Shown here: positions 1 to 64,000 of the stretch, piece after piece
Layout of the letters: the number at the start of each line of letters is the position of its first letter
Numbering within the stretch: position 1 is the first letter of the stretch
Assembly: GCF_004135385.1 (NCBI RefSeq)
Contig: NZ_CP035493.1
Span: 1,922,001 to 1,986,000 of the forward strand
Length of the DNA stretch: 64,000 bases
Source: Xylanimonas protaetiae
GTDB taxonomy: Bacteria; Actinomycetota; Actinomycetes; Actinomycetales; Cellulomonadaceae
Direction of reading: 5' to 3'
The notes under the pieces: generated by a model
Database searches by the model: none
Seen by the model: the letters and a program-made list of their open reading frames with translations, nothing else
Told to the model about the DNA's origin: nothing
Translations under genes and position numbers: made by a program

Positions 1-9
1 GGGCGGCCG

Positions 10-1187
<1,178 letters not shown>

Positions 1188-1191
<4 letters not shown>

Positions 1192-3287
1192 TTGCTGGCC
1201 CCCTGAGCCTGGATCGCCGTGATGGCGACCGTGTTGATGATGTCCTGGACGAGCGCGCCGCGGGACAGGTCGTTGACGGGCTTGTTGAGGCCCTGCAGCA
1301 CCGGGCCGACGGCCACGGCGCCGGCCGAGCGCTGCACGGCCTTGTAGGTGTTGTTGCCGGTGTTGAGGTCCGGGAACACGAAGACGGTCGCGCGGCCGGC
1401 CACGGCGGAGCCGGGCAGCTTGGACGCGGCCACGGCGGCGTCGACGGCGGCGTCGTACTGGATCGGGCCCTCGACCGACAGGTCGGGGCGGCGCTCCTTG
1501 ACGACGGCGGTCGCGGCGCGCACCTTGTCGACGTCGGCGCCCGAGCCGGACTCGCCCGTCGAGTACGACAGCATCGCGATGCGCGGCTCGACGCCGAACT
1601 GCGCGGCGGTGGCCGCGGACGCGATGGCGACGTCGGCAAGCTGCTCCGTCGTCGGGTCGGGGATGACGGCGCAGTCGCCGTACACGAGCACGCGGTCCTC
1701 GAGGCACATGAGGAAGACGCCGGACACCGACGAGATGCCGGGGGCGGTCTTGATGATCTCGAACGACGGGCGGATGGTGTGCGCCGTCGTGTGCGCGGCA
1801 CCCGAGACCATGCCGTGGGCGTCGCCCAGGTGGACCATCATCGTGCCGAAGTAGGAGACGTCGGTGACGATCTCGCGGGCGCGCTCGACCGTCATGCCCT
1901 TGTGGGCGCGCAGGCGCGTGTACTCGGCGGCGTAGCGCTCGACGTGCTCCGGGTCGGTGGGGGAGAGCACCGTGGCGGACGAGATGTCGAGGCCCAGCTC
2001 GGTGGCGCGGGCACGCACGGCGGTCTCGTCGCCCAGGATGGTCAGGTCCGCGATGCCGCGGGCCAGCACCGACGAGGCGGCGCGCAGGATGCGGTCGTCG
2101 TCGCCCTCGGGCAGGACGACGCGGCGGCGGTCCGAGCGGGCGCGCTCGATGAGCTCGTACTCGAACATGAGCGGCGTGACGACCGACGGGCGCGGCACCG
2201 CGAGGCGGGCGAGCAGGTCCTCGCCGTCGACGGCCGACTCGAACAGGCCGCGGGCGACGTCGACCTTGCGCGTGGCGCTCGCGGTCACGCGGCCCGTCGT
2301 GGCGCCCGCGCTGCGGGCGGCGGGGAAGGTGTCCTGCTCGGTGACGATGAGCGGCACGTGCGGCTCGAGCGCCTTGACGAGCTCGCCGATGGAGCTGCCG
2401 GGAACCATGCCGCCGGTGAGGATGATGCCGGCGAGCGACGGGAAGCTGGTCGCCGCCTGGGCGGACAGCAGCGAGAGGATGACGTCGGAGCGGTCGCCGG
2501 GGGTGATGACGACGGCGCCGTCGGACAGGTGGTCGAGGAGGTGCTCGACCGACATCGCGCCGACCAGCACGTCGAGGGCCTCGCGGGACAGCAGCTCGGG
2601 GTCGCCGAGCCACAGCTCGCCGCCGACGGCCTCCATGAGCTGCGCGACCGTCGGCGCCTGCAGGAACGGCTCCTCGGGGACCACCCACACGGGCAGGTCG
2701 GGGTCGGCGGTGAGCGCGGCGACGTCGGCGGGCGTGCGGCCGTCGTAACGGTTGATCATGACGCCCATGGGCTGGGCGTGGTTGGCGCGCAGCTCGCCGA
2801 GGCTGATCTGCGTCAGGGCCTTGGTGTCCTCGTCGGAGCGGCCGCGGCCGGAGACCACGAGCAGCACCGGGGCGCCCAGGTTGGCGGCGATCTTCGCGTT
2901 GAACGCGAGCTCGGTCGGGCCCGACACGTCGGTGTAGTCGGTGCCGAGCACCACCACGGAGTCGCAGCGCGCGGAGATCTCGTGGAAGCGGGCCACGATG
3001 CGGCTCATCGCGGCGTCGAGGTCGGCGTGGATGTCGTCGTACGTGATGCCGACGGACTCCTCGTAGGTGAGGTCGACGCCGTCGTGCTCGAGCAGCATCT
3101 CCAGCACGTGGTCGCGCTCGGTGGCCGGGCCGTCGTTGCCCGCCGCCGCCGAGACGCGGGAGACCGGGCGGAAGACCCCGACGCGCTGGCCCTGGCGGAC
3201 GAGCAGGTCGATGACGCCGAGAGCGATCGTGGACTTTCCGGAGTCTCCCTCGGGGGAGGCGATGACGATGGTGCGCGTGGCCGTCAT
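1188..3287 (-). CDS. pta: Phosphate acetyltransferase, long form with N-terminal P-loop domain
   Basis: Interconverts acetyl-CoA plus phosphate with acetyl phosphate plus CoA. The 699-residue protein is the long Pta class: an N-terminal BioD/CobQ-like P-loop region (IVIASPEGDSGKST near residue 5), a central DRTGG-type domain, and a C-terminal catalytic PTA_PTB domain from about residue 365. Catalytic-domain motifs include LPEGDDDRIL, GAAHTTAHTIRPSF and FPDLNTGNNTYKAVQRSA. The ATG at 3287 is chosen over an upstream in-frame ATG because AAGGAG lies 11 bases before it and because family members begin with this P-loop strand. It sits downstream of phosphoketolase, beyond a hairpin terminator, and overlaps ackA. 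The N-terminal domain is a regulatory/oligomerisation region in other long Pta proteins. Confidence 0.96.
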
Positions 3288-3370
3288 GGGTGCTGCTGCT
3301 CCTTGGTGGTAACCCTGCGGGATCAACCCTGGTCAGATGGCCCGCCGGGCTGTGGACCCGCGGGGCGAGA

Positions 3371-3401
3371 AGCCCGGCCGGGGGATCTCCCCGGCCGGGC
3401 T
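3371..3401 (-). terminator. Hairpin terminator after phosphoketolase
   Basis: A perfect 13-bp stem (AGCCCGGCCGGGG / CCCCGGCCGGGCT) with a 5-base loop begins nine bases past the phosphoketolase stop. No clear U-tract follows, which is common in high-GC actinobacteria. It separates xfp from pta-ackA, so read-through may be reduced and pta may have its own promoter in the 84 bases that follow. Confidence 0.75.
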
Positions 3402-3409
3402 CTCAGGCC

Positions 3410-5896
3410 TTACTCGTTGTCGCCACCCGTGAAGATGGTGGCGGCGACCTCCGTGGCCTGCGCGGCGTCACGCGCACCCGGCCACACCCAGTCGCGCACC
3501 TCGGGGATGTCGTCCCCGTGCTCGCGGGTGTAGGCGCGGGCGCGGATGCGGGCGTCCTGCATCCGCTGGCGCAGGCCGGCGTAGCGGGACGCCATGCCGG
3601 GGACCCGGTCGATGACGTCGATCACCAGGTGGTACCGGTCCATGTCGTTCAGCATGACCATGTCGAACGGCGTGGTGGTGGTGCCCTCCTCCTTGTACCC
3701 GCGCACGTGGATGTTGTCGTGCCCGTTGCGGCGGTACGTGAGGCGGTGGATGAGCCACGGGTAGCCGTGGTACGCGAAGATGATCGGCTTGTCGTCCGTG
3801 AAGAGGCCGTCGAACTCCTTGTCGGAGAGCCCGTGCGGGTGCTCCTTGGGGTCCTGCAGCTTCATCAGGTCGACGACGTTGATCATACGGACCTTCAGGT
3901 CCGGGGCTTCCTGACGCAGGATGTCGGCCGCGGCCAGCACCTCGATCGTCGGGACGTCACCGGCGGCGGCGAGCACGACGTCCGGCTCCTCGCCGTCCTT
4001 CTCCGTGCCGGCCCACTCCCAGATGCCGAGGCCGCGGGTGCAGTGCTCGACGGCCTCGTCCATGGTCAGCCACTGCGGCGAGGGCTGCTTGCCGGAGACG
4101 ACGACGTTGACGAGCTGGCGCGAGCGCAGGCAGTGGTCGTACGTGCTCAGCAGCGTGTTGGCGTCGGCCGGCAGGTAGACGCGGACGACCTCGGCCTTCT
4201 TGTTGACCACGTGGTCGATGAAGCCGGGGTCCTGGTGGCTGAAGCCGTTGTGGTCCTGGCGCCACACGTGGCTCGAGAGCAGGTAGTTGAGCGACGCGAT
4301 GGGGCGGCGCCACGGGATCTCGTTGGTGACCTTGAGCCACTTGGCGTGCTGGTTGAACATCGAGTTGACGATGTGGATGAACGCCTCGTAGGAGCTCATC
4401 ATGCCGTGGCGGCCGGTGAGCAGGTAGCCCTCCAGCCAGCCCTGCACCTGGTGCTCCGAGAGCATCTCGACGACGCGGCCGAAGCGCGACATGTGCTCGT
4501 CGACGTCGGCGCCGTAGAAGTCGGCGTTCCACTGCTTGTCGGTGACGTCGTAGACGGCCTGGAGGCGGTTCGACGCGGTCTCGTCCGGGCCGAAGATCCG
4601 GAAGTTGTCCGGGTTGCGGCGGATGATCTCCGTGAAGAACTTGCCCAGCTCGCGCGGGGCCTCCGAGATGGCGCCGCCTGGCGTCGGCACGTCGACGGCG
4701 AAGTCGCGGAAGTCCGGCAGGCGCAGGTCCCGCAGGAGCAGGCCGCCGTTGGCGTGCGGGTTGTCGCTCATGCGCAGGGTGCCCGACGGCGTCAGGGCCG
4801 CGGTGATCTCGGGGAGCACGGCGCCCTCGGCGTCGAACAGCTCCTCGGGGCCGTAGGACTGCAGCCACGACTCGAGGTCGTGCAGGTGCTCCTCGGTGTC
4901 GCGGGCGCTGGCCAGGGGGACCTGGTGGGCGCGCCACGAGCCGGTGGTCTTCTTGCCGTCGATCGTCGCCGGGCCGGTCCAGCCCTTGGGGGTGCGGAAC
5001 ACGATCATGGGCCACTGCGGGCGGGACTCGTCGCCGGTGGCCGCGCGGGCCTTGATCTCGGCGATCTCGTCGAGCACCTCGTCGAGCACCTTGGCGAAGC
5101 GGCGGTGGATCGAGACGGCGTCCTCGGTGGACTCGTCCTCGACCTCGAAGAAGTGCGGCTTGTGGCCGTAGCCCTCCATGAGGGCCTTGAGCTCGGCCTC
5201 GGGGATGCGGGCCAGCACGGTCGGGTTGGCGATCTTGTACCCGTTGAGGTGCAGGATCGGCAGGACGACGCCGTCCTTGGCCGGGTTGACGAACTTGTTC
5301 GAGTGCCACGACGTCGCGAGCGGGCCGGTCTCGGCCTCGCCGTCGCCGACGATGGAGGCGACCAGGAGGTCGGGGTTGTCGAACGCCGCGCCGTACGCGT
5401 GGGACAGCGCGTAGCCGAGCTCGCCACCCTCGTGGATCGAGCCGGGGGTCTCGGGCGCCACGTGCGACGGGATGCCGCCGGGGAACGAGAACTGCTTGAA
5501 CAGGCGGCGGACGCCCTCGTCGTCCTTGGTGATGTCCGAGTAGACCTCGGAGTAGGTGCCGTCCAGGTAGGAGGCGGCCACCAGGCCGGGGCCGCCGTGG
5601 CCGGGGCCGGTGATGTAGATCGTCGACTGCTCGCGCTCCTTGATCGCGCGGTTGAGGTGCGCGTAGAGGAACGTCAGGCCGGGCGTGGTGCCCCAGTGGC
5701 CGAGCAGGCGCGGCTTCACGTGGTCGCGGTGCAGCGGCTCGCGCAGGAGGGGGTTGTCCAGCAGGTAGATCTGGCCGACCGACAGGTAGTTGGCCGCGCG
5801 CCACCACTTGTCGATCAGCTGGAGGGTCTCCGTGGAGAGGTCCGCCACTCCGGTGGCTCGCCACCCGCCCGCAGCTGCGGGGGTCGTCGACGTCAT
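3410..5896 (-). CDS. xfp: Xylulose-5-phosphate/fructose-6-phosphate phosphoketolase
   Basis: ThDP-dependent enzyme that cleaves xylulose 5-phosphate (and usually fructose 6-phosphate) with phosphate to acetyl phosphate plus glyceraldehyde 3-phosphate (or erythrose 4-phosphate). The 828 residues match the family length. Visible motifs are GPGHGGPG near residue 95, the ThDP site [19 protein letters not shown] near residue 185, and the C-terminal transketolase-like part with [14 protein letters not shown]. The ATG at 5896 has GGGAG nine bases upstream; an in-frame ATG further upstream lacks a ribosome site and family support. With pta and ackA on the same strand it forms an ATP-yielding pentose-to-acetate route. 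Its upstream region carries a palindrome and two hairpins, so regulation by carbon source is plausible. Confidence 0.96.
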
Positions 5897-6207
5897 ATCA
5901 CTTGCTCCCGTTCTCGAGGGCTCGCATGTGTACCCGACGCTCATTCCACCGCAGAACCGTGCGGTGTGCAGGAGAGGAGGGGCGTCTTGGCGCCCTCCTG
6001 TCGGTGACGCGTCCTGGGACGGCGCACACATGTGGACTGACCACATCTAAGCACCGTACACCTGGTGCGACACAGCCCTGGCGCTGCGCCGGGCGACGGC
6101 GGTCACGCCGGCCTGGGGCGGGGTCCCGCGCGGGGGTGGGAGTGAGTCGCCGCACATCGGCTGCCCGGCGTGCCGGGGGTGCCCGCCCGCGCCGATAGCG
6201 TGGGCCC
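5897..6207. promoter_or_regulatory. Divergent control region between xfp and the SURF1-like gene
   Basis: This 311-base stretch has no gene. It contains ATGTGG-N5-CCACAT at 6030-6046, a candidate dimer-binding operator of the TGTGN..CACA style. Two hairpins fall in the probable xfp leader: CACCGCA/TGCGGTG at 5947-5966, and a larger bulged stem near 5975-6002 (AGGAGGGGCG against CGCCCTCCT). On the plus strand TAGCGT lies six bases before the GTG of the SURF1-like gene and looks like the -10 of a leaderless promoter. The regulator is not identified. Confidence 0.5.
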
Positions 6208-7116
6208 GTGCCCTCGCGTCCGTCCGCTCGCCCGTCCCCGTGGCGGGCGCTGGTGCGCCCCCGGATGCTCGTCGCGCTGCTGGTCGCGCTCGCCGTCGCG
6301 GCGGGGTGCGTGCAGCTCGGGATCTGGCAGTGGCACCGGGCCACGGAGCGTGCCGCCGCGGCGGCACGCGTCGCGGAGGCCGACGCCGCGTCGTCGGGCC
6401 CGGTGGGCCTCGGCACGCTCGTGGCGCCGCAGGCGCCCATGCCGGGCGACGACGTCGGCCGGGCCGTGTGGGTCACCGGTACGTTCGACGACGACGCCCA
6501 GCTGCTCGTCGCCGGGCGGGCGCTCGACGGCGCGGTCGGCTACCTCGTCCTGACGCCGCTGCGCGTCACCGACGACGGCACGGGCGGCGCGTCCTGGGCG
6601 GGCCTGTCGGGCGCCCCGGTGCTGCCCGTCGTGCGCGGCTGGGTGGCCTCGCCGGACGACGCGCCCGGGCTGGCCGCCCCGCACGGCGAGGTGCGCGTGA
6701 CCGGGTGGGTCCAGGCGGGCGAGTCGGTGTCCGGGGAGGTCGCGCCCGCGAACCCCGGCGGGCCGCCCCTCACGCACGACATCGCGACGTCGGCGCTCGT
6801 CAACGACTGGGGCGGGCCCATCTGGGACGGCTACCTGGTGCTCACGGCGTCGGACCCCGCGCAGGTGGACGCGGCGTCGGGCGGGCCGGCGCTCGTCCCG
6901 CGACCCCAGGTGGAGGGCGGCTCGGGCCTCAACCTCCAGAGCCTCTTCTACGCGCTCGAGTGGACCATCTTCGCGGTGTTCGCGCTCGCGTTCTACGTCC
7001 GGCTCGCGCGCGACGAGGTCCGGTCGGAGCGTGCGGTGCTCGCGGCGGGCGCTGCGGGCGGGCCGCGTCCCCGGCGCCGTGGGGACGACCCCGGCATCGC
7101 GGGGCTGCCGGGCTGA
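6208..7116 (+). CDS. SURF1 family protein
   Basis: Membrane protein of the SURF1 family, associated in other organisms with assembly of heme-copper terminal oxidase. The 302-residue chain has the family layout: a first membrane helix after a basic N-terminus (about residues 20-36, followed by LGIWQWHRATER, the usual LGxWQxxR signature), a large extracytoplasmic middle domain, and a second helix near residues 248-268 (ALEWTIFAVFALAFYVRL) in place of the QWFAFA-type ending. The tail is basic and rich in Gly and Arg. The GTG start follows TAGCGT by six bases, suggesting a leaderless transcript. No oxidase genes lie in this window, so the partner is inferred from the family. Confidence 0.85.
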   Translation: MPSRPSARPSPWRALVRPRMLVALLVALAVAAGCVQLGIWQWHRATERAAAAARVAEADAASSGPVGLGTLVAPQAPMPGDDVGRAVWVTGTFDDDAQLLVAGRALDGAVGYLVLTPLRVTDDGTGGASWAGLSGAPVLPVVRGWVASPDDAPGLAAPHGEVRVTGWVQAGESVSGEVAPANPGGPPLTHDIATSALVNDWGGPIWDGYLVLTASDPAQVDAASGGPALVPRPQVEGGSGLNLQSLFYALEWTIFAVFALAFYVRLARDEVRSERAVLAAGAAGGPRPRRRGDDPGIAGLPG

Positions 7117-7183
7117 GGTCGGCTGCGCGCCGCCTGCGCGACGTCGCCGGCCGGCCGGCATCGGCTCCGCGCCGTCCGTCGGG

Positions 7184-8359
7184 CTACGCTCCGCGGCGCT
7201 CCGTCGTGAGCGCCGTCGTCACGCGGTCCAGGATCTCCCGCAGGACGGGGCGCGGCGTCGCGAGCGTGAGGCGGACGAAGCCGTCGCCCGCCGCGCCGCA
7301 GTGCCGGCCGTCCGCGAGCGCGACGCCCGCGTGCTCGCGGAGCCAGGCCGTCGGGCGGTCCAGGGCGTAGCGCCGCAGGTCGAGCCACGCGAGGTAGGTG
7401 CCCTCGGGCGGCGTGTGCCCCACCTCGGGGAGGTGCGCGGCCAGGTGGTCCGCCACGAGGCGCCGGCTGCCGTCCAGGTAGGCGAGGACGTCGGCCAGCC
7501 AATCCTCGCCGGCGTCGTACGCCGCCGCATGGGCCAGGACGCCGGGCGTCGCCGCCAGGTGCTCCGTCCACGTGCAGCGGCGCTGCCAGGTCTCGGCCGC
7601 GTCGTCGTCGGTGAGGACGAGCTGGGCGGCCTTGAGCCCGGGCACGTTCCAGGCCTTCGACGCCGACGTCGCCGTCACGGTGTGGGCGGCCGTCGTCGGG
7701 GAGACCGACGCGTACGGGACGTGGGCGTGGCCCGCGTAGACGAGGGGCGCGTGGATCTCGTCCGCGAAGACCCGCCCGCCGTGCCGCGCGACGACGGCCG
7801 AGAGCGCCTCGAGCTCCGCACGCTCGAAGACGCGGCCCGTCGGGTTGTGCGGGTTGACCAGCACGAGCAGCCCGGCGCCCCGGGCGAACGCGGCGTCGAC
7901 GGCGTCCAGGTCGTGCACGGACCGGCCGCCGTCCCGCGCGAACGGGACGGGGATCACCTCGCGGCCCAGGTCGTGCAGGAACGGGGCGAAGGGCATGTAC
8001 GCGGGCGTCGGGAGGACGACGGGCGAGCCCTCGGGGGTCAGGTGCCGCACGGTGGCCTCGAACGCGGCGAGCACGTCGGGCACCGGGCGGACGCGCTCGG
8101 GGTCCACCGACCAGCCGAAGCGGCGCTTCGCGAACCCCGTGTACGCCTCCTGCATGCGCGCGACCGGCGGGCCGGACAGGTAGCCGAGCTGGCCCGTGTC
8201 GACGGCGTCGTGCAGCGCGCGGCGCACCGCGGGCGCCGTGCCGAAGTCCATCTCCGCGACGAACGCGCCGATCGCGTCGGGGTACGTCGACCACTTCTCC
8301 GACGGCACCGCGCGCAGCTGGTCGAGGGTGATGGCGTCGAGCTCGGACTCGGTCGGCAT
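7184..8359 (-). CDS. MalY/PatB-type PLP-dependent aminotransferase (probable cystathionine beta-lyase)
   Basis: Fold-type I PLP enzyme of 391 residues. The MalY/PatB subfamily cleaves C-S bonds (cystathionine or cysteine to a thiol, pyruvate and ammonia). Motifs are WVAEMDF-like FVAEMDFGT near residue 38, the NPHNPTGRVF loop, ADEIHAPLVY, and the Schiff-base lysine in SASKAWNVPGLKAAQ. The start is placed at 8359, where TTGGAT six bases upstream could be a leaderless -10; an ATG at 8374 is the alternative. It is a single gene, divergent from the VOC gene at 8462. The substrate cannot be fixed from sequence: methionine biosynthesis or cysteine desulfhydration are both possible. Confidence 0.85.
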   Translation of the reverse strand: MPTESELDAITLDQLRAVPSEKWSTYPDAIGAFVAEMDFGTAPAVRRALHDAVDTGQLGYLSGPPVARMQEAYTGFAKRRFGWSVDPERVRPVPDVLAAFEATVRHLTPEGSPVVLPTPAYMPFAPFLHDLGREVIPVPFARDGGRSVHDLDAVDAAFARGAGLLVLVNPHNPTGRVFERAELEALSAVVARHGGRVFADEIHAPLVYAGHAHVPYASVSPTTAAHTVTATSASKAWNVPGLKAAQLVLTDDDAAETWQRRCTWTEHLAATPGVLAHAAAYDAGEDWLADVLAYLDGSRRLVADHLAAHLPEVGHTPPEGTYLAWLDLRRYALDRPTAWLREHAGVALADGRHCGAAGDGFVRLTLATPRPVLREILDRVTTALTTERRGA

Positions 8360-8461
8360 GGTCCCATCCAACACCCCGGGCCCGCGCAGGCGGCCGAAGA
8401 TTTACTCTTCAACAAGGACGCGCGACCGCGCGGCGGCCCGACCGAGCAAGGACAGACACCG

Positions 8462-9349
8462 ATGGACACCAGGATCGCCGCCGACACCGCCATGGGCGCG
8501 GTCACCCTCCGCGTCGCCGACCTCGACCGGATGATCGCCTACTACACGCAGGCCGTGCCGCTGCGGCTGCTCGCCCACGACGGCCCGCGCGCCGTGCTCG
8601 GCCGCGGCACCACCGCCGTGCTCGGCCGCGGCACCACCGCCGTCGTCGTGCTCGAGCACGCGCCCGGCCTGCGGCACGCGTCCCCCGGCGAGGCCGGCCT
8701 GTTCCACACCGCCATCCTGTTCGACACCCAGGCGGCGCTCGCGGCCGCCGTCGCCTCCGTCGCGACGCGCGCGCCCGGCACGTTCACGGGCAGCGCCGAC
8801 CACCTGGTCAGCCAGGCGTTCTACTTCACCGACCCCGAGGGCAACGGCGTCGAGCTGTACTGGGACCGCGACCGCAGCCTGTGGAGCTGGACGCACGGGC
8901 AGGTCGAGATGGCCACGCTCTTCCTCGACCTGAACGGCTACCTGCGCGAGCACCTCGACGAGGCAGGGGCCGCCGACCCGCACGCCGGCGCCGCGCGCGT
9001 GGGCCACGTCCACCTCAGCGTCGGCGACATCGCGTCGGCCCGCCGCTTCTACGTCGACCAGCTCGGCTTCGACGCGACGGCGTCGCTGGGCGGCTCCGCG
9101 CTGTTCGTGAGCGCCGGCGGGTACCACCACCACCTGGCGATGAACACGTGGAACAGCGCGGGCGCCGGCCGCCGCGCGCGCACGCTGGGCCTCGGCCAGC
9201 TGGACCTCGTGCTGCCCACCGGCGACGACGTCGGGGCGCTCGCGGACCGCATGCGGTTCTACGGCGCGGCCACGGCCGACGACGGGCAGACCCTCGCGTT
9301 CGAGGACCCGTGGGCGAACACCGTCCGCGTCGTGGCCGCCGGCGCGTAG
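8462..9349 (+). CDS. Two-module VOC family dioxygenase (CatE-like)
   Basis: Vicinal-oxygen-chelate protein of 295 residues with two glyoxalase-type modules (about residues 10-140 and 175-290), the layout of bacterial catechol-2,3-dioxygenase/CatE proteins. Metal-ligand candidates are visible: His in GLFHTAILFD, Glu in GNGVELYWDRD, His in VGHVHLSVGD and Glu in FEDPWANTVRV. AAGGACAG precedes the ATG. An 8-residue tandem duplication (VLGRGTTA twice) sits in the first module near residue 45. The gene is divergent from the PatB-like gene. The family covers aromatic ring cleavage and other metal-dependent reactions, so the substrate is not claimed. Confidence 0.82.
   Translation: MDTRIAADTAMGAVTLRVADLDRMIAYYTQAVPLRLLAHDGPRAVLGRGTTAVLGRGTTAVVVLEHAPGLRHASPGEAGLFHTAILFDTQAALAAAVASVATRAPGTFTGSADHLVSQAFYFTDPEGNGVELYWDRDRSLWSWTHGQVEMATLFLDLNGYLREHLDEAGAADPHAGAARVGHVHLSVGDIASARRFYVDQLGFDATASLGGSALFVSAGGYHHHLAMNTWNSAGAGRRARTLGLGQLDLVLPTGDDVGALADRMRFYGAATADDGQTLAFEDPWANTVRVVAAGA
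8591..8638 (+). repeat. 24-bp perfect tandem duplication inside the VOC gene
   Basis: Two adjacent identical 24-base units (8591-8614 and 8615-8638) add eight residues in frame to the first VOC module. Perfect identity suggests a recent slippage or unequal recombination event. An assembly error cannot be excluded. Confidence 0.95.
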
Positions 9350-9367
9350 CGGCCTGAGCGGGCAGTA

Positions 9368-9724
9368 TCAGGCCGACGCCCAGACCCCCAGCTCGTTGCC
9401 GCTCGGGTCGGTGAAGTGGAACCGGCGGCCCCCGGGGAAGGCGTACGGGCCGTCGACCACCTGGCCGCCCGCGGCGGTCACGGCCGCGACGGTCGCGTCG
9501 AGGTCCTCGGAGTAGAGCAGGACGAGCGGCCCCGCGCGGCCGGGCGCTCGCCCGGGGTTGAGGCCGCCGACCTCGCCGTCGCCGTCGGGCGCGACGATGC
9601 CCGCGTAGTCCGGCCCGTAGTCGGTGAACCGCCACCCGAACGCCGCCTCGTAGAAGGCCCGGGTGGCGGCCAGGTCGGTGACGCCGAGCTCGACGTAGTC
9701 GATCGCGTGGTGGGTGCTGGTCAT
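9368..9724 (-). CDS. Small single-module VOC/glyoxalase family protein
   Basis: A 118-residue protein with one glyoxalase-like fold: HAIDYVELGVTDLAATRAFYEAAFGWRF at the N-terminus and FHFTDPSGNELGVWA at the C-terminus, where Glu is the likely metal ligand or its remnant. Such single-module proteins act as dimers and include resistance proteins and lyases as well as many of unknown role. It converges on the larger VOC gene, ending 18 bases from it, and lies 20 bases downstream of the ABC exporter pair on the same strand, so it may be co-transcribed with them. Function is unknown beyond the fold. Confidence 0.8.
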   Translation of the reverse strand: MTSTHHAIDYVELGVTDLAATRAFYEAAFGWRFTDYGPDYAGIVAPDGDGEVGGLNPGRAPGRAGPLVLLYSEDLDATVAAVTAAGGQVVDGPYAFPGGRRFHFTDPSGNELGVWASA

Positions 9725-9744
9725 GGGCCGAGCATGCCGCCGGG

Positions 9745-11481
9745 CTACTCGTGCTGCCAGCTGTGCCACAGCGCGGCGTAGCTGCCGCCGGCGGCGACCA
9801 GGTCGTCGTGGGCGCCGAGCTCGGTGATGCGACCGTCCTCCACCACCGCGACGCGGTCGGCGTCGTGGGCCGTGTGCAGGCGGTGGGCGATCGCGACGAC
9901 CGTGCGGCCGTGCAGCACCGCCGCGAGCGAGCGCTCGAGGTGGCGGGCCGCGCGCGGGTCCAGCAGCGACGTCGCCTCGTCGAGCACGAGCACGTCCGGG
10001 TCGAGCAGCACGAGGCGCGCGAGCGCGACCTGCTGCGCCTGCGCCGGCGTGAGCGTCACCCCGCCCGAGCCGACCTCCGTCTCGATGCCCTGCTCCAGGT
10101 CGTCCACCCAGGTCAGGGCGTCGACGGCGGCGAGCGCGTCGCGCAGCCGCTCGTCGGACGCGCCGACGTCGGCGAGCCGCAGGTTGTCGGCGACCGTGCC
10201 CACGAACACGTGGTGCTCCTGCGTGACCAGGGCGACGCGGCGCCGCAGCTCCTCGAGCGGCAGGTCGACGAGCGGCACGCCGCCGACGGTCACCGACCCG
10301 CCCGTGGGCGGGTGGATGCCCGCGAGCATGCGGCCGAACGTCGACTTGCCCGCCCCGGACGGCCCCACGATGGCGAGCCGCTCGCCGGGCCGCAGGTCGA
10401 GGTCGATGCCGTGCAGCACGTCGTGCCCCTCGCGGTACGCGTACCGCACGCCGCGCGCCTCCATCCCACCGTCCTCCGCCGGGGTGGCGCCGCTGGCGGC
10501 GCGGTCCGTCGGGACGAGCCGCACGCCGATGATGCGCGCGAGCGACACGGCCGCGACCGACATCTCGTCCAGCCAGAACACGAGGTTCCACACCGGGCCG
10601 GTGAGCTGGAAGGTGTACATGACCAGCGCGGTGACGGCACCCATCGTGACCGTGCCCTGCGAGGCGAGGAACCCGCCCCACACCAGCACCGCCACGGGCG
10701 CGATCACGAACGTCAGGTCCACGCCGGGGAACAGCACGGTGCGCAGGCCGAGCGTCCGCATCTCCGCGGTGTAGGCGGCCGCGATGTCCGCGTCCGAGCG
10801 GTCGTTGCGCCGTCCGCCCAGGTCGAGCGCATCGACGGCCCGCACGCCCTCGACCGACTCGGTGACCGTGCCGTTGAGCGACGCGTAGGTGGCCGACTCC
10901 GCCTGGTACGCGTCGGGGGCGCGGCGCAGGTACCACCGCACCACGGTGAGCAGCAGCGGCATGCCCACGAACATGGCCACCGCGACGAGCGGCGCCATCA
11001 CCAGGCATGCGACGACGGTGAGCAGGATCGTCACCACCGACACCGTGAGCTGCGGGACGCCGAACCGGACCGCGTTCTGGATCTTCGCGACGTCGTTGGT
11101 GGTGCGAGCCACGAGGTCGCCCGTGCCGGCGCGCTCGACGGTGGACAGCGGCAGGGCCGTGACGGTGTCGAGGAACTCCTCGCGCATCGCCGCGAACACC
11201 GACTCGCCGAACACCATCGCCCGCTGCTGGGCGATCTTCTGCACGACGCCGCGCGCAAGGATCGCGACGACGGCGACCAGCACGAGGTCGCGCACGTGCC
11301 CGGCGGTGGTGCCGGCCCGCGCGTCGTCGACGAGGCGGCCGAGCAGCCACGGCCCGACCAGCCCCGCGAGGGACGACAGCATCGTCAGCGTCGCGATGAG
11401 GAGGAACTCGCGGCGGTTCGCCCGCAGCAGCGCGCGGGTGTAGGCCCACGTGGTCGCGGCGTCCGCGATCGGCAGCTTCAT
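9745..11481 (-). CDS. ABC exporter half-transporter, catalytic-site Walker subunit
   Basis: Type IV (exporter) ABC half-transporter of 578 residues: six membrane helices in the first 320 residues, then an ATPase domain. Walker A is intact (GPSGAGKST near residue 371) and Walker B ends with the catalytic Glu (VLVLDEATSLLD), with an intact switch His (AIAHRLHT). The signature is degenerate: LTPAQAQQ replaces LSGGQ. Its start overlaps the stop of the upstream ABC gene by four bases. That partner has the mirror-image defects, so the two almost certainly form an asymmetric heterodimer with one consensus and one degenerate ATP site. Substrates of such exporters are usually drugs, lipids or peptides; none can be named here. 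Confidence 0.92.
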   Translation of the reverse strand: MKLPIADAATTWAYTRALLRANRREFLLIATLTMLSSLAGLVGPWLLGRLVDDARAGTTAGHVRDLVLVAVVAILARGVVQKIAQQRAMVFGESVFAAMREEFLDTVTALPLSTVERAGTGDLVARTTNDVAKIQNAVRFGVPQLTVSVVTILLTVVACLVMAPLVAVAMFVGMPLLLTVVRWYLRRAPDAYQAESATYASLNGTVTESVEGVRAVDALDLGGRRNDRSDADIAAAYTAEMRTLGLRTVLFPGVDLTFVIAPVAVLVWGGFLASQGTVTMGAVTALVMYTFQLTGPVWNLVFWLDEMSVAAVSLARIIGVRLVPTDRAASGATPAEDGGMEARGVRYAYREGHDVLHGIDLDLRPGERLAIVGPSGAGKSTFGRMLAGIHPPTGGSVTVGGVPLVDLPLEELRRRVALVTQEHHVFVGTVADNLRLADVGASDERLRDALAAVDALTWVDDLEQGIETEVGSGGVTLTPAQAQQVALARLVLLDPDVLVLDEATSLLDPRAARHLERSLAAVLHGRTVVAIAHRLHTAHDADRVAVVEDGRITELGAHDDLVAAGGSYAALWHSWQHE

Positions 11482-13358
11482 GACCGCGCCTCCAGCGCAT
11501 CGACGGACCGGTGGCGGACGGCGCCGCGGGCTCGTTCAGGATCGTCCGGCGACTCGGCCGAGTCGGCGTCCGGAGACGCGGCCGAGTCCGCATCCAAGGA
11601 CCGCCCGACGACGGCGCGGTAGCGTGCCGCCGCCGCGCCGGCCCCGTCGCGCGCATCGTCGTCGGTGTCGTCGTCGGGCCGACGGTCGAGCAGGGCGCGG
11701 TGCGTGCCCGACGTGACCACGCGGCCGCCCTCCAGGAACAGGACCTCGTCCACGTGGTCGAGCACGAGCGGGCTCGCGGTGACGATCAGGGTGGTGCGGC
11801 CGCGGCGGTCGTCGGCGAGGCGGGCGGCGATGCGGGCCTCGGTGTGGGCGTCGACGGCGCTCGTGGGCTCGACCAGCACGAGGATCTCGGGGTCGGTGAG
11901 CAGGGCGCGCGCGAGCGCGACGCGCTGCCGCTGGCCGCCCGACAGGGAGCGGCCCTTCTCGGGCAGCTCGCCCGTGAGGCCGCCGGGCATGGACTCGAGG
12001 ACGTCGTGCGCGTCGGCCACGTGCAGGGCCCGCTCCAGGTCGGCGAGCTCCGCCCGCGACCGGGAGTCGAGCTCGACGTCGAGGCGCCCGGAGAAGATGG
12101 TCGGCGTCGCTTCCGCGACGACGATGCGGCGGCGCAGGTGCTCCTTGGGCAGCGACGACAGCCGCACCCCGCCGAGAGTCACGGGCGTCGCGGCCTCGGC
12201 GTCGTCGTCGAACCGGCCGAGGCGCAGGGCGACGGCGGCGGACTCGTCGGGGTCGGCCGCGACCAGCGCGACGACGCGGCCGGGGGCGAGCGCGACGCCT
12301 GTCGCCTCATCGTGCAGGACGGCTCCGGTGGCGGGCGGCTCGGCCGTGGCGGGCGCGGCACCCGTCGCGGGGACCACGCGCAGCACCTTGACCACCTTGC
12401 CGGCGGAGACGTGCGCGTTCGTGGCGACCTTGAGGAACTGGATCGCGAGCTGCACCGGCCAGCTGAGGAACGCCGCGAACCCGAAGAACGACACGAGCTG
12501 CCCCGCGGTGATCTCGCCGCGCACCGCGGACAGCGCGCCGAGGTACACGACGGCGACCGTGAACAGCCCGGGCAGCACCACCTGGAGCGCGTCGAGCCAC
12601 GACTGCATCCCGGCCACCTGGACCCCGGCGGCACGCACCTTCTGCGACTGCGCGCGGTAGCGGGCCGAGAACACCGACTCGCCGCCGATGCCGCGCAGGA
12701 TCCGCAGCCCGGAGACGGTGTCGGCGCCCAGCGTCGTCAGGCGCCCGGAGGCCTCGCGCTGGGCCGCCTGCCGCTTCTGGAGCGGCTTGACGAGGAACGC
12801 GAGGATCACCGCCACCACCGGCAGGCCGAGCGCGACGACGACGCCGAGCTGCACCGACGCCTGGAGCATCAGCGCCGTGGTGACGGCGTACGCGACCAGC
12901 GACCCGACGAACTGCGCGGACATGGCGAACAGGTCACCCATGCGGTGGACGTCGTTCGCGATCGAGGCCACGACCTCGCCCGTCGGCAGCTCCGCCGAGA
13001 TCGCGTGCCCCGAGCGGGACACGGTGCGCGAGACGAGCTGCGAGGAGCGGTACGCCCCCTCCATCCAGTTGCGCACGTCGAACCGGTGCCCGAGCACCGA
13101 CACCCCGGCCATGGCCGCGCCCAGGACGAGCAGGAGGACCGCCCAGCGCCACGTCTCGGCGTCGAGCCCGCCCGCGGTCGCCGAGTCCACGACCCGCCCG
13201 ACCAGGTACGGCTGGAACGCCTGGACGCCGAAGACGACGACACCGCACGTCAGCGAGGCCGCCAGCGTCCGGGCCTGCTGGCGGGCGAGCCAGCCGAGCA
13301 GGGCCCACGGCCCGGTGAGCGGCGGGGTGCCCGGGTCGGGCAGGGGGAGGGGTCGCAC
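11478..13358 (-). CDS. ABC exporter half-transporter, degenerate Walker A subunit
   Basis: Partner of the gene at 9745. The 626-residue protein has a six-helix membrane domain and a C-terminal ATPase domain whose P-loop is destroyed: the position of GxxGxGKST reads VAADPDESAA. The signature LSGGQRQR near residue 467 is perfect, and Walker B reads ILVLVEPTSAVD. The switch His is missing (TASPLVL). The C-terminal tail (after about residue 565) is low-complexity and acidic, with ADSAASPDADSAESPDD. A GTG at 13358 preceded by TAGCGT at eight bases suggests a leaderless start; TTG at 13367 is the other option. First gene of a two- or three-gene operon with the following ABC and VOC genes. Confidence 0.9.
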   Translation of the reverse strand: MRPLPLPDPGTPPLTGPWALLGWLARQQARTLAASLTCGVVVFGVQAFQPYLVGRVVDSATAGGLDAETWRWAVLLLVLGAAMAGVSVLGHRFDVRNWMEGAYRSSQLVSRTVSRSGHAISAELPTGEVVASIANDVHRMGDLFAMSAQFVGSLVAYAVTTALMLQASVQLGVVVALGLPVVAVILAFLVKPLQKRQAAQREASGRLTTLGADTVSGLRILRGIGGESVFSARYRAQSQKVRAAGVQVAGMQSWLDALQVVLPGLFTVAVVYLGALSAVRGEITAGQLVSFFGFAAFLSWPVQLAIQFLKVATNAHVSAGKVVKVLRVVPATGAAPATAEPPATGAVLHDEATGVALAPGRVVALVAADPDESAAVALRLGRFDDDAEAATPVTLGGVRLSSLPKEHLRRRIVVAEATPTIFSGRLDVELDSRSRAELADLERALHVADAHDVLESMPGGLTGELPEKGRSLSGGQRQRVALARALLTDPEILVLVEPTSAVDAHTEARIAARLADDRRGRTTLIVTASPLVLDHVDEVLFLEGGRVVTSGTHRALLDRRPDDDTDDDARDGAGAAAARYRAVVGRSLDADSAASPDADSAESPDDPERARGAVRHRSVDALEARS

Positions 13359-13450
13359 GAGGGACAACGCTAGGCCGGGGGACCGACACCGGTCGAAGGC
13401 TTTGTGCGGGCGGCGCTCGACGGGCAGGACGCGACCTTCAACGGAGAGTC

Positions 13451-14006
13451 ATGGACTGGAACGACCCGGAGGGCTGGAGGTTCACCGCCGCGCTCGCCGC
13501 GGAAGCTCCGTCGGGATCGCGCAGGCACTCGACCGGCTCGTGTCCCAGGTGTGGTGCTGGCCGAGAGGGCGGGCCGGGCGAACCTCTACCGGCTCAACCG
13601 CGACCACCTGGCCGCGCCGGCCGCCGAGATCCTGGCCGGGATGCGCACGGAGTTCCTCTCGCGCCTGCGCGAGGCCGTGGACGGTTGGGCCGTCCCGGCT
13701 CTCGCCGTCGCACTGTTCGGGTCCGTCGCCCGTGGCGAGGCCACCACGGAGTCCGACGTCGACCTGCTCGTCGTGCGACCCGGTGGCACGACCGACGACG
13801 ACCCGGTCTGGTCCGACCAGGTCACCGGGCTCGAACGGTCCGTCCTGGCGTGGAGCGGCAACCGGGCCGCCGTCCTCGACGTGTCCGTGGACGACCTGAC
13901 CGACCTCGTGCGTCGCGACGCACCCGTCCTGACGTCGTTGCGGGACGACGCCATCGACATCACGCCGAGGCGCATCCGCAGCCTTCTCGTCGGGAGCGCG
14001 CGATGA
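13451..14006 (+). pseudogene. Degraded HTH-nucleotidyltransferase (MNT-type) gene
   Basis: The 3' part encodes a good nucleotidyltransferase domain: ALFGSVARGEATTESDVDLLVVRP has the GS...DxD active site, preceded by LAERAGRANLYRLNRDHLAAPA, the end of a winged helix. The winged-helix core (EVHRRARRGSS, IAQALDRLVSQ) is present at about 13488-13545 but in a different frame; one missing G near 13546 would join the two. The only start-like sequence, MDWNDP at 13451, is in a third frame and about 25 codons of the usual N-terminus are absent. At least two frame breaks and an internal loss make it non-functional as written. In intact members the nucleotidyltransferase pairs with a HEPN-type protein, as the next entry suggests. 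Confidence 0.7.
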
Positions 14007-14071
14007 ACCGGTCAGGACCGGGTGACCTCCCCGCCGGCTCGCGCGGCGCTACCCCGCGACGCGGCGCGTGA
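14003..14071 (+). pseudogene. Remnant of a gene that followed the nucleotidyltransferase (possible HEPN partner)
   Basis: An ATG overlaps the nucleotidyltransferase stop (ATGA), the usual coupling for a two-gene MNT/HEPN module. Only 22 codons follow (starting MNRSGPGDLPAGSRG) before a stop, and the end of the reading frame overlaps the 3' end of the opposing ABC permease gene. The rest of the partner gene appears to be deleted. Assignment to HEPN rests on position only. Confidence 0.45.
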
Positions 14072-16856
14072 GCGCCAGGCGGCCTCGCGTCACCAGCCAG
14101 GCCGCGCCCACGGCGACGAGCGGGAGGGCAACGACGGCGACGGCGATCGGGAGCCAGGGCACCACGACCGACCAGGTCGGGTCCTCCAGGTACCGGAAGC
14201 GGCTCTGGAGCACGAATGCCGCTCCGACCGCGATGCCGGACGTGAGGCCGAGCACGGCGCCGATGACGACGATCGTGCCTGCCTGGGCGGCGACGATCCG
14301 CTTGCGCGTCGTGGGCGCGGCGCCGACGGCGGCGAGCGTCGCCAGGTCGGGCCGTGCCTCCGTGGCGGCGAGGGCCGCCGCGATCCAGGCCGCGGCCAGC
14401 GCGAGCAGGCCCGTCCCGCCGAGGATGAGCAGGGTGGTCAGCCATCCCGAGGTGAGCTGCGGCGGCTCGGCGACACCGACGCACACGATGCACCCACCCC
14501 ATTCGGTCTCGCCATAGACGTCGTCCAGCCGGGACTGGAGCGTCTCGACCTGCGCGCGCGAGGGCGTGGCCGAAGGCGTCGCGACGAGCCCGCCGACGGA
14601 GACGGGGAGGTCGTTGGCCTCGGCGACCTGCGGCGGGACCAGCGGGAGCGACAGGATGCTCGGCCCGACCAGCTCTCCGACGGCGGTGCCCTGCGCTGTG
14701 ACCTCGCGACCGTCGTCGATCGGCGTGTCGGTCGCGGAGTCGACGCCGAGCTCCGAGAGCCGCGCCGTCCCGTCAGGTGCGAGCCCCCACGGGGAGGTCA
14801 CCAGCCTGCCGTCACGCAGCGCGTCCTTGGCGGCGTCGGCGTCCGGGATCGCGAAGACGTCCACCAGGGCGCCGTCGTCGACCACGGGGCCGAGGATCCC
14901 TCCGGGGCCGGAGGACATACCCGGGCCTTGCATGTCCGTGAGCGCCAGGACCAGGTCGACCCGCCGGACGGTCTCTGCGTCGCCCGGGGTGCGCAGCACG
15001 CGGACCGGGGTCAGGTCTCCGGCATCGGGGATGACGTCGGCGACCAGCTCGGACACCTTCGCCACGATGGTCTCGTCGAATGTGGTGAGCCGGTTGCCTG
15101 GCGACGGCCACGCCTCGGGCGCGATCATCAGCGTCCCCGGCCGTGCTTCGATCGACTGGTTCCGGTAGTCGTAGAGCGCCTGCGAGTAGGAGTAGACCAG
15201 CCCGGCCGACGCGCCCGCGCACGCCACGAGCACGGCCGCGATGGCGGGCGCGGTGCGCGAGCGGTTGCGAGCGGCGTCGCGCAGCGCGAACCGCCACGAC
15301 AGCGGTAGGCGCCCGGCGACGCGGCCGAGCAGCGCGACGATGCCGCCGCACGCGAGCACCAACCCGATCTGGCCCACGACGATGCCGGCCGCGAGGAGCA
15401 TGGCCTGCCCGGCGACGCCGGCCGCGAGCGCGCCCCCGAAACCTGCCGCCGCGAGCACCGCGCCGACGACGGCGGGCCCACGCCGGTGTGTGGTCTCACC
15501 CCGGCGGCCCGCGAGGACGGCGACGACGTCGGCCTTCGACGCGCCACGGGCGGGCAGCCACGCCCCGGCCGCCGCGAGCAGCACGCCGACGACGACGATC
15601 GCCAGCACCGGCAGCCACGGGACCACGGGAAGCACGAAGCCGTCGGCCAGGACGGAGACCAGCACCGTCGTCCCGGCGAGGCCGAGCACCGCCCCGCCGA
15701 GCGCGGCGAGCACACCGATGACGATGCCCGTGCCGAGCACTACGGCGCGTAGCGTACGGACCGTGCCGCCGTTGGCGGCGACGATCGCGAGCGAGCGGGC
15801 CGAGCGGCGGGCGCTCACCGCGAACGACGGCCCGATGAGCAGCACGGCCTCGAGCAGCGCGATCGCGACGACGGCCGCCGCGGTGCCCCACGTCTCGACG
15901 CTGGCGCCGAGACTCTCGGGCGGTATCTCGTCGTAGAACGGCACGGCCTCGTCCGGCGGCGGGTCGGAGAGGACGGCGCGGCTCACCACCCTGACGCCGA
16001 GTTTGTTCATCGCCACGACGTCTTCCCAGGTGACGGGTGCGTCGCCGGTCACGAACCAGCGGGGTTCGGGCTGGGTGCCGCCCTGGCCGTCGGCCGCGGT
16101 GTCGCCCACGTCGGTGGGGGCCACGAGCGGACCGGTGGCCGGGAGCAGGATCGACGCGTCGATCACCTGCGTGTTCTTGAGGAGGCCCGAGACGGTGGCG
16201 GTGCGGGTGGTCTGGTCGGCTGCGAGACGGTTCGGCGTCAGGGTGACCTCGTCCCCGAGGGAGATGCCGATCTGCCTGGCCATCGACGCGGTGATCGCGA
16301 CCTCGCCGTCCTGGGGGAGCGCGCCGTCCCGCACGGGGAAGGCGGCGGCGGCCTCGGGGAACTCCAGGTCGAGCTGCAGGGCGGTGCCGCTGAGTCGCCG
16401 GTCGGTGCCGACGACGCCGAGCTGCGCCTTCGCCGCCCGGTGCAGGGTCGAACCCGCCGGCAAGGCCGCAGACACTCCCGCCTCGAGGTCGGCGACGGCG
16501 ACCGGTCCACGCTGTTCGACGCCCAGGCCGGTCGAGCCGTCCGGGGCCTGCAGGTAGCCAGGCCCCTGGAAGCTGAGCCCTGCGGTGAACTCGCTCCCGA
16601 GCTCGGTGCGGATCTTGATCTCCGGCGCGTACGACAGCGACCACAGGGCCGTCGCCGCGAACGACCCGACCGCGACCGGCAGCGCCACCATGACCGCGAC
16701 CAGCGCCGTGCGGCCCTTGTGGCGGCGGGCGTCGCGCGCGCCGTAGCGCAGTGCGACGCGCCAGCGGCCGCGGAAGCGGGCACCGGGGCCGCGGCGTGGC
16801 TCGTCGGTGTCGGTGCGGAGTGTCGCGCGGGAGGGCGAGGGCACGGTGGCGACCAT
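14049..16856 (-). CDS. FtsX/MacB-type ABC transporter permease
   Basis: Large membrane protein of 935 residues with the double-FtsX layout: a helix after the basic N-terminus, a long extracytoplasmic segment (about residues 70-320), a block of helices around 330-520, a second extracytoplasmic segment (about 550-780), and three final helices. The basic stretch ARRHKGRTALVA before helix 1 and LRDAARNRSRTAPAIAAVL at the start of the second half are typical. The start ATG shares one base with the stop of the ATPase gene (TGATG). With the ATPase and PadR regulator it forms a regulated export or envelope-remodelling system. It is not a drug pump by default; lipoprotein, peptide or signal functions are known in this class. 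Confidence 0.88.
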   Translation of the reverse strand: MVATVPSPSRATLRTDTDEPRRGPGARFRGRWRVALRYGARDARRHKGRTALVAVMVALPVAVGSFAATALWSLSYAPEIKIRTELGSEFTAGLSFQGPGYLQAPDGSTGLGVEQRGPVAVADLEAGVSAALPAGSTLHRAAKAQLGVVGTDRRLSGTALQLDLEFPEAAAAFPVRDGALPQDGEVAITASMARQIGISLGDEVTLTPNRLAADQTTRTATVSGLLKNTQVIDASILLPATGPLVAPTDVGDTAADGQGGTQPEPRWFVTGDAPVTWEDVVAMNKLGVRVVSRAVLSDPPPDEAVPFYDEIPPESLGASVETWGTAAAVVAIALLEAVLLIGPSFAVSARRSARSLAIVAANGGTVRTLRAVVLGTGIVIGVLAALGGAVLGLAGTTVLVSVLADGFVLPVVPWLPVLAIVVVGVLLAAAGAWLPARGASKADVVAVLAGRRGETTHRRGPAVVGAVLAAAGFGGALAAGVAGQAMLLAAGIVVGQIGLVLACGGIVALLGRVAGRLPLSWRFALRDAARNRSRTAPAIAAVLVACAGASAGLVYSYSQALYDYRNQSIEARPGTLMIAPEAWPSPGNRLTTFDETIVAKVSELVADVIPDAGDLTPVRVLRTPGDAETVRRVDLVLALTDMQGPGMSSGPGGILGPVVDDGALVDVFAIPDADAAKDALRDGRLVTSPWGLAPDGTARLSELGVDSATDTPIDDGREVTAQGTAVGELVGPSILSLPLVPPQVAEANDLPVSVGGLVATPSATPSRAQVETLQSRLDDVYGETEWGGCIVCVGVAEPPQLTSGWLTTLLILGGTGLLALAAAWIAAALAATEARPDLATLAAVGAAPTTRKRIVAAQAGTIVVIGAVLGLTSGIAVGAAFVLQSRFRYLEDPTWSVVVPWLPIAVAVVALPLVAVGAAWLVTRGRLALTRRVAG

Positions 16857-17584
16857 CAGCGTGCCGCCCCGTCGAGGAGCGTCTCCGCTCCGGCGGAGGA
16901 CCCGGTCTCGTCGACGACGAGTCCGTCGCGCAGGAACACGATGCGGTCGGCCCAGGCGGCGTGGCGGGCGTCGTGCGTGACGAGCAGCCCGGCGGCGCCG
17001 GTGTCGACGCGGGCGCGCAGGACGCGCATGACGGCCTCGCCGGTCACGGAGTCGAGCGCCCCGGTGGGTTCGTCGGCGAGGACCAGGCGTCGCGGGCCGA
17101 CGAGCGCCCGCGCGATGGCGACGCGTTGGGCCTGGCCGCCCGACATGTCGTCGGGGAACCGGTCGGCGAGGTCGTCGAGGCCGACCTCGGCGAGCGCGGC
17201 GGTCCCGGCGGCACGTGCCTTGCGGGCGGACGCGCCGTCGAGCTCGAGGGGCAGGGTGACGTTCTCCAGCGCGGTCAGGGCGGGGATCAGGTTGAGGTCC
17301 TGGAACACGTACCCGACGTGCTTGCGTCGCAGCCGGGCGCGGCCCTGGGCGTCGAGGGCGCCGACGTCGTCGCGTCCGACCTGCACGGTGCCCGACGTGG
17401 GGGTGTCGAGGCCGCCGGCGAGGTGCAGCAGGGTGGACTTGCCGGAGCCGGAGGGGCCCATGACGGCGACGAGCTCGCCCATGGCGACGGCGAGGTCGAC
17501 GCCGCGCAGGGCGTGGACCTCGGCGGCGCCGGACCCGTGGACGCGGGTGACGGCGCGCATCGTGAGCATGACGGGGGAGGACAT
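16856..17584 (-). CDS. MacB/LolD-type ABC transporter ATP-binding protein
   Basis: ATPase of 242 residues serving the adjacent FtsX-type permease. Motifs: Walker A GPSGSGKST near residue 43, Q-loop VFQDLNLIPALTALENVTLPL, the signature as MSGGQAQR, Walker B LVLADEPTGALDS and switch His in LLVTHDARHA. The Q-loop wording and the DEPTGALD box are characteristic of the LolD/MacB/FtsE group. The ATG at 17584 overlaps the padR stop by one base, and its stop overlaps the permease ATG by one base, so all three genes are tightly coupled. Confidence 0.93.
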   Translation of the reverse strand: MSSPVMLTMRAVTRVHGSGAAEVHALRGVDLAVAMGELVAVMGPSGSGKSTLLHLAGGLDTPTSGTVQVGRDDVGALDAQGRARLRRKHVGYVFQDLNLIPALTALENVTLPLELDGASARKARAAGTAALAEVGLDDLADRFPDDMSGGQAQRVAIARALVGPRRLVLADEPTGALDSVTGEAVMRVLRARVDTGAAGLLVTHDARHAAWADRIVFLRDGLVVDETGSSAGAETLLDGAAR

Positions 17585-18201
17585 CAGCGGCCTGCCTTCG
17601 TGTCGGTGGGACGGGGTGTCTCGACGGCCGCGACGGGTGCGGAGCCCGGGCGGGTGTGCGACGCGCGAAGGACGGCGGTCTCGACGTGGTCGAGCCAGCG
17701 GACCTCGGCCTCGGCGGCGAAGATCAGGGAGTCCAGCACCAGGGACCAGGCGAGCCCGGGCCCGTCGGTGGTCGCGTCGCGCTTGAGGCGGGTGTAGTCG
17801 CGCAGTGCGCGCAGGGTCTCGGTGCGTTGGCGTTGCACGACGGCGCCGATGTCGACGCCGTGGACGGTCACGGCCAGCGCGAGCTTGATGGCGAGCTCGT
17901 CGCGCGCGGGGGCGTTGCGCTCGACGGGGCGCTGCCACCAGGCGGTCGCCTCCGCCCGGCCCGCCTCGGTCAGCCGGTACCGCTCGGGGTTCGGCCCGCC
18001 CTTCGGTGACGTGGCCGGGGCCGCGTCGTCGGGCACGGGCTCGACGAGCCCGTCGCGTTCCAGGCGTTGCAGGGTGGTGTACGCCTGCCCGATGTTGAGC
18101 GGCCACGTGCCGCCCGTGCGGGCCTCGAACTCCTGGCGGAGCTGGTAGCCGCCCATCGGCTGCTCCGAGAGCAGTGCGAGGAAGCCTTGCCTGATCGACA
18201 T
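17584..18201 (-). CDS. PadR family transcriptional regulator
   Basis: A 205-residue PadR protein: an N-terminal winged helix (FLALLSEQPMGGYQLRQEFEARTGG, then NIGQAYTTLQRLERDGLVE) and a C-terminal helical dimerisation domain (about residues 75-185). First gene of the operon with the ABC ATPase and permease, so it is very probably the local repressor. GGGAG sits six bases before the ATG. Immediately upstream are two copies of the palindrome TTAC-N3-GTAA, the obvious candidate operator. The final 20 residues (SAPVAAVETPRPTDTKAGR region) look disordered. The inducing ligand is unknown but is likely a substrate of the transporter. Confidence 0.92.
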   Translation of the reverse strand: MSIRQGFLALLSEQPMGGYQLRQEFEARTGGTWPLNIGQAYTTLQRLERDGLVEPVPDDAAPATSPKGGPNPERYRLTEAGRAEATAWWQRPVERNAPARDELAIKLALAVTVHGVDIGAVVQRQRTETLRALRDYTRLKRDATTDGPGLAWSLVLDSLIFAAEAEVRWLDHVETAVLRASHTRPGSAPVAAVETPRPTDTKAGR

Positions 18202-18215
18202 CGTCGTCTCCCGTG

Positions 18216-18262
18216 CTTACTGGGTAAGGGATCGGTGCTGAGATCGATAGTTACCGAGTAAG
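18216..18262. promoter_or_regulatory. Two TTAC-N3-GTAA operators upstream of padR
   Basis: CTTACTGGGTAAG at 18216-18228 and GTTACCGAGTAAG around 18250-18262 share the palindrome TTACNNNGTAA. Their centres are 34 bp apart, about three helical turns, on the same face of the DNA. They stand out as an AT-richer patch in very GC-rich surroundings and cover the region expected to hold the padR promoter. Confidence 0.7.
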
Positions 18263-18385
18263 TGGCTGGCGTCAAGAGGGCGCGGCGGCGTGGCGCGGCC
18301 GCGGGTCCGCGGCAGGGGCGGGTGTGATCCACGTCAGCGCCGACGGCGCGGCCCGGGCCCGCCTGCGCTGGCTAGGCTGGCTCCC

Positions 18386-18799
18386 GTGACCGAGGTTTCC
18401 AGCGCGCAGGCCGCTACCGCCATCCGCAAGGCTCGGGGCGCCCTCGCCCGCTACCGCGTGATGGCGATCGTCACCGGTGTGATGCTGCTGCTCCTGACGG
18501 CGTGGTGCATCGTCAAGTACCCGGTCGGGGAGTGGCAGTGGTTCGGCAACCACGACGTGGCGGCGTTCGTCGACGCGACCTGGATCGTCGCCCCCGTGCA
18601 CGGCTGGGTCTACGTCGTGTACCTCGTCACGGTGCTGCACCTGTGGTCGACCATGCGCTGGGGCTACGGCCGTCTCGTCACGATGGTGCTCGCCGGCGTC
18701 GTCCCCGTGATGTCGTTCGTGGTGGAGCGCCGTGTGCACGCCGACGGCCAGGCGAAGCTCGACGCGCTCGCGCAGCGCTACGACGTCACGACAGCCTGA
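18386..18799 (+). CDS. DUF3817 domain membrane protein
   Basis: A 137-residue protein with three membrane helices (about residues 25-45, 70-90 and 95-115), including MAIVTGVMLLLLTAWCIVKY, APVHGWVYVVYLVTVLHLW and WGYGRLVTMVLAGVVPVMSFVVERR. This is the DUF3817 pattern, and the gene sits directly upstream of guaA, where DUF3817 is commonly found in actinobacteria. Function is unknown. The GTG start lies seven bases after TAGGCT, pointing to a leaderless transcript. The spacing to guaA (75 bases) with a separate promoter-like TAGAAT suggests guaA also has its own promoter. Confidence 0.88.
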   Translation: MTEVSSAQAATAIRKARGALARYRVMAIVTGVMLLLLTAWCIVKYPVGEWQWFGNHDVAAFVDATWIVAPVHGWVYVVYLVTVLHLWSTMRWGYGRLVTMVLAGVVPVMSFVVERRVHADGQAKLDALAQRYDVTTA

Positions 18800-18874
18800 C
18801 GCCGGCCGTCGGGGCGCCTGTGCGCGCCGAGACAGCCCGACGGGCGGCCTCGCGGCGCACCTAGAATGACCCTT

Positions 18875-20449
18875 GTGACGTCCCCTGCCGCACCCCGCCC
18901 GGTCCTCGTCGTCGACTTCGGCGCCCAGTACGCCCAGCTCATCGCGCGCCGCGTGCGCGAGGCGAAGGTGTACTCCGAGGTCGTCCCGCACAGCATGTCC
19001 GTCGCGGACATGCTCGCGAAGGACCCGGCCGCGATCATCCTCAGCGGCGGCCCGTCCTCCGTGTACGCCGACGGCGCCCCCTCGGTCGACCCGGCGCTGT
19101 TCCGCGCCGGCGTCCCGGTCATGGGCATCTGCTACGGCTTCCAGGTCATGGCCCAGGCGCTCGGCGGCGACGTCGCCAAGACGGGCCTCTCCGAGTTCGG
19201 CGGCACGCAGGTCGACGTCTGCGAGTCCGGCGTGCTGCTCGCGAACACGCCCTCGCAGCAGTCCGCGTGGATGAGCCACGGCGACTCCGTGCACCGCGCC
19301 CCCGAGGGCTTCCGCGTGCTCGCGACGACGGCTGGCGCACCCGTCGCGGCGTTCGAGAACCGCGAGCAGCGCCTCTTCGGCGTGCAGTGGCACCCCGAGG
19401 TCAAGCACTCCGAGCACGGCCAGAGCGTGCTCGAGCACTTCCTGTACGACGGCGCCGGGCTGGCTCCCGACTGGACGCCGTCGTCGATCGTCGACGACCA
19501 GGTCGCGCTGATCCGCGAGCAGGTGGGCAGCGCCCGCGTCATCTGCGCGCTCTCCGGCGGCGTCGACTCCGCCGTCGCGGCCGCGCTCGTGCAGAAGGCC
19601 GTGGGCGACCAGCTCACGTGCGTGCACGTCGACCACGGCCTCATGCGCGCCGGCGAGGTCGAGCAGATCGAGCGCGACTTCGTCGCCTCGACCGGCGTGC
19701 GCCTCATCGTCCGCGACGAGAAGGAGCGCTTCCTCGGCGCGCTCGCCGGCGTGACCGACCCCGAGACCAAGCGCAAGATCATCGGCCGCGAGTTCATCCG
19801 CGTGTTCGAGGACGCGCAGCGCCAGATCGTCGCCGAGGCCGGGGAGCACGGCGAGGAGGTCAAGTTCCTCGTGCAGGGCACCCTGTACCCCGACGTCGTC
19901 GAGTCGGGCGGCGGCGAGGGCGCGGCGAACATCAAGTCGCACCACAACGTCGGCGGCCTGCCCGACGACCTCGACTTCGAGCTCGTCGAGCCGCTGCGCG
20001 CGCTGTTCAAGGACGAGGTCCGCGCCGTCGGGCGCGAGCTCGGCATCCCCGAGGAGATCGTCGGCCGCCAGCCGTTCCCCGGCCCCGGCCTGGGCATCCG
20101 CATCATCGGCGAGGTCACCGAGCACAACCTCGACATCCTGCGCCGCGCCGACGCCATCGCCCGCGAGGAGCTCACCAAGGCGGGGCTCGACGGCGAGATC
20201 TGGCAGTGCCCCGTGGTGCTGCTCGCCGACGTGCGCTCCGTGGGCGTCCAGGGCGACGGCCGCACCTACGGCCACCCGGTGGTGCTGCGCCCCGTGTCGT
20301 CCGAGGACGCGATGACGGCCGACTGGACCCGGCTGCCCTACGAGACGCTCGCCGTCATCTCGACGCGCATCACCAACGAGGTGCGGGAGGTCAACCGTGT
20401 GGTCCTCGACGTGACGTCGAAGCCGCCGGCCACCATCGAGTGGGAGTGA
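18875..20449 (+). CDS. guaA: GMP synthase (glutamine-hydrolysing)
   Basis: Converts XMP to GMP using glutamine and ATP. The protein has an N-terminal class I glutamine amidotransferase domain ([17 protein letters not shown] at the start, nucleophile Cys in GICYGFQ, His and Glu in QWHPEV), a central ATP-pyrophosphatase domain ([15 protein letters not shown] near residue 228) and the C-terminal dimerisation domain ending in PPATIEWE. I place the start at GTG 18875 (524 residues) because TAGAAT lies exactly seven bases upstream as a leaderless -10 box; an ATG at 18866 would fall inside that promoter. Essential for guanine nucleotide synthesis. Identification is certain; only the start is debatable. 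Confidence 0.97.
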
Positions 20450-20558
20450 CGCAGGCCGGGTGACGCGCTGCGGATCGCGGCGCGTACCCGCTCACCAGGC
20501 GCGATGCTGCGGCCGCGACTAGCGTGAGTCTCGGCATCCGAGCCGGGAGGAGCAAGCC

Positions 20559-21137
20559 ATGTCGAGCACGGTCACAGTTCGGCCGACCCGCGGCGTTCGC
20601 GGGATCGGGTTGTTCACCATCATCGCGGGCGTCGTGATGATCGTCGCGGGGATCCTCGTGTGGATCCTGGTCGCCACGCAGCTGTCCAACGAGAAGATCA
20701 CCGTGTCGGGCGACGCCCCCTTCCTGGGCGGCATGTTCCAGGGTGACGCCGTCCGAGGCCCGCTCACCGCGTTCGCGCAGGCGGACATCATCAACCAGCA
20801 CGCCCTCAACTCGACCGACGGGCAGACCTACGCCCAGCTCGCGCAGGACGACCCCCGTCGCGACACCGTCATGACGGCGTCGTTCCTGCGCGCGTCGCTC
20901 TTCACGTCCGTCGTGTCGTTCGGCATCTGCGTGCTCGTCATCGCGCTCGGTGTCCTGTTCCTGCTGGTCGGCAGCGCGTTGCGCCGCCTTGCCGACGGCC
21001 CGGAGATCACCGTGGCCGGCGCCCAGACCGCCGGCCTCGTCTCCGACGCCGACGTCTACGGCCGCCACTCCGGCCCGGCGACGCGGGCGGCGGAGCCGGA
21101 CCGGCCCGTCGACGACGACGGCAGGCCCCCCGCCTGA
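20559..21137 (+). CDS. Two-helix membrane protein of unknown function
   Basis: A 192-residue protein with helix 1 near residues 20-40 (FTIIAGVVMIVAGILVWILVATQL), an extracytoplasmic loop of about 70 residues, helix 2 near residues 118-140 (VVSFGICVLVIALGVLFLLVGSAL), and a hydrophilic Pro/Asp-rich tail. GGGAGGAG precedes the ATG by six bases, a strong ribosome site. It stands alone downstream of guaA, 109 bases away, and ends before a strong bidirectional terminator. I do not recognise the family. Confidence 0.75.
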   Translation: MSSTVTVRPTRGVRGIGLFTIIAGVVMIVAGILVWILVATQLSNEKITVSGDAPFLGGMFQGDAVRGPLTAFAQADIINQHALNSTDGQTYAQLAQDDPRRDTVMTASFLRASLFTSVVSFGICVLVIALGVLFLLVGSALRRLADGPEITVAGAQTAGLVSDADVYGRHSGPATRAAEPDRPVDDDGRPPA

Positions 21138-21151
21138 CCGTCTTCCCCCTG

Positions 21152-21200
21152 ACGACGACGGGCCCCGACCGTAGCGGATGCGGTCGGGGCCCGTCGTCGT
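21152..21200. terminator. Bidirectional terminator between convergent genes
   Basis: A perfect 20-bp stem (ACGACGACGGGCCCCGACCG and its complement) with a 9-base loop lies between the membrane protein stop (21137) and the opposing stop at 21215. It can serve both genes. Confidence 0.85.
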
Positions 21201-21214
21201 GGGAGCGCGAGCGC

Positions 21215-21967
21215 TCAGGCGTCCGCCGTAGAGCTTTCGCGGTTGCGGCGCCGGGCCGCGCCGACGACGGACGCGACGACCAGCACCGCGCCGGCGGCCG
21301 CGAGCAGCCAGATCGTCGCGAGGCCGACGTCGAGCGACGCGCCCGCGGCGACGGAGATCGCGCCGATGCCGATCGCCAGGATGATGAAGCCCCACACGAT
21401 CGTGCTGGTGCGCGGGGTCGTCTTGACCAGCGGCTTCGGCGGGGCGGTCCAGGTCATCGGCTCGTACCCGGGCGTGACGTACGAGGGTGTTTGGGTGGGG
21501 TACGCGGCCGTCTGGTAGCCCCCGGCCGGGTAGCCCGCCGCGCCCTGTCCGGTCGGGCCGTAGCCGGCCGAGCCGTAGCCCGGCGCGGATCCCGTCGAGC
21601 CGTACGCCGCGGTGTAGCCGGCCGGCTCGTAGCCCGCGGTCTGCCCGGACGCCTGGGAGGTGGGGGCCTCCGGCGCCTCGTGGCCCACCGGGGCGCCGTA
21701 CGACGCCGCGGTGTAGGCGGCTGTCGTCGCCGGCTGGTCGAAGACCGACAGCGGCTCGTCGGGGTCGGCGGGCGCCGGCAGCACCTGGGTCTCGTCGGCG
21801 GCCGGCCCGGTCTTGAGCACCCGGGTGTCGCCCGCGTCGACCAGCTGCGTGTCGCCCGCGTCGAGCACCTGCGTCTCGTCCGGCTGTCCCGCGACCTCGA
21901 GCTGCTGGGTCTCGTCCATCGTCTCGGCGGCGTCCTGGGGACGCTCGTCGTTCTGGTTCTGGCTCAT
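21215..21967 (-). CDS. Low-complexity protein with Thr-rich repeats and two C-terminal membrane helices
   Basis: A 250-residue protein in three parts. Residues 1-65 carry repeats built on ETQ/DTQ plus a hydrophobic residue (DETQQLEV, DETQVLDAG, DTQLVDAG, DTRVLKTG, DETQVLPAP). Residues 70-175 are rich in Tyr and Gly (YGSxG and PGYxP units). Residues 185-238 hold two membrane helices (STIVWGFIILAIGIGAISV and ATIWLLAAAGAVLVVASVVGAARRR). The repeated Thr in an acidic context resembles phospho-Thr motifs read by FHA domains, but no kinase or FHA gene is here. CAGGGAGAA precedes the ATG. It follows the PspC gene on the same strand and may belong to that stress module. Confidence 0.7.
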   Translation of the reverse strand: MSQNQNDERPQDAAETMDETQQLEVAGQPDETQVLDAGDTQLVDAGDTRVLKTGPAADETQVLPAPADPDEPLSVFDQPATTAAYTAASYGAPVGHEAPEAPTSQASGQTAGYEPAGYTAAYGSTGSAPGYGSAGYGPTGQGAAGYPAGGYQTAAYPTQTPSYVTPGYEPMTWTAPPKPLVKTTPRTSTIVWGFIILAIGIGAISVAAGASLDVGLATIWLLAAAGAVLVVASVVGAARRRNRESSTADA

Positions 21968-22018
21968 CAGTTCTCCCTGGTGTTCACGGTCTGACGCTGC
22001 GCTGCGTTGCGGCGGCTG

Positions 22019-22047
22019 GCTCGTTCCTCGGCCCTCGCCTCCGCTGC
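22019..22047. repeat. Dispersed GC-rich repeat, intergenic copy
   Basis: The stretch begins GCTCGTTCCTCG and ends CTCCGCTGC. Close to the same sequence recurs at 33015-33043 inside the 5' end of cysH. The copy here lies between the PspC gene and the Thr-rich gene. Nothing else is seen in the 88-base gap except a ribosome site. Confidence 0.6.
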
Positions 22048-22055
22048 GCTCCGCA

Positions 22056-23719
22056 TCAGCCCTCCTCGACGGTCACGTTGCCGGCACCGGCCGAGACAAG
22101 CAGGCGCAGGATCGCGCCGTCGTCGGCGGCCTCGTCGGAGCGGAGGCGGGCGGTGCTGGAGCCGACGCGGCTGAGCGTGCGCTCGTCCGGGTCGACCCTC
22201 CAGACCACCTGGCCGGCGAGCAGCCGGACGTCGGCCTCGACGGCGATGTCACGCGGGACGACGACGGTGAGGTCGCCGGCGGTGAGGCGGATCGGCACCT
22301 CGACGGGGTCGTCGACGGTCGCGCCCGACAGGTCCAGGCCCGACAGGTCGATCGTCGGGTCGCCGAACTGGGCGCGGAAGCCGCGCTCGGCCTCGGCGAC
22401 CGACCGGGGCGTCACGGTGCCCTCGCTGACGTCGATGCCGTTCCGCACGCCGACCCAGGCGTCGTCGTCGCTCGTGATCCGCAGGCCGCGGAAGTCGTCG
22501 TTCCCCGCCGTGACGCTCCAGGGGAGCGCGACGACGAGGCCGACGATCGCCAGGAACCCGAGCCAGCCGGACGACCGGCCGCGGATGCCGCTGACGACGA
22601 CGGCGGCACCGACGATCACCAGGGACACCCCGACCCACAGGAGCGCGGCGTCGTAGCTGCCGTCGAACGGGGACGGGAAGCGGAACCCGGTCCGGTCGGC
22701 CGCGGCGAGGAGCGCGCCGGCGACCAGCATCAGGCCGAAGACGACGCCGACGGTCCCCGCGCCGGCGCTCTTCGTGACGGGTCGCGAGGCGCGCTCCGCG
22801 GCGCGGGCCTCGGCCCGCTGGCGGGCCGCGAACGCCCTCGCCTGGGCTTCCTCGCGGCTGGCCGCGGCACGGGCCCGTGCCGCCTCCGCCCGGGCGTTCG
22901 CCGCCGTGACCCTGGCCTGTGCGGCGTTGCCGTGGTGGTACGACGACGTCGACGACGTCGGCTGCGCCGCCTGCGTCGGGGGCACCGCGGCGGCGAACGG
23001 GGCGTACGGCGTCGTCGGCGGGACCGGCGAGGTCACGCCCTCAGACGGGGTCGACGACGCGGCGTACCCACCGGCGTCGGCGGCGGAGGCGCTGGACGAG
23101 GCAGGAGCCGCGTACGGCGCGCCGCCCGGCTGCGTCGGGTAGGGCGGGTAGCCCGCCGCGCCGCCCCCCGCGGCGCCGCGGTTTCGGCGCCGGTCGCGCA
23201 GGTAGCGCACCAGCAGCCAGCCGATGGTCACCCAGACGGCGATCCAGAACAGGGTGACGATCCAGCCCCAGCCGCCCCAGCCACCGTTCCACCAGGTGCC
23301 GTCGGCGCGGTTGAGGCCGACGATCAGCGCGACCGCCGCGCCGACGAGCGCCCCGTTGAAGTCGCCGCGGAACGCCTGCTGGAGGTGGATGCGGCCGTCG
23401 CGCTGCTCCGGGAGCAGCGCCCAGCCGATCGCATAGGCGACCAGGCCGATGCCCGTGAGGAAGAAGCTGAGGAAGAGCAGGCCGCGCACCAGCAGCGGGT
23501 CCCAGCCGAGCCGTGCGGCGAGGCCGCCGGCCACGCCGCCGACCCAGCGGTCCTCGGTGCGGTACAGGCCGGTGCGACGGATGGAGTCGAAGAAGCGGTC
23601 CTGGCCGGATCCACGGTTCGGGTCGTAGGGCGGGGTGCCGGGCGGCGGGGGCACCGACGACGCCGGGGGCGTCTGGCCGGCGCCGGGCTCCGGCTGCGGG
23701 GGTACGGGTTGGTGCTCAT
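22056..23719 (-). CDS. PspC domain envelope-stress protein (one-base frameshift near the N-terminus)
   Basis: Membrane protein of about 554 residues after correction. Order: Pro-rich N-terminus, PspC domain (TEDRWVGGVAGGLAARLGWDPLLVRGLLFLSFF) with a helix pair, a Trp/Gly-rich loop (TWWNGGWGGWGW), a Tyr/Ala-rich cytoplasmic region, an Ala/Arg coiled-coil-like stretch (AQARVTAANARAEAARARAAA), helices, and a C-terminal beta-rich domain like the LiaF/toast-rack domain (DLTVVVPRDIAVEADVRLLAG). The ATG at 23719 reads MSTNPYP, then leaves frame; one more C in the C5 run (23698-23702 on the plus strand) gives a continuous Pro-rich N-terminus. If the base is not missing, translation would start at GTG 23654 without a ribosome site. 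Divergent from the matching kinase. Confidence 0.85.
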
Positions 23720-23758
23720 GGCATCGATCCTGCCGGTGACGCCGCCCCCGGCTCTATT

Positions 23759-23813
23759 GGGTGAACCCCTGAACCGACCCTGGAACCACCCCTCGGGAGG
23801 GTTCGCGGAACCC
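23759..23813. promoter_or_regulatory. Cluster of GAACC/GGTTC half-sites between the PspC gene and its kinase
   Basis: GAACC occurs at 23763, 23771, 23783 and 23808 and GGTTC at 23800. The last two form a perfect palindrome GGGTTC-GCG-GAACCC at 23799-23813, and GGGTGAACCC sits at 23759-23768. This density within 55 bases, between divergent stress genes, suggests binding sites for the NarL-type regulator encoded at 25436. Confidence 0.55.
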
Positions 23814-23867
23814 TGAAACTGCGCCCCGGGGGCCGTTCCGGGCGCTCGGGCGTGCCACGATCAGGGC

Positions 23868-25439
23868 GTGAGCCGAGCGACCGCACCCCGCACGCGCCTG
23901 CCGCTGCGCCGCCCCGAGGCGGACCGGTGGGTCGGTGGCGTGTGCGCCGGCCTGGCCGCCCACCTCGGCCTGCCGGTCGGCGCGGTGCGCCTGGTCATGG
24001 CGCTGCTCGCCCTGACCGGCTCCGGTGTCGCCGTCTACGTCTTCTGGTGGATCACCATCCCCACGGGCGACCCGCGCGCCGCCGCCGAGGCGGCCGAGCC
24101 CGCCGCCCTGTCGCGCCTCGCACCGCGGCTGCGGATCGAGAAGGTCGCCGCGCGCTTCCAGCTCCGCGACATCGTCATCGGCGCCGTCCTGCTCGCCGCG
24201 GCCGTGTTCCTCGTCGCGGTGCGTTCCGGCTGGGAGTGGCGTCAGTCGTGGTTGCTGCCCGCGCTGCTCTCGCTCGGGGGCCTCGCGCTCGCGTGGTCGC
24301 AGCTCGACGCCGTCCAGCGCGGCGTCGAGGCGGGGGAGCGACGCCGGTGGACCACGTGGGCGCGCCCCGCGGGCGGCCTGGTGCTCGTCGTCGCGGGCGC
24401 GCTGCTGCTCGTGGGGCAGGACACCCGGGGCTGGGCGGTCGTCCAGGCCGCCTCCGCCGCGCTCGCGGTGCTCGTCGGGTTCGCGCTCGTGCTCGCCCCG
24501 TGGTGGCTGCGCCTGGTGCGCGAGCTCGGCGACGAGCGCGCCGCCCGCGCCCGCGAGGCCGAGCGCGCCGACATCGCCGCCCACCTGCACGACTCCGTCC
24601 TCCAGACCCTCGCCCTCATCCGGTCCCGCGCCCACGACGCCGACAGCGTCGCGCGCATGGCCCGCGCCCAGGAGCGCGAGCTGCGCGAGTGGCTCTACTC
24701 GGAGCGCCGCGAGGCCGGGACCTCGCTGGCGGCCGAGCTGCGCGAGCTCGTCGCCCAGGTCGAGGACGGCCGCGTCGGCAAGCCCGCCGCGGACTCCCGG
24801 GGCCCCCGCGGCACCGCGGAGCACGGCGGCGACGTCGCATGGGACGGGGGCAGCGTCCCCGCCGTCGCGATCGACGTCGTCGTCGTCGGGGACTGCGTGC
24901 CCACCGAGGCCACCACCGCGCTGCTCCAGGCGACGCGCGAGGCGCTCGTCAACGCCGTCGCGCACGGGAGGCCGCCCGTGACGGTCTACCTCGAGGTGAG
25001 CGACCAGGCTGCGGAGGTGTTCGTCCGCGACCGCGGCGACGGGTTCGTCATGGCCGACATCGCGACCGACCGCTTCGGGGTGCGCGAGTCGATCCTCGGG
25101 CGCGTCCGGCGCCGCGGCGGCACCGCCGAGGTCACGAGCCGCGCCGGCTGGGGCACCGAGGTCAGGCTGCGCATGCCGCGCGTCGCCCTGCCGTCGGTCG
25201 ACAGCCCGGCCCGCATGGGCACGGTCGACAGCACGGCCGGCGCGGGCACGGTCGCGGCGCCGTCCCCGGGGACCGCGCCTGACGAGACCGCGCCCGACGA
25301 GACCGCGCGACCCGGTGATGATGGAGTGGTCCCGACACGCTTCACGACCGAGGGGCGCCGCGACGGCAGCCCCCTGACCGGCGCGCGCGGCGATGATGGG
25401 ACCGACGCCGTGCCCGACACCCTAGGAGACCGCCCGTGA
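23868..25439 (+). CDS. PspC domain sensor histidine kinase
   Basis: A 523-residue membrane kinase. It starts with a PspC domain (EADRWVGGVCAGLAAHLGLPVGAVRLVMALLALTG), continues through five or so membrane helices to about residue 215, and then has a cytoplasmic kinase core: H-box DIAAHLHDSVLQTLALIRSRA with the phospho-accepting His near residue 241, N-box ATREALVNAVAHG and G-box RDRGDGFVMADI and GTEVRLRMP. The tail after residue 440 is disordered and contains repeated TAPDETAPDE. Such PspC kinases sense envelope damage with a partner PspC protein. GTG start follows CACGAT by six bases. The next gene overlaps it by four bases (GTGA). Confidence 0.93.
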   Translation: MSRATAPRTRLPLRRPEADRWVGGVCAGLAAHLGLPVGAVRLVMALLALTGSGVAVYVFWWITIPTGDPRAAAEAAEPAALSRLAPRLRIEKVAARFQLRDIVIGAVLLAAAVFLVAVRSGWEWRQSWLLPALLSLGGLALAWSQLDAVQRGVEAGERRRWTTWARPAGGLVLVVAGALLLVGQDTRGWAVVQAASAALAVLVGFALVLAPWWLRLVRELGDERAARAREAERADIAAHLHDSVLQTLALIRSRAHDADSVARMARAQERELREWLYSERREAGTSLAAELRELVAQVEDGRVGKPAADSRGPRGTAEHGGDVAWDGGSVPAVAIDVVVVGDCVPTEATTALLQATREALVNAVAHGRPPVTVYLEVSDQAAEVFVRDRGDGFVMADIATDRFGVRESILGRVRRRGGTAEVTSRAGWGTEVRLRMPRVALPSVDSPARMGTVDSTAGAGTVAAPSPGTAPDETAPDETARPGDDGVVPTRFTTEGRRDGSPLTGARGDDGTDAVPDTLGDRP

Positions 25440-26113
25440 CGACCCCCTCCGCCGAGGTCAGCCTGCCCGTGCCCGTCGTCCTCGTCGACGACCACGACAT
25501 GTTCCGGGCCGGCGTCCGCGCCTCCCTCGACGAGCGCGTCACCGTCGTCGGGGAGGCGGCGACGGTCGATGAGGCCGTCGCCGTCGTGCACGAGATGCGC
25601 CCGCCCGTCGTGCTGCTCGACGTCCACCTGCCCGGCGGCACCGGAGGCGGTGGCGCCGAGGTGGTCCGGCTGTGCTCGGACCTGCTCGGCGAGACGAAGT
25701 TCCTCGCGCTGTCGGTGTCGGACGCCGCCGAGGACGTCGTCGCGGTCATCCGCTCGGGAGCCCGCGGGTACGTCACCAAGAACATCTCGGCGCGCGAGCT
25801 CTCGGGCGCCGTCGTGCAGGTCGCCGGCGGGGACGCCGTGTTCTCGCCGCGCCTGGCCGGGTTCGTGCTCGACGCGTTCGGCACCGCGGCCGGTGAGGTC
25901 TCCGTGGCCGACGACGAGCTCGACCGCCTCTCGCGCCGCGAGCAGGAGGTCATGCGCCTCATCGCGCGCGGCTACTCCTACCGCGAGGTGGCGAGCGAGC
26001 TGTTCATCTCGATCAAGACCGTCGAGACCCACGTGAGCGCGGTGCTGCGCAAGCTCCAGCTCTCGAGCCGCTACGAGCTCACGCGCTGGGCCGCGGCCCG
26101 CCACATCCTCTGA
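25436..26113 (+). CDS. NarL/LuxR family response regulator
   Basis: Cognate regulator of the PspC kinase, 225 residues. The receiver domain has the acidic pair in VDDHDMFRAG, the phospho-acceptor Asp in VVLLDVHLPGG near residue 61 and the conserved Lys in GYVTKNIS. The C-terminal LuxR-type helix-turn-helix reads LSRREQEVMRLIARGYSYREVASELFISIKTVETHVSAVLRKL. The start is GTG within GTGA, overlapping the kinase stop, with AGGAG seven bases upstream. It ends three bases from the convergent cobA stop with no room for a separate terminator. Its likely target is the GAACC cluster upstream of the kinase and pspC genes. Confidence 0.95.
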   Translation: MTTPSAEVSLPVPVVLVDDHDMFRAGVRASLDERVTVVGEAATVDEAVAVVHEMRPPVVLLDVHLPGGTGGGGAEVVRLCSDLLGETKFLALSVSDAAEDVVAVIRSGARGYVTKNISARELSGAVVQVAGGDAVFSPRLAGFVLDAFGTAAGEVSVADDELDRLSRREQEVMRLIARGYSYREVASELFISIKTVETHVSAVLRKLQLSSRYELTRWAAARHIL

Positions 26114-26116
26114 GGA

Positions 26117-26899
26117 TCACGCCGGCTGCGGGGTCGCCCACAGCCGGGTGCCGCCCGCGACCTCGCCGACCCAGTCGGGCGCCAGCGTGACGACGTCGCC
26201 GACGACGACGACCGCCGGGTTGCGCACTCCCGCCTCGGCCGCGACCTGCGCGACCGTGCCCAGCGTGGCGATCGTGGTGCGCTGCCGCGGCCCGTAGCCG
26301 TCCTCGACGATCGCGACGGGCGTGTCCTCGGAGCGGCCGCCTGCGACGAGCGCCCACGCCGTGTGGGACAGGCCGGCGATCGCCATGAGCAGCACGACGG
26401 TGTGCTCCGGGCCGCCCGGTACCCCGCCCAGCAGGCCGGAGACGTCGTCGTGCCCGGAGATGACGGTGAACGCGCGCGCGACGCCGCGGTGCGTCAGCGG
26501 GATGCCCGCCGCGGCCGGCACGGAGACGGCGCTCGTGACGCCCGGGACCACCTCGACGGGGATGCCCGCCGCGACGCACGCCGCGACCTCCTCGCCGCCG
26601 CGGCCCAGCACGTACGGGTCGCCGCCCTTGAGCCGCACGACCTTGCGCCCGGCGAGCGCCTGCTCGACGAGGATCTCGTTGATCTCGGCCTGGCGGACCG
26701 GGTGGTGACCGGGCTGCTTGCCGACGTCGATCACGGGCGTCTGCCCGGACAGGACGCGGGGCAGGGTGTCGAGCAGGGCGCGCGGCCCGAGGCGGTCGAC
26801 GACGATGACGTCGGCGTCCTCGAGCAGGCGCAGGCCCTTGACCGTGATGAGGTCGGGGTCACCCGGGCCGCCGCCGACGAGCCACACCTTGCCTGTCAT
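26117..26899 (-). CDS. cobA: Uroporphyrinogen-III C-methyltransferase
   Basis: SAM-dependent enzyme making precorrin-2 from uroporphyrinogen III, the branch point to siroheme, the cofactor of the sulfite reductase encoded in this locus. The 260-residue protein has the single-domain SUMT motifs: VWLVGGGPGDPDLITVKG, DADVIVVDRL, GRKVVRLKGGDPYVLGRGGEE, EVVPGVTSAVSVPAAAGIPLTHR and VGDVV. GGGGAGG precedes the ATG. It is the last gene of the sulfur locus, 133 bases after the transporter permease. No precorrin-2 dehydrogenase or ferrochelatase domain is fused or adjacent, so these must be encoded elsewhere. Confidence 0.94.
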   Translation of the reverse strand: MTGKVWLVGGGPGDPDLITVKGLRLLEDADVIVVDRLGPRALLDTLPRVLSGQTPVIDVGKQPGHHPVRQAEINEILVEQALAGRKVVRLKGGDPYVLGRGGEEVAACVAAGIPVEVVPGVTSAVSVPAAAGIPLTHRGVARAFTVISGHDDVSGLLGGVPGGPEHTVVLLMAIAGLSHTAWALVAGGRSEDTPVAIVEDGYGPRQRTTIATLGTVAQVAAEAGVRNPAVVVVGDVVTLAPDWVGEVAGGTRLWATPQPA

Positions 26900-27032
26900 C
26901 GAGACCTCCCCGGTCCGGTGGTTGCGGGCGTCGTCCCAGCATCGGCCGGGCACGTTTCGGCGATGTGACGCGCACGGGTCGGTCGGGTCACGACCCGTCC
27001 GCTCGCGAGGTGCCGGGTCGCGAGGCGTCCGG

Positions 27033-27953
27033 TCACGAGGCGTCCGGGCGCAGGCCGCGGCGGCGCAGCACGGCGCGCTCGACCGGTGCGAACACGAGCA
27101 GCTCGACGGCGATGCCGACGGCGAGGATGAGCAGGATCGCGGTGAAGACGAGCGCCATGTCGGCGAGCTGGCGGCCCTGGTCGAGGAACTGCCCCAGGCC
27201 GAAGCCGATGGAGCCGCCGACGGCGATGATCTCGGCCGCCATGAGGGAGCGCCACGAGAACGCCCAGCCCTGCTTGAGCCCGGCCAGGTAGCCGGGCAGC
27301 GCGGCGGGCAGCACGATCTCGGTGACCATGCTCCACCGGTTCGCGCCCAGCACGCGGCCCACGGAGCGCAGCAGCGGCGGCACCTGGTCGACGCCCGCGA
27401 CGATGCCGTTGATGATCGACGGCACCGCGCCCATGAGCACGACGAAGTAGACGGTGCCGTTGGAGAGGCCGAACCAGATGATGGCGGCGGGCACCCAGGC
27501 GACCGACGGGAGCACCTGGAGGCCCGTGATGATCGGGCCGAACGCGACGCGCACCCACCGCACGCGGGCCACCACGATGCCGAGCGGCGTGCCGATGGCG
27601 ACGGCCGCGAGGAACCCGAGCACGCCGCGCGACAGCGACGTACCGAGGGCCTCCCACAGCGTGCCGTCCTGGGCCGCGCGGCTGATCGCCGTACCGACCT
27701 CGCGGGGGCCGGGCAGGTTCCAGATGGGCTGGACACCGGACCAGACCACGACCTGCCAGACGACGAGGACGACGGCGACGGCGAGCAGCGGGGGCCAGGC
27801 GCGCCGCAGCGCCCCGGAGAGCGCGGCAGCAGCCCCGCTCCGGCCGCGGTCGGGCGTCTGGAGCGCATCGAGGCCGGCCTCCACGTCGGCGATCTTGTCC
27901 TTGTCCTCCGTCGAGAGCCCGGAGGTGAACCAGGTGGGGACGTCAGTGGGCAT
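27033..27953 (-). CDS. SsuC/TauC-type ABC transporter permease
   Basis: Inner-membrane permease of 306 residues with a hydrophilic first 45 residues (WFTSGLSTEDKDKIADVEAG, unusual for the family) and then about six helices. The EAA-type loop is seen in LPAALPGYLAGLKQGWAFSWRSLMAAEIIAV. Family members move sulfonates, taurine, nitrate or related small anions. Its ATG lies inside the end of the ATPase gene (11-base overlap). The gene completes an SsuABC-like set placed between cysN and cobA. Because no sulfonate monooxygenase is present, sulfate or another sulfur anion is a reasonable substrate, but this is inference. Confidence 0.87.
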   Translation of the reverse strand: MPTDVPTWFTSGLSTEDKDKIADVEAGLDALQTPDRGRSGAAAALSGALRRAWPPLLAVAVVLVVWQVVVWSGVQPIWNLPGPREVGTAISRAAQDGTLWEALGTSLSRGVLGFLAAVAIGTPLGIVVARVRWVRVAFGPIITGLQVLPSVAWVPAAIIWFGLSNGTVYFVVLMGAVPSIINGIVAGVDQVPPLLRSVGRVLGANRWSMVTEIVLPAALPGYLAGLKQGWAFSWRSLMAAEIIAVGGSIGFGLGQFLDQGRQLADMALVFTAILLILAVGIAVELLVFAPVERAVLRRRGLRPDAS

Positions 27954-28689
27954 GGCGGCTGATCTCCTCGCGCAGGCGGGCGGTGATCTCGCCCGTGAGC
28001 CGGACGGGGTCCTGGTCTCCGACGTTCCACTCGTGCACCACGCGGCCCGGGCGCGAGGAGAGCAGCAGCACGCGCTGGCCGAGGCGCACGGCCTCGCGCA
28101 CGTTGTGGGTGACGAACACGACGGTGCGCTGCGTGGTGCGCCAGATGCGCTCGAGCTCGTCGTGCAGCAGGTCGCGCGTGATGGCGTCGAGCGCGGCGAA
28201 TGGCTCGTCCATGAGCAGGACGTCGCGGTCCTGGGCGAGCGCCCGGGCCAGGGCGACGCGCTGGCGCATGCCGCCGGACAGCTCGTGGGCGCGCTTGTCG
28301 GCGGCGCCGTCGAGCCGCACGAGGTGCAGCAGCTCGGCGGCGCGCTCGGTGCGCTCCGCACGCGGCACGCCGCGCAGCTTGAGCGCCAGCTCGACGTTCT
28401 TCGCGGCGGTGAGCCACGGCAGCAGCGCGGGCTCCTGGAACATCAGGGCCGCGGGACCGGCCACCACGTCCCCCGCCGTCGCCGGCTCGAGCCCGGCGAG
28501 GATGCTCAGGAGCGTCGACTTGCCGCACCCGGACGCGCCGATGAGGCACACGAGCTCGCCCGGGGCGATCGACAGGTCGACGCCGTCGAGCACGGGCGGG
28601 CCGCCGGCGAACCGCTTGCCGACGCCGGTGAGGCGCACGGCGACGTCGTCCGTCAGGGAGCCCGTGTCGACGAGGGACGTGGTGGTCAT
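27943..28689 (-). CDS. SsuB/TauB-type ABC transporter ATP-binding protein
   Basis: ATPase of 248 residues for the adjacent permease and binding protein. Motifs: Walker A GASGCGKST near residue 50, Q-loop LMFQEPALLPWLTAAKNVELAL, signature LSGGMRQR, Walker B VLLMDEPFAALDAITR and switch His VFVTHNVREAVRL. The LPWLTAAKNVELAL and DEPFAALDAITR wording is typical of the sulfonate/taurine/nitrate group. Start ATG is three bases after the binding-protein stop. Confidence 0.92.
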   Translation of the reverse strand: MTTTSLVDTGSLTDDVAVRLTGVGKRFAGGPPVLDGVDLSIAPGELVCLIGASGCGKSTLLSILAGLEPATAGDVVAGPAALMFQEPALLPWLTAAKNVELALKLRGVPRAERTERAAELLHLVRLDGAADKRAHELSGGMRQRVALARALAQDRDVLLMDEPFAALDAITRDLLHDELERIWRTTQRTVVFVTHNVREAVRLGQRVLLLSSRPGRVVHEWNVGDQDPVRLTGEITARLREEISRHAH

Positions 28690-28692
28690 GTG

Positions 28693-29790
28693 CTACTCCT
28701 CGCCCAGCCCGGAGGCCGAGACCTTCTCCTGGCCGTCCGCGGCCAGGACCTTGTTGAGCAGGCGCAGGTCGTAGATGCCATGGAGGTCGGCGTCCTGCGT
28801 GGTGCCGGCCTTCACTCCGTGGTCGAGCTGCGTCTGGAGCGTGCTGGCGATCGGGTCGGCCGTGAACTCGATGTTCTGGAACGCCGAGTCCAGGATGTCC
28901 TGCGACAGCGGCTTGCCCGCTGCCTTGGCGATCTCGTCGTTGACGAGCTTCGCGCTGCCCGCCGGGTCGTCCTGGAGGGCCTTGATCGCCGCGACCTCGC
29001 CGCGCAGCACGGCCTCGACGGTCTCGGGGTGGTCGGTCAGGAAGTCGGACCGCACGATGACGTTCGTCGTGACGAACCGGCCGTCCGGCCACAGGTCCTT
29101 CTCGTCGACCAGCACGTGCGCGCCCGCCTCGAGCACCAGGCGCGAGGCCCACGGCTCGGGCAGCCAGCCGCCGTCGAGCTCGCCGTTCTGGAACAGCTGG
29201 AGCGTCTGGGCGTTCTCCGTGGGCGTCACCGCGACGTCGCCGCCGCCCTGCAGGTCGCTCGTGTAGCCCTGGTCGGCGAGCCAGACGCGCAGCGCGACGT
29301 CCTGCGTGCCGCCGAGCTGCGGCGAGGCGATCTTCGTGCCCTGCAGGTCCTCCGGCGTGTCGATGCCGTCGCGCACGACGAGCGACGCGCCGCCGGAGGC
29401 AGCGCCGGCGACGATCTTCAGGCCCTTGCCCTGCGACTTCACGAAGCCGTTGATCGCGGGGCTCGGCCCGATGAACGCGATGTCGATCGCGCCGGCGTTG
29501 AGCGCCTCGAGCTCGGCGGGGCCCGCGTTGAAGACCTCCGTCTTCAGCGCCGTGGAGCCCAGCTCCTTGGCGAAGTACCCGCCGGCCGCGCCCACGAGGG
29601 CGGGCGCGTGCGTGACGTTCGCGAAGTAGCCGACGTGCACCTCGGTCGCGGCGCCCTCGTCCTTCGACGCCCCGCCCGTCGCGGACGACGGCCCGGCGCA
29701 CGCCGCCATGCCCAGGACCAGCCCCATGCCCAGAGCTGTGCACGCGGCCCTCCCGACCAGGGCGGCGGGGATGCGGGTCTTCGTCGTCAT
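28693..29790 (-). CDS. SsuA/NrtA-like substrate-binding lipoprotein
   Basis: Extracytoplasmic solute-binding protein of 365 residues, anchored by a lipobox (LGMAAC, Cys near residue 31) after a basic N-terminus and hydrophobic stretch. The mature part shows the NMT1/SsuA pattern: HVGYFANVTHAPALVGAAGGYFAKELG, LNAGAIDIAFIGPSPAINGF, LQGTKIASPQLGGTQDVALRVWL and LDGGWLPEPWASRLV. AAGGAG lies eight bases before the ATG. Gene order with the ATPase and permease, and placement directly after cysN, make it the likely importer of sulfate or an organosulfur compound for this pathway. Confidence 0.9.
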   Translation of the reverse strand: MTTKTRIPAALVGRAACTALGMGLVLGMAACAGPSSATGGASKDEGAATEVHVGYFANVTHAPALVGAAGGYFAKELGSTALKTEVFNAGPAELEALNAGAIDIAFIGPSPAINGFVKSQGKGLKIVAGAASGGASLVVRDGIDTPEDLQGTKIASPQLGGTQDVALRVWLADQGYTSDLQGGGDVAVTPTENAQTLQLFQNGELDGGWLPEPWASRLVLEAGAHVLVDEKDLWPDGRFVTTNVIVRSDFLTDHPETVEAVLRGEVAAIKALQDDPAGSAKLVNDEIAKAAGKPLSQDILDSAFQNIEFTADPIASTLQTQLDHGVKAGTTQDADLHGIYDLRLLNKVLAADGQEKVSASGLGEE

Positions 29791-29843
29791 CGTGGTTCTC
29801 CTTCGGGGGATGGGTCCGGTCGCCATGGTCGGCGCCGGGGGAC

Positions 29844-31151
29844 TCAGGCTCCGTCGACCATGCCGGCGGCGAGGGTGGCGCCGTCGTCGGGGTCGATGAG
29901 CAGGAACGCGCCGGTGCGGCGCGCCCTCGCGTAGGGCTCGACGGGCACGGGCGCCGCGAGGCGCAGCGTGACCCGGCCGAGGTCGTTGAGGGTCAGCGAC
30001 TCGGCCGCGAGCAGCTCGGCGGCGTCGAGCGTGTCGAGGTCGAGGCGGCCCGCGATCTCGCGGACCTGCGCCTTGACGGTGCGGGTGCCGTGCTTGAGCA
30101 GCACGGTCGTGCGCGGGTGCAGCGGCCTGTCGCCGAGCCAGGCGAGCGTCGCGACGACGTCCTGCGTCGGGACGGGCGCGTCGGCGGCGGCCGCGAGGAG
30201 GTCGCCGCGCGCGACGTCGATGTCGTCCGCGAGGCGGATCGTCACCGACTGCGGCGCGAACGCCTCGGGCAGCGTGTCGAGGCCTGCGGCGAGCGAGTCG
30301 GCGGTGTCGATGCCGGCGACCGTCGTGCGGCGGCCCCCGGGCAGGACCACGACCTCGTCGCCGGGGCGCACGACGCCCGCGGCGACCTGGCCGGCGTAGC
30401 CGCGGTAGTCGCGGAAGCGGTCCTCGCCGGACTGCGGGCGCACGACGTGCTGCACGGCCAGGCGGAAGGGCGCGGCGTCGTCGGACGTGTCGCTGCTCGG
30501 CAGCTGTTCGAGCAGCTCGAGCAGGCTCGGGCCGCCGTACCAGGGCGTGTTGTCCGAGCGGTCGACGACGTTGTCGCCCAGCAGCGCCGAGACGGGGACG
30601 GCGTGCACGTGGGCGACCCCGAGGGTCGTGGCGGCGGTGCGCAGGTCGGCGGCGATCGAGTCGAACCGGTCCTGCGACCAGTCGACGAGGTCCACCTTGT
30701 TGACGGCGACGACCACGTGCGGCACGCGCAGCAGCGCGGCCACGGCCAGGTGGCGGCGCGTCTGCTCGAGCAGGCCCTTGCGCGCGTCCACGAGCAGCAC
30801 GACGACGTCGGCCGTCGAGGCGCCCGTGACCGTGTTGCGCGTGTACTGCACGTGGCCGGGGCAGTCGGCGAGCACGAACGAGCGGTTCGCCGTGGCGAAG
30901 TAGCGGTACGCGACGTCGATTGTGATGCCCTGCTCGCGCTCGGCGCGCAGGCCGTCGGTGAGCAGAGCGAGGTCGGTGCCCTCGTGACCGCGGTCCCGTG
31001 AGACGCGCTCGACGGCGTCGAGCTGGTCGCTCAGCACGGACTTCGAGTCGAAGAGCAGGCGGCCCACGAGCGTGGACTTGCCGTCGTCGACCGACCCGGC
31101 GGTGGCGATGCGCAGCAGGGTCGTGGTGGTGTCCAGGGTGGCGGTGGCCAT
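29844..31151 (-). CDS. cysN: Sulfate adenylyltransferase, GTPase subunit
   Basis: Elongation-factor-like GTPase that drives ATP sulfurylase (CysD) to form APS from sulfate and ATP. The 435-residue protein has the G-domain motifs GSVDDGKSTLVGRLLFD near residue 18, EREQGITIDVAYR, DCPGHVQYTRN and NKVDLVDW, followed by two beta-barrel domains (ending LIDPDDGATLAAGMV). There is no C-terminal APS kinase (CysC) domain, in line with direct APS reduction. ATG shares a base with the cysD stop (TGATG), so the two subunits are co-translated. Confidence 0.96.
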   Translation of the reverse strand: MATATLDTTTTLLRIATAGSVDDGKSTLVGRLLFDSKSVLSDQLDAVERVSRDRGHEGTDLALLTDGLRAEREQGITIDVAYRYFATANRSFVLADCPGHVQYTRNTVTGASTADVVVLLVDARKGLLEQTRRHLAVAALLRVPHVVVAVNKVDLVDWSQDRFDSIAADLRTAATTLGVAHVHAVPVSALLGDNVVDRSDNTPWYGGPSLLELLEQLPSSDTSDDAAPFRLAVQHVVRPQSGEDRFRDYRGYAGQVAAGVVRPGDEVVVLPGGRRTTVAGIDTADSLAAGLDTLPEAFAPQSVTIRLADDIDVARGDLLAAAADAPVPTQDVVATLAWLGDRPLHPRTTVLLKHGTRTVKAQVREIAGRLDLDTLDAAELLAAESLTLNDLGRVTLRLAAPVPVEPYARARRTGAFLLIDPDDGATLAAGMVDGA

Positions 31152-32083
31152 CAGAAGTACCCCTCCTTCTTGCGGTCCTCCATGGCGGCTTCCGACATGC
31201 GGTCGTCGGCGCGCGTGGCTCCGCGCTCGGTGATGCGGGTGGCGGCGATCTCGGCGACGACGTCGTCGACCGTCAGGGCGATCGACTCGACGGCGCCGGT
31301 GCAGGACATGTCGCCGACGGTGCGGTAGCGGACCTTCTCGGAGCGGACCGACGCGCGCTCGGCGGCGGTGCGCGGCTGCGCGTACGGCCCGACGGCCAGC
31401 AGCATGCCGTCGCGGTCGAAGACGTCGCGCTCGTGCGTGTAGTACAGGCTGGGCAGCTCGATGTTCTCGCGGGCGATGTACCGCCAGACGTCGAGCTCGG
31501 TCCAGTTGGACAGCGGGAACACGCGCACGTGCTCGCCTGGGCGGTGCCGGCCGTTGTACAGGTTCCACAGCTCGGGGCGCTGGTTGCGCGGGTCCCACTG
31601 CCCGAACTCGTCGCGCAGCGAGAAGATGCGCTCCTTCGCGCGGGCCTTCTCCTCGTCACGACGGCCTCCGCCGAACACGGCGGTGTACTTGCCGGCCTCG
31701 ATGGCGTCGAGCAGCGGCCGGGTCTGCAGCGGGTTGCGGGTGCCGTCGGCGCGCTCGCGCAGGCGGCCGTCGTCGATGTAGTCCTGCACCTTCGCGACCT
31801 CGAGGCGCAGGCGCAGGCGGTCCGCGGTGCGGTCGCGGAACGCGAGCACCTCGGGGAAGTTGTGGCCCGTGTCGACGTGCAGCAGCGGGAACGGCACCGG
31901 TGCCGGGGCGAACGCCTTGACCGCCAGGTGGAGCATGACGATCGAGTCCTTGCCGCCGCTGAACAGGAGCACGGGGCGCTCGAGCTCCGCGACGACCTCG
32001 CGGATGACGTGGATCGCCTCGCTCTCGAGGGCGTCGAGGAGGGAGAGGCTGGTGGTGGCGGTCGCTCGCGTTGCGGGGAACAT
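31151..32083 (-). CDS. cysD: Sulfate adenylyltransferase, catalytic subunit
   Basis: PP-loop ATP pyrophosphatase subunit of ATP sulfurylase, 310 residues. The PP-loop LLFSGGKDSIVMLHLAVKAF is at about residue 40, followed by HVDTGHNFPEVLAFRD, the Arg-rich FGGGRRDEEKARAKERIFS, and WNLYNGRHRPGEHVRVFPLSNWTELDVWRYI. It ends in RKKEGYF as most CysD proteins do. I use ATG 32083 with GGAAGG just upstream; a GTG at 32110 overlapping the cysH stop (GTGA) would add nine residues and is a fair alternative. Confidence 0.95.
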   Translation of the reverse strand: MFPATRATATTSLSLLDALESEAIHVIREVVAELERPVLLFSGGKDSIVMLHLAVKAFAPAPVPFPLLHVDTGHNFPEVLAFRDRTADRLRLRLEVAKVQDYIDDGRLRERADGTRNPLQTRPLLDAIEAGKYTAVFGGGRRDEEKARAKERIFSLRDEFGQWDPRNQRPELWNLYNGRHRPGEHVRVFPLSNWTELDVWRYIARENIELPSLYYTHERDVFDRDGMLLAVGPYAQPRTAAERASVRSEKVRYRTVGDMSCTGAVESIALTVDDVVAEIAATRITERGATRADDRMSEAAMEDRKKEGYF

Positions 32084-32106
32084 CGTGCCTTCCAGGGTTG
32101 ACGCGG

Positions 32107-33057
32107 TCACGTGTGCAGCCCGCACTCGGTCTTGTCGAAGCCGGACCAGCGGCCCGCACGGGGGTCCTCGCCCGGGGCGACGCGGCGGGTGCAGGGGCCG
32201 CAGCCGATCGACGGGTAGCCGTCGTCGAGCAGCGGGTTGAGCAGCACGCCGTTCCGGGCTGCGTAGCCGTACAGGTCGTCGCTCGACCAGGCGGCGAGCG
32301 GGTTGACCTTGATGAGGCCGTTCTTCTCGTCGAACGTGACCAGCGGGGTGCTCGCGCGGGTCGGCGCCTCGTCGCGGCGCACGCCCGTGAACCACACCTC
32401 GTACCCGGCGAGGGTCCGGGTGAGCGGCTCGACCTTGCGCATCGCGCAGCAGGCCGCGGGGTCGCGGGCCCACAGGTCCTTGCCGTGCTCGGCGTCCTGC
32501 TCCGCCACGGTGAGGCGAGGGAGCACGTCGACGACGGTGACGTCCATGGTCGCTGCGACGGCGTCGCGCGTGCCCACGGTCTCGGAGAAGTGGTAGCCGG
32601 TGTCGAGGAACAGGACGTCGACGAACGGCAGCGCCTGCGCGACGACGTGGGGGAGGACGGCGTCCGCCATCGAGCAGGCGACGGCGGCCAGGTCGCCGCC
32701 GAGCTCGCGGACGACCCAGGCGACGACCTGCTCGGCCGTGGCCTCGTCCGCCGCCCCGATGCCGGAGCCGCCGAGCTCCGTCGCGCCGCGCACGGCGATC
32801 GCACGCAGCTCGGCCTCGGACCGCTTGACGCGCGCGCGGGCGGCACGTCCCTCGGCGTGGGCAGCGCGAGCCGCCTCGCGCGCGAGGAACCGCTCACGCG
32901 GGCCGAGGGCGCCGGTCGTGCCCGTCGCGGCGAGCAGCGAGGACGCGGAGTCGCCCACCTCCGCCGTCACCGTGCCTGGTGCCGGTGACGGCTGCGGCTC
33001 CGCTGCGGGCGGATGCTCGTTCCTCGCCTCCACCCTCCGCTGCACCTCCGCCGTCAC
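32107..33057 (-). CDS. cysH: Adenylylsulfate (APS) reductase with a repeat-derived N-terminal insert
   Basis: Thioredoxin-dependent reduction of APS to sulfite and AMP. The 316-residue protein shows the [4Fe-4S]-type Cys pairs, CCAMRKVEPL near residue 203 and GCGPCTRR near residue 286, plus the catalytic C-terminal KTECGLH. These mark APS rather than PAPS reductase and fit the absence of CysC. The N-terminus is unusual: a 16-base direct repeat (32957-32972 and 33044-33059) brackets an 87-base, 29-codon, in-frame stretch that matches an intergenic repeat at 22019. GTG 33057 overlaps the sulfite reductase stop (GTGA); the inner repeat copy holds another GTG at 32970, perhaps the ancestral start. 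Confidence 0.94.
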   Translation of the reverse strand: MTAEVQRRVEARNEHPPAAEPQPSPAPGTVTAEVGDSASSLLAATGTTGALGPRERFLAREAARAAHAEGRAARARVKRSEAELRAIAVRGATELGGSGIGAADEATAEQVVAWVVRELGGDLAAVACSMADAVLPHVVAQALPFVDVLFLDTGYHFSETVGTRDAVAATMDVTVVDVLPRLTVAEQDAEHGKDLWARDPAACCAMRKVEPLTRTLAGYEVWFTGVRRDEAPTRASTPLVTFDEKNGLIKVNPLAAWSSDDLYGYAARNGVLLNPLLDDGYPSIGCGPCTRRVAPGEDPRAGRWSGFDKTECGLHT

Positions 33058-33059
33058 CG
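32957..33059. repeat. 16-bp direct repeats around an 87-bp in-frame insert in cysH
   Basis: ACCTCCGCCGTCACCG occurs at 32957-32972 and again at 33044-33059, exactly 87 bases (29 codons) apart. Between them, 33015-33043 matches the dispersed repeat at 22019-22047, beginning GCTCGTTCCTCG and ending CTCCGCTGC. The layout looks like insertion of a small repeat with duplication of the target at the sir-cysH junction. Confidence 0.8.
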
Positions 33060-34772
33060 GAGCGCCTCCTCGTCCGCGCGGTGCGCCCACCGGGCGAACG
33101 TCTCGCCCGGCTCGCGGTCGGCCGCGAAGCGGCGGACCACCTTCTCGACGTAGTCGGCCAGGCCGTCCGCCGTGACCTTGAGGCCGCGCACCGTGCGGCC
33201 CAGGCCGGGCTCCTCGCGGTCCGCCGACGTCAGGCCCCCGCCCAGGTGCACCTGGAAGCCGGGCACCTGCTCGCCGTCGTCGGACAGGACGAGCTGGCCC
33301 TTGAAGCCGATGTCCGCCGTCTGGATGCGGGCGCACGAGTTGGGGCAGCCGTTGACGTTGATCTCGAGCTTCGTGTCGAGCGACGCGAGGACGTCGCCCG
33401 CACGCTCCTCGAGCGTGGCGATCGCGGCGGCCGCGGTGTCCTTCGTGTCGACGATCGCGAGCTTGCAGAACTCGATGCCCGTGCAAGCGATCGTGGAGCG
33501 GCGCACGAGGCTCGGGCGGGCGGTGAGGCCGAGCGGCTCGAGGCCCGCGACGAGCTCGTCCACGCGGTCGGCCGGCACGCCGAGGACGACGACCTTCTGG
33601 TGCACCGTGAGGCGGGCCGACTCGGCGCCGACCTGCTCGATGAGGTCGGCGAGCCCCGTCAGCGTGTTGCCGCCCACGCGCCCGACGACGGGCGCCGCGC
33701 CCACGTAGAAGCGGCCGTCCTTCTGCTCGTGCACGCCCACGTGGTCGCTCGGGCGGGTCGGCGCGGCCGGCGCGGGGCCGTCGGGGAGGGCGTAGCCGAG
33801 GTACTCGTCCTGGAGCACCTGGCGGAACCTCTCGGTGCCCCAGTCGGCCAGGAGGAACTTCAGGCGGGCCTTGTTGCGCAGCCGTCGGTAGCCGTAGTCG
33901 CGGAAGATGCGGATGACGCCGTGCCAGACGTCGGCGGCCTGCTCCTGCGTGACGAACACGCCGAGGCGCTCGCCGAGACGCGGCGTCGTCGACAGGGCGC
34001 CACCCACCCACAGGTCGTAGCCGGGGCCGAGGTCGGGGTGGACCACGCCCACGAGCGAGATGTCGTTGATCTCGTGCACGACGTCGAGGCTCGGGTGGCC
34101 CGTGATGGCCGTCTTGAACTTGCGCGGCAGGTTGGCCAGCTCCGGGTCGCCGATGTAGCGGCGCTTGATCTCCAGGATCGCGGGCGTCGGGTCGATGATC
34201 TCGTCCGCGGCGATGCCGGCCACGGGCGAGCCGAGGAACCCGCGCGGGGAGTCGCCGCACGCCGTCGTCGTCTCGAGGCCCACGGTGTCCAGGCGACGCC
34301 AGATCTCCGGGACGTCCTCGACGGAGATCCAGTGGTACTGGATGTTCTGCCGGTCCGTGATGTCCGCGGTGCCGCGGGCGAAGTCGGTCGAGATGCCACC
34401 CAGCACGCGCAGCGCCGCGGGGCTCAGCGCCTGGCCGTCGGAGCGGACGCGGAGCATGAAGTAGCGGTCCTCGAGCTCGTGCGGCTCGAGCGTGGCGGTG
34501 CGGCCGCCGTCGATCCCCGGCTTGCGCTGCGTGTACAGGCCCCACCAGCGGAACCGGCCGTGCAGGTCGTCGTCCGGGATGGAGTCGAAGCCGTGCTTCG
34601 CGTAGACGTCCTCGATGCGCTCGCGGACGCCGAGGGGCGCCGACTCCTGCTTGAAGACCTCGTTGGCGTTGAGCGGCTCGGTGCCGTCGACCTTCCACTG
34701 GCCGTTGGGCCGGCCCGCGCGCGGCGGGCGGACGGCAGCCCGTGCGGGGGGCGGGCTCGCGGTGGTGGACAT
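33054..34772 (-). CDS. sir: Ferredoxin-dependent sulfite reductase (siroheme, 4Fe-4S)
   Basis: Six-electron reduction of sulfite to sulfide. The 572-residue protein has the duplicated nitrite/sulfite reductase layout: a ferredoxin-like half-domain with RFRWWGLYTQRKPG, ITDRQNIQYHWI and then two siroheme/4Fe-4S segments. Cluster-binding Cys are in IACTGIEFCKLAI and NGCPNSCAR. This combination and length match the NirA/SirA-type ferredoxin enzymes of actinobacteria. AGAGGGGAC lies a few bases before the ATG. The gene is separated from the YeiH-type gene by 83 bases with a hairpin and is coupled to cysH by a GTGA overlap. Nitrite reductase activity is the alternative, but the cys neighbours favour sulfite. 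Confidence 0.93.
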   Translation of the reverse strand: MSTTASPPPARAAVRPPRAGRPNGQWKVDGTEPLNANEVFKQESAPLGVRERIEDVYAKHGFDSIPDDDLHGRFRWWGLYTQRKPGIDGGRTATLEPHELEDRYFMLRVRSDGQALSPAALRVLGGISTDFARGTADITDRQNIQYHWISVEDVPEIWRRLDTVGLETTTACGDSPRGFLGSPVAGIAADEIIDPTPAILEIKRRYIGDPELANLPRKFKTAITGHPSLDVVHEINDISLVGVVHPDLGPGYDLWVGGALSTTPRLGERLGVFVTQEQAADVWHGVIRIFRDYGYRRLRNKARLKFLLADWGTERFRQVLQDEYLGYALPDGPAPAAPTRPSDHVGVHEQKDGRFYVGAAPVVGRVGGNTLTGLADLIEQVGAESARLTVHQKVVVLGVPADRVDELVAGLEPLGLTARPSLVRRSTIACTGIEFCKLAIVDTKDTAAAAIATLEERAGDVLASLDTKLEINVNGCPNSCARIQTADIGFKGQLVLSDDGEQVPGFQVHLGGGLTSADREEPGLGRTVRGLKVTADGLADYVEKVVRRFAADREPGETFARWAHRADEEALR

Positions 34773-34823
34773 GCAGGTCCCCTCTCGGGTGGCGGGTGGA
34801 GCGGTGTCGTGGCGTCCCGGGCC

Positions 34824-34845
34824 GGGCCCCTGCGCGGAGGGGCCC
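34824..34845 (-). terminator. Hairpin between the YeiH-type gene and sulfite reductase
   Basis: Perfect 7-bp stem GGGCCCC/GGGGCCC with an 8-base loop lies 11 bases past the transporter stop. It may end part of the transcripts or protect the 3' end of the transporter message, allowing unequal expression within the locus. Confidence 0.55.
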
Positions 34846-34855
34846 GCCCCTGGGG

Positions 34856-36007
34856 TCACAACGTCACGTGGGCGAAGAGCAGGCTCGCGAGGGCGAGTCC
34901 TGCGACGAGGTTGAACACCGCCGCCGAGCCGAAGACGACGAGCGGGCGCCAGCCCGCCTCGCGCACGCCGGACAGCCGGAACTCGAGGCCGATCGACACG
35001 AACGCGATGATGAAGAAGACCGTGCTGAGCGCCTTGATGACCGCCAGGTCGGGCGCCGCGGCGTCCGCCCCGACGTTGCCGACGTACACGGTCGCGATGG
35101 CGGAGGCGAGGATGAAGCCGAGGACAAACTTCGGGAACCGCGTCCACAGCTCCGACGCCTTGGGGGCCGCGGCGCCCTCCGTGCGCTCCACCTTGAAGGC
35201 GAAGTACGCGGTGAGCAGGAACGCGACGACGCCGATGAGCACGTTCTGCGAGGCCTTGACGATCGCGGCGATCTTCAGCACGTCGTCCCCCGCGATCGCG
35301 GCGGAGGCCGTCACCGCCGCCGTGGTGTCGATGTTCCCGCCGATCCAGGCGCCGGCCACGGCCGGGGTCAGGTTCAGCACGTCGGCGAGCCACGGCAGCA
35401 CGAAGATCGACGGCAGGGCGAACAGGATCACGAGGCTCGCGGCGTAGGCGAGCTGCTCGCGCTTGGCCTGCACGGCGCCTGCCGCGGAGATCGCCGCGCT
35501 CACGCCGCAGATGGACACGGCCGACGAGAGCAGCGCGCGCAGCTTGGCGTCGACGCCGAGGCGCCCACCCAGCCACCACGTGAAGCCGAACACGAGCGTG
35601 ATGAGCAGGACGGCCTGGAGGATGCCGGGGCCGCCCGCCTTGGTGATGGTGGCGAAGTTGATCGTGGCGCCGAGCAGCACCAGCCCGAGCTTGATGAACA
35701 GCTCGGTGCGGAACGCGGCCGCGAGGCGGTCCCGGACGCCCGCGAGCGAGAGCACCAGGTTGCCGAGCAGGCCCAGCGCGATGGCGTAGACGGGGTACTC
35801 GATCGCCCCGGCGACGCCCTCCAGGGCGGTGCCCTCGAACCAGACCGGGACGTCGGCGGAGAGCTCGCGGGCTGCCCAGGCGAGGGCGAGCAGGACCACG
35901 AGGCCGACGACGGTGTAGAGCGGGCCGAGCCGGGAGCCGGTCTGGACGACCGAGTCCTCGAGCGAGGCGGGACGGGGCGCGTTCTTCGCGGTGGCGGACG
36001 TGCTCAT
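34856..36007 (-). CDS. YeiH/UPF0324-type putative sulfate transporter
   Basis: Integral membrane protein of 383 residues with about ten helices. Family hallmarks: IEYPVYAIALGLLGNLV, the amphipathic FIKLGLVLLGATINF, LSSAVSICGVSAAISAAGAV and WIGGNIDTTAAVTASAAIAGDDVLKIAAIVKASQN. YeiH relatives are annotated as sulfate exporters from sequence, but the direction and substrate are little tested; placement as the first large gene of a sulfate-assimilation locus favours a role in sulfur-anion movement. The 61-residue gene just upstream overlaps by one base (TGATG) and seems to supply the missing first helix. Confidence 0.87.
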   Translation of the reverse strand: MSTSATAKNAPRPASLEDSVVQTGSRLGPLYTVVGLVVLLALAWAARELSADVPVWFEGTALEGVAGAIEYPVYAIALGLLGNLVLSLAGVRDRLAAAFRTELFIKLGLVLLGATINFATITKAGGPGILQAVLLITLVFGFTWWLGGRLGVDAKLRALLSSAVSICGVSAAISAAGAVQAKREQLAYAASLVILFALPSIFVLPWLADVLNLTPAVAGAWIGGNIDTTAAVTASAAIAGDDVLKIAAIVKASQNVLIGVVAFLLTAYFAFKVERTEGAAAPKASELWTRFPKFVLGFILASAIATVYVGNVGADAAAPDLAVIKALSTVFFIIAFVSIGLEFRLSGVREAGWRPLVVFGSAAVFNLVAGLALASLLFAHVTL

Positions 36008-36192
36008 CAGGCCACCAGCCCCTCGGGCAGCAGGGACAGGAGGCCGAGCGCGACGAGCGCGAGGCCGACGACCGTCGCGGCCCAGTCCTCGTTGAGGTGG
36101 ATGCGGCGGGCGGTGGCGACGGTGGCCTCGGGGGTGGCGGGCTGCGCGGCGACGTCGGGTGCGACGTCCTCGGGCCGAGCGGGTGCAGACAT
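36007..36192 (-). CDS. Small one-helix membrane protein coupled to the YeiH-type gene
   Basis: A 61-residue protein: a Pro/Ala-rich hydrophilic half and one membrane helix at residues 40-58 (WAATVVGLALVALGLLSLLP). GGAAGAGG precedes the ATG by about ten bases, a good ribosome site. Its stop and the ATG of the YeiH-type gene share one base. The pattern HLNEDWAATVVGLALVALGLL is very like the N-terminal helix of one-piece YeiH transporters (EDW...GL), so I read it as a split-off first helix. It is the first protein-coding gene after the Cys leader ORF. Confidence 0.75.
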   Translation of the reverse strand: MSAPARPEDVAPDVAAQPATPEATVATARRIHLNEDWAATVVGLALVALGLLSLLPEGLVA

Positions 36193-36236
36193 GTCGGTGG
36201 TACCTCTTCCGGGCGATGGGGCTCGATCAGCGGGGC

Positions 36237-36291
36237 GGGCGGCGGCCGCTCCGCTCCCCAGGACCGGGGTGCGCGCAGGCAGGCGCCGCCC
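36237..36291 (-). promoter_or_regulatory. Attenuator-like alternative stems downstream of the Cys leader ORF
   Basis: On the minus strand GGGCGGCG (36291-36284, starting at the last base of the leader stop) can pair with CGCCGCCC at 36244-36237, giving a long-range hairpin that encloses CCCC-N6-GGGG. The same GGGCGGCG can instead pair with CGCCGCCC inside the leader ORF (36320-36313). The two pairings exclude each other, so ribosome position on the leader could choose between them. Confidence 0.55.
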
Positions 36292-36338
36292 TAGAGACAC
36301 ATCTCCGGGGTGGGGCGGCGGAAGCACATGCGTGGCAT
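36291..36338 (-). CDS. Leaderless Cys-containing leader peptide of the sulfur locus
   Basis: A 15-codon ORF, MPRMCFRRPTPEMCL, with Cys at codons 5 and 14, just before the stop. It has no ribosome site but starts seven bases after CAATCT, which has TTGCCT 17 bases further upstream, so transcript and ORF probably begin together. Cys-bearing leaderless ORFs upstream of sulfur genes act as cysteine-responsive attenuators in mycobacteria. The position ahead of the sulfur operon and the alternative stems beside it fit that role. A cis-acting peptide is expected, not a stable product. Confidence 0.7.
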   Translation of the reverse strand: MPRMCFRRPTPEMCL

Positions 36339-36345
36339 GGGACAA

Positions 36346-36374
36346 AGATTGCGGTCTGATCTATGGATAGGCAA
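36346..36374 (-). promoter_or_regulatory. Promoter of the sulfur-assimilation locus
   Basis: On the minus strand TTGCCT (36374-36369) and CAATCT (36351-36346) are separated by 17 bases, with seven bases to the leader ATG. This is the only AT-rich patch in the region. CATGC-GTG-GCATG at 36327-36339, overlapping the presumed transcription start, could also be an operator. Confidence 0.6.
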
Positions 36375-36481
36375 GACGGTCGCTATGAATGTTCGAATGC
36401 TGGACACCCGTCCCGTTCACCGGTCACCGTCGCGGACCGCCGTCTCGCCTCGGGACGACGGTGCCCCGGTACCCTGCGACG

Positions 36482-36850
36482 GTGGACTTCCTCTACAACG
36501 TCTTCGTCGTCCTGCACTTCGTCGGCTGGGCCATCGTGCTCGGCGGCTACCTCGCGTCCCTGCGCACGCCCGGCCTGTACCGGGGCGTGTTCCACGGCGC
36601 GGCGACGGCCGTCGTCGCCGGCGTCGTGATGATGGGCCTCATCGAGTCCGGCACGGCCGGGCCCGAGGGGATCGACCGGACCAAGCTGGGCGTCAAGCTC
36701 GGCGTGGCGCTCGTCATCGCCGTGCTCGCGTTCCTCGCCCGCCGGCAGGGCCGCAAGGCCGACAACGGCACCGGCGCGGTGACCCCCGGCCTCAAGCACG
36801 CCATCGGCGCGCTCGTGCTGGTCAACATCGTCGTCGCCGTCTTCTGGTGA
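36482..36850 (+). CDS. Small four-helix membrane protein of unknown function
   Basis: A 122-residue hydrophobic protein with helices near residues 2-22 (FLYNVFVVLHFVGWAIVLGGYL), 35-52, 68-85 and 100-120. The HFxGWAxxxGG-like start and FHGAATAVVAGVVMMGL are seen in small actinobacterial integral membrane proteins, but I cannot assign a function. The GTG start is six bases after TACCCT, consistent with a leaderless transcript. It is divergent from the sulfur locus and 36 bases ahead of the DUF456-type gene. Confidence 0.72.
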   Translation: MDFLYNVFVVLHFVGWAIVLGGYLASLRTPGLYRGVFHGAATAVVAGVVMMGLIESGTAGPEGIDRTKLGVKLGVALVIAVLAFLARRQGRKADNGTGAVTPGLKHAIGALVLVNIVVAVFW

Positions 36851-36886
36851 TCCGGTGCGTGCGGCGGTGACGACGGCGGGGCGTCG

Positions 36887-37366
36887 GTGAGCGTCACCGG
36901 CGAGCTGCTCGTCGGGCTGGCGATCCTCGTCGGCCTGGCCGGCACCGTCGTCCAGGTGCTGCCCGGGAACGTCCTGGTGCTCGGCGCCGTCGGCGTGTGG
37001 GCGTGGCAGACCGGCGGCGGCGCGTGGTGGGTCTTCACCGCGGCCGCCGTCGTCGTCGCGCTCGCCGAGCTCGGGCAGTGGCTGCTCGCCGGGCGGCACC
37101 TGCGCAAGGCCGACGTGCCGTTCACGACGATGGCCTGGGCTGGCGTGGCCGGCGTCGTCGGGTTCTTCGTCGTCCCCGTGGTGGGCCTGTTCCTCTTCTT
37201 CGCCCTCGCCGTCTACCTGCTCGAGCTGCGCCGGCGGCGCTCGCGGGCGGCGGCCTGGACCGCCACCAAGGCGGCCCTCCAGGCGACCGGCATCACGATC
37301 CTCGTCCAGCTCGCCGGCGGCCTGCTCGCGACCGCGATCTGGATCGTCGGGCTGTTCCTCACGTAG
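36887..37366 (+). CDS. DUF456 domain membrane protein
   Basis: A 159-residue protein with four membrane helices. The N-terminal LVGLAILVGLAGTVVQVLPGNVLVLGAVGVWAW and the central Gly-rich helix VAGVVGFFVVPVVGLFLFF followed by YLLELRRRRSRAAAWTATKAAL match the DUF456 pattern. The GTG start lies in a short gap after the previous membrane gene, so the two are probably co-transcribed. Function is unknown. Confidence 0.82.
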   Translation: MSVTGELLVGLAILVGLAGTVVQVLPGNVLVLGAVGVWAWQTGGGAWWVFTAAAVVVALAELGQWLLAGRHLRKADVPFTTMAWAGVAGVVGFFVVPVVGLFLFFALAVYLLELRRRRSRAAAWTATKAALQATGITILVQLAGGLLATAIWIVGLFLT

Positions 37367-37371
37367 TCAGT

Positions 37372-37713
37372 TCAGCGCAGCGCGCTCAGGACGCGCGACA
37401 CCGCGAAGCCCGCCACGAACGTCAGCGGGATGGACACCCCGAGCACCGCGACGACGTTCGGCACGAACCGCACGGACCCGCCCCGGGTGACGAGCGCACC
37501 GACCGGCACCGAGACCGACCAGCCGCCGCCCCCGCTGCCCTGCTGGTGCTCGGGGTCCGCCGCCGACGGGCCGGCCGACCCGCCCCCGAAGCCGTAGACC
37601 GCGAGCGCGACCGGGACCGCCTCGGCCCCGTCGATCACGACCTTGTCGCCGTAGGAGATCGTGGCGCCGGCCCGCGTGGCGACCGACGCGAGCTCCAGGA
37701 TGATCTCAGCCAT
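37372..37713 (-). CDS. GerW/YtfJ-like family protein
   Basis: A 113-residue protein matching the YtfJ/GerW family: AEIILELASVATRAGATISYGDKVVIDGAEAVPVALAVYGFGGG, a Gly-rich loop, then GGWSVSVPVGALVTRGGSVRFVPN and a C-terminal membrane helix. The family is named for a spore germination protein of Bacillus, but members are common in non-sporulating actinobacteria, where the role is unknown. It converges on the DUF456 gene with five bases between stops and is divergent from pcrA. Confidence 0.75.
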   Translation of the reverse strand: MAEIILELASVATRAGATISYGDKVVIDGAEAVPVALAVYGFGGGSAGPSAADPEHQQGSGGGGWSVSVPVGALVTRGGSVRFVPNVVAVLGVSIPLTFVAGFAVSRVLSALR

Positions 37714-37813
37714 CCTTCGACGGTAGCCGCGTCGCGCGATCCTCGCCGTCGGCGGGCACCCCCGGGGGCGCGCGGCCCTCTTCGTCGGTGGGCCCGCCTA
37801 GGCTGGGCCTGCG

Positions 37814-40416
37814 ATGACTTCTCTCTTCGATCACCTGCCCCTGCCCGGGTTCGGCGCCGCCGTCTCCGACGACACGGCGCGCCTGCCCTCGACCGCCCCC
37901 CGCTGGGACGCGTGGGAGGACGGCGCGGCCGCCGGCGCCCCCTCCTGGGTGCGCGACGCCGCCACCGCCGTCGGGCCCCGGCCCGACGACGACGAGGAGC
38001 CGCAGCGGCGGGGCCCCTACGCCCACCTGGACCCCGAGGCGCTGCTCGAGGGGCTCAACCCGCAGCAGCGCGCCGCCGTCGAGCACCACGGGACGCCGCT
38101 GCTCATCGTGGCCGGCGCCGGGTCGGGCAAGACGCGTGTGCTGACGCACCGCATCGCCTACCTGCTGGCCACCGGGCGGGCGCGCGCGGGCGAGATCCTG
38201 GCGATCACGTTCACCAACAAGGCCGCGGCCGAGATGCGCGAGCGCGTCGAGCACCTGGTCGGGCCCGCGGCGTCGCGCATGTGGGTGTCGACGTTCCACT
38301 CGGCGTGCGTGCGCATCCTGCGCCGCGAGTACAAGGTGCTGGGGCTGCGGTCGAGCTTCTCGATCTACGACGCCGCCGACAGCCAGCGGCTCGTCACGCT
38401 CGTGACGCGCGAGCTCAACCTGGACCCGAAGAAGTACCCGGCCCGGGGCCTGAGCAACCGGATCAGCGACCTCAAGAACGAGCTCGTCACCCCCGAGGAC
38501 TACGCCGACCAGGGCGACAAGGATCCCGTCCTCTCCGACGTCTACACCCGCTACCAGGCCCGCCTCCAGCAGGCCAGCGCGCTCGACTTCGACGACATCA
38601 TCATGACGACGGTGCAGCTGCTCCAGGCGTTCCCGAACGTCGCCGAGCACTACCGGCGCCGGTTCCGGCACGTGCTCGTCGACGAGTACCAGGACACCAA
38701 CCACGCGCAGTACGTGCTGGTCAAGGAGCTCGTGGGCGCCGCGACGGGGGAGGCGGGCGCGGGCGTCGCGACCGGCGGGGGTCGGACCTCGAGCCCGGCG
38801 AGCTCACCGTCGTCGGCGACGCCGACCAGTCCATCTACGCGTTCCGCGGTGCGACGATCCGCAACATCCAGGAGTTCGAGCAGGACTACACCGACGCGAC
38901 CACGATCCTGCTGGAGCAGAACTACCGCTCCACGCAGAACATCCTCACCGCGGCCAACGCCGTCATCAGCCGCAACGCCGACCGCAAGCCCAAGCGGCTG
39001 TGGACCGCGGCCGGGGCGGGCGCGCAGATCGTCGGGTACGTCGCCGACGACGAGCACCAGGAGGCCCGCTTCGTCGCCGAGGAGATCGACCGCCTCGGCG
39101 ACTCCGACGGCGTGCGCCCGGGCGACGTCGCGATCTTCTACCGGACCAACGCCCAGTCGCGCTCGCTGGAGGAGGTGCTCGTCCGCGTCGGCCTGCCGTA
39201 CAAGGTCGTCGGCGGCACGCGGTTCTACGAGCGCCGCGAGGTCAAGGACGCCATCGCCTACCTGCGCGCCCTGGCCAACCCCGACGACGACGTCAACCTG
39301 CGCCGCGTGCTCAACGTGCCCAAGCGCGGTCTCGGGGACAAGGCCGAGGCGCTGCTCGCGGCGTTCGCGGAGCGCGAGCGGATCTCGTTCGGGGCCGCCG
39401 TCGAGCGGGCCGAGGACGTGCCCGGCATGTCGACGCGCACGCTCAACCCGCTGCGGGTCTTCCGTGACCTCGTGCGCGACCTGCGCGCGATGGTCGAGGC
39501 GGGCGACCCGCCCGCGTCGGTCCTCGGGGCCGTGCTCGACAAGACCGGCTACCTCGCCGAGCTGCGGGCCTCCGACGACCCGCAGGACGCCTCGCGCGTC
39601 GAGAACCTGGCCGAGCTGCACGCCGTCGCGACGGAGTTCAGCGAGACCGACCCCGAGGGGTCGCTCGACGACTTCCTGGAGCGGGTCTCGCTCGTGGCGG
39701 ACTCCGACCAGATCCCGGCCGAGGACGTCGCGGACGGCGACGAACCGAAGGTCGACCAGGGCGTCGTCACCCTGATGACGCTCCACACGGCCAAGGGCCT
39801 GGAGTTCCCCGTCGTGTTCCTCACCGGCATGGAGGACGGCACGTTCCCGCACATGCGGTCGCTGCACGACGACACCGAGCTCGCCGAGGAGCGCCGGCTC
39901 GCGTACGTGGGCATCACGCGGGCGCGCGAGCGGCTCTACGTCTCGCGCGCGGGCATGCGGTCGGCGTGGGGCATGGCGAACGAGATGCCGCCGTCGCGGT
40001 TCCTGGGCGACGTGCCCGAGGACCTGTGGGACTGGCGGCGCAAGGAGTCCTCGACGCAGTACCTGCGCGGGGGCGGCTCGGCATGGGGGTCGCGCGGGTC
40101 GGGCGGCCGCGCATCGTCCACCTGGGGCGAGCGGTCGTCGTCGGGCACCACGGGCGGCTACGGGCCGGGCCGCATCGGGCGGCCCAAGAGCGCCGCGAGC
40201 GAGAGCACGGGCGCGAGGTTCGGCAGCGCCACCCCGCGCAAGGAGGCGGACATCCCGGCGCTCGCCGTGGGGGACCGCGTGACGCACGACGCCTACGGGC
40301 TCGGCAAGGTCGTGGCGGTGGAGGGTGCCGGCCCGAACGCCGTGGCCAAGATCGACTTCGGCTCTGACGGCACGAAGCGGCTGCTGCTGCGGTACTCGCC
40401 GGTCACGAAGCTGTGA
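37814..40416 (+). CDS. pcrA: ATP-dependent DNA helicase PcrA/UvrD (one-base frameshift)
   Basis: Superfamily 1A 3'-5' helicase for replication restart and repair, about 867 residues after correction. Walker A GAGSGKTRVLTHRIAYLLAT, TFTNKAAAEMRERV, LDFDDIIMTTVQLL and VLVDEYQDTNHAQY are in the first frame. From about 38775 the sequence continues in another frame with ELTVVGDADQSIYAFRGA, EQNYRS, KVVGGTRFYERREVKDAIAYL, TLHTAKGLEFPVVF and EERRLAYVGITRA, ending in the UvrD C-terminal domain. One extra G in the G5 run at 38777-38781 restores the join exactly. ATG is nine bases after TAGGCT. The stop overlaps the next GTG (GTGA). Confidence 0.93.
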
Positions 40417-41783
40417 GCACCACCGAGGTGACCGGCAGGGCCGTCGCGCGGTTCGTCGTCTTCTCCGCGCTCGGCCTGTTCCTCTTCCTCGCCCCGATCC
40501 CGACGGGCGACGGGACGTTCAACATCCCGCTCGGCATCGCCATCGGCTGGTTCGAGTCCACCGTGCTGCGGCACGGCGAGGTCGACGTCGCCGTGCTGCT
40601 GCTGCTCGCGGTGACCACCGTGTCGGCGCTCGGGGCGGTCGTCCTCGCGCTCGCGCGGCCCACGTTCCGCGAGGGGTCCGTGCTCGCGCACGCGTTCAGG
40701 ACCGGTCCGGTGTACGTCGTCTCGCGGGTCTTCGCGGCCGTGTTCGCGTGGATGATCTTCACCGGCGTCGGGCCGGAGGTCATCGTCTCCCCGGACACCG
40801 GCGGTGTGATGCAGGGGGTTGCCGCGCACCTCATCGCCGTGTTCGTGTTCCTCGGGTTCGCCATCCCGATCCTCACGGACTTCGGCGTCATGGAGTTCGC
40901 CGGCGCGCTCGTCGCGCGCACCGTGCGGCGCCTGTTCACGCTGCCGGGGCGGTCCTCGGTGGACCTCATGGCGTCGTGGTTCGGCTCGTCGGTCGCGTCC
41001 GTCATCCTCACGCGCGGCCAGCACGAGAAGGGGTACTACACGGGGCGCGAGGCCGCCGTGATCTGCACGAACTTCGCCTTCGTGTCCCTGCCGTTCTCGT
41101 TCGTCGTCGCCGGCTTCATCGGCATCGAGGACGACTTCCTGCCCTGGTACCTCATCATCTGCGTCGTCTGCGTCCTGCTCGCGCTGGTCACGCCACGGAT
41201 CTGGCCGCTGCGCGGCCTGCCCGACACGTTCGTGGACGGCTCGCCCGCGGACGCCTCGCGCACCCAGGCCGAGGAGGCCGTCCCCGACGGCGTCCCGGCG
41301 GCCCGCTGGGGGCTGCGGCTCGCCACGGAGCGCGCGTCGCGGACGCGCCTGCGCGACGTCGCCGTGACGGGACTGCGCACCTGGGTCGACATCTACGCCG
41401 ACCTCATCCCGCTCATCCTCGCGTGGGGCACCATCGCCGTCGCGATCTTCGAGTTCACGCCGGTCTTCCAGTGGCTCTCGACGCCGATGGGCTGGTACCT
41501 GGGCCTCTTCGGCATCGGCGACGCGATGACGTACGCGCCCGCGACGCTCATCGGGTTCGCCGACATGTTCCTGCCCTCGTTGCTGCTCGGCGACGCCGAG
41601 CGCACCACGCAGCTCGTCCTCGGCGCCCTGTCGATCGTGCAGATCGTCTACATGACCGAGACGGGCGTGACCATCCTCAAGTCGAGGATGCCGCTGAACC
41701 TCGGCAAGCTCTTCGCGGTCTTCCTGATCCGCACGCTCGTCGCCATCCCGGTGCTGGCCGGGCTCGTCTGGCTGGTCTTCTGA
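40413..41783 (+). CDS. YjiH-type membrane protein (nucleoside recognition/gate family)
   Basis: Integral membrane protein of 456 residues with about ten helices. It has the YjiH layout: LFLFLAPIPTGDGTFNIPLGIAIGW near the N-terminus, SVDLMASWFGSSVASVILTRGQHEKGYYTGREAAVICTNFAFVSLPFSFVV in the middle, and a C-terminal gate-like half (IPLILAWGTIAVAIFEFTPVFQWLSTPMGWYLGLFG). Relatives are called nucleoside recognition or gate-domain proteins, but no transport substrate has been shown for most of them. It overlaps pcrA by four bases, so it may be co-expressed with the helicase by coupling. Confidence 0.85.
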   Translation: MSTTEVTGRAVARFVVFSALGLFLFLAPIPTGDGTFNIPLGIAIGWFESTVLRHGEVDVAVLLLLAVTTVSALGAVVLALARPTFREGSVLAHAFRTGPVYVVSRVFAAVFAWMIFTGVGPEVIVSPDTGGVMQGVAAHLIAVFVFLGFAIPILTDFGVMEFAGALVARTVRRLFTLPGRSSVDLMASWFGSSVASVILTRGQHEKGYYTGREAAVICTNFAFVSLPFSFVVAGFIGIEDDFLPWYLIICVVCVLLALVTPRIWPLRGLPDTFVDGSPADASRTQAEEAVPDGVPAARWGLRLATERASRTRLRDVAVTGLRTWVDIYADLIPLILAWGTIAVAIFEFTPVFQWLSTPMGWYLGLFGIGDAMTYAPATLIGFADMFLPSLLLGDAERTTQLVLGALSIVQIVYMTETGVTILKSRMPLNLGKLFAVFLIRTLVAIPVLAGLVWLVF

Positions 41784-41785
41784 CC

Positions 41786-42220
41786 GCCGTCTGGCAGCTC
41801 AACGTCCGCTCGACCTTCTTCCTCTCGCAGCACTTCGCCCGGATCGCGCGGGACGGAGGGACGGGCGGCGCGATCGTCAACATCGCCTCGCAGGCGGGGC
41901 TCGTCGCCCTGCCCGGCGAGGCCTCGTACTGCACGGCCAAGGCCGCCGTCGTCCACCTGACGAGGTGCCTCGCCGTCGAGTGGGGCGAGCTCGGCATCCG
42001 CGTCAACGCCGTCGCGCCGACGTTCGTCGAGACCGACGGCACCGCGCGCGTGCTCGGCGACCCGGAGCGTCGCGCCGACGTCGAGGAGCGCGTCGCCGCG
42101 CTGCACCGCGTCGGGCGGCCGGAGGAGGTCGCGTCGGCGGTGGTGTACCTGGCGTCGCCGGCGTCGTCGCTCGTGACGGGCGTGACGCTGCCGGTGGACG
42201 GCGGGTGGACGGCGCGCTGA
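41786..42220 (+). pseudogene. C-terminal fragment of a short-chain dehydrogenase/reductase
   Basis: The frame encodes the second half of an SDR: LNVRSTFFLSQHFARIA, IVNIASQAGLVALPGEASYCTAKAAVVHLTRCLAVEWGELGIRVNAVAPTFVETDG and SSLVTGVTLPVDGGW. The catalytic Ser, Tyr and Lys (YCTAK) are present, but the Rossmann N-terminus with TGxxxGIG and NNAG (about 100 residues) is absent. Homology starts immediately at the yjiH stop, with no start codon or ribosome site. It looks like the remnant of a deletion rather than a working gene. Confidence 0.85.
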
Positions 42221-42263
42221 CGGACCCGGTCGCGGCGCTGCCCCGACGCGGCGCCCGGCGTGA

Positions 42264-42281
42264 GACCGCCGCCCGGCGGTC
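42264..42281. terminator. Hairpin between convergent SDR fragment and Clp-N gene
   Basis: GACCGCC-GCCC-GGCGGTC forms a 7-bp stem in the 81-base gap between the SDR fragment and the opposing stop at 42302. It could end transcripts from either side. Confidence 0.5.
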
Positions 42282-42301
42282 GCGTCGGGCGGGTCGCGTC
42301 G

Positions 42302-42862
42302 TCAGGCGGCGGCGTCGGCCGTGCGCTCCAGCGCATTGCGGAGCGCGGGGAGGTCGACGCCGGACTCGGCGGCGGCGGCCGCGAGGATCCGGCCGCCGGG
42401 GGAGTCCGCGCGCAGGATGCCGAGCAGGAGGTGCCGCGTCTCGATCGTCTTCGCCTTGAGCCGGATCGCCTCGCGCAGCGCGAGCTCGATCGCCTTCATG
42501 GCGTCCTGGGTGAAGGACAGGTGCCCCCGGCGCCCCGTGCGCCCGGCGGAGGAGGCGCGGTCCAGGGCGCCCTCCCCGAACACGGCGTCCGCCTTCTCCC
42601 GGACGGCGTCCAGGTCGATGCCGAGCGCGGCGAGGGCCGCGCCGTCGAGGTCGTCCTCCGACGCGATCGTCGCGCGGGCGCGCCGCGCGACGTCGCCGGC
42701 GTCGAGCCCCGCCCCGGTGACGGCGGAGCGGGCCGGGCCGTCGGCCTCGAGCAGCACCGCGAGGAGGTGGCGGGTGTCGATCTGCGTGGAGCGCGTCTCG
42801 CGCGCGACCGTCTGCGCCTCGATCACGGCGAGGCGGGCGTCCTGGGTGAACCTCTCGAACAT
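42302..42862 (-). CDS. Clp protease N-terminal (Clp-N) domain protein
   Basis: A 186-residue protein made of Clp-N repeats without an AAA+ ATPase: MFERFTQDARLAVIEAQTVARE with TRHLLAVLLEAD in the first half and LSFTQDAMKAIELALREAIRLKAKTIETRHLLLGILRA in the second. Stand-alone Clp-N proteins are thought to act as adaptors or regulators for Clp proteases. I choose ATG 42862, seven bases after GGGAAGG; an ATG two codons upstream overlaps the stop of the HTH gene (ATGA). The HTH + Clp-N pairing is recurrent in actinobacteria. Confidence 0.88.
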   Translation of the reverse strand: MFERFTQDARLAVIEAQTVARETRSTQIDTRHLLAVLLEADGPARSAVTGAGLDAGDVARRARATIASEDDLDGAALAALGIDLDAVREKADAVFGEGALDRASSAGRTGRRGHLSFTQDAMKAIELALREAIRLKAKTIETRHLLLGILRADSPGGRILAAAAAESGVDLPALRNALERTADAAA

Positions 42863-42864
42863 GG

Positions 42865-43074
42865 TCATGCCTTCCCGTGCTTCTTGTGCGCGGCCTGCTT
42901 GCTGACGCCGAGCGCCGACGCGATCTGCTCCCACGACCAGCCGAGGGACCGGGCGCGGCGCACCTGGAGGACCTCGAGCCGGTCGGCGAGCTCGCGCAAC
43001 GCCCGCACCGCACGCAGGCCCTGCTGAGGGTCGTCGCCGGCGGCTGCGCCGACGAGGGTCTGCTGACTGTCCAT
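42865..43074 (-). CDS. Small helix-turn-helix regulator paired with Clp-N
   Basis: A 69-residue protein with a helical first half (LRAVRALRELADRLEVLQVRRAR) and a C-terminal helix-turn-helix, LGWSWEQIASALGVSKQAAHKKHGK, like AsnC or sigma-4 type DNA-binding helices. It overlaps or abuts the Clp-N gene and is preceded by a set of GTTGAC half-sites that make a good autoregulatory operator. Target and signal are unknown; control of its own two-gene unit is likely. Confidence 0.85.
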   Translation of the reverse strand: MDSQQTLVGAAAGDDPQQGLRAVRALRELADRLEVLQVRRARSLGWSWEQIASALGVSKQAAHKKHGKA

Positions 43075-43087
43075 GCCGTCAACATAG

Positions 43088-43121
43088 GTTGACGCGCGGG
43101 CTGCTGTCAACCCACGTTGAC
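43088..43121. promoter_or_regulatory. GTTGAC half-sites upstream of the HTH/Clp-N pair
   Basis: GTCAAC-CCAC-GTTGAC at 43106-43121 is a perfect palindrome, and a third GTTGAC lies at 43088-43093. The first half-site is 14 bases from the HTH start codon. The likely binder is the HTH protein itself. Confidence 0.65.
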
Positions 43122-43218
43122 GTAAGGGCGTGCGGCGTCGTCGGCGATCGGAACGTGCGGTCGGGATCGGAGCGTGCGCTTGATCGCACGGTCCGATCCG
43201 CAGAGCACGTCCCGATCG

Positions 43219-43866
43219 CTACCGGGTCTGCGCCGACCCGTGAGCGGGCGCCGCGTTCCGCGGCCCGTCGGCGGTGCGGCGCTCGCGGCCCAGGCGGGCG
43301 AGCCGGCGCGTCTGCCGCCAGCGCGAGAACCGGGTGCCCTGCTGCACCAGAGCACCGAGCAGCACCGCGAAGACGACGGCGATGGCCGCCCCCCAGACGG
43401 GGTGGTCGGCGATCCGGCCGCCGAGCGAGCCGAGCCCCGCGTAGACGGCGGCCCAGACGGCGCAGGCGACGACGTCGTACGCGACGAAGCGCCGCAGCGG
43501 GTAGCGGCCGAGGCCGAGGGCGATGATGACGGGCGCCCGACCGCCGGGCACGAGCCGCCCGGTGACGACGGCGCTGAACGCGTTGAGGTGGAGCTTGCGC
43601 TCAGCCTGGTGGACCCGCGCCGCGAACGCCCGCCGGTCGATCCACCCGCGGAGGCGTCGGGCGCCGAGCCGTGCCTCCAGCAGGAGGACGGTGTCGCCGA
43701 GCACGGAGGCGATCCATGCGATGAGGAAGATGACGAGGACGTCGGCCCGCGAGCCGTGGGCGAGGGCCGCGGCCCCGCTGACCATCTCTCCCGTCGGCAG
43801 GAACGGGATGGCCGACCCGACCGTGACGGCCACGAAGAGCAGCACGTGCCCGCCGACCAGATTCAC
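43219..43866 (-). CDS. DedA family membrane protein
   Basis: A 215-residue SNARE-associated/DedA-type protein: LPFLPTGEMVSGAAALAHG near residue 20, LGDTVLLLEARLGARRLRGW, the VTGRLVPGGRAPVIIALGLGRYPLRRFVAYDVVACAVWAAVYAGLG motif, two C-terminal helices and a basic tail. Members support membrane lipid and proton-motive-force homeostasis and act as lipid flippases. The start is GTG at 43866. Single gene, divergent from sucC. The 97-base gap downstream toward the HTH gene shows no further gene. Confidence 0.88.
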   Translation of the reverse strand: MNLVGGHVLLFVAVTVGSAIPFLPTGEMVSGAAALAHGSRADVLVIFLIAWIASVLGDTVLLLEARLGARRLRGWIDRRAFAARVHQAERKLHLNAFSAVVTGRLVPGGRAPVIIALGLGRYPLRRFVAYDVVACAVWAAVYAGLGSLGGRIADHPVWGAAIAVVFAVLLGALVQQGTRFSRWRQTRRLARLGRERRTADGPRNAAPAHGSAQTR

Positions 43867-44010
43867 CCCCAGATCGTAGGCAGCGCGCGAGCGTCGGCCG
43901 GCCCGCGGAGCGCTGGGTGACCGGCCCGCGCCCGGCGGCGTGGCTCCCGTCACGTTCCGTTCCCCGGTCCGGGGTTCTGCGCACGACGGAGGCGGGGCTA
44001 CCCTTGCCGC

Positions 44011-44032
44011 GATGTCTTGACGTCGAGACATC
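44011..44032. promoter_or_regulatory. 22-bp palindrome upstream of sucCD
   Basis: Arms GATGTCT and AGACATC flank TGACGTCG; the inner GACGTC continues the symmetry with one mismatched pair. It lies six bases after TACCCT, a good -10 box, and so covers the expected transcription start, 28 bases before the sucC GTG. A repressor site is likely. Confidence 0.55.
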
Positions 44033-44059
44033 GTCCCGAGGACGGAAGGACGCAGCAGG

Positions 44060-45250
44060 GTGGACCTGTTCGAGTACCAGGCGCGCGACATGTTCGAGAA
44101 GCACGGGGTCCCCGTGCTCGGCGGTGTCGTCGCGACGACTCCGGAAGAGGCCCGGGCAGCGGCCGAGAAGCTGGGTGGCGGCACTGTCGTCGTCAAGGCC
44201 CAGGTCAAGACGGGTGGCCGCGGCAAGGCCGGCGGCGTCAAGCTCGCCCACTCGCCGGCCGAGGCCGCCGAGAAGGCCGAGCAGATCCTCGGCATGGACA
44301 TCAAGGGCCACACGGTCCACCGCGTGATGATCGCCGAGGGCGCCAAGATCGCCGAGGAGTTCTACTTCTCGGTGCTGCTGGACCGCGCGAACCGCAGCTA
44401 CCTGGCCATGTGCTCGGTCGAGGGCGGCATGGAGATCGAGCAGCTCGCCGTCGAGCGTCCGGAGGCGCTGGCCCGCGTGGTCGTCGACCCCATCGTGGGC
44501 ATCGACGACGCCAAGGCCGCCGAGATCGTCGCCACCGCGAACTTCCCCGAGGAGCTCCACGCCGACGTCGCCGCCGTCATCCAGAAGCTCTGGGGCGTGT
44601 TCACGGCCGAGGACGCCACGCTCGTCGAGGTGAACCCGCTGGTCCGCACCGAGGACGGCGCGATCGTCGCCCTCGACGGCAAGGTCACGCTGGACGACAA
44701 CGCCTCCGAGGTGCGCCACCCCGACCACGAGGAGCTCGAGGACAAGGCGTCCTCCGACCCGCTCGAGGCGAAGGCCAAGGCGCACGGCCTCAACTACGTC
44801 AAGCTCGACGGCGAGGTCGGCATCATCGGCAACGGCGCGGGCCTGGTCATGTCCACGCTCGACGTCGTCGCCTACGCGGGCGAGAACCACGGCGGCGTGA
44901 AGCCCGCCAACTTCCTCGACATCGGCGGCGGCGCCAACGCGCAGGTCATGGCCGCGGGTCTCGACGTCATCCTGAACGACCCCCAGGTCAAGTCGGTGTT
45001 CGTCAACGTGTTCGGCGGCATCACCGCGTGCGACGAGGTCGCCAAGGGCATCGTGGGCGCGCTCGAGATCCTCGGCGACGAGGCCTCCAAGCCGCTGGTC
45101 GTGCGCCTCGACGGCAACAACGTGGACCTCGGCCGCGCGATCCTGCGCGAGGCGAACCACCCGCTCGTCACGCTCGCCGAGACCATGGACGGCGGCGCGG
45201 AGAAGGCCGCCGAGCTGGCCGCTGCCGCCGCCGCTCCGGCCGCCGTCTGA
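44060..45250 (+). CDS. sucC: Succinyl-CoA synthetase, beta subunit
   Basis: ADP-forming succinate-CoA ligase beta chain of the TCA cycle, 396 residues. ATP-grasp region with [19 protein letters not shown] at the start, [21 protein letters not shown] near residue 45, [11 protein letters not shown] and [19 protein letters not shown], where the last part faces the alpha subunit. The start is GTG with GGAAGGA upstream at a longish distance. A palindrome overlaps its promoter. sucD follows after 37 bases. The C-terminal Ala-rich tail ([14 protein letters not shown]) is slightly longer than in enterobacteria. Confidence 0.97.
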
Positions 45251-45287
45251 CCCCGCCCGCCGAACGCAGAGACCTGAAAGCGAAGCA

Positions 45288-46184
<897 letters not shown>

Positions 46185-46194
46185 TCCCGCACCC

Positions 46195-46237
46195 GACGAC
46201 GGCGCCCTGGGTCCCCGCGACCCAGGGCGCCGTCGTC
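46195..46237 (+). terminator. Strong terminator after sucCD
   Basis: Perfect 19-bp stem (GACGACGGCGCCCTGGGTC and its complement) with loop CCCGC, starting 11 bases after the sucD stop. It isolates sucCD from the DUF6350 gene. Confidence 0.9.
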
Positions 46238-46315
46238 GTCCCGCGAGACGACCGACCTTCGCCCCTCCCGGAGTGGGACCGCCACCGCTACCGTGGGGAA
46301 CGGCACCATCGAGGG

Positions 46316-47518
46316 GTGAGCACCCGCACCGCACCCCGCACCGTCGAAGGCACGTCCGAGGCCGTCGAGACGCGGAGCGCGCGGGTCGCCCCCGCGATGT
46401 CCGGCGTGTGGTCCGTGGTCCAGGGCATGGTCCTCAGCTTCGTCTTCCTGCTGCTGCTCGCCGTCGTCGCGCTCCTCGGGGCGCCCGACGCCGGCGCCGC
46501 CGAGGTGCCGTGGGCGGCCGCCGGGCGCGTCGCGGGCGGCCTCTGGCTCCTGGGCCACGGCGTGCCGGTCGGCGACCTGAGCATCGTGCCGCTCGGCATC
46601 GGCGCCCTCGCGCTCTTCGCGACGTACGTCAGCGCCAAGCGGTCGGCGATCGCGTCGCAGGCCGCGGTGGTCGCGGGCGCGTCGACGTACCTCGTCGTGA
46701 CCGTCGGCGCGGCCGCGGCCGGCGGGGTGCGCGGCGTCGGGCTCGCGCTCGCCGCGCTCGGCGCCGTCGTCGTCGGCGGGGGCGGGATGGTGCTCGGCAC
46801 GCTGACGCAGCCCGAGGCGCCCGCGATCGCCGACGTCGCCGAGCGCACGATGGGCGTGCTGCCGCCCGTCCTGCGGCTCGGGCTGCGGGCGGGGGCCGTC
46901 GCGCTCGCCGCGTTCACCGCGGTCAGCGCGGGGCTCGTGGCCGTCTGGATGCTCGCGGGCCGCACCGTGTCCGACGACGTGCTGACGGCGCTGGCCCCCG
47001 GCTGGATCGGGGGGATCGTGCTCGCGGTCTCGCAGCTCGCGGTCGTGCCGAACCTCGTCGTGTGGGCGTCGGCGTGGATCGCCGGGCCCGGGTTCGCCGT
47101 CGGGGCGGGGACGTCGTTCTCGACGCGCGGCGTCGTCGACGGGCCGCTGCCCGCGCTGCCGGTGCTGGGCGCGCTGCCCGGGCCGGGGTGGTCCGGGCCG
47201 CTCGGGTCGGCGTCGCCCGTGGTCGTGCTGCTCTGCGGCGCGCTCGCCGGCTGGTTCGCGTGGCGGCGGCTCGAGCCGTCGCTCGTGCAGTGGGCGGACA
47301 TCGCCTGGGTGCTGGGCGGGACGGCCGGCGCGGCGGGCGTGGCCACGGTCGTGCTGCAGCTCTGGGCGGGCGGGTCGGCCGGGTCCGGGCGGCTCGCTGT
47401 CGTCGGGGCCGACCCCCTGGTGGCGGGCGGTCTCGTCGCCGCGGAGGTGCTCGTGGGGGCGGCGCTCGTCGTGGTGCCCGCGTACCTCCTCGTCACGCGG
47501 CGGGCACACGCGGAGTGA
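46316..47518 (+). CDS. DUF6350 family integral membrane protein
   Basis: A 400-residue hydrophobic protein with about ten helices (for example GMVLSFVFLLLLAVVALLG, LSIVPLGIGALALFATYVSAKRS and VLVGAALVVVPAYLLVTRR). Position between sucCD and purN is the usual place of the DUF6350 gene in actinobacteria, and that is the main basis for the name. The GTG start has GAGGG just upstream. Function is unknown. The 78-base gap before it holds the sucCD terminator. Confidence 0.78.
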   Translation: MSTRTAPRTVEGTSEAVETRSARVAPAMSGVWSVVQGMVLSFVFLLLLAVVALLGAPDAGAAEVPWAAAGRVAGGLWLLGHGVPVGDLSIVPLGIGALALFATYVSAKRSAIASQAAVVAGASTYLVVTVGAAAAGGVRGVGLALAALGAVVVGGGGMVLGTLTQPEAPAIADVAERTMGVLPPVLRLGLRAGAVALAAFTAVSAGLVAVWMLAGRTVSDDVLTALAPGWIGGIVLAVSQLAVVPNLVVWASAWIAGPGFAVGAGTSFSTRGVVDGPLPALPVLGALPGPGWSGPLGSASPVVVLLCGALAGWFAWRRLEPSLVQWADIAWVLGGTAGAAGVATVVLQLWAGGSAGSGRLAVVGADPLVAGGLVAAEVLVGAALVVVPAYLLVTRRAHAE

Positions 47519-47618
47519 CCTGAGCCGGCCGGTCGCCTGCCGCGTCGCCCGGGGGCCGGGGCGCCGGGCGACGCGGCCCGGCCCCGGGCGCGCGCCGCCG
47601 CCCGTTACGCTTCGCCTC

Positions 47619-48260
47619 GTGCAGACGCCCTCCGGTCACCCCGTCGACGCCACCTCGGCCGCGCGGCTCGTCGTCCTCGCCTCGGGCGCCGGGTCCAACC
47701 TCGCTGCCCTCCTCGCGGCGCACGACGCCACCGCCTTCGGTGCCCGCGTCGTCGGGGTCGTGACCGACAAGCCGGCCGCCGGTGCGCTCGACCTCGCGCG
47801 CGAGGCCGGGATCGCGTCCGCCGTCGTCGCGCCCGCCGACTTCGAGGACCGCGCCGCGTGGGACCGCGGGATCGCCGAGGCGGTCGCCGTGTTCCGGCCC
47901 GACCTCGTCGTGCTGGCCGGGTTCATGCGCATCCTGGCGCCCGGCTTCCTCGACCGGTTCCCGGGTCGCGTCGTCAACACGCACCCCGCGCTGCTGCCCG
48001 CGTTCCCGGGCGCTCACGGCGTGCGCGACGCGCTCGCCCACGGCGTCAAGGTCACCGGCTGCACGGTGCACGTCGTCGACGCCGGCGTGGACACCGGCCC
48101 GATCCTCGCCCAGGCGGCCGTCCCGGTGCTCGACGGGGACGACGAGGCCACGCTGCACGAGCGCATCAAGGTCGCCGAGCGCGCCCTGCTGGTCGAGACC
48201 GTGGGCCGCATCGCCCGCGAGGGCCTGCGGATCGACGAGGGCCGCGCCGTCATCGGCTGA
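47619..48260 (+). CDS. purN: Phosphoribosylglycinamide formyltransferase
   Basis: Transfers the formyl group of 10-formyl-THF to GAR, third step of de novo purine synthesis. The 213-residue protein has LVVLASGAGSNLAALL near residue 17, DLVVLAGFMRILAPGFL, the catalytic VNTHPALLPAFPGAHGVRDAL and VTGCTVHVVDAGVDTGPILAQ. Asn, His and Asp catalytic residues are all visible. GTG start is seven bases after TACGCT (leaderless). Usually followed directly by purH in actinobacteria; here an ArsR-type/MFS pair intervenes. Confidence 0.96.
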   Translation: MQTPSGHPVDATSAARLVVLASGAGSNLAALLAAHDATAFGARVVGVVTDKPAAGALDLAREAGIASAVVAPADFEDRAAWDRGIAEAVAVFRPDLVVLAGFMRILAPGFLDRFPGRVVNTHPALLPAFPGAHGVRDALAHGVKVTGCTVHVVDAGVDTGPILAQAAVPVLDGDDEATLHERIKVAERALLVETVGRIAREGLRIDEGRAVIG

Positions 48261-48269
48261 GGTCTCGCG

Positions 48270-48836
48270 TCAGGATGCCGCGGGCTTGTCGTCCTGCGGG
48301 AGCGCGCTCGGCCCGACGCCGGTGACGACGTTGTGGATCTCGCGGGCCTCCCGCGGCGTCGTGCGGGCGGCCGCGGCCGCCCGCTCGGAGAAGCGCTCCA
48401 CGACCGCGTCGAGCTCGGCGAAGAGCTCGCGTGCCTCGTTCGTGGTTAGCGCGACCTGGGCGAAGCGGATCTTCGTCCGCGCCTGGTCCGGCTCCCGTGC
48501 GCGCTGGTTCAACGCACTGCGGAACCACTCGACGTAGCCGCGGACGAGCACGTCCATGCCGGGGGTGCCCGGGGCGACGTTGTAGGTCTCGGCCGCGGCG
48601 CGCCACACCCGGTCGCGCTTGTCGCGGGCCAGTTCAGGGGCTTCGACGACGAGGCCGGCCTTGGCGAGGGTACGCAGGTGGAAGGAGACCGAGTTGGCGG
48701 GCTCGCCGAGCGTCTGTGCGAGGTCGGCGGCGCGGCCGTGACCGTCGGTCTCGAGCTGGAACAGGATCTTCATCCGCAACGGATGGGCCAGGGCGCGCAA
48801 GGCTTCGCGGGTGTTGACCTGCATCGACGTCGACAT
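48270..48836 (-). CDS. ArsR-like winged-helix transcriptional regulator
   Basis: A 188-residue protein with an ArsR-type winged helix: REALRALAHPLRMKILFQLETDGHGRAADLAQTLGEPANSVSFHLRTLAKAGLVVEAPE. A longer helical C-terminus (residues 90-175) follows. There is no metal-binding Cys motif, so it is not a metal sensor of the classic kind. Divergent from the MFS exporter with an 81-base gap full of GCGCAAG repeats, so it almost certainly represses the exporter and itself. ATG 48836 lies six bases after TAGACT, suggesting a leaderless message; GTG two codons upstream is the alternative. Confidence 0.9.
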   Translation of the reverse strand: MSTSMQVNTREALRALAHPLRMKILFQLETDGHGRAADLAQTLGEPANSVSFHLRTLAKAGLVVEAPELARDKRDRVWRAAAETYNVAPGTPGMDVLVRGYVEWFRSALNQRAREPDQARTKIRFAQVALTTNEARELFAELDAVVERFSERAAAAARTTPREAREIHNVVTGVGPSALPQDDKPAAS

Positions 48837-48855
48837 GGACACAGTCTATCAAGAA

Positions 48856-48892
48856 GCGCAAGAACCCATGCGCAAGAACTATTGCGCAATAG
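48856..48892. promoter_or_regulatory. Operator region between the ArsR-type and MFS genes
   Basis: GCGCAAGAAC occurs at 48856-48865 and 48870-48879, then the perfect palindrome CTATTGCGCAATAG at 48879-48892. The palindrome covers TTGCGC, which is followed after 17 bases by TAGCGT and after seven more by the MFS ATG. Binding here would block the exporter promoter. Confidence 0.7.
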
Positions 48893-48917
48893 ATGGTGCG
48901 CGAGTAGCGTCGCCGGC

Positions 48918-50189
48918 ATGTCCACGATCCTCGACGCCGCGGCCCCCACGAAGCTGCGGCACAACCGCCCGTACCTGCTGCTCATGTCCGGCAAGACGAC
49001 GCAGCTCGTCGGCGCCGGCATCGGTGCCTTCGCGGTGCCGCTCATCGCCTTCCAGGTCACCGGGTCGGTCGCCCGGGCGGGGCTCGTCGCCGCCGTGGGG
49101 GAGGTCGGCGCCCTGCTCGCGGCGCTGCCCGCCGGCGTCGTCGCCGACCGCGTCGACCGGCGCCGGCTCATCATCGGCGCCGCGCTCGTCGGGGCCGTGC
49201 TGTGGGCGAGCGTCGCCGTCGCGGGGGTGCTGGGCCACCTCACCGCCGCACACCTGGCCGCGGTGCTGTTCGCGGCGTCGCTCGTCACGGCGCTCGAGGG
49301 GCCCGCCGAGTCCGGCGCGCTGCGCGCCGTCGTCACGCCGGAGCAGATGCCCACCGCCATGGCCGCCGTGCAGGGCAGGTCCGCCGTCGCGACCCTCGCT
49401 GCGGCGCCCCTCGGCGGCCTGCTCTACGGGTTCACGCGGTTCCTCCCCGTCGCGGCCGCCGCCGTCGCGCACGTCGCGGTCGCCGTGTGCACGGCGTTCG
49501 TGCGGGTCCCGCTGAGCGCCGACGTCGCCACGGAACGCGAGACCCACCCCGTCGAGGCGCTGCGGGAGGGGCTGCGCTTCGTGTGGTCGCGCAGCTTCTT
49601 CCGCGTGGCGCTGCTGCTCTCGCCGCTCATCAACCTCACCGTCAACGGGCTGCTCGTCGCCGTGAACCTCGACCTCGTGCGGCAGCACACCGAGCCCCTG
49701 CTCATCGCTCTCATCGACACCGTGGCCGGGGCGGCGATGCTCGGCGGGGCGGTGCTCGCGCCCGCCGTGCTGCGCCGCGTGCGCGTCGGGACCGTGCTCG
49801 TCGCGGCGCTCGCCTGGATCGCGGTGTGCTTCGTCGCGATGGCGGCCCTGCACACCTACACCGCGTACGTGGTGCTCACCGCGCTCGCCGTGCTCCCGCT
49901 CGGCCCCGCGAACGCCGGGACGTCCGGCTACGTCGCGGCGGTCACGCCGCCGCGCCTCCAGGGGCGGCTCGCGTCCGTCATGAGCCTGTCGTACCTGCTC
50001 TCCGCGCCGCTCACGCCCGCCCTCGCGGGCGGCCTCCTCGCGGCGACGGGGCTCCAGGTCACCCTGTGGGTCTTCGCGGGCGTGCTCGCCGTCGCCGTCG
50101 CGGCCTTCGCCGCGACCCGCGCCGCGGCCGGCATCGGCACCCCGGACACGTGGGCGGCCGACGCGCTGCCCGACGACGCCGAGGCCTGA
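48918..50189 (+). CDS. Major facilitator superfamily transporter
   Basis: A 423-residue transporter with twelve predicted helices. The N-terminal half has GAFAVPLIAFQVTGSVARAGLVAAVGEVGALLAALPAGVVADRVDRRRLIIGA, the MFS loop 2-3 motif region with DRVDRRR. The pattern matches the enterobactin exporter/H antigen-like group of MFS efflux proteins with an ArsR-type repressor. It starts seven bases after a TAGCGT box. Substrate unknown; drug or siderophore efflux is typical. Together with the regulator it interrupts the purN-purH neighbourhood, which looks like later insertion. Confidence 0.88.
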   Translation: MSTILDAAAPTKLRHNRPYLLLMSGKTTQLVGAGIGAFAVPLIAFQVTGSVARAGLVAAVGEVGALLAALPAGVVADRVDRRRLIIGAALVGAVLWASVAVAGVLGHLTAAHLAAVLFAASLVTALEGPAESGALRAVVTPEQMPTAMAAVQGRSAVATLAAAPLGGLLYGFTRFLPVAAAAVAHVAVAVCTAFVRVPLSADVATERETHPVEALREGLRFVWSRSFFRVALLLSPLINLTVNGLLVAVNLDLVRQHTEPLLIALIDTVAGAAMLGGAVLAPAVLRRVRVGTVLVAALAWIAVCFVAMAALHTYTAYVVLTALAVLPLGPANAGTSGYVAAVTPPRLQGRLASVMSLSYLLSAPLTPALAGGLLAATGLQVTLWVFAGVLAVAVAAFAATRAAAGIGTPDTWAADALPDDAEA

Positions 50190-50247
50190 CCGGCAGCTCG
50201 TCGTCAGACCGTGCGCCCGGGGTGACGGTCTGACGACGGACTGCCGG
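50190..50247. repeat. Hairpin repeat, copy A (upstream of purH)
   Basis: Outer stem CCGGCAG/CTGCCGG and inner stem GTCGTCAGACCG/CGGTCTGACGAC are separated by an internal loop CTC/GGA. The same design and much of the sequence recur at 52104-52173. Copy A starts at the MFS stop codon and could terminate that gene. Confidence 0.8.
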
Positions 50248-50300
50248 TCTGGCTCGCGGCAGTGACCGACATGACGGTGCCGGTCCTCAGGGGCGCCGCG

Positions 50301-50306
50301 TAGAAT
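50301..50306 (+). promoter_or_regulatory. -10 box of the purH riboswitch transcript
   Basis: TAGAAT lies about seven bases before the first paired element of the ZTP riboswitch, so the transcript would begin near 50313, at the 5' edge of the aptamer. Confidence 0.55.
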
Positions 50307-50311
50307 TCCGA

Positions 50312-50403
50312 GCGGCCGTGACTGGCGAAGGTGGGGCACCACCGGGGAGCGGCCTCGACACCACGTGTCGCTCGCCTTCGTGCGCCGCCCGCCTGGGCGC
50401 CGG
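50312..50403 (+). ncRNA. ZTP (pfl) riboswitch
   Basis: The leader has the pfl consensus in order: CGTGACTGGCGAAGG, a small hairpin GGTGG-GGCA-CCACC, the conserved CCGGGGAGCGG, a variable linker, and the pseudoknot half GCCGCCCGCCTGGGCGC. ZTP riboswitches sense the folate-stress alarmone ZTP/ZMP (AICAR phosphates) and raise expression of purine and one-carbon genes. ZMP is the substrate of PurH, encoded 50 bases downstream. Recognition is from the conserved blocks; no covariance search was run. Confidence 0.88.
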
Positions 50404-50453
50404 GGTCCTTCGAAGTGCTCACGCCCGAACGACCGCCGACCACAGGAGCCCCT

Positions 50454-52072
50454 ATGTCTGGCATCGACAAGGTCCACTCGACCGCCCCCGACGTCGTCCT
50501 CGCGGACGACTCCCAGCGCCCGATCCGCCGCGCGCTGCTCTCCGTCTTCGACAAGACCGGCCTGGTCGAGCTCGCCACCGCGCTGCACGCCGCCGGCGTC
50601 GAGCTCGTCTCCACCGGCTCGACGGCGTCGACCGTCGCCGACGCCGGCCTGCCCGTCACGCGCGTCGAGGACCTCACCGGGTTCCCCGAGTGCCTCGAGG
50701 GGCGCGTCAAGACGCTGCACCCGCGCGTGCACGCCGGCATCCTCGCCGACTCCCGCAAGGCCGAGCACCTGCGCCAGCTGGACGAGCTCGAGATCCAGCC
50801 GTTCGAGCTCGTCGTGGTGAACCTCTACCCGTTCGCCGCGACGCTCGCCACGGGTGCCGACGAGAACACCATGGTCGAGCAGATCGACATCGGCGGCCCT
50901 CCATGGTCCGCGCCGCCGCCAAGAACCACCCCTCCGTCGCCGTCGTCGTCGACCCGGCGCGCTACCCCGCCGTCATCGAGGCCGTCAACGCCGGCGGCTT
51001 CACGTTCGCGCAGCGCAAGGCGCTCGCGGCGGCCGCGTTCGCGCACACCGCCGAGTACGACGTCACGGTCGCGAACTGGTTCGCGAACCAGTACGTGCCC
51101 GCCGCCGACGGCTGGGCCGACTTCACCGGCGGTTCCTGGACCAGGTCCGCGACGCTGCGCTACGGCGAGAACCCGCACCAGGGTGCCGCGCTCTACGTCG
51201 ACGGCACGGGCACGGGTCTCGCCGCCGCGCAGCAGCTGCACGGCAAGGAGATGTCGTACAACAACTACGTCGACGCCGACGCCGCCTGGCGCGCCGCCTG
51301 GGACCACGAGGGCCCCGCCGTCGCGATCATCAAGCACGCCAACCCGTGCGGCATCGCCGTGGGCGCCGACATCGCCGAGGCGCACCGCCGCGCCCACGCG
51401 ACCGACCCGGTCAGCGCCTACGGCGGCGTCATCGCCGCCAACGGCGTCGTCACCAAGGCCGCGGCCGAGCAGATCGCCCCGGTGTTCACCGAGGTCGTCG
51501 TGGCTCCGGGCTTCGAGCCCGAGGCGCTCGAGATCCTCCAGGCCAAGAAGAACCTGCGCCTCCTGGTCGCCGAGCCGCCCGCGCGCGGCGGCACCGAGGT
51601 GCGACCCGTCTCGGGCGGCGTGCTGGTCCAGGAGCGCGACGAGTTCCAGGCCGCGGGCGACGACCCGGCGTCGTGGACCCTCGCCGCCGGCGAGCCGGCC
51701 TCCCCGGAGGTGCTCGCAGACCTCGCCTTCGCGTGGAAGGCCGTGCGCGCCGCCAAGTCCAACGCGATCCTGCTCGCCGCGGACGGCGCCGCCGTCGGCA
51801 TCGGCATGGGCCAGGTCAACCGCGTCGACTCGTGCCGCCTGTCGGTCGAGCGCGCCAACACCCTCGCGGGCGACGCCGAGCGGGCCCGCGGCGCGGTCGC
51901 CGCGTCCGACGCGTTCTTCCCGTTCGCCGACGGCCTCCAGGTGCTGCTCGACGCCGGCGTCCGCGCCGTCGTCCAGCCGGGCGGCTCGATCCGCGACGAG
52001 GAGGTCGTCGCCGCCGCGACGGCGGCGGGCGTGACGATGTACCTCACGGGCACGCGGCACTTCGCCCACTGA
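50454..52072 (+). CDS. purH: Bifunctional AICAR transformylase/IMP cyclohydrolase (one-base frameshift)
   Basis: Last two steps of IMP synthesis, about 539 residues after correction. N-terminal cyclohydrolase (MGS-like) domain: [32 protein letters not shown] and [15 protein letters not shown]. It runs to IDIGGP near residue 149, where the frame breaks; the continuation [18 protein letters not shown] and the transformylase domain ([62 protein letters not shown]) are in another frame. One extra C in the C3 at 50897-50899 restores [12 protein letters not shown] exactly. AGGAG precedes the ATG. A ZTP riboswitch lies in the leader. Confidence 0.95.
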
Positions 52073-52103
52073 CGCGCCGACACACTGACGCGCCGAGGCG
52101 CCG

Positions 52104-52173
52104 GTCAGCCCGGCAGCTCGTCGTCACACCGTGCCCTCGGGCTGCCGGTCTGACGACGGACTGCCGGGCTGAC
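52104..52173. repeat. Hairpin repeat, copy B (downstream of purH)
   Basis: Outer stem GTCAGCCCGGCAG/CTGCCGGGCTGAC, internal loop CTC/GGA, then GTCGTCA/TGACGAC and ACCG/CGGT. It lies between the convergent purH and FAD reductase genes and could be a two-way terminator. It is a second copy of the element at 50190-50247. Confidence 0.82.
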
Positions 52174-52175
52174 CC

Positions 52176-53675
52176 TCAGCGGGGGAGCACCGCGTCGCGC
52201 AGGCGGCGCGTCAGGTCCAGCGCGAGCGTCAGGTCGACGTGGAGCGGGGCCGGGCCGTTTGTGAGGCGGCGCACCGCGCCCACCTCGCGCGGGGAGTCGA
52301 CGAGCAGCACCGCGCGCAGCAGCCCCACGGGGTGGCCCTCCGGCGTCATCTGCGCGTGGCGGTCCAGCGCGCGCTCCAGGTAGAGCGCCGCCCACGGGCC
52401 TGCGGCCGGGTCGCCGCGCAGCACGACGGCGTCGGCAGGCGTCGGCAGGCCCAGCAGCGCGAGGTCGTGCCCGAGTTGGCGGGAGAACACGTATGGCGCG
52501 TGCCGTGTCACCGGCGCCAGGCCGAACCGGGCTCGCAGCTCCTCGGGGTCCGACGGCGACGGGTCGACGCCGAGCATCGCGCGGGCGGTGACCTCCGGGT
52601 CGTGCAGGGCTGCCGACCAGTGCCCGCCCGGCACCGGACCGAACACGGGATGCTCGCGCACCGCGACGTCGCCCACGGCCCAGACGCGGTTGAGGGCGGC
52701 CGGAGCCAGCCGCCCCGCGGGATCGGTGGGGGAGGCGTGCCCCGTGAGCCGCCCGGCGGCGTCCACGCGGAGCCGACCCGCCGCGTCCAGCGGCAGGGTC
52801 CCTGCCAGCCACCTGGTCGCAGGCCGGACGCCCACGGCGGCGAGGACGACGTCCGCGTCGATCCGCTCGCCACGTCGGGTCTCGGCTCCGGCGTCCACGC
52901 CGCCGCCCCCCGGCGCGTCGTCCGCGTGGCCTTCGGCGCCCGGGACCTCCTCGCCGTCGTCGTCGAGCCAGACGCCGCCCGCGTCGACAGACGTCACCAG
53001 CGCGCCCGTGCGCAGGCGTACCCCGGCGGCGGCGTACCAGGGTGCGAGGTGCGCGCCGACCACGGTGCCGAGCTGCCGCTCCAGCGGCGTCGCGGCGGCC
53101 TCCACGACGGTGACCTCGGCCCCCTCGCCGGCTGCCACCCCGGCGACCTCCGCGCCGACCCACCCCGCGCCCACGACGACGAGCCGCAGGCCCGGCCGCA
53201 GCGCCGCCCGCAGCCGGGCGGCGTCGTCGGCCGTGTGCAGCGTCCATGCGGACTCCCAGCCGGCCGGGCGCACGGGCGTCGAGCCCGTGGCGAGCACGAC
53301 GGCGTCCGCCTCGACGACGGTGCCGGACGCCGTCGTGACCCGGACGCCGTCGGCCGTCACCGCCAGCGCGGTGGCGTGGTCCGCGAGCCGGGCGTCGTCG
53401 GCGAGCGCGGCGACGTCGACGCCCAGGTCCTCGTGCAGCCACACCGGAGCAGGGCGGGTCAGGAGCTCCTTGGACAGCGGCGGGCGGTCGTAGGGCGGCA
53501 CGCCCTCGGCGCCGAGCACCGTCAGGTGCCCGTCGAAGCCGTGCTCGCGCAGGGCGCCGACCGTCTGCGCCCCGGCCAGCCCCGCGCCGACGACGACGAC
53601 GCTGCGCGGCGGCACCGGCGCCGGCAGCGGCGGGACGGGGATCGTGGGGAAGCGGCGGGGCGCGGGGCGAGGCAC
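52176..53675 (-). CDS. FAD-dependent NAD(P)H ferredoxin-reductase-like oxidoreductase
   Basis: Pyridine nucleotide-disulphide oxidoreductase of 499 residues, similar in plan to rubredoxin/ferredoxin reductases of oxygenase systems. FAD-binding VVVVGAGLAGAQTVGALREHGFDGHLTVLG near residue 25, PPYDRPPLSKELL, NAD(P)-binding VVVGAGWVGAEVAGVAAGEGAEVTVVE near residue 165 and FAD site VWAVGDVA. A Gly/Asp-rich insert (HADDAPGGGGVDAGAETRRG) precedes DADVVLAAVGVRP. GTG start. The last 90 residues form the reductase C-terminal domain. Single gene, with no ferredoxin or oxygenase next to it, so its electron partner is unknown. Confidence 0.85.
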   Translation of the reverse strand: MPRPAPRRFPTIPVPPLPAPVPPRSVVVVGAGLAGAQTVGALREHGFDGHLTVLGAEGVPPYDRPPLSKELLTRPAPVWLHEDLGVDVAALADDARLADHATALAVTADGVRVTTASGTVVEADAVVLATGSTPVRPAGWESAWTLHTADDAARLRAALRPGLRLVVVGAGWVGAEVAGVAAGEGAEVTVVEAAATPLERQLGTVVGAHLAPWYAAAGVRLRTGALVTSVDAGGVWLDDDGEEVPGAEGHADDAPGGGGVDAGAETRRGERIDADVVLAAVGVRPATRWLAGTLPLDAAGRLRVDAAGRLTGHASPTDPAGRLAPAALNRVWAVGDVAVREHPVFGPVPGGHWSAALHDPEVTARAMLGVDPSPSDPEELRARFGLAPVTRHAPYVFSRQLGHDLALLGLPTPADAVVLRGDPAAGPWAALYLERALDRHAQMTPEGHPVGLLRAVLLVDSPREVGAVRRLTNGPAPLHVDLTLALDLTRRLRDAVLPR

Positions 53676-53771
53676 GTCCTCACGCTAGCGGGCAGGACGA
53701 CGGCGGACGGGCCCCGGCGCGGAGCAGCCACGCGCGCGGAGGCCGGTGCGGCGCGCCGGTAGGCTCTCGCC

Positions 53772-54146
53772 GTGGACCAGCGCCCCCTCTTCCCCGGCCC
53801 GGCCGTCCCGCCACCGGGACCGACGCCAGGCCCGACGTCGTCAGGCCCGACGTCGTCGCGGCCGACGCCGCCGGGGTACCGCGGACCGAGCGTCAAGGGC
53901 GGGCTCGTGCTGGCCGTGGTGGGGGTGTCCGCGGCCGCCGTCCTCGGCACCTTCGTCAGCGCGCGGCTCGGGGCTGTCGCCGTCGCCGTCACGCTGGGCG
54001 TCGCCGGGACGTGGCGGGCGGTCGCGCCCCGAGCCACCCACGCGGCCGGCATCGCCGTGCGGTCCAAGACGATCGACGCGTTCCTGTACCTCGCCACCGC
54101 GGCAGCGATCCTGGTCCTCGCGGTCACGGTGCCGTACCTCGGCTGA
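53772..54146 (+). CDS. DUF3017 domain membrane protein
   Basis: A 124-residue protein with a Pro-rich N-terminus (residues 1-38, with GPTSSGPTSSRPTPP) and three membrane helices, including SVKGGLVLAVVGVSAAAVLGTFVSARLGAVAVAVTL and TIDAFLYLATAAAILVLAVTVPYL. These match DUF3017, a small family usually found near purH/folD and mdh in actinobacteria. GTG start is six bases after TAGGCT (leaderless). Function unknown. Confidence 0.82.
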   Translation: MDQRPLFPGPAVPPPGPTPGPTSSGPTSSRPTPPGYRGPSVKGGLVLAVVGVSAAAVLGTFVSARLGAVAVAVTLGVAGTWRAVAPRATHAAGIAVRSKTIDAFLYLATAAAILVLAVTVPYLG

Positions 54147-54164
54147 CCGGTCCGCGACGCACGA

Positions 54165-54204
54165 CGGCCCTCGTCGTCGTCCCGCGGGACGACGACGAGG
54201 GCCG
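54165..54204. terminator. Bidirectional terminator between DUF3017 and aquaporin genes
   Basis: A 40-base perfect palindrome, arms beginning CGGCCCTCGTCGTCGTCCC, lies between stops at 54146 and 54220. It can serve both convergent genes. Confidence 0.88.
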
Positions 54205-54219
54205 CGGCTGCGTCAGGCG

Positions 54220-55242
54220 TCAGGCCTGCGGCTTCTCCGGCTCGTCCGTGCCGCCCTCGGGGGTGGCGACGTCGTCGGCCGCGGCGTTCGCGACCGGCTC
54301 GGCGACCTGCTCCGCCACGGGCGCCTCGTCCGCGACCTCCGGAGCGGAGCCCGCCGACTCGGCCGACTCGTCGGCAGGGGAGATCTCGTAGGTCTCCTCG
54401 ATCTCGTCGACGACCTCGCTCGACGCGACCGACGTCGCCGGCGCGAAGACCAGCGTGAAGAGCGCGGCGAGGCCGGCGCCGACCAGCGGGGCGACGACGA
54501 ACAGCCACAGCTGCTTCCAGGCGGTGCCGTCGCCGGCGAACACCACGGACGCGAAGGAGCGCGCCGGGTTGAACGACGTGTTCGTGATGGGCCACGAGAT
54601 GATGTGCAGCGCCGCGAGCGTGAGGCCGATGACGACGGCCGGGTAGGGCACCCGGGCGCGCTTGCCCGTCACGGCGAGGACGACGCCGACGAACACGGCG
54701 GCGATGACGACCTCGATGATCAGCGCGTTGAGGAACGGGAACGTCGCCTGCGCCTGCGTGAGGCCCGAGAGCGGCGAGGCGGAGCCCCAGCCGTTCGCGG
54801 TGCGCAGCAGCACGTCGCCGCGGCCCTGGAGGCCCATCGCGGTCACGAGGGTGCTGGGGATGACCGCCCACATGACGCCGGCGGCCACCGTGGCGCCCAC
54901 GAGCTGCGCGACCCAGTACGGCAGCAGGTCCTTCCACGAGAAGCGGCCGGCGAGCGCCTGGGCGAACGTCACGGCCGGGTTGAAGTGGCCGCCCGAGACG
55001 TGCCCGACGGCCGCGATGCCCGCGAGGAGCATGATGCCGCCGGCCAGGGCGACCGTGAGGATCGTGCCCTGGGTGTTGAGGAAGTTGAACGTCGCGGTGC
55101 CGACGATGCCGAGCACGAGGATGAACGTGCCGAAGGCCTCGGCAGCCATGCGGGTCGCGAGCGAGTAGGGGGCCTCGGCCGGGGCGTCGACGGCGTCGTC
55201 GGCCTGGTAGACGCCGGCGGGGGCGGCGTAGTCCTGGGACAT
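54220..55242 (-). CDS. Aquaporin/glycerol facilitator (MIP family) with acidic tail
   Basis: Channel protein of 340 residues with six helices and both NPA boxes: GHFNPAVTFAQALAGRF and SFNPARSFASVVF. The Arg following the second NPA gives the usual selectivity filter position, as in water channels. A hydrophilic N-terminus of about 32 residues and a long acidic Ala/Glu-rich C-terminus (about residue 262 on) are beyond the usual length. AAGGACC precedes the ATG. It lies within the purH...mdh interval with the xylanase. Confidence 0.92.
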   Translation of the reverse strand: MSQDYAAPAGVYQADDAVDAPAEAPYSLATRMAAEAFGTFILVLGIVGTATFNFLNTQGTILTVALAGGIMLLAGIAAVGHVSGGHFNPAVTFAQALAGRFSWKDLLPYWVAQLVGATVAAGVMWAVIPSTLVTAMGLQGRGDVLLRTANGWGSASPLSGLTQAQATFPFLNALIIEVVIAAVFVGVVLAVTGKRARVPYPAVVIGLTLAALHIISWPITNTSFNPARSFASVVFAGDGTAWKQLWLFVVAPLVGAGLAALFTLVFAPATSVASSEVVDEIEETYEISPADESAESAGSAPEVADEAPVAEQVAEPVANAAADDVATPEGGTDEPEKPQA

Positions 55243-55314
55243 TGCGAAGGTCCTTCGGTGATCGTCCGGTGATGTCTGGGGCACCGTACAGTCCGGCCCT
55301 GGGGGATTGTCGAG

Positions 55315-55357
55315 AGGCGGGCCGGAGGGTCGCGACGCGGTCCCCTCCGGCCCGCCT
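55315..55357 (-). terminator. Terminator after the xylanase gene
   Basis: Perfect 15-bp stem AGGCGGGCCGGAGGG/CCCTCCGGCCCGCCT with a 13-base loop, starting 16 bases beyond the xylanase stop. Confidence 0.85.
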
Positions 55358-55372
55358 CCCGTCAGGCGCCCG

Positions 55373-57650
<2,278 letters not shown>

Positions 57651-57725
57651 GCGGGGCCGCTCAGCGGGCGCCGCCGCCGAAAAAGCTGCGGGGGTTGTGG
57701 GTGGTCACGCCTACTGTCATCGGTG

Positions 57726-60700
57726 ATGTCCACCAGCACCCTTTCCCCTGACACAGGTCTGTCCGCGGCCACCCCGCAGCCGGCCCGTGCGACCGACCCT
57801 GCCCGCCGCCTCGACTGGCGGCGCGTCCGGTCCGTCACGAGCGTCCTGTCGCTCGCCGCGCTCGCGATCGCCACGGTCGCGGCGTCCCTCGGCACGGTCG
57901 CGGCCGGCCGCATGGCCGAGACCCCGACCGCGACGACGCTCGCGCTCCTCGCCGGGTGCGTCGTCGGCGGCGCGCTGCTCGACACCGCCGGGCGGATCGC
58001 CTGGGCCGGCGTCGTCGACCGCGCCGAGGGCAGGCTGCGTGCCGACCTGCTCACGGCCGCCCTCCACCAGCCCCTGCACGAGCTGGGCGCGACCGCCGTG
58101 GGCGAGATCCTCGACCGCGTCGACGACGACACGCGCGCCGTCGGGTTCCTGGTGCGCATGCAGCTGTGGGGCGCCGGGCGCACCGTGTTCGGCGTCGTGC
58201 CGATGTGGGTCGTCGCGGGACTCACCTGGGCGCCCGCGTGGGGCATCTTCCCGGCCCTGGCCGTCGTCGTGTTCCTCGTCGCGCGGCCGCTGCTGGGCGA
58301 GATCACGAAGCGCAAGGTGGTCGAGGAGGCCGCCTGGACCGAGCACGCCGCCGCGTTCGAGGAGGCCGTCGCCGCGCGCGACGACCTGCGCACGAGCCTG
58401 GGGCAGCCCTTCGCGGTGCGCCGCCTCGCCGAGCTGTCGGCCGCGTGCCACCGGCTCTTCGAGCGGGTGCTCCACGTCGAGACTCGCCTGCTGCGCCGCA
58501 GCGGGCTGCTGCTCGCGGCGGTGCTGGCCGCCGTCGCGGTCACCGGTGTCGCGCTCGCGTCGAGCGACCACCTGTCGATCGCGCGCCTGGTGACGCTGTT
58601 CCTCATCACGTCGGGCTTCGTCGGGTCGATCGACCAGCTCGTGCACCACCTCCCGGACATCCAGGAGGGCCTGGGGGCCGTCACGCGCATCCGGCAGATG
58701 CTCGCCGTCGAGCCGGAGCCCGTGGGCGGCGACCCCGTGCCGTCCGGGCCGCTGGGCCTCGAGGTGCGCGGGCTGCACTTCGCGTACGACGAGGGCACCT
58801 TCGCGCTGCAGGACGTCTCGCTGCTCGTCCCGGCCGGTCACACCATCGCGCTCGTCGGGCGCACCGGGTCGGGCAAGTCGACGCTCGCGTCGATGCTCTC
58901 GCGCGGCGTCGAGCCGCCCGCAGGGTCCGTGCTCCTCGGCGGGGCCGACGTCGTCGGCCTCGACCTGCAGCAGCTGCGCGCGGCCGTCGGCGTCGTCACG
59001 CAGCGCACCGAGCTCGTGGCCGGCACGCTGCGCGAGAACATCACGCTGTTCGACGACGCCCACCCCGGCGTCGTCGAGGCCGCCGTGCACGACCTCGGGC
59101 TCGACGACTGGGTCGCCGGCCTGCCCGACGGGCTCGAGACGCTGCTCGGCCCGGGCGGCACGCGCCTGTCCGCGGGCGAGGAGCAGCTCGTCGCGTTCGC
59201 GCGCCTGCTGGTGCGCGACGTCCAGGTGGTCGTGCTCGACGAGGCGACCGCGCGCATGGACCCGCTCACCGAGGCCCGCGTCGTGGCCGCGTCCGAGCGG
59301 CTGCTGCACGGCCGCACGGGCGTGCTGGTCGCGCACCGGCTCTCGACCATCGAGCGCGCCGAGCTCGTGGCCGTGCTCGAGCGCGGCCGCGTGGTCCAGC
59401 AGGGCCTGCGCGCCGAGCTCGCCGCGGAGCCCGGACGGTTCCGCACGCTGCTGGAGGCCGGCAGGTCGGGGCTGCTCGAGGGCGACCCGGACGAGGTGGA
59501 CGAGGTCCCCGTCGTGGACGAGGTCCCCGTCGTGGACGAGCCCGCCGGGGGTGAGAAGCCGGCCGAGCCCCAGTCCGTCGGCGGCCGCCGCCGCACCGGC
59601 ACCCCGCCGGAGCGCCGCGCACCCCGCGAGGGCATGAGCCTCGCCCGCGCGGTGGTCAGGCAGCTGCGCGTGCGCCCGTGGTGGGGCCTCGCGGGCGGCG
59701 TCGGGTTCCTGGTCTCCAGCCTGCTGTCCGCGCAGGGCGCGATCACCGGCTTCCTGTGGGGGCACGTCGTCGACGCGCTGCGCACCGGCGGCGGGACCGT
59801 CGCGCTCACGGTGCTGCTCGTCATGATGCTGCTCGTCAACCCCGTCGTGCTCGCGCGGGCCATCTACATCTACCCGCGCTGGTGGGTCGAGGTGCTGCTG
59901 CGCGTGCGCATGGTCGTCATGGCCGGCCAGACGCAGCAGCGCCGCCTGCCGCCGACGCCGCCGGGCGAGATCGTCGCGCGCTCCATGGACGCCGACCGGT
60001 TCGTGCGGTACGCGGACCGCTGGGTCGACTTCGCCAACGGCCTGGCCATCGTGGTGGTCACCGCGGTGCTCGGCGGGTCGTGGCAGGCCGGCGCGGTGCT
60101 GCTCGCCGTCATGACGGCGTCGGCGCTGGCCGCGACGGCCGGCCGGTCCGTGGCGGGGCGCTCCGTCGCCCGCTCCTCGACGGCGCGGGCGCGGTTCGGC
60201 CGCGCGCTGGTGTCGTGCCTCGACGCGGCACGCACGGTCAAGCTCGCCGCCCGTATCCCGCAGGTGCACGCGCACCTGCGGCACGTGGACGCGGGCCGCG
60301 TCCGGGCCGCGATCTTCGAGCACCGCATCCAGGCCGTGCTCGACGGCGTGCCCACGGTGATGATCCAGCTCGGCCTGGTCGCCGCCTGGTACATGCTGCT
60401 GCGCGGGTCGTGGAGCCTCCCGACGACGCTGCTCGTCGCCTCGGCCGTGACCGGCTTCGGCTGGTTCGGCGTCGTCGCGGGTGCGGTCGTCACCGAGGCG
60501 CCCGGCACGCGGGCCTGGCTGCGCGCCACGGCGAGCTTCGCCGACGGCGCCGACCTCACGACGCCGCCGCCGGGCGTCGACCTGGTCGCGGGCACCGCGC
60601 CCGCGGTCACGGCTCCGGTGCGCGAGCCGCTGGAGCGCCTCGAGCTGCGCGGCGTCTCCGCGCTGCACGACGACGGGACCATCGGCGTCGAGGGTGTCGA

Positions 60701-61313
60701 CCTGACCGTCGAGCGCGGCGAGCTCGTGCTGCTGCTCGGCCAGGTCGGGTCGGGCAAGTCGAGCCTGCTCGCCTCGCTCGCGGGCCTGGTGCACCACGAC
60801 GGTTCCGTGCTGTGGAACGGCGCCCGCGTCGCCGACCCGGAGGAGTTCCTCCGGCCCGGCCGGGTGGCCTACGTCGCGCAGGTGCCGCGCGTGCTCTCGG
60901 GCACGTTCGCGGACAACGTGCGGCTCGACCACTCGTCGCGCGCGATCGAGGGCCCGCTCGACGTGGCCCGCATGAGCCGCGACGTCGCCGACGCGGGCGG
61001 ACCCGAGGCGCTCGTCGGGCACCGCGGCGTGCGGCTCTCGGGCGGCCAGGTGCAGCGCCTCGCGCTGGCCCGGGCGCTCGCGGCCGACGCCGAGGTGCTG
61101 CTCGCCGACGACGTGTCGTCGGCGCTCGACGCCGCGACGGAGATCGAGCTGTGGGAGTCGCTGCGCGAGCGCGGCACCACGGTGCTGGGGTCGACGTCGA
61201 AGCACGCGGCGCTCGCGCGGGCGGACCGCGTCGTCGTCCTCGTGGGCGGCACGGTCGCGGCTACGGGCCCGTGGCGCGACCTGGCCTCGCAGTGGGGGCA
61301 CCTGGCCGGCTGA
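57726..61313 (+). CDS. Full-length asymmetric ABC exporter (TMD-NBD-TMD-NBD)
   Basis: A single 1195-residue chain made of two fused ABC half-exporters. NBD1 has Walker A GRTGSGKST near residue 377, a variant signature LSAGEEQL near residue 481, Walker B VVVLDEAT and switch His LVAHRLST. NBD2 has Walker A GQVGSGKSS near residue 1005, a perfect LSGGQVQR, but Walker B is VLLADDVSSALD (Asp for the catalytic Glu) and the switch His is missing (LGSTSKHA). One composite site is therefore consensus and the other degenerate. A linker around residue 592 has an 18-bp tandem duplication (VDEVPV). ATG 57726 or GTG 57723 may be the start. Substrate unknown. Confidence 0.92.
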   Translation: MSTSTLSPDTGLSAATPQPARATDPARRLDWRRVRSVTSVLSLAALAIATVAASLGTVAAGRMAETPTATTLALLAGCVVGGALLDTAGRIAWAGVVDRAEGRLRADLLTAALHQPLHELGATAVGEILDRVDDDTRAVGFLVRMQLWGAGRTVFGVVPMWVVAGLTWAPAWGIFPALAVVVFLVARPLLGEITKRKVVEEAAWTEHAAAFEEAVAARDDLRTSLGQPFAVRRLAELSAACHRLFERVLHVETRLLRRSGLLLAAVLAAVAVTGVALASSDHLSIARLVTLFLITSGFVGSIDQLVHHLPDIQEGLGAVTRIRQMLAVEPEPVGGDPVPSGPLGLEVRGLHFAYDEGTFALQDVSLLVPAGHTIALVGRTGSGKSTLASMLSRGVEPPAGSVLLGGADVVGLDLQQLRAAVGVVTQRTELVAGTLRENITLFDDAHPGVVEAAVHDLGLDDWVAGLPDGLETLLGPGGTRLSAGEEQLVAFARLLVRDVQVVVLDEATARMDPLTEARVVAASERLLHGRTGVLVAHRLSTIERAELVAVLERGRVVQQGLRAELAAEPGRFRTLLEAGRSGLLEGDPDEVDEVPVVDEVPVVDEPAGGEKPAEPQSVGGRRRTGTPPERRAPREGMSLARAVVRQLRVRPWWGLAGGVGFLVSSLLSAQGAITGFLWGHVVDALRTGGGTVALTVLLVMMLLVNPVVLARAIYIYPRWWVEVLLRVRMVVMAGQTQQRRLPPTPPGEIVARSMDADRFVRYADRWVDFANGLAIVVVTAVLGGSWQAGAVLLAVMTASALAATAGRSVAGRSVARSSTARARFGRALVSCLDAARTVKLAARIPQVHAHLRHVDAGRVRAAIFEHRIQAVLDGVPTVMIQLGLVAAWYMLLRGSWSLPTTLLVASAVTGFGWFGVVAGAVVTEAPGTRAWLRATASFADGADLTTPPPGVDLVAGTAPAVTAPVREPLERLELRGVSALHDDGTIGVEGVDLTVERGELVLLLGQVGSGKSSLLASLAGLVHHDGSVLWNGARVADPEEFLRPGRVAYVAQVPRVLSGTFADNVRLDHSSRAIEGPLDVARMSRDVADAGGPEALVGHRGVRLSGGQVQRLALARALAADAEVLLADDVSSALDAATEIELWESLRERGTTVLGSTSKHAALARADRVVVLVGGTVAATGPWRDLASQWGHLAG
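59499..59534 (+). repeat. 18-bp tandem duplication in the ABC exporter linker
   Basis: Two identical adjacent 18-base units encode the repeated DEVPVV in the linker between the first ATPase domain and the second membrane domain. In frame and in an unstructured region. Confidence 0.95.
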
Positions 61314-61428
61314 CGCCCGGTCGCACGGCCTCTCCTTGGCAGAGAACGACGGCGCCGGGGGAGCGCGCGACGGTGCGAACGGCGCGTTCTCCGTGGCCGG
61401 CGGCCAGCAAGTCGCGTTCACTGGCGTC
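61314..61428. other. Short gap between ABC exporter and pullulanase
   Basis: No gene or strong ribosome site is seen. GAGAACG at 61342 and CGTTCTC at 61385 form an inverted repeat that could be a hairpin or operator. The pullulanase frame stays open upstream through this gap without an in-frame ATG. Confidence 0.4.

Positions 61429-64000
<2,572 letters not shown>

Follow-up and report, generated by a model that had tools for sequence, protein, structure and literature searches.

A short cysteine-codon leader ORF with a conserved RNA strand pair before a sulfur-assimilation locus of Xylanimonas protaetiae, and its recurrence before a symporter gene in the genus

The 64,000-nucleotide stretch of the Xylanimonas protaetiae genome analysed here (the window; its genome, G000, is 3.86 Mb in one contig) contains, on the minus strand upstream of a run of sulfur-assimilation genes, a 15-codon ORF with two cysteine codons whose stop codon overlaps the first of two complementary RNA strands. 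This leader is present in all five sir-bearing genomes of the genus (in one of them in degenerate form), and a new finding is that the same element, there with a terminator hairpin, precedes an SLC1-type symporter gene in four genus mates. We read the sir leader as a ribosome-position attenuator that would answer to cysteine through a leaderless mini-ORF and a switch made by RNA strands 2 and 3, and we give this reading a probability of about 0.5. The elements of the leader are:

36383-36386, minus strand: first ATAG repeat, putative regulator site
36369-36374, minus strand: -35-like hexamer TTGCCT, read directly from the sequence
36361-36364, minus strand: second ATAG repeat of the same ATAG-N18-ATAG pair, putative regulator site
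36346-36351, minus strand: -10-like hexamer CAATCT, ending 7 nt before the ATG
36291-36338, minus strand: leader ORF MPRMCFRRPTPEMCL, 15 codons plus TAG (36293-36291), with its ATG at 36338
36324-36326, minus strand: Cys5 codon UGC
36313-36320, minus strand: strand 1, CGCCGCCC, within the ORF, a weak competitor
36297-36299, minus strand: Cys14 codon UGU
36294-36305, minus strand: mini-hairpin GAGA-UGUG-UCUC, surrounding the Cys14 codon
36279-36291, minus strand: strand 2, GGGCGGCGCCTGC, beginning in the stop codon
36256-36269, minus strand: hairpin CCCCGGTCCTGGGG between strands 2 and 3, read directly
36237-36249, minus strand: strand 3, GCGGCCGCCGCCC, 29 nt beyond strand 2

The succession of TTGCCT, a 17-nucleotide spacer, CAATCT and 7 further nucleotides leading into an ORF with cysteine at codons 5 and 14 is present just as the sequence-only reading had described it, with the reservation that the hexamers are weak: their matches to the sigma-70 consensus, 4/6 for TTGCCT and 2/6 for CAATCT, are poor, and a standard promoter scan gave no promoter in window positions 34700-36600. 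When both strands of the window were scanned for a short ORF with at least two Cys codons and a TTG/-10-like pair 6-8 nt before its start, MPRMCFRRPTPEMCL was the sole match (its -10-like element was placed at AATCTT, shifted one base downstream from CAATCT, for a spacer of 18 nt). Because the hexamers fit the consensus poorly, it is conservation that suggests a leaderless start of the transcript. The leader has no match at the gathering score in Rfam 15, whose sole match in the window is a ZMP/ZTP riboswitch elsewhere (50308-50405, plus strand, 46.4 bits). An NCBIfam search with two of the longer genus leader peptides and two from the family gave no match (peptides shorter than 20 aa are not searchable).

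Eleven genomes of the genus were compared, G000 included, and five of these have sir at E 1e-80 or better (G000, G002, G003, G006 and G010). All five have the short Cys-containing ORF, with peptides MPRMCFRRPTPEMCL (G000), MPRMCTCRPAMEMCLQGGARMHL (G002), MPRTCMRHCAPEMCLPGDVRVHL (G003), VPRMCPRPCRPETCL (G006) and MSRTRPRSTRATCP (G010). In four genomes it is followed by a 61-aa ORF and yeiH; in G006 the next gene is sir itself. In each of the five, 7 nt separate the start codon from a CA..[CT]T hexamer (CAATCT, CAATCT, CACGCT, CACTCT and CACCTT), and from the start codon to the first gene the five leaders have a mean column identity of 76%. Four of them contain 2-3 Cys codons, an early one among them, and share the upstream block ATAG-N8-TTGC-N6-ATAG, with CTTGC at the -35-like position; the G010 leader has one Cys codon, has no counterpart of Cys5 and has lost the block. 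In G010 yeiH is retained, and sir is more diverged (71% identity). A weak DNA match in G004 is not accompanied by a corresponding leader.

A sequence model built from the five sir leaders (R1) has, beside these five, three further hits in genus mates, which score 26 to 32 bits (E 2.8e-7 to 2.7e-5) and all lie upstream of an SLC1-type symporter gene. With a cut-off of E 1e-40, this gene is present in four genus mates, not including G000, and in a distant form in one other of 219 family genomes; the fourth symporter genome of the genus, G005, also proved to have the leader, so that four of four symporter genes carry it. The four copies are:

L277, from about 970, G010:C1:1545967, plus strand: symporter leader
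L278, from about 1108, G003:C11:2090, plus strand: symporter leader
L279, G001:C1:986522, minus strand: symporter leader
L284, G005:C166:3459, minus strand: symporter leader

Their peptides (MPRIATHSRTLGTCP, MPRTANHAAHGTCP, MPRTPTFAVAPGTCP and MLNRVTAHPMCTSGGVRMPDSP) have a single Cys codon each, the late UGU. All four leaders have a terminator-like hairpin whose arms pair at 9/9 positions (9 bp), with one variable position that is G-U, G-C, G-C and A-U in the four, followed by the T-rich tails TTTCGTGT, TTCTGATG, TTCTCGTG and TTTTGTTT; the most terminator-like of them is that of G005. The 5' arm of this hairpin overlaps the 13-nt strand 3, and the full 2:3 helix and the terminator are therefore mutually exclusive. 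The symporter protein matches no NCBIfam model at 0.01 and has weak matches to SLC1 structures (best E 1.1e-7). A second model made from all nine leaders (R2) scores these at 62 to 113 bits, as expected for its training set. Beyond the nine, nothing rises above noise, inside or outside the genus: the next R1 match is at 21 bits in the 219 family genomes, 396 order genomes give nothing above 21.9 bits except G000 itself, and the next R2 matches are at 26.3 bits in the 11 genus genomes and 29.6 bits in the 219 of the family. The weak R2 matches L306, L307, L299 and L293 were inspected and have no such leader.

The nine leaders, five before sir (G000, G002, G003, G006, G010) and four before the symporter gene (G010, G003, G001, G005), share a fixed frame. 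In all nine an in-frame UGU has its first base exactly 8 nt upstream of strand 2, at a distance from the start codon that is a multiple of 3, despite the varied length of the ORF before it, and strand 3 has the core CG[TC]CGCCC. The stop codon lies two codons past the UGU in six leaders and later in three, six of the nine end in Cys-Pro-stop or Cys-Leu-stop, and none has adjacent Cys codons. That the strand at the stop can pair with a strand downstream, as had been claimed, is true of eight leaders at 10-12 of 13 positions: among the sir leaders G000, G002 and G003 form 12 pairs and G010 10, each symporter leader forms 11, and the helix is broken in G006, with 6. Overall 96 of 117 cells are paired in register, versus 36-73 when one strand is slid by 1 to 3, and the pairing is thus register-specific; in MAFFT alignment A3 the 2:3 helix and the mini-hairpin together have 90.7% of cells paired, versus 43-64% when slid. 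The mini-hairpin alone pairs in 86.1% of cells over the nine leaders, and one of its pairs changes on both sides, from A-U to G-C, in three of them.

The sequence-only reading had also looked to covariance of the strands across relatives for support, and this is not what the nine leaders give. Permuting strand 3 among them does as well in 3617 of 20000 cases (36 of 120 for the five sir leaders alone, 6 of 24 for the four symporter leaders alone), and 86 of 500 column shuffles are no worse paired, so that there is no excess of covariation in helix 2:3. When the five sir leaders are folded to a consensus, the covariation term is unfavourable (+3.28). The fixed frame bears on whether the conserved block is simply a regulator-controlled promoter, with the ORF and the pairings incidental. 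The ATAG-N18-ATAG pair and CTTGC are prominent upstream of four of the five sir leaders, as that explanation would have it; against it, the reading frame and the register of the UGU are kept in nine of nine, and the element recurs before the symporter gene, where no ATAG block is seen. We consider it improbable.

The either/or pairing proposed from G000 alone stands in part. The 8-mer GGGCGGCG (36291-36284) does have perfect complements on either side, at 36320-36313 within the ORF and at 36244-36237 within strand 3, and the pairing with the downstream complement is the conserved one; strand 1 is a weak competitor. With the codons of the G000 ORF shuffled in order, the mean probability of the 2:3 helix, P(2:3), is 0.79 versus 0.72 for the real sequence, and summed over the nine leaders 21 of 300 such shuffles are as low as observed. 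GGGCGGCG is the only 8-mer of the 149-nt leader with perfect complements on both sides, and triples of this kind appear in 0.3% of 3000 dinucleotide shuffles and in 1.2% of 3000 random 149-mers of the window; the arrangement is rare, though not singular, in DNA of this sort. The view that GC-rich DNA offers such complementarity by chance, with no regulation at all, would be served by the latter figure, since 1.2% per 149 nt amounts to about 300 triples over 3.86 Mb, and by the ordinary fold energy of the leader, which is no more stable than its shuffles (z 0.26). This view leaves the recurrence at two loci with the spacing preserved to accident, and we regard it as highly improbable.

Downstream of the G000 leader the genes are arranged as follows:

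36203-36210, minus strand: Shine-Dalgarno-like site GGAAGAGG of the first gene
36006-36191, minus strand: 61-aa ORF, first gene after the leader, with no family match; the DNA of G002, G003 and G010 aligns to it
34856-36007, minus strand: YeiH-like permease (PF03601), below the TIGR00698 cut-off
33054-34772, minus strand: sulfite reductase (sir), with its start at 34772
26117-33053, minus strand: cysH, cysD, cysN, SsuA-type and companion ABC genes, and uroporphyrinogen-III methyltransferase (SUMT), in one same-strand run

The sulfur-assimilation content claimed for this locus is borne out by cysD, cysN, cysH, sir and SUMT; its transport genes had been taken for sulfate transport, and they are a YeiH-like permease and an SsuA-type set (the two companion ABC genes are SsuB/C-like by reading of their translations), not a sulfate permease. 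Because these genes form a same-strand run, they are probably a single operon. The Shine-Dalgarno-like site of the first gene is GGAAGAGG in G000, G002 and G003, CGAAGAGG in G010 and GGAAGGGG in G006. The G000 sulfur leader has no intrinsic terminator in window positions 34700-36600, and no terminator-like 3' arm of the kind found in the symporter copies is seen in the sulfur leaders.

In the attenuator that we favour, the mini-ORF would be translated from the first base of the transcript, and the long 2:3 helix would form unless a ribosome covers strand 2. With cysteinyl-tRNA in short supply the ribosome would stall at Cys5 and leave strand 2 free, 2:3 would form and the operon would be on; a ribosome that has moved on to Cys14 or to the stop codon would cover strand 2, strand 3 would stay free and expression would fall. 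In the symporter copies a free strand 3 would make the intrinsic terminator. Because the sulfur operon has none, shut-off there would probably run through a hidden Shine-Dalgarno site or Rho. We infer the cysteine stall, the sign of the response and this output step, and cysteine is suggested as the regulated amino acid by the content of the operon.

Ribosome-position folding calculations were made on RNA cut after strand 3, as it would be once the polymerase has just transcribed that strand. A ribosome placed at codon 9 gives P(2:3) of 0.83-1.00 in eight of the nine leaders and of 0 in G006. At codon 5, the proposed stall, P(2:3) is 0.98 (G000), 0.99 (G002), 0.49 (G003), 0.00 (G006) and 0.03 (G010) in the sir leaders and 0.10 (G010), 0.99 (G003), 0.96 (G001) and 0.20 (G005) in the symporter leaders, thus at least 0.96 in only four of nine. 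Without a ribosome the cut G000 RNA gives 0.72 (0.92 for the free RNA in an estimate under other masks). With the UGU in the A site P(2:3) is 0.00 to 0.11 over the leaders, and 0.00 in G000 at the UGU or the stop, values that are no test of the switch because the helix cannot form once strand 2 is masked. At equilibrium the full-length RNA prefers 2:3 in the G000 and G010 sir leaders alone, whatever the position of an upstream ribosome, and in the symporter leaders the terminator wins whatever the ribosome does (0.72 to 1.00), so that antitermination there would have to be kinetic. Kinetic control is usual for attenuators.

The same calculations bear on translational control of the mycobacterial type, in which a ribosome on the leader would block a structure that hides the Shine-Dalgarno site and strands 1-3 would play a minor part; its output step overlaps with that of our own reading. 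It accords with the lack of an intrinsic terminator in the sulfur leader and with the consensus structure computed from the five sir leaders, in which the Shine-Dalgarno-like site pairs with a stretch 3' of strand 3 through a helix; at one of its positions two sequences have U-A, one has C-G and two have C-A. The Shine-Dalgarno region of G002 and G003 folds onto CCUCU and CCGG, which lie around the leader stop, and this site opens when a ribosome is at the stop, from 0.13 to 0.33 in G002 and from 0.14 to 0.41 in G003. The other leaders do not follow: openness does not change with a ribosome in G006 and G010, and in G000 it is 0.39 free and 0.41 with a ribosome at codon 5 and falls to 0.18 at the UGU and 0.21 at the stop, a pattern of opening that is absent in the other four. 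The symporter copies, moreover, retain strands 2 and 3 and yet use a terminator, and on balance we think control of this type rather unlikely. We note that with an alternative mask the site is almost unchanged in the five species (at most 0.14 to 0.17, in G003), and opening of the Shine-Dalgarno site by a stalled ribosome was rejected as a general rule, the five species disagreeing in direction or showing no effect.

The ribosome's position might also be sensed with a signal other than cysteine, such as another amino acid, slow initiation or slow termination. The symporter leaders and the G010 sir leader, with the late UGU as their only Cys codon, would sit well with this, and do not fit a simple rule of stalling upstream of the strands; signal or sign differs there. 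The late UGU could, in addition, be kept by the mini-hairpin, and the Cys-Pro-stop or Cys-Leu-stop endings point the same way. On the other side, the G005 copy has a different mini-hairpin and yet keeps the UGU in frame and register, and the early Cys in four of the five sulfur leaders, the task of the operon downstream and the cysteine ORFs at the equivalent place across the family (below) speak for cysteine as the signal of our favoured attenuator, so that we judge a different signal unlikely. A related and quite speculative idea, to which we attach little weight, is that one RNA module gives opposite answers to one signal at the two loci, its polarity set by the position of the Cys codons. 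If so, Cys5 upstream of the competing strands would let starvation switch the sulfur operon on, and a sole late Cys, which puts the ribosome over strand 2, would let it switch the symporter off.

A cysteine leader before sir appears to be a habit of the family. The gene was found in 160 of 220 family genomes, and 1200 nt upstream of it were read in 88 of the 160 (G010 excluded; 58 of these regions were chosen for spread over genera, not at random). A short ORF with at least three Cys in its last 12 codons is present in 70/88 regions versus 3/88 in a reverse-strand control, and outside the genus in 69/84; within the genus G006 is a match, and G000, G002 and G003 count as misses because their leader precedes yeiH. 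Under a promoter criterion the figures are 69/90 versus 0/90, G010 and the window's own leader, entered as an additional row, being among the 90. Among the distances from a [TC]A...T hexamer to the in-frame starts of the family Cys ORFs, 7 nt is the peak (48 of 223 starts, versus 17 at 6 nt and 12 at 4 nt). Since such Cys-dense ORFs are common before sir, a cysteine leader is to be expected here; the peptides of the other genera (MTTAAHRLLVTTRHEMPACVRRSMRSCLCCCR and similar) are unlike those of the genus, whose own leader is a different and Cys-poorer one that probably replaced the Cys-dense kind. The leaders of sister genera resemble the genus leader in lying before sir with a -10-like hexamer mostly 7 nt from the start, and differ from it in being mostly 24-41 codons long, in their ends CCCR, CRCC and CCCC, and in their RNA strands GCUGA/CUCAGC. 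A leader candidate was also found in 21 of 80 further loci (control 6/80), for which the position at sir was not confirmed in every case, and the low number is therefore no evidence on genera outside the family. These family leaders were missed by the sequence-only reading, as were the Cys14 mini-hairpin, the fixed step from the UGU to strand 2 and the second locus with its terminator. In the other genera we also see potentially competing stretches GCTGA (at the stop), CTCAGC, CTGAGC and GCTGAG, and GGTCCTCGG could compete against the Shine-Dalgarno region.

Ribosome-mediated transcription attenuators of the trp, ilv and leu type combine a leader peptide with competing helices. The genus leader is like them in its predicted leader peptide, in its putative competing helices, in its two codons (G000) for the presumed regulated amino acid, and in the terminator hairpin of the symporter copies; it is unlike them in its weak protector strand 1, its putative leaderless start and the lack of an intrinsic terminator at the sulfur operon. 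In mycobacteria, leaderless short ORFs with polycysteine tracts were shown by Canestrari 2020 (doi 10.1111/mmi.14498), according to PMC9031893 and PMC9094748, to attenuate in response to cysteine; by those descriptions the genus leader is similar in being a predicted leaderless short Cys ORF before sulfur or cysteine genes (in G000 it does lie upstream of sulfur genes). It differs from them in having two separated Cys codons (1-3 in relatives) and no contiguous Cys run, in a conserved strand pair in fixed register with a Cys codon, and in the terminator hairpin at the sister locus. Work published in 2005 (PMC1262725) predicted Cys leader peptides for cys operons in Mycobacterium and Propionibacterium acnes and for cbs in Bifidobacterium longum; as set out there, these peptides share with the G000 leader a candidate Cys peptide before cys genes and no terminator at the cys operon (no conserved terminator hairpins in Mycobacterium), and differ from it in that their Cys codons form runs close to the stop. 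For Streptomyces lividans, PMC8079986 describes leaderless attenuator peptides, among them one that has a single Trp codon. A Cys run is the defining mark of the polycysteine kind; as the genus leader has none, we file it as a variant that would work like those leaders and not as a member of that kind; in the text accessible to a literature search no publication on it was found.

These comparisons suggest that a single genus can exchange the cysteine leader of its sulfur operon, a Cys-dense peptide giving way to a Cys-poorer one around a fixed RNA frame, and that this frame occurs also before a second, unrelated gene. The natural series of leaders, with Cys codons early and late or late only and with or without a terminator, could separate the role of codon position from that of the output step. 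Searches keyed on Cys runs would miss leaders of this build.

G000 contains a second predicted cysteine leader of a different build. In six of six genus genomes examined a short ORF with late Cys codons precedes cysK, behind a GGAGGGA-like site; in G000 it is VRIAVAPPASAASTPMCCRPCR, upstream of the match at 2370656-2371549 (minus strand) of G000:C1. Its start codon is GTG in four genomes, ATG in G003 and TTG in G006, and a stretch [AG]... GAGCG(T/C)CCG 3' of the ORF is pairable with CGGGCGCTC in most of them. GATAGACC also lies upstream of cysK in G000 and G006, and ATAG-N18-ATAG flanks the -35 in four genus genomes; the ATAG repeats are a candidate site of a regulator shared with cysK.
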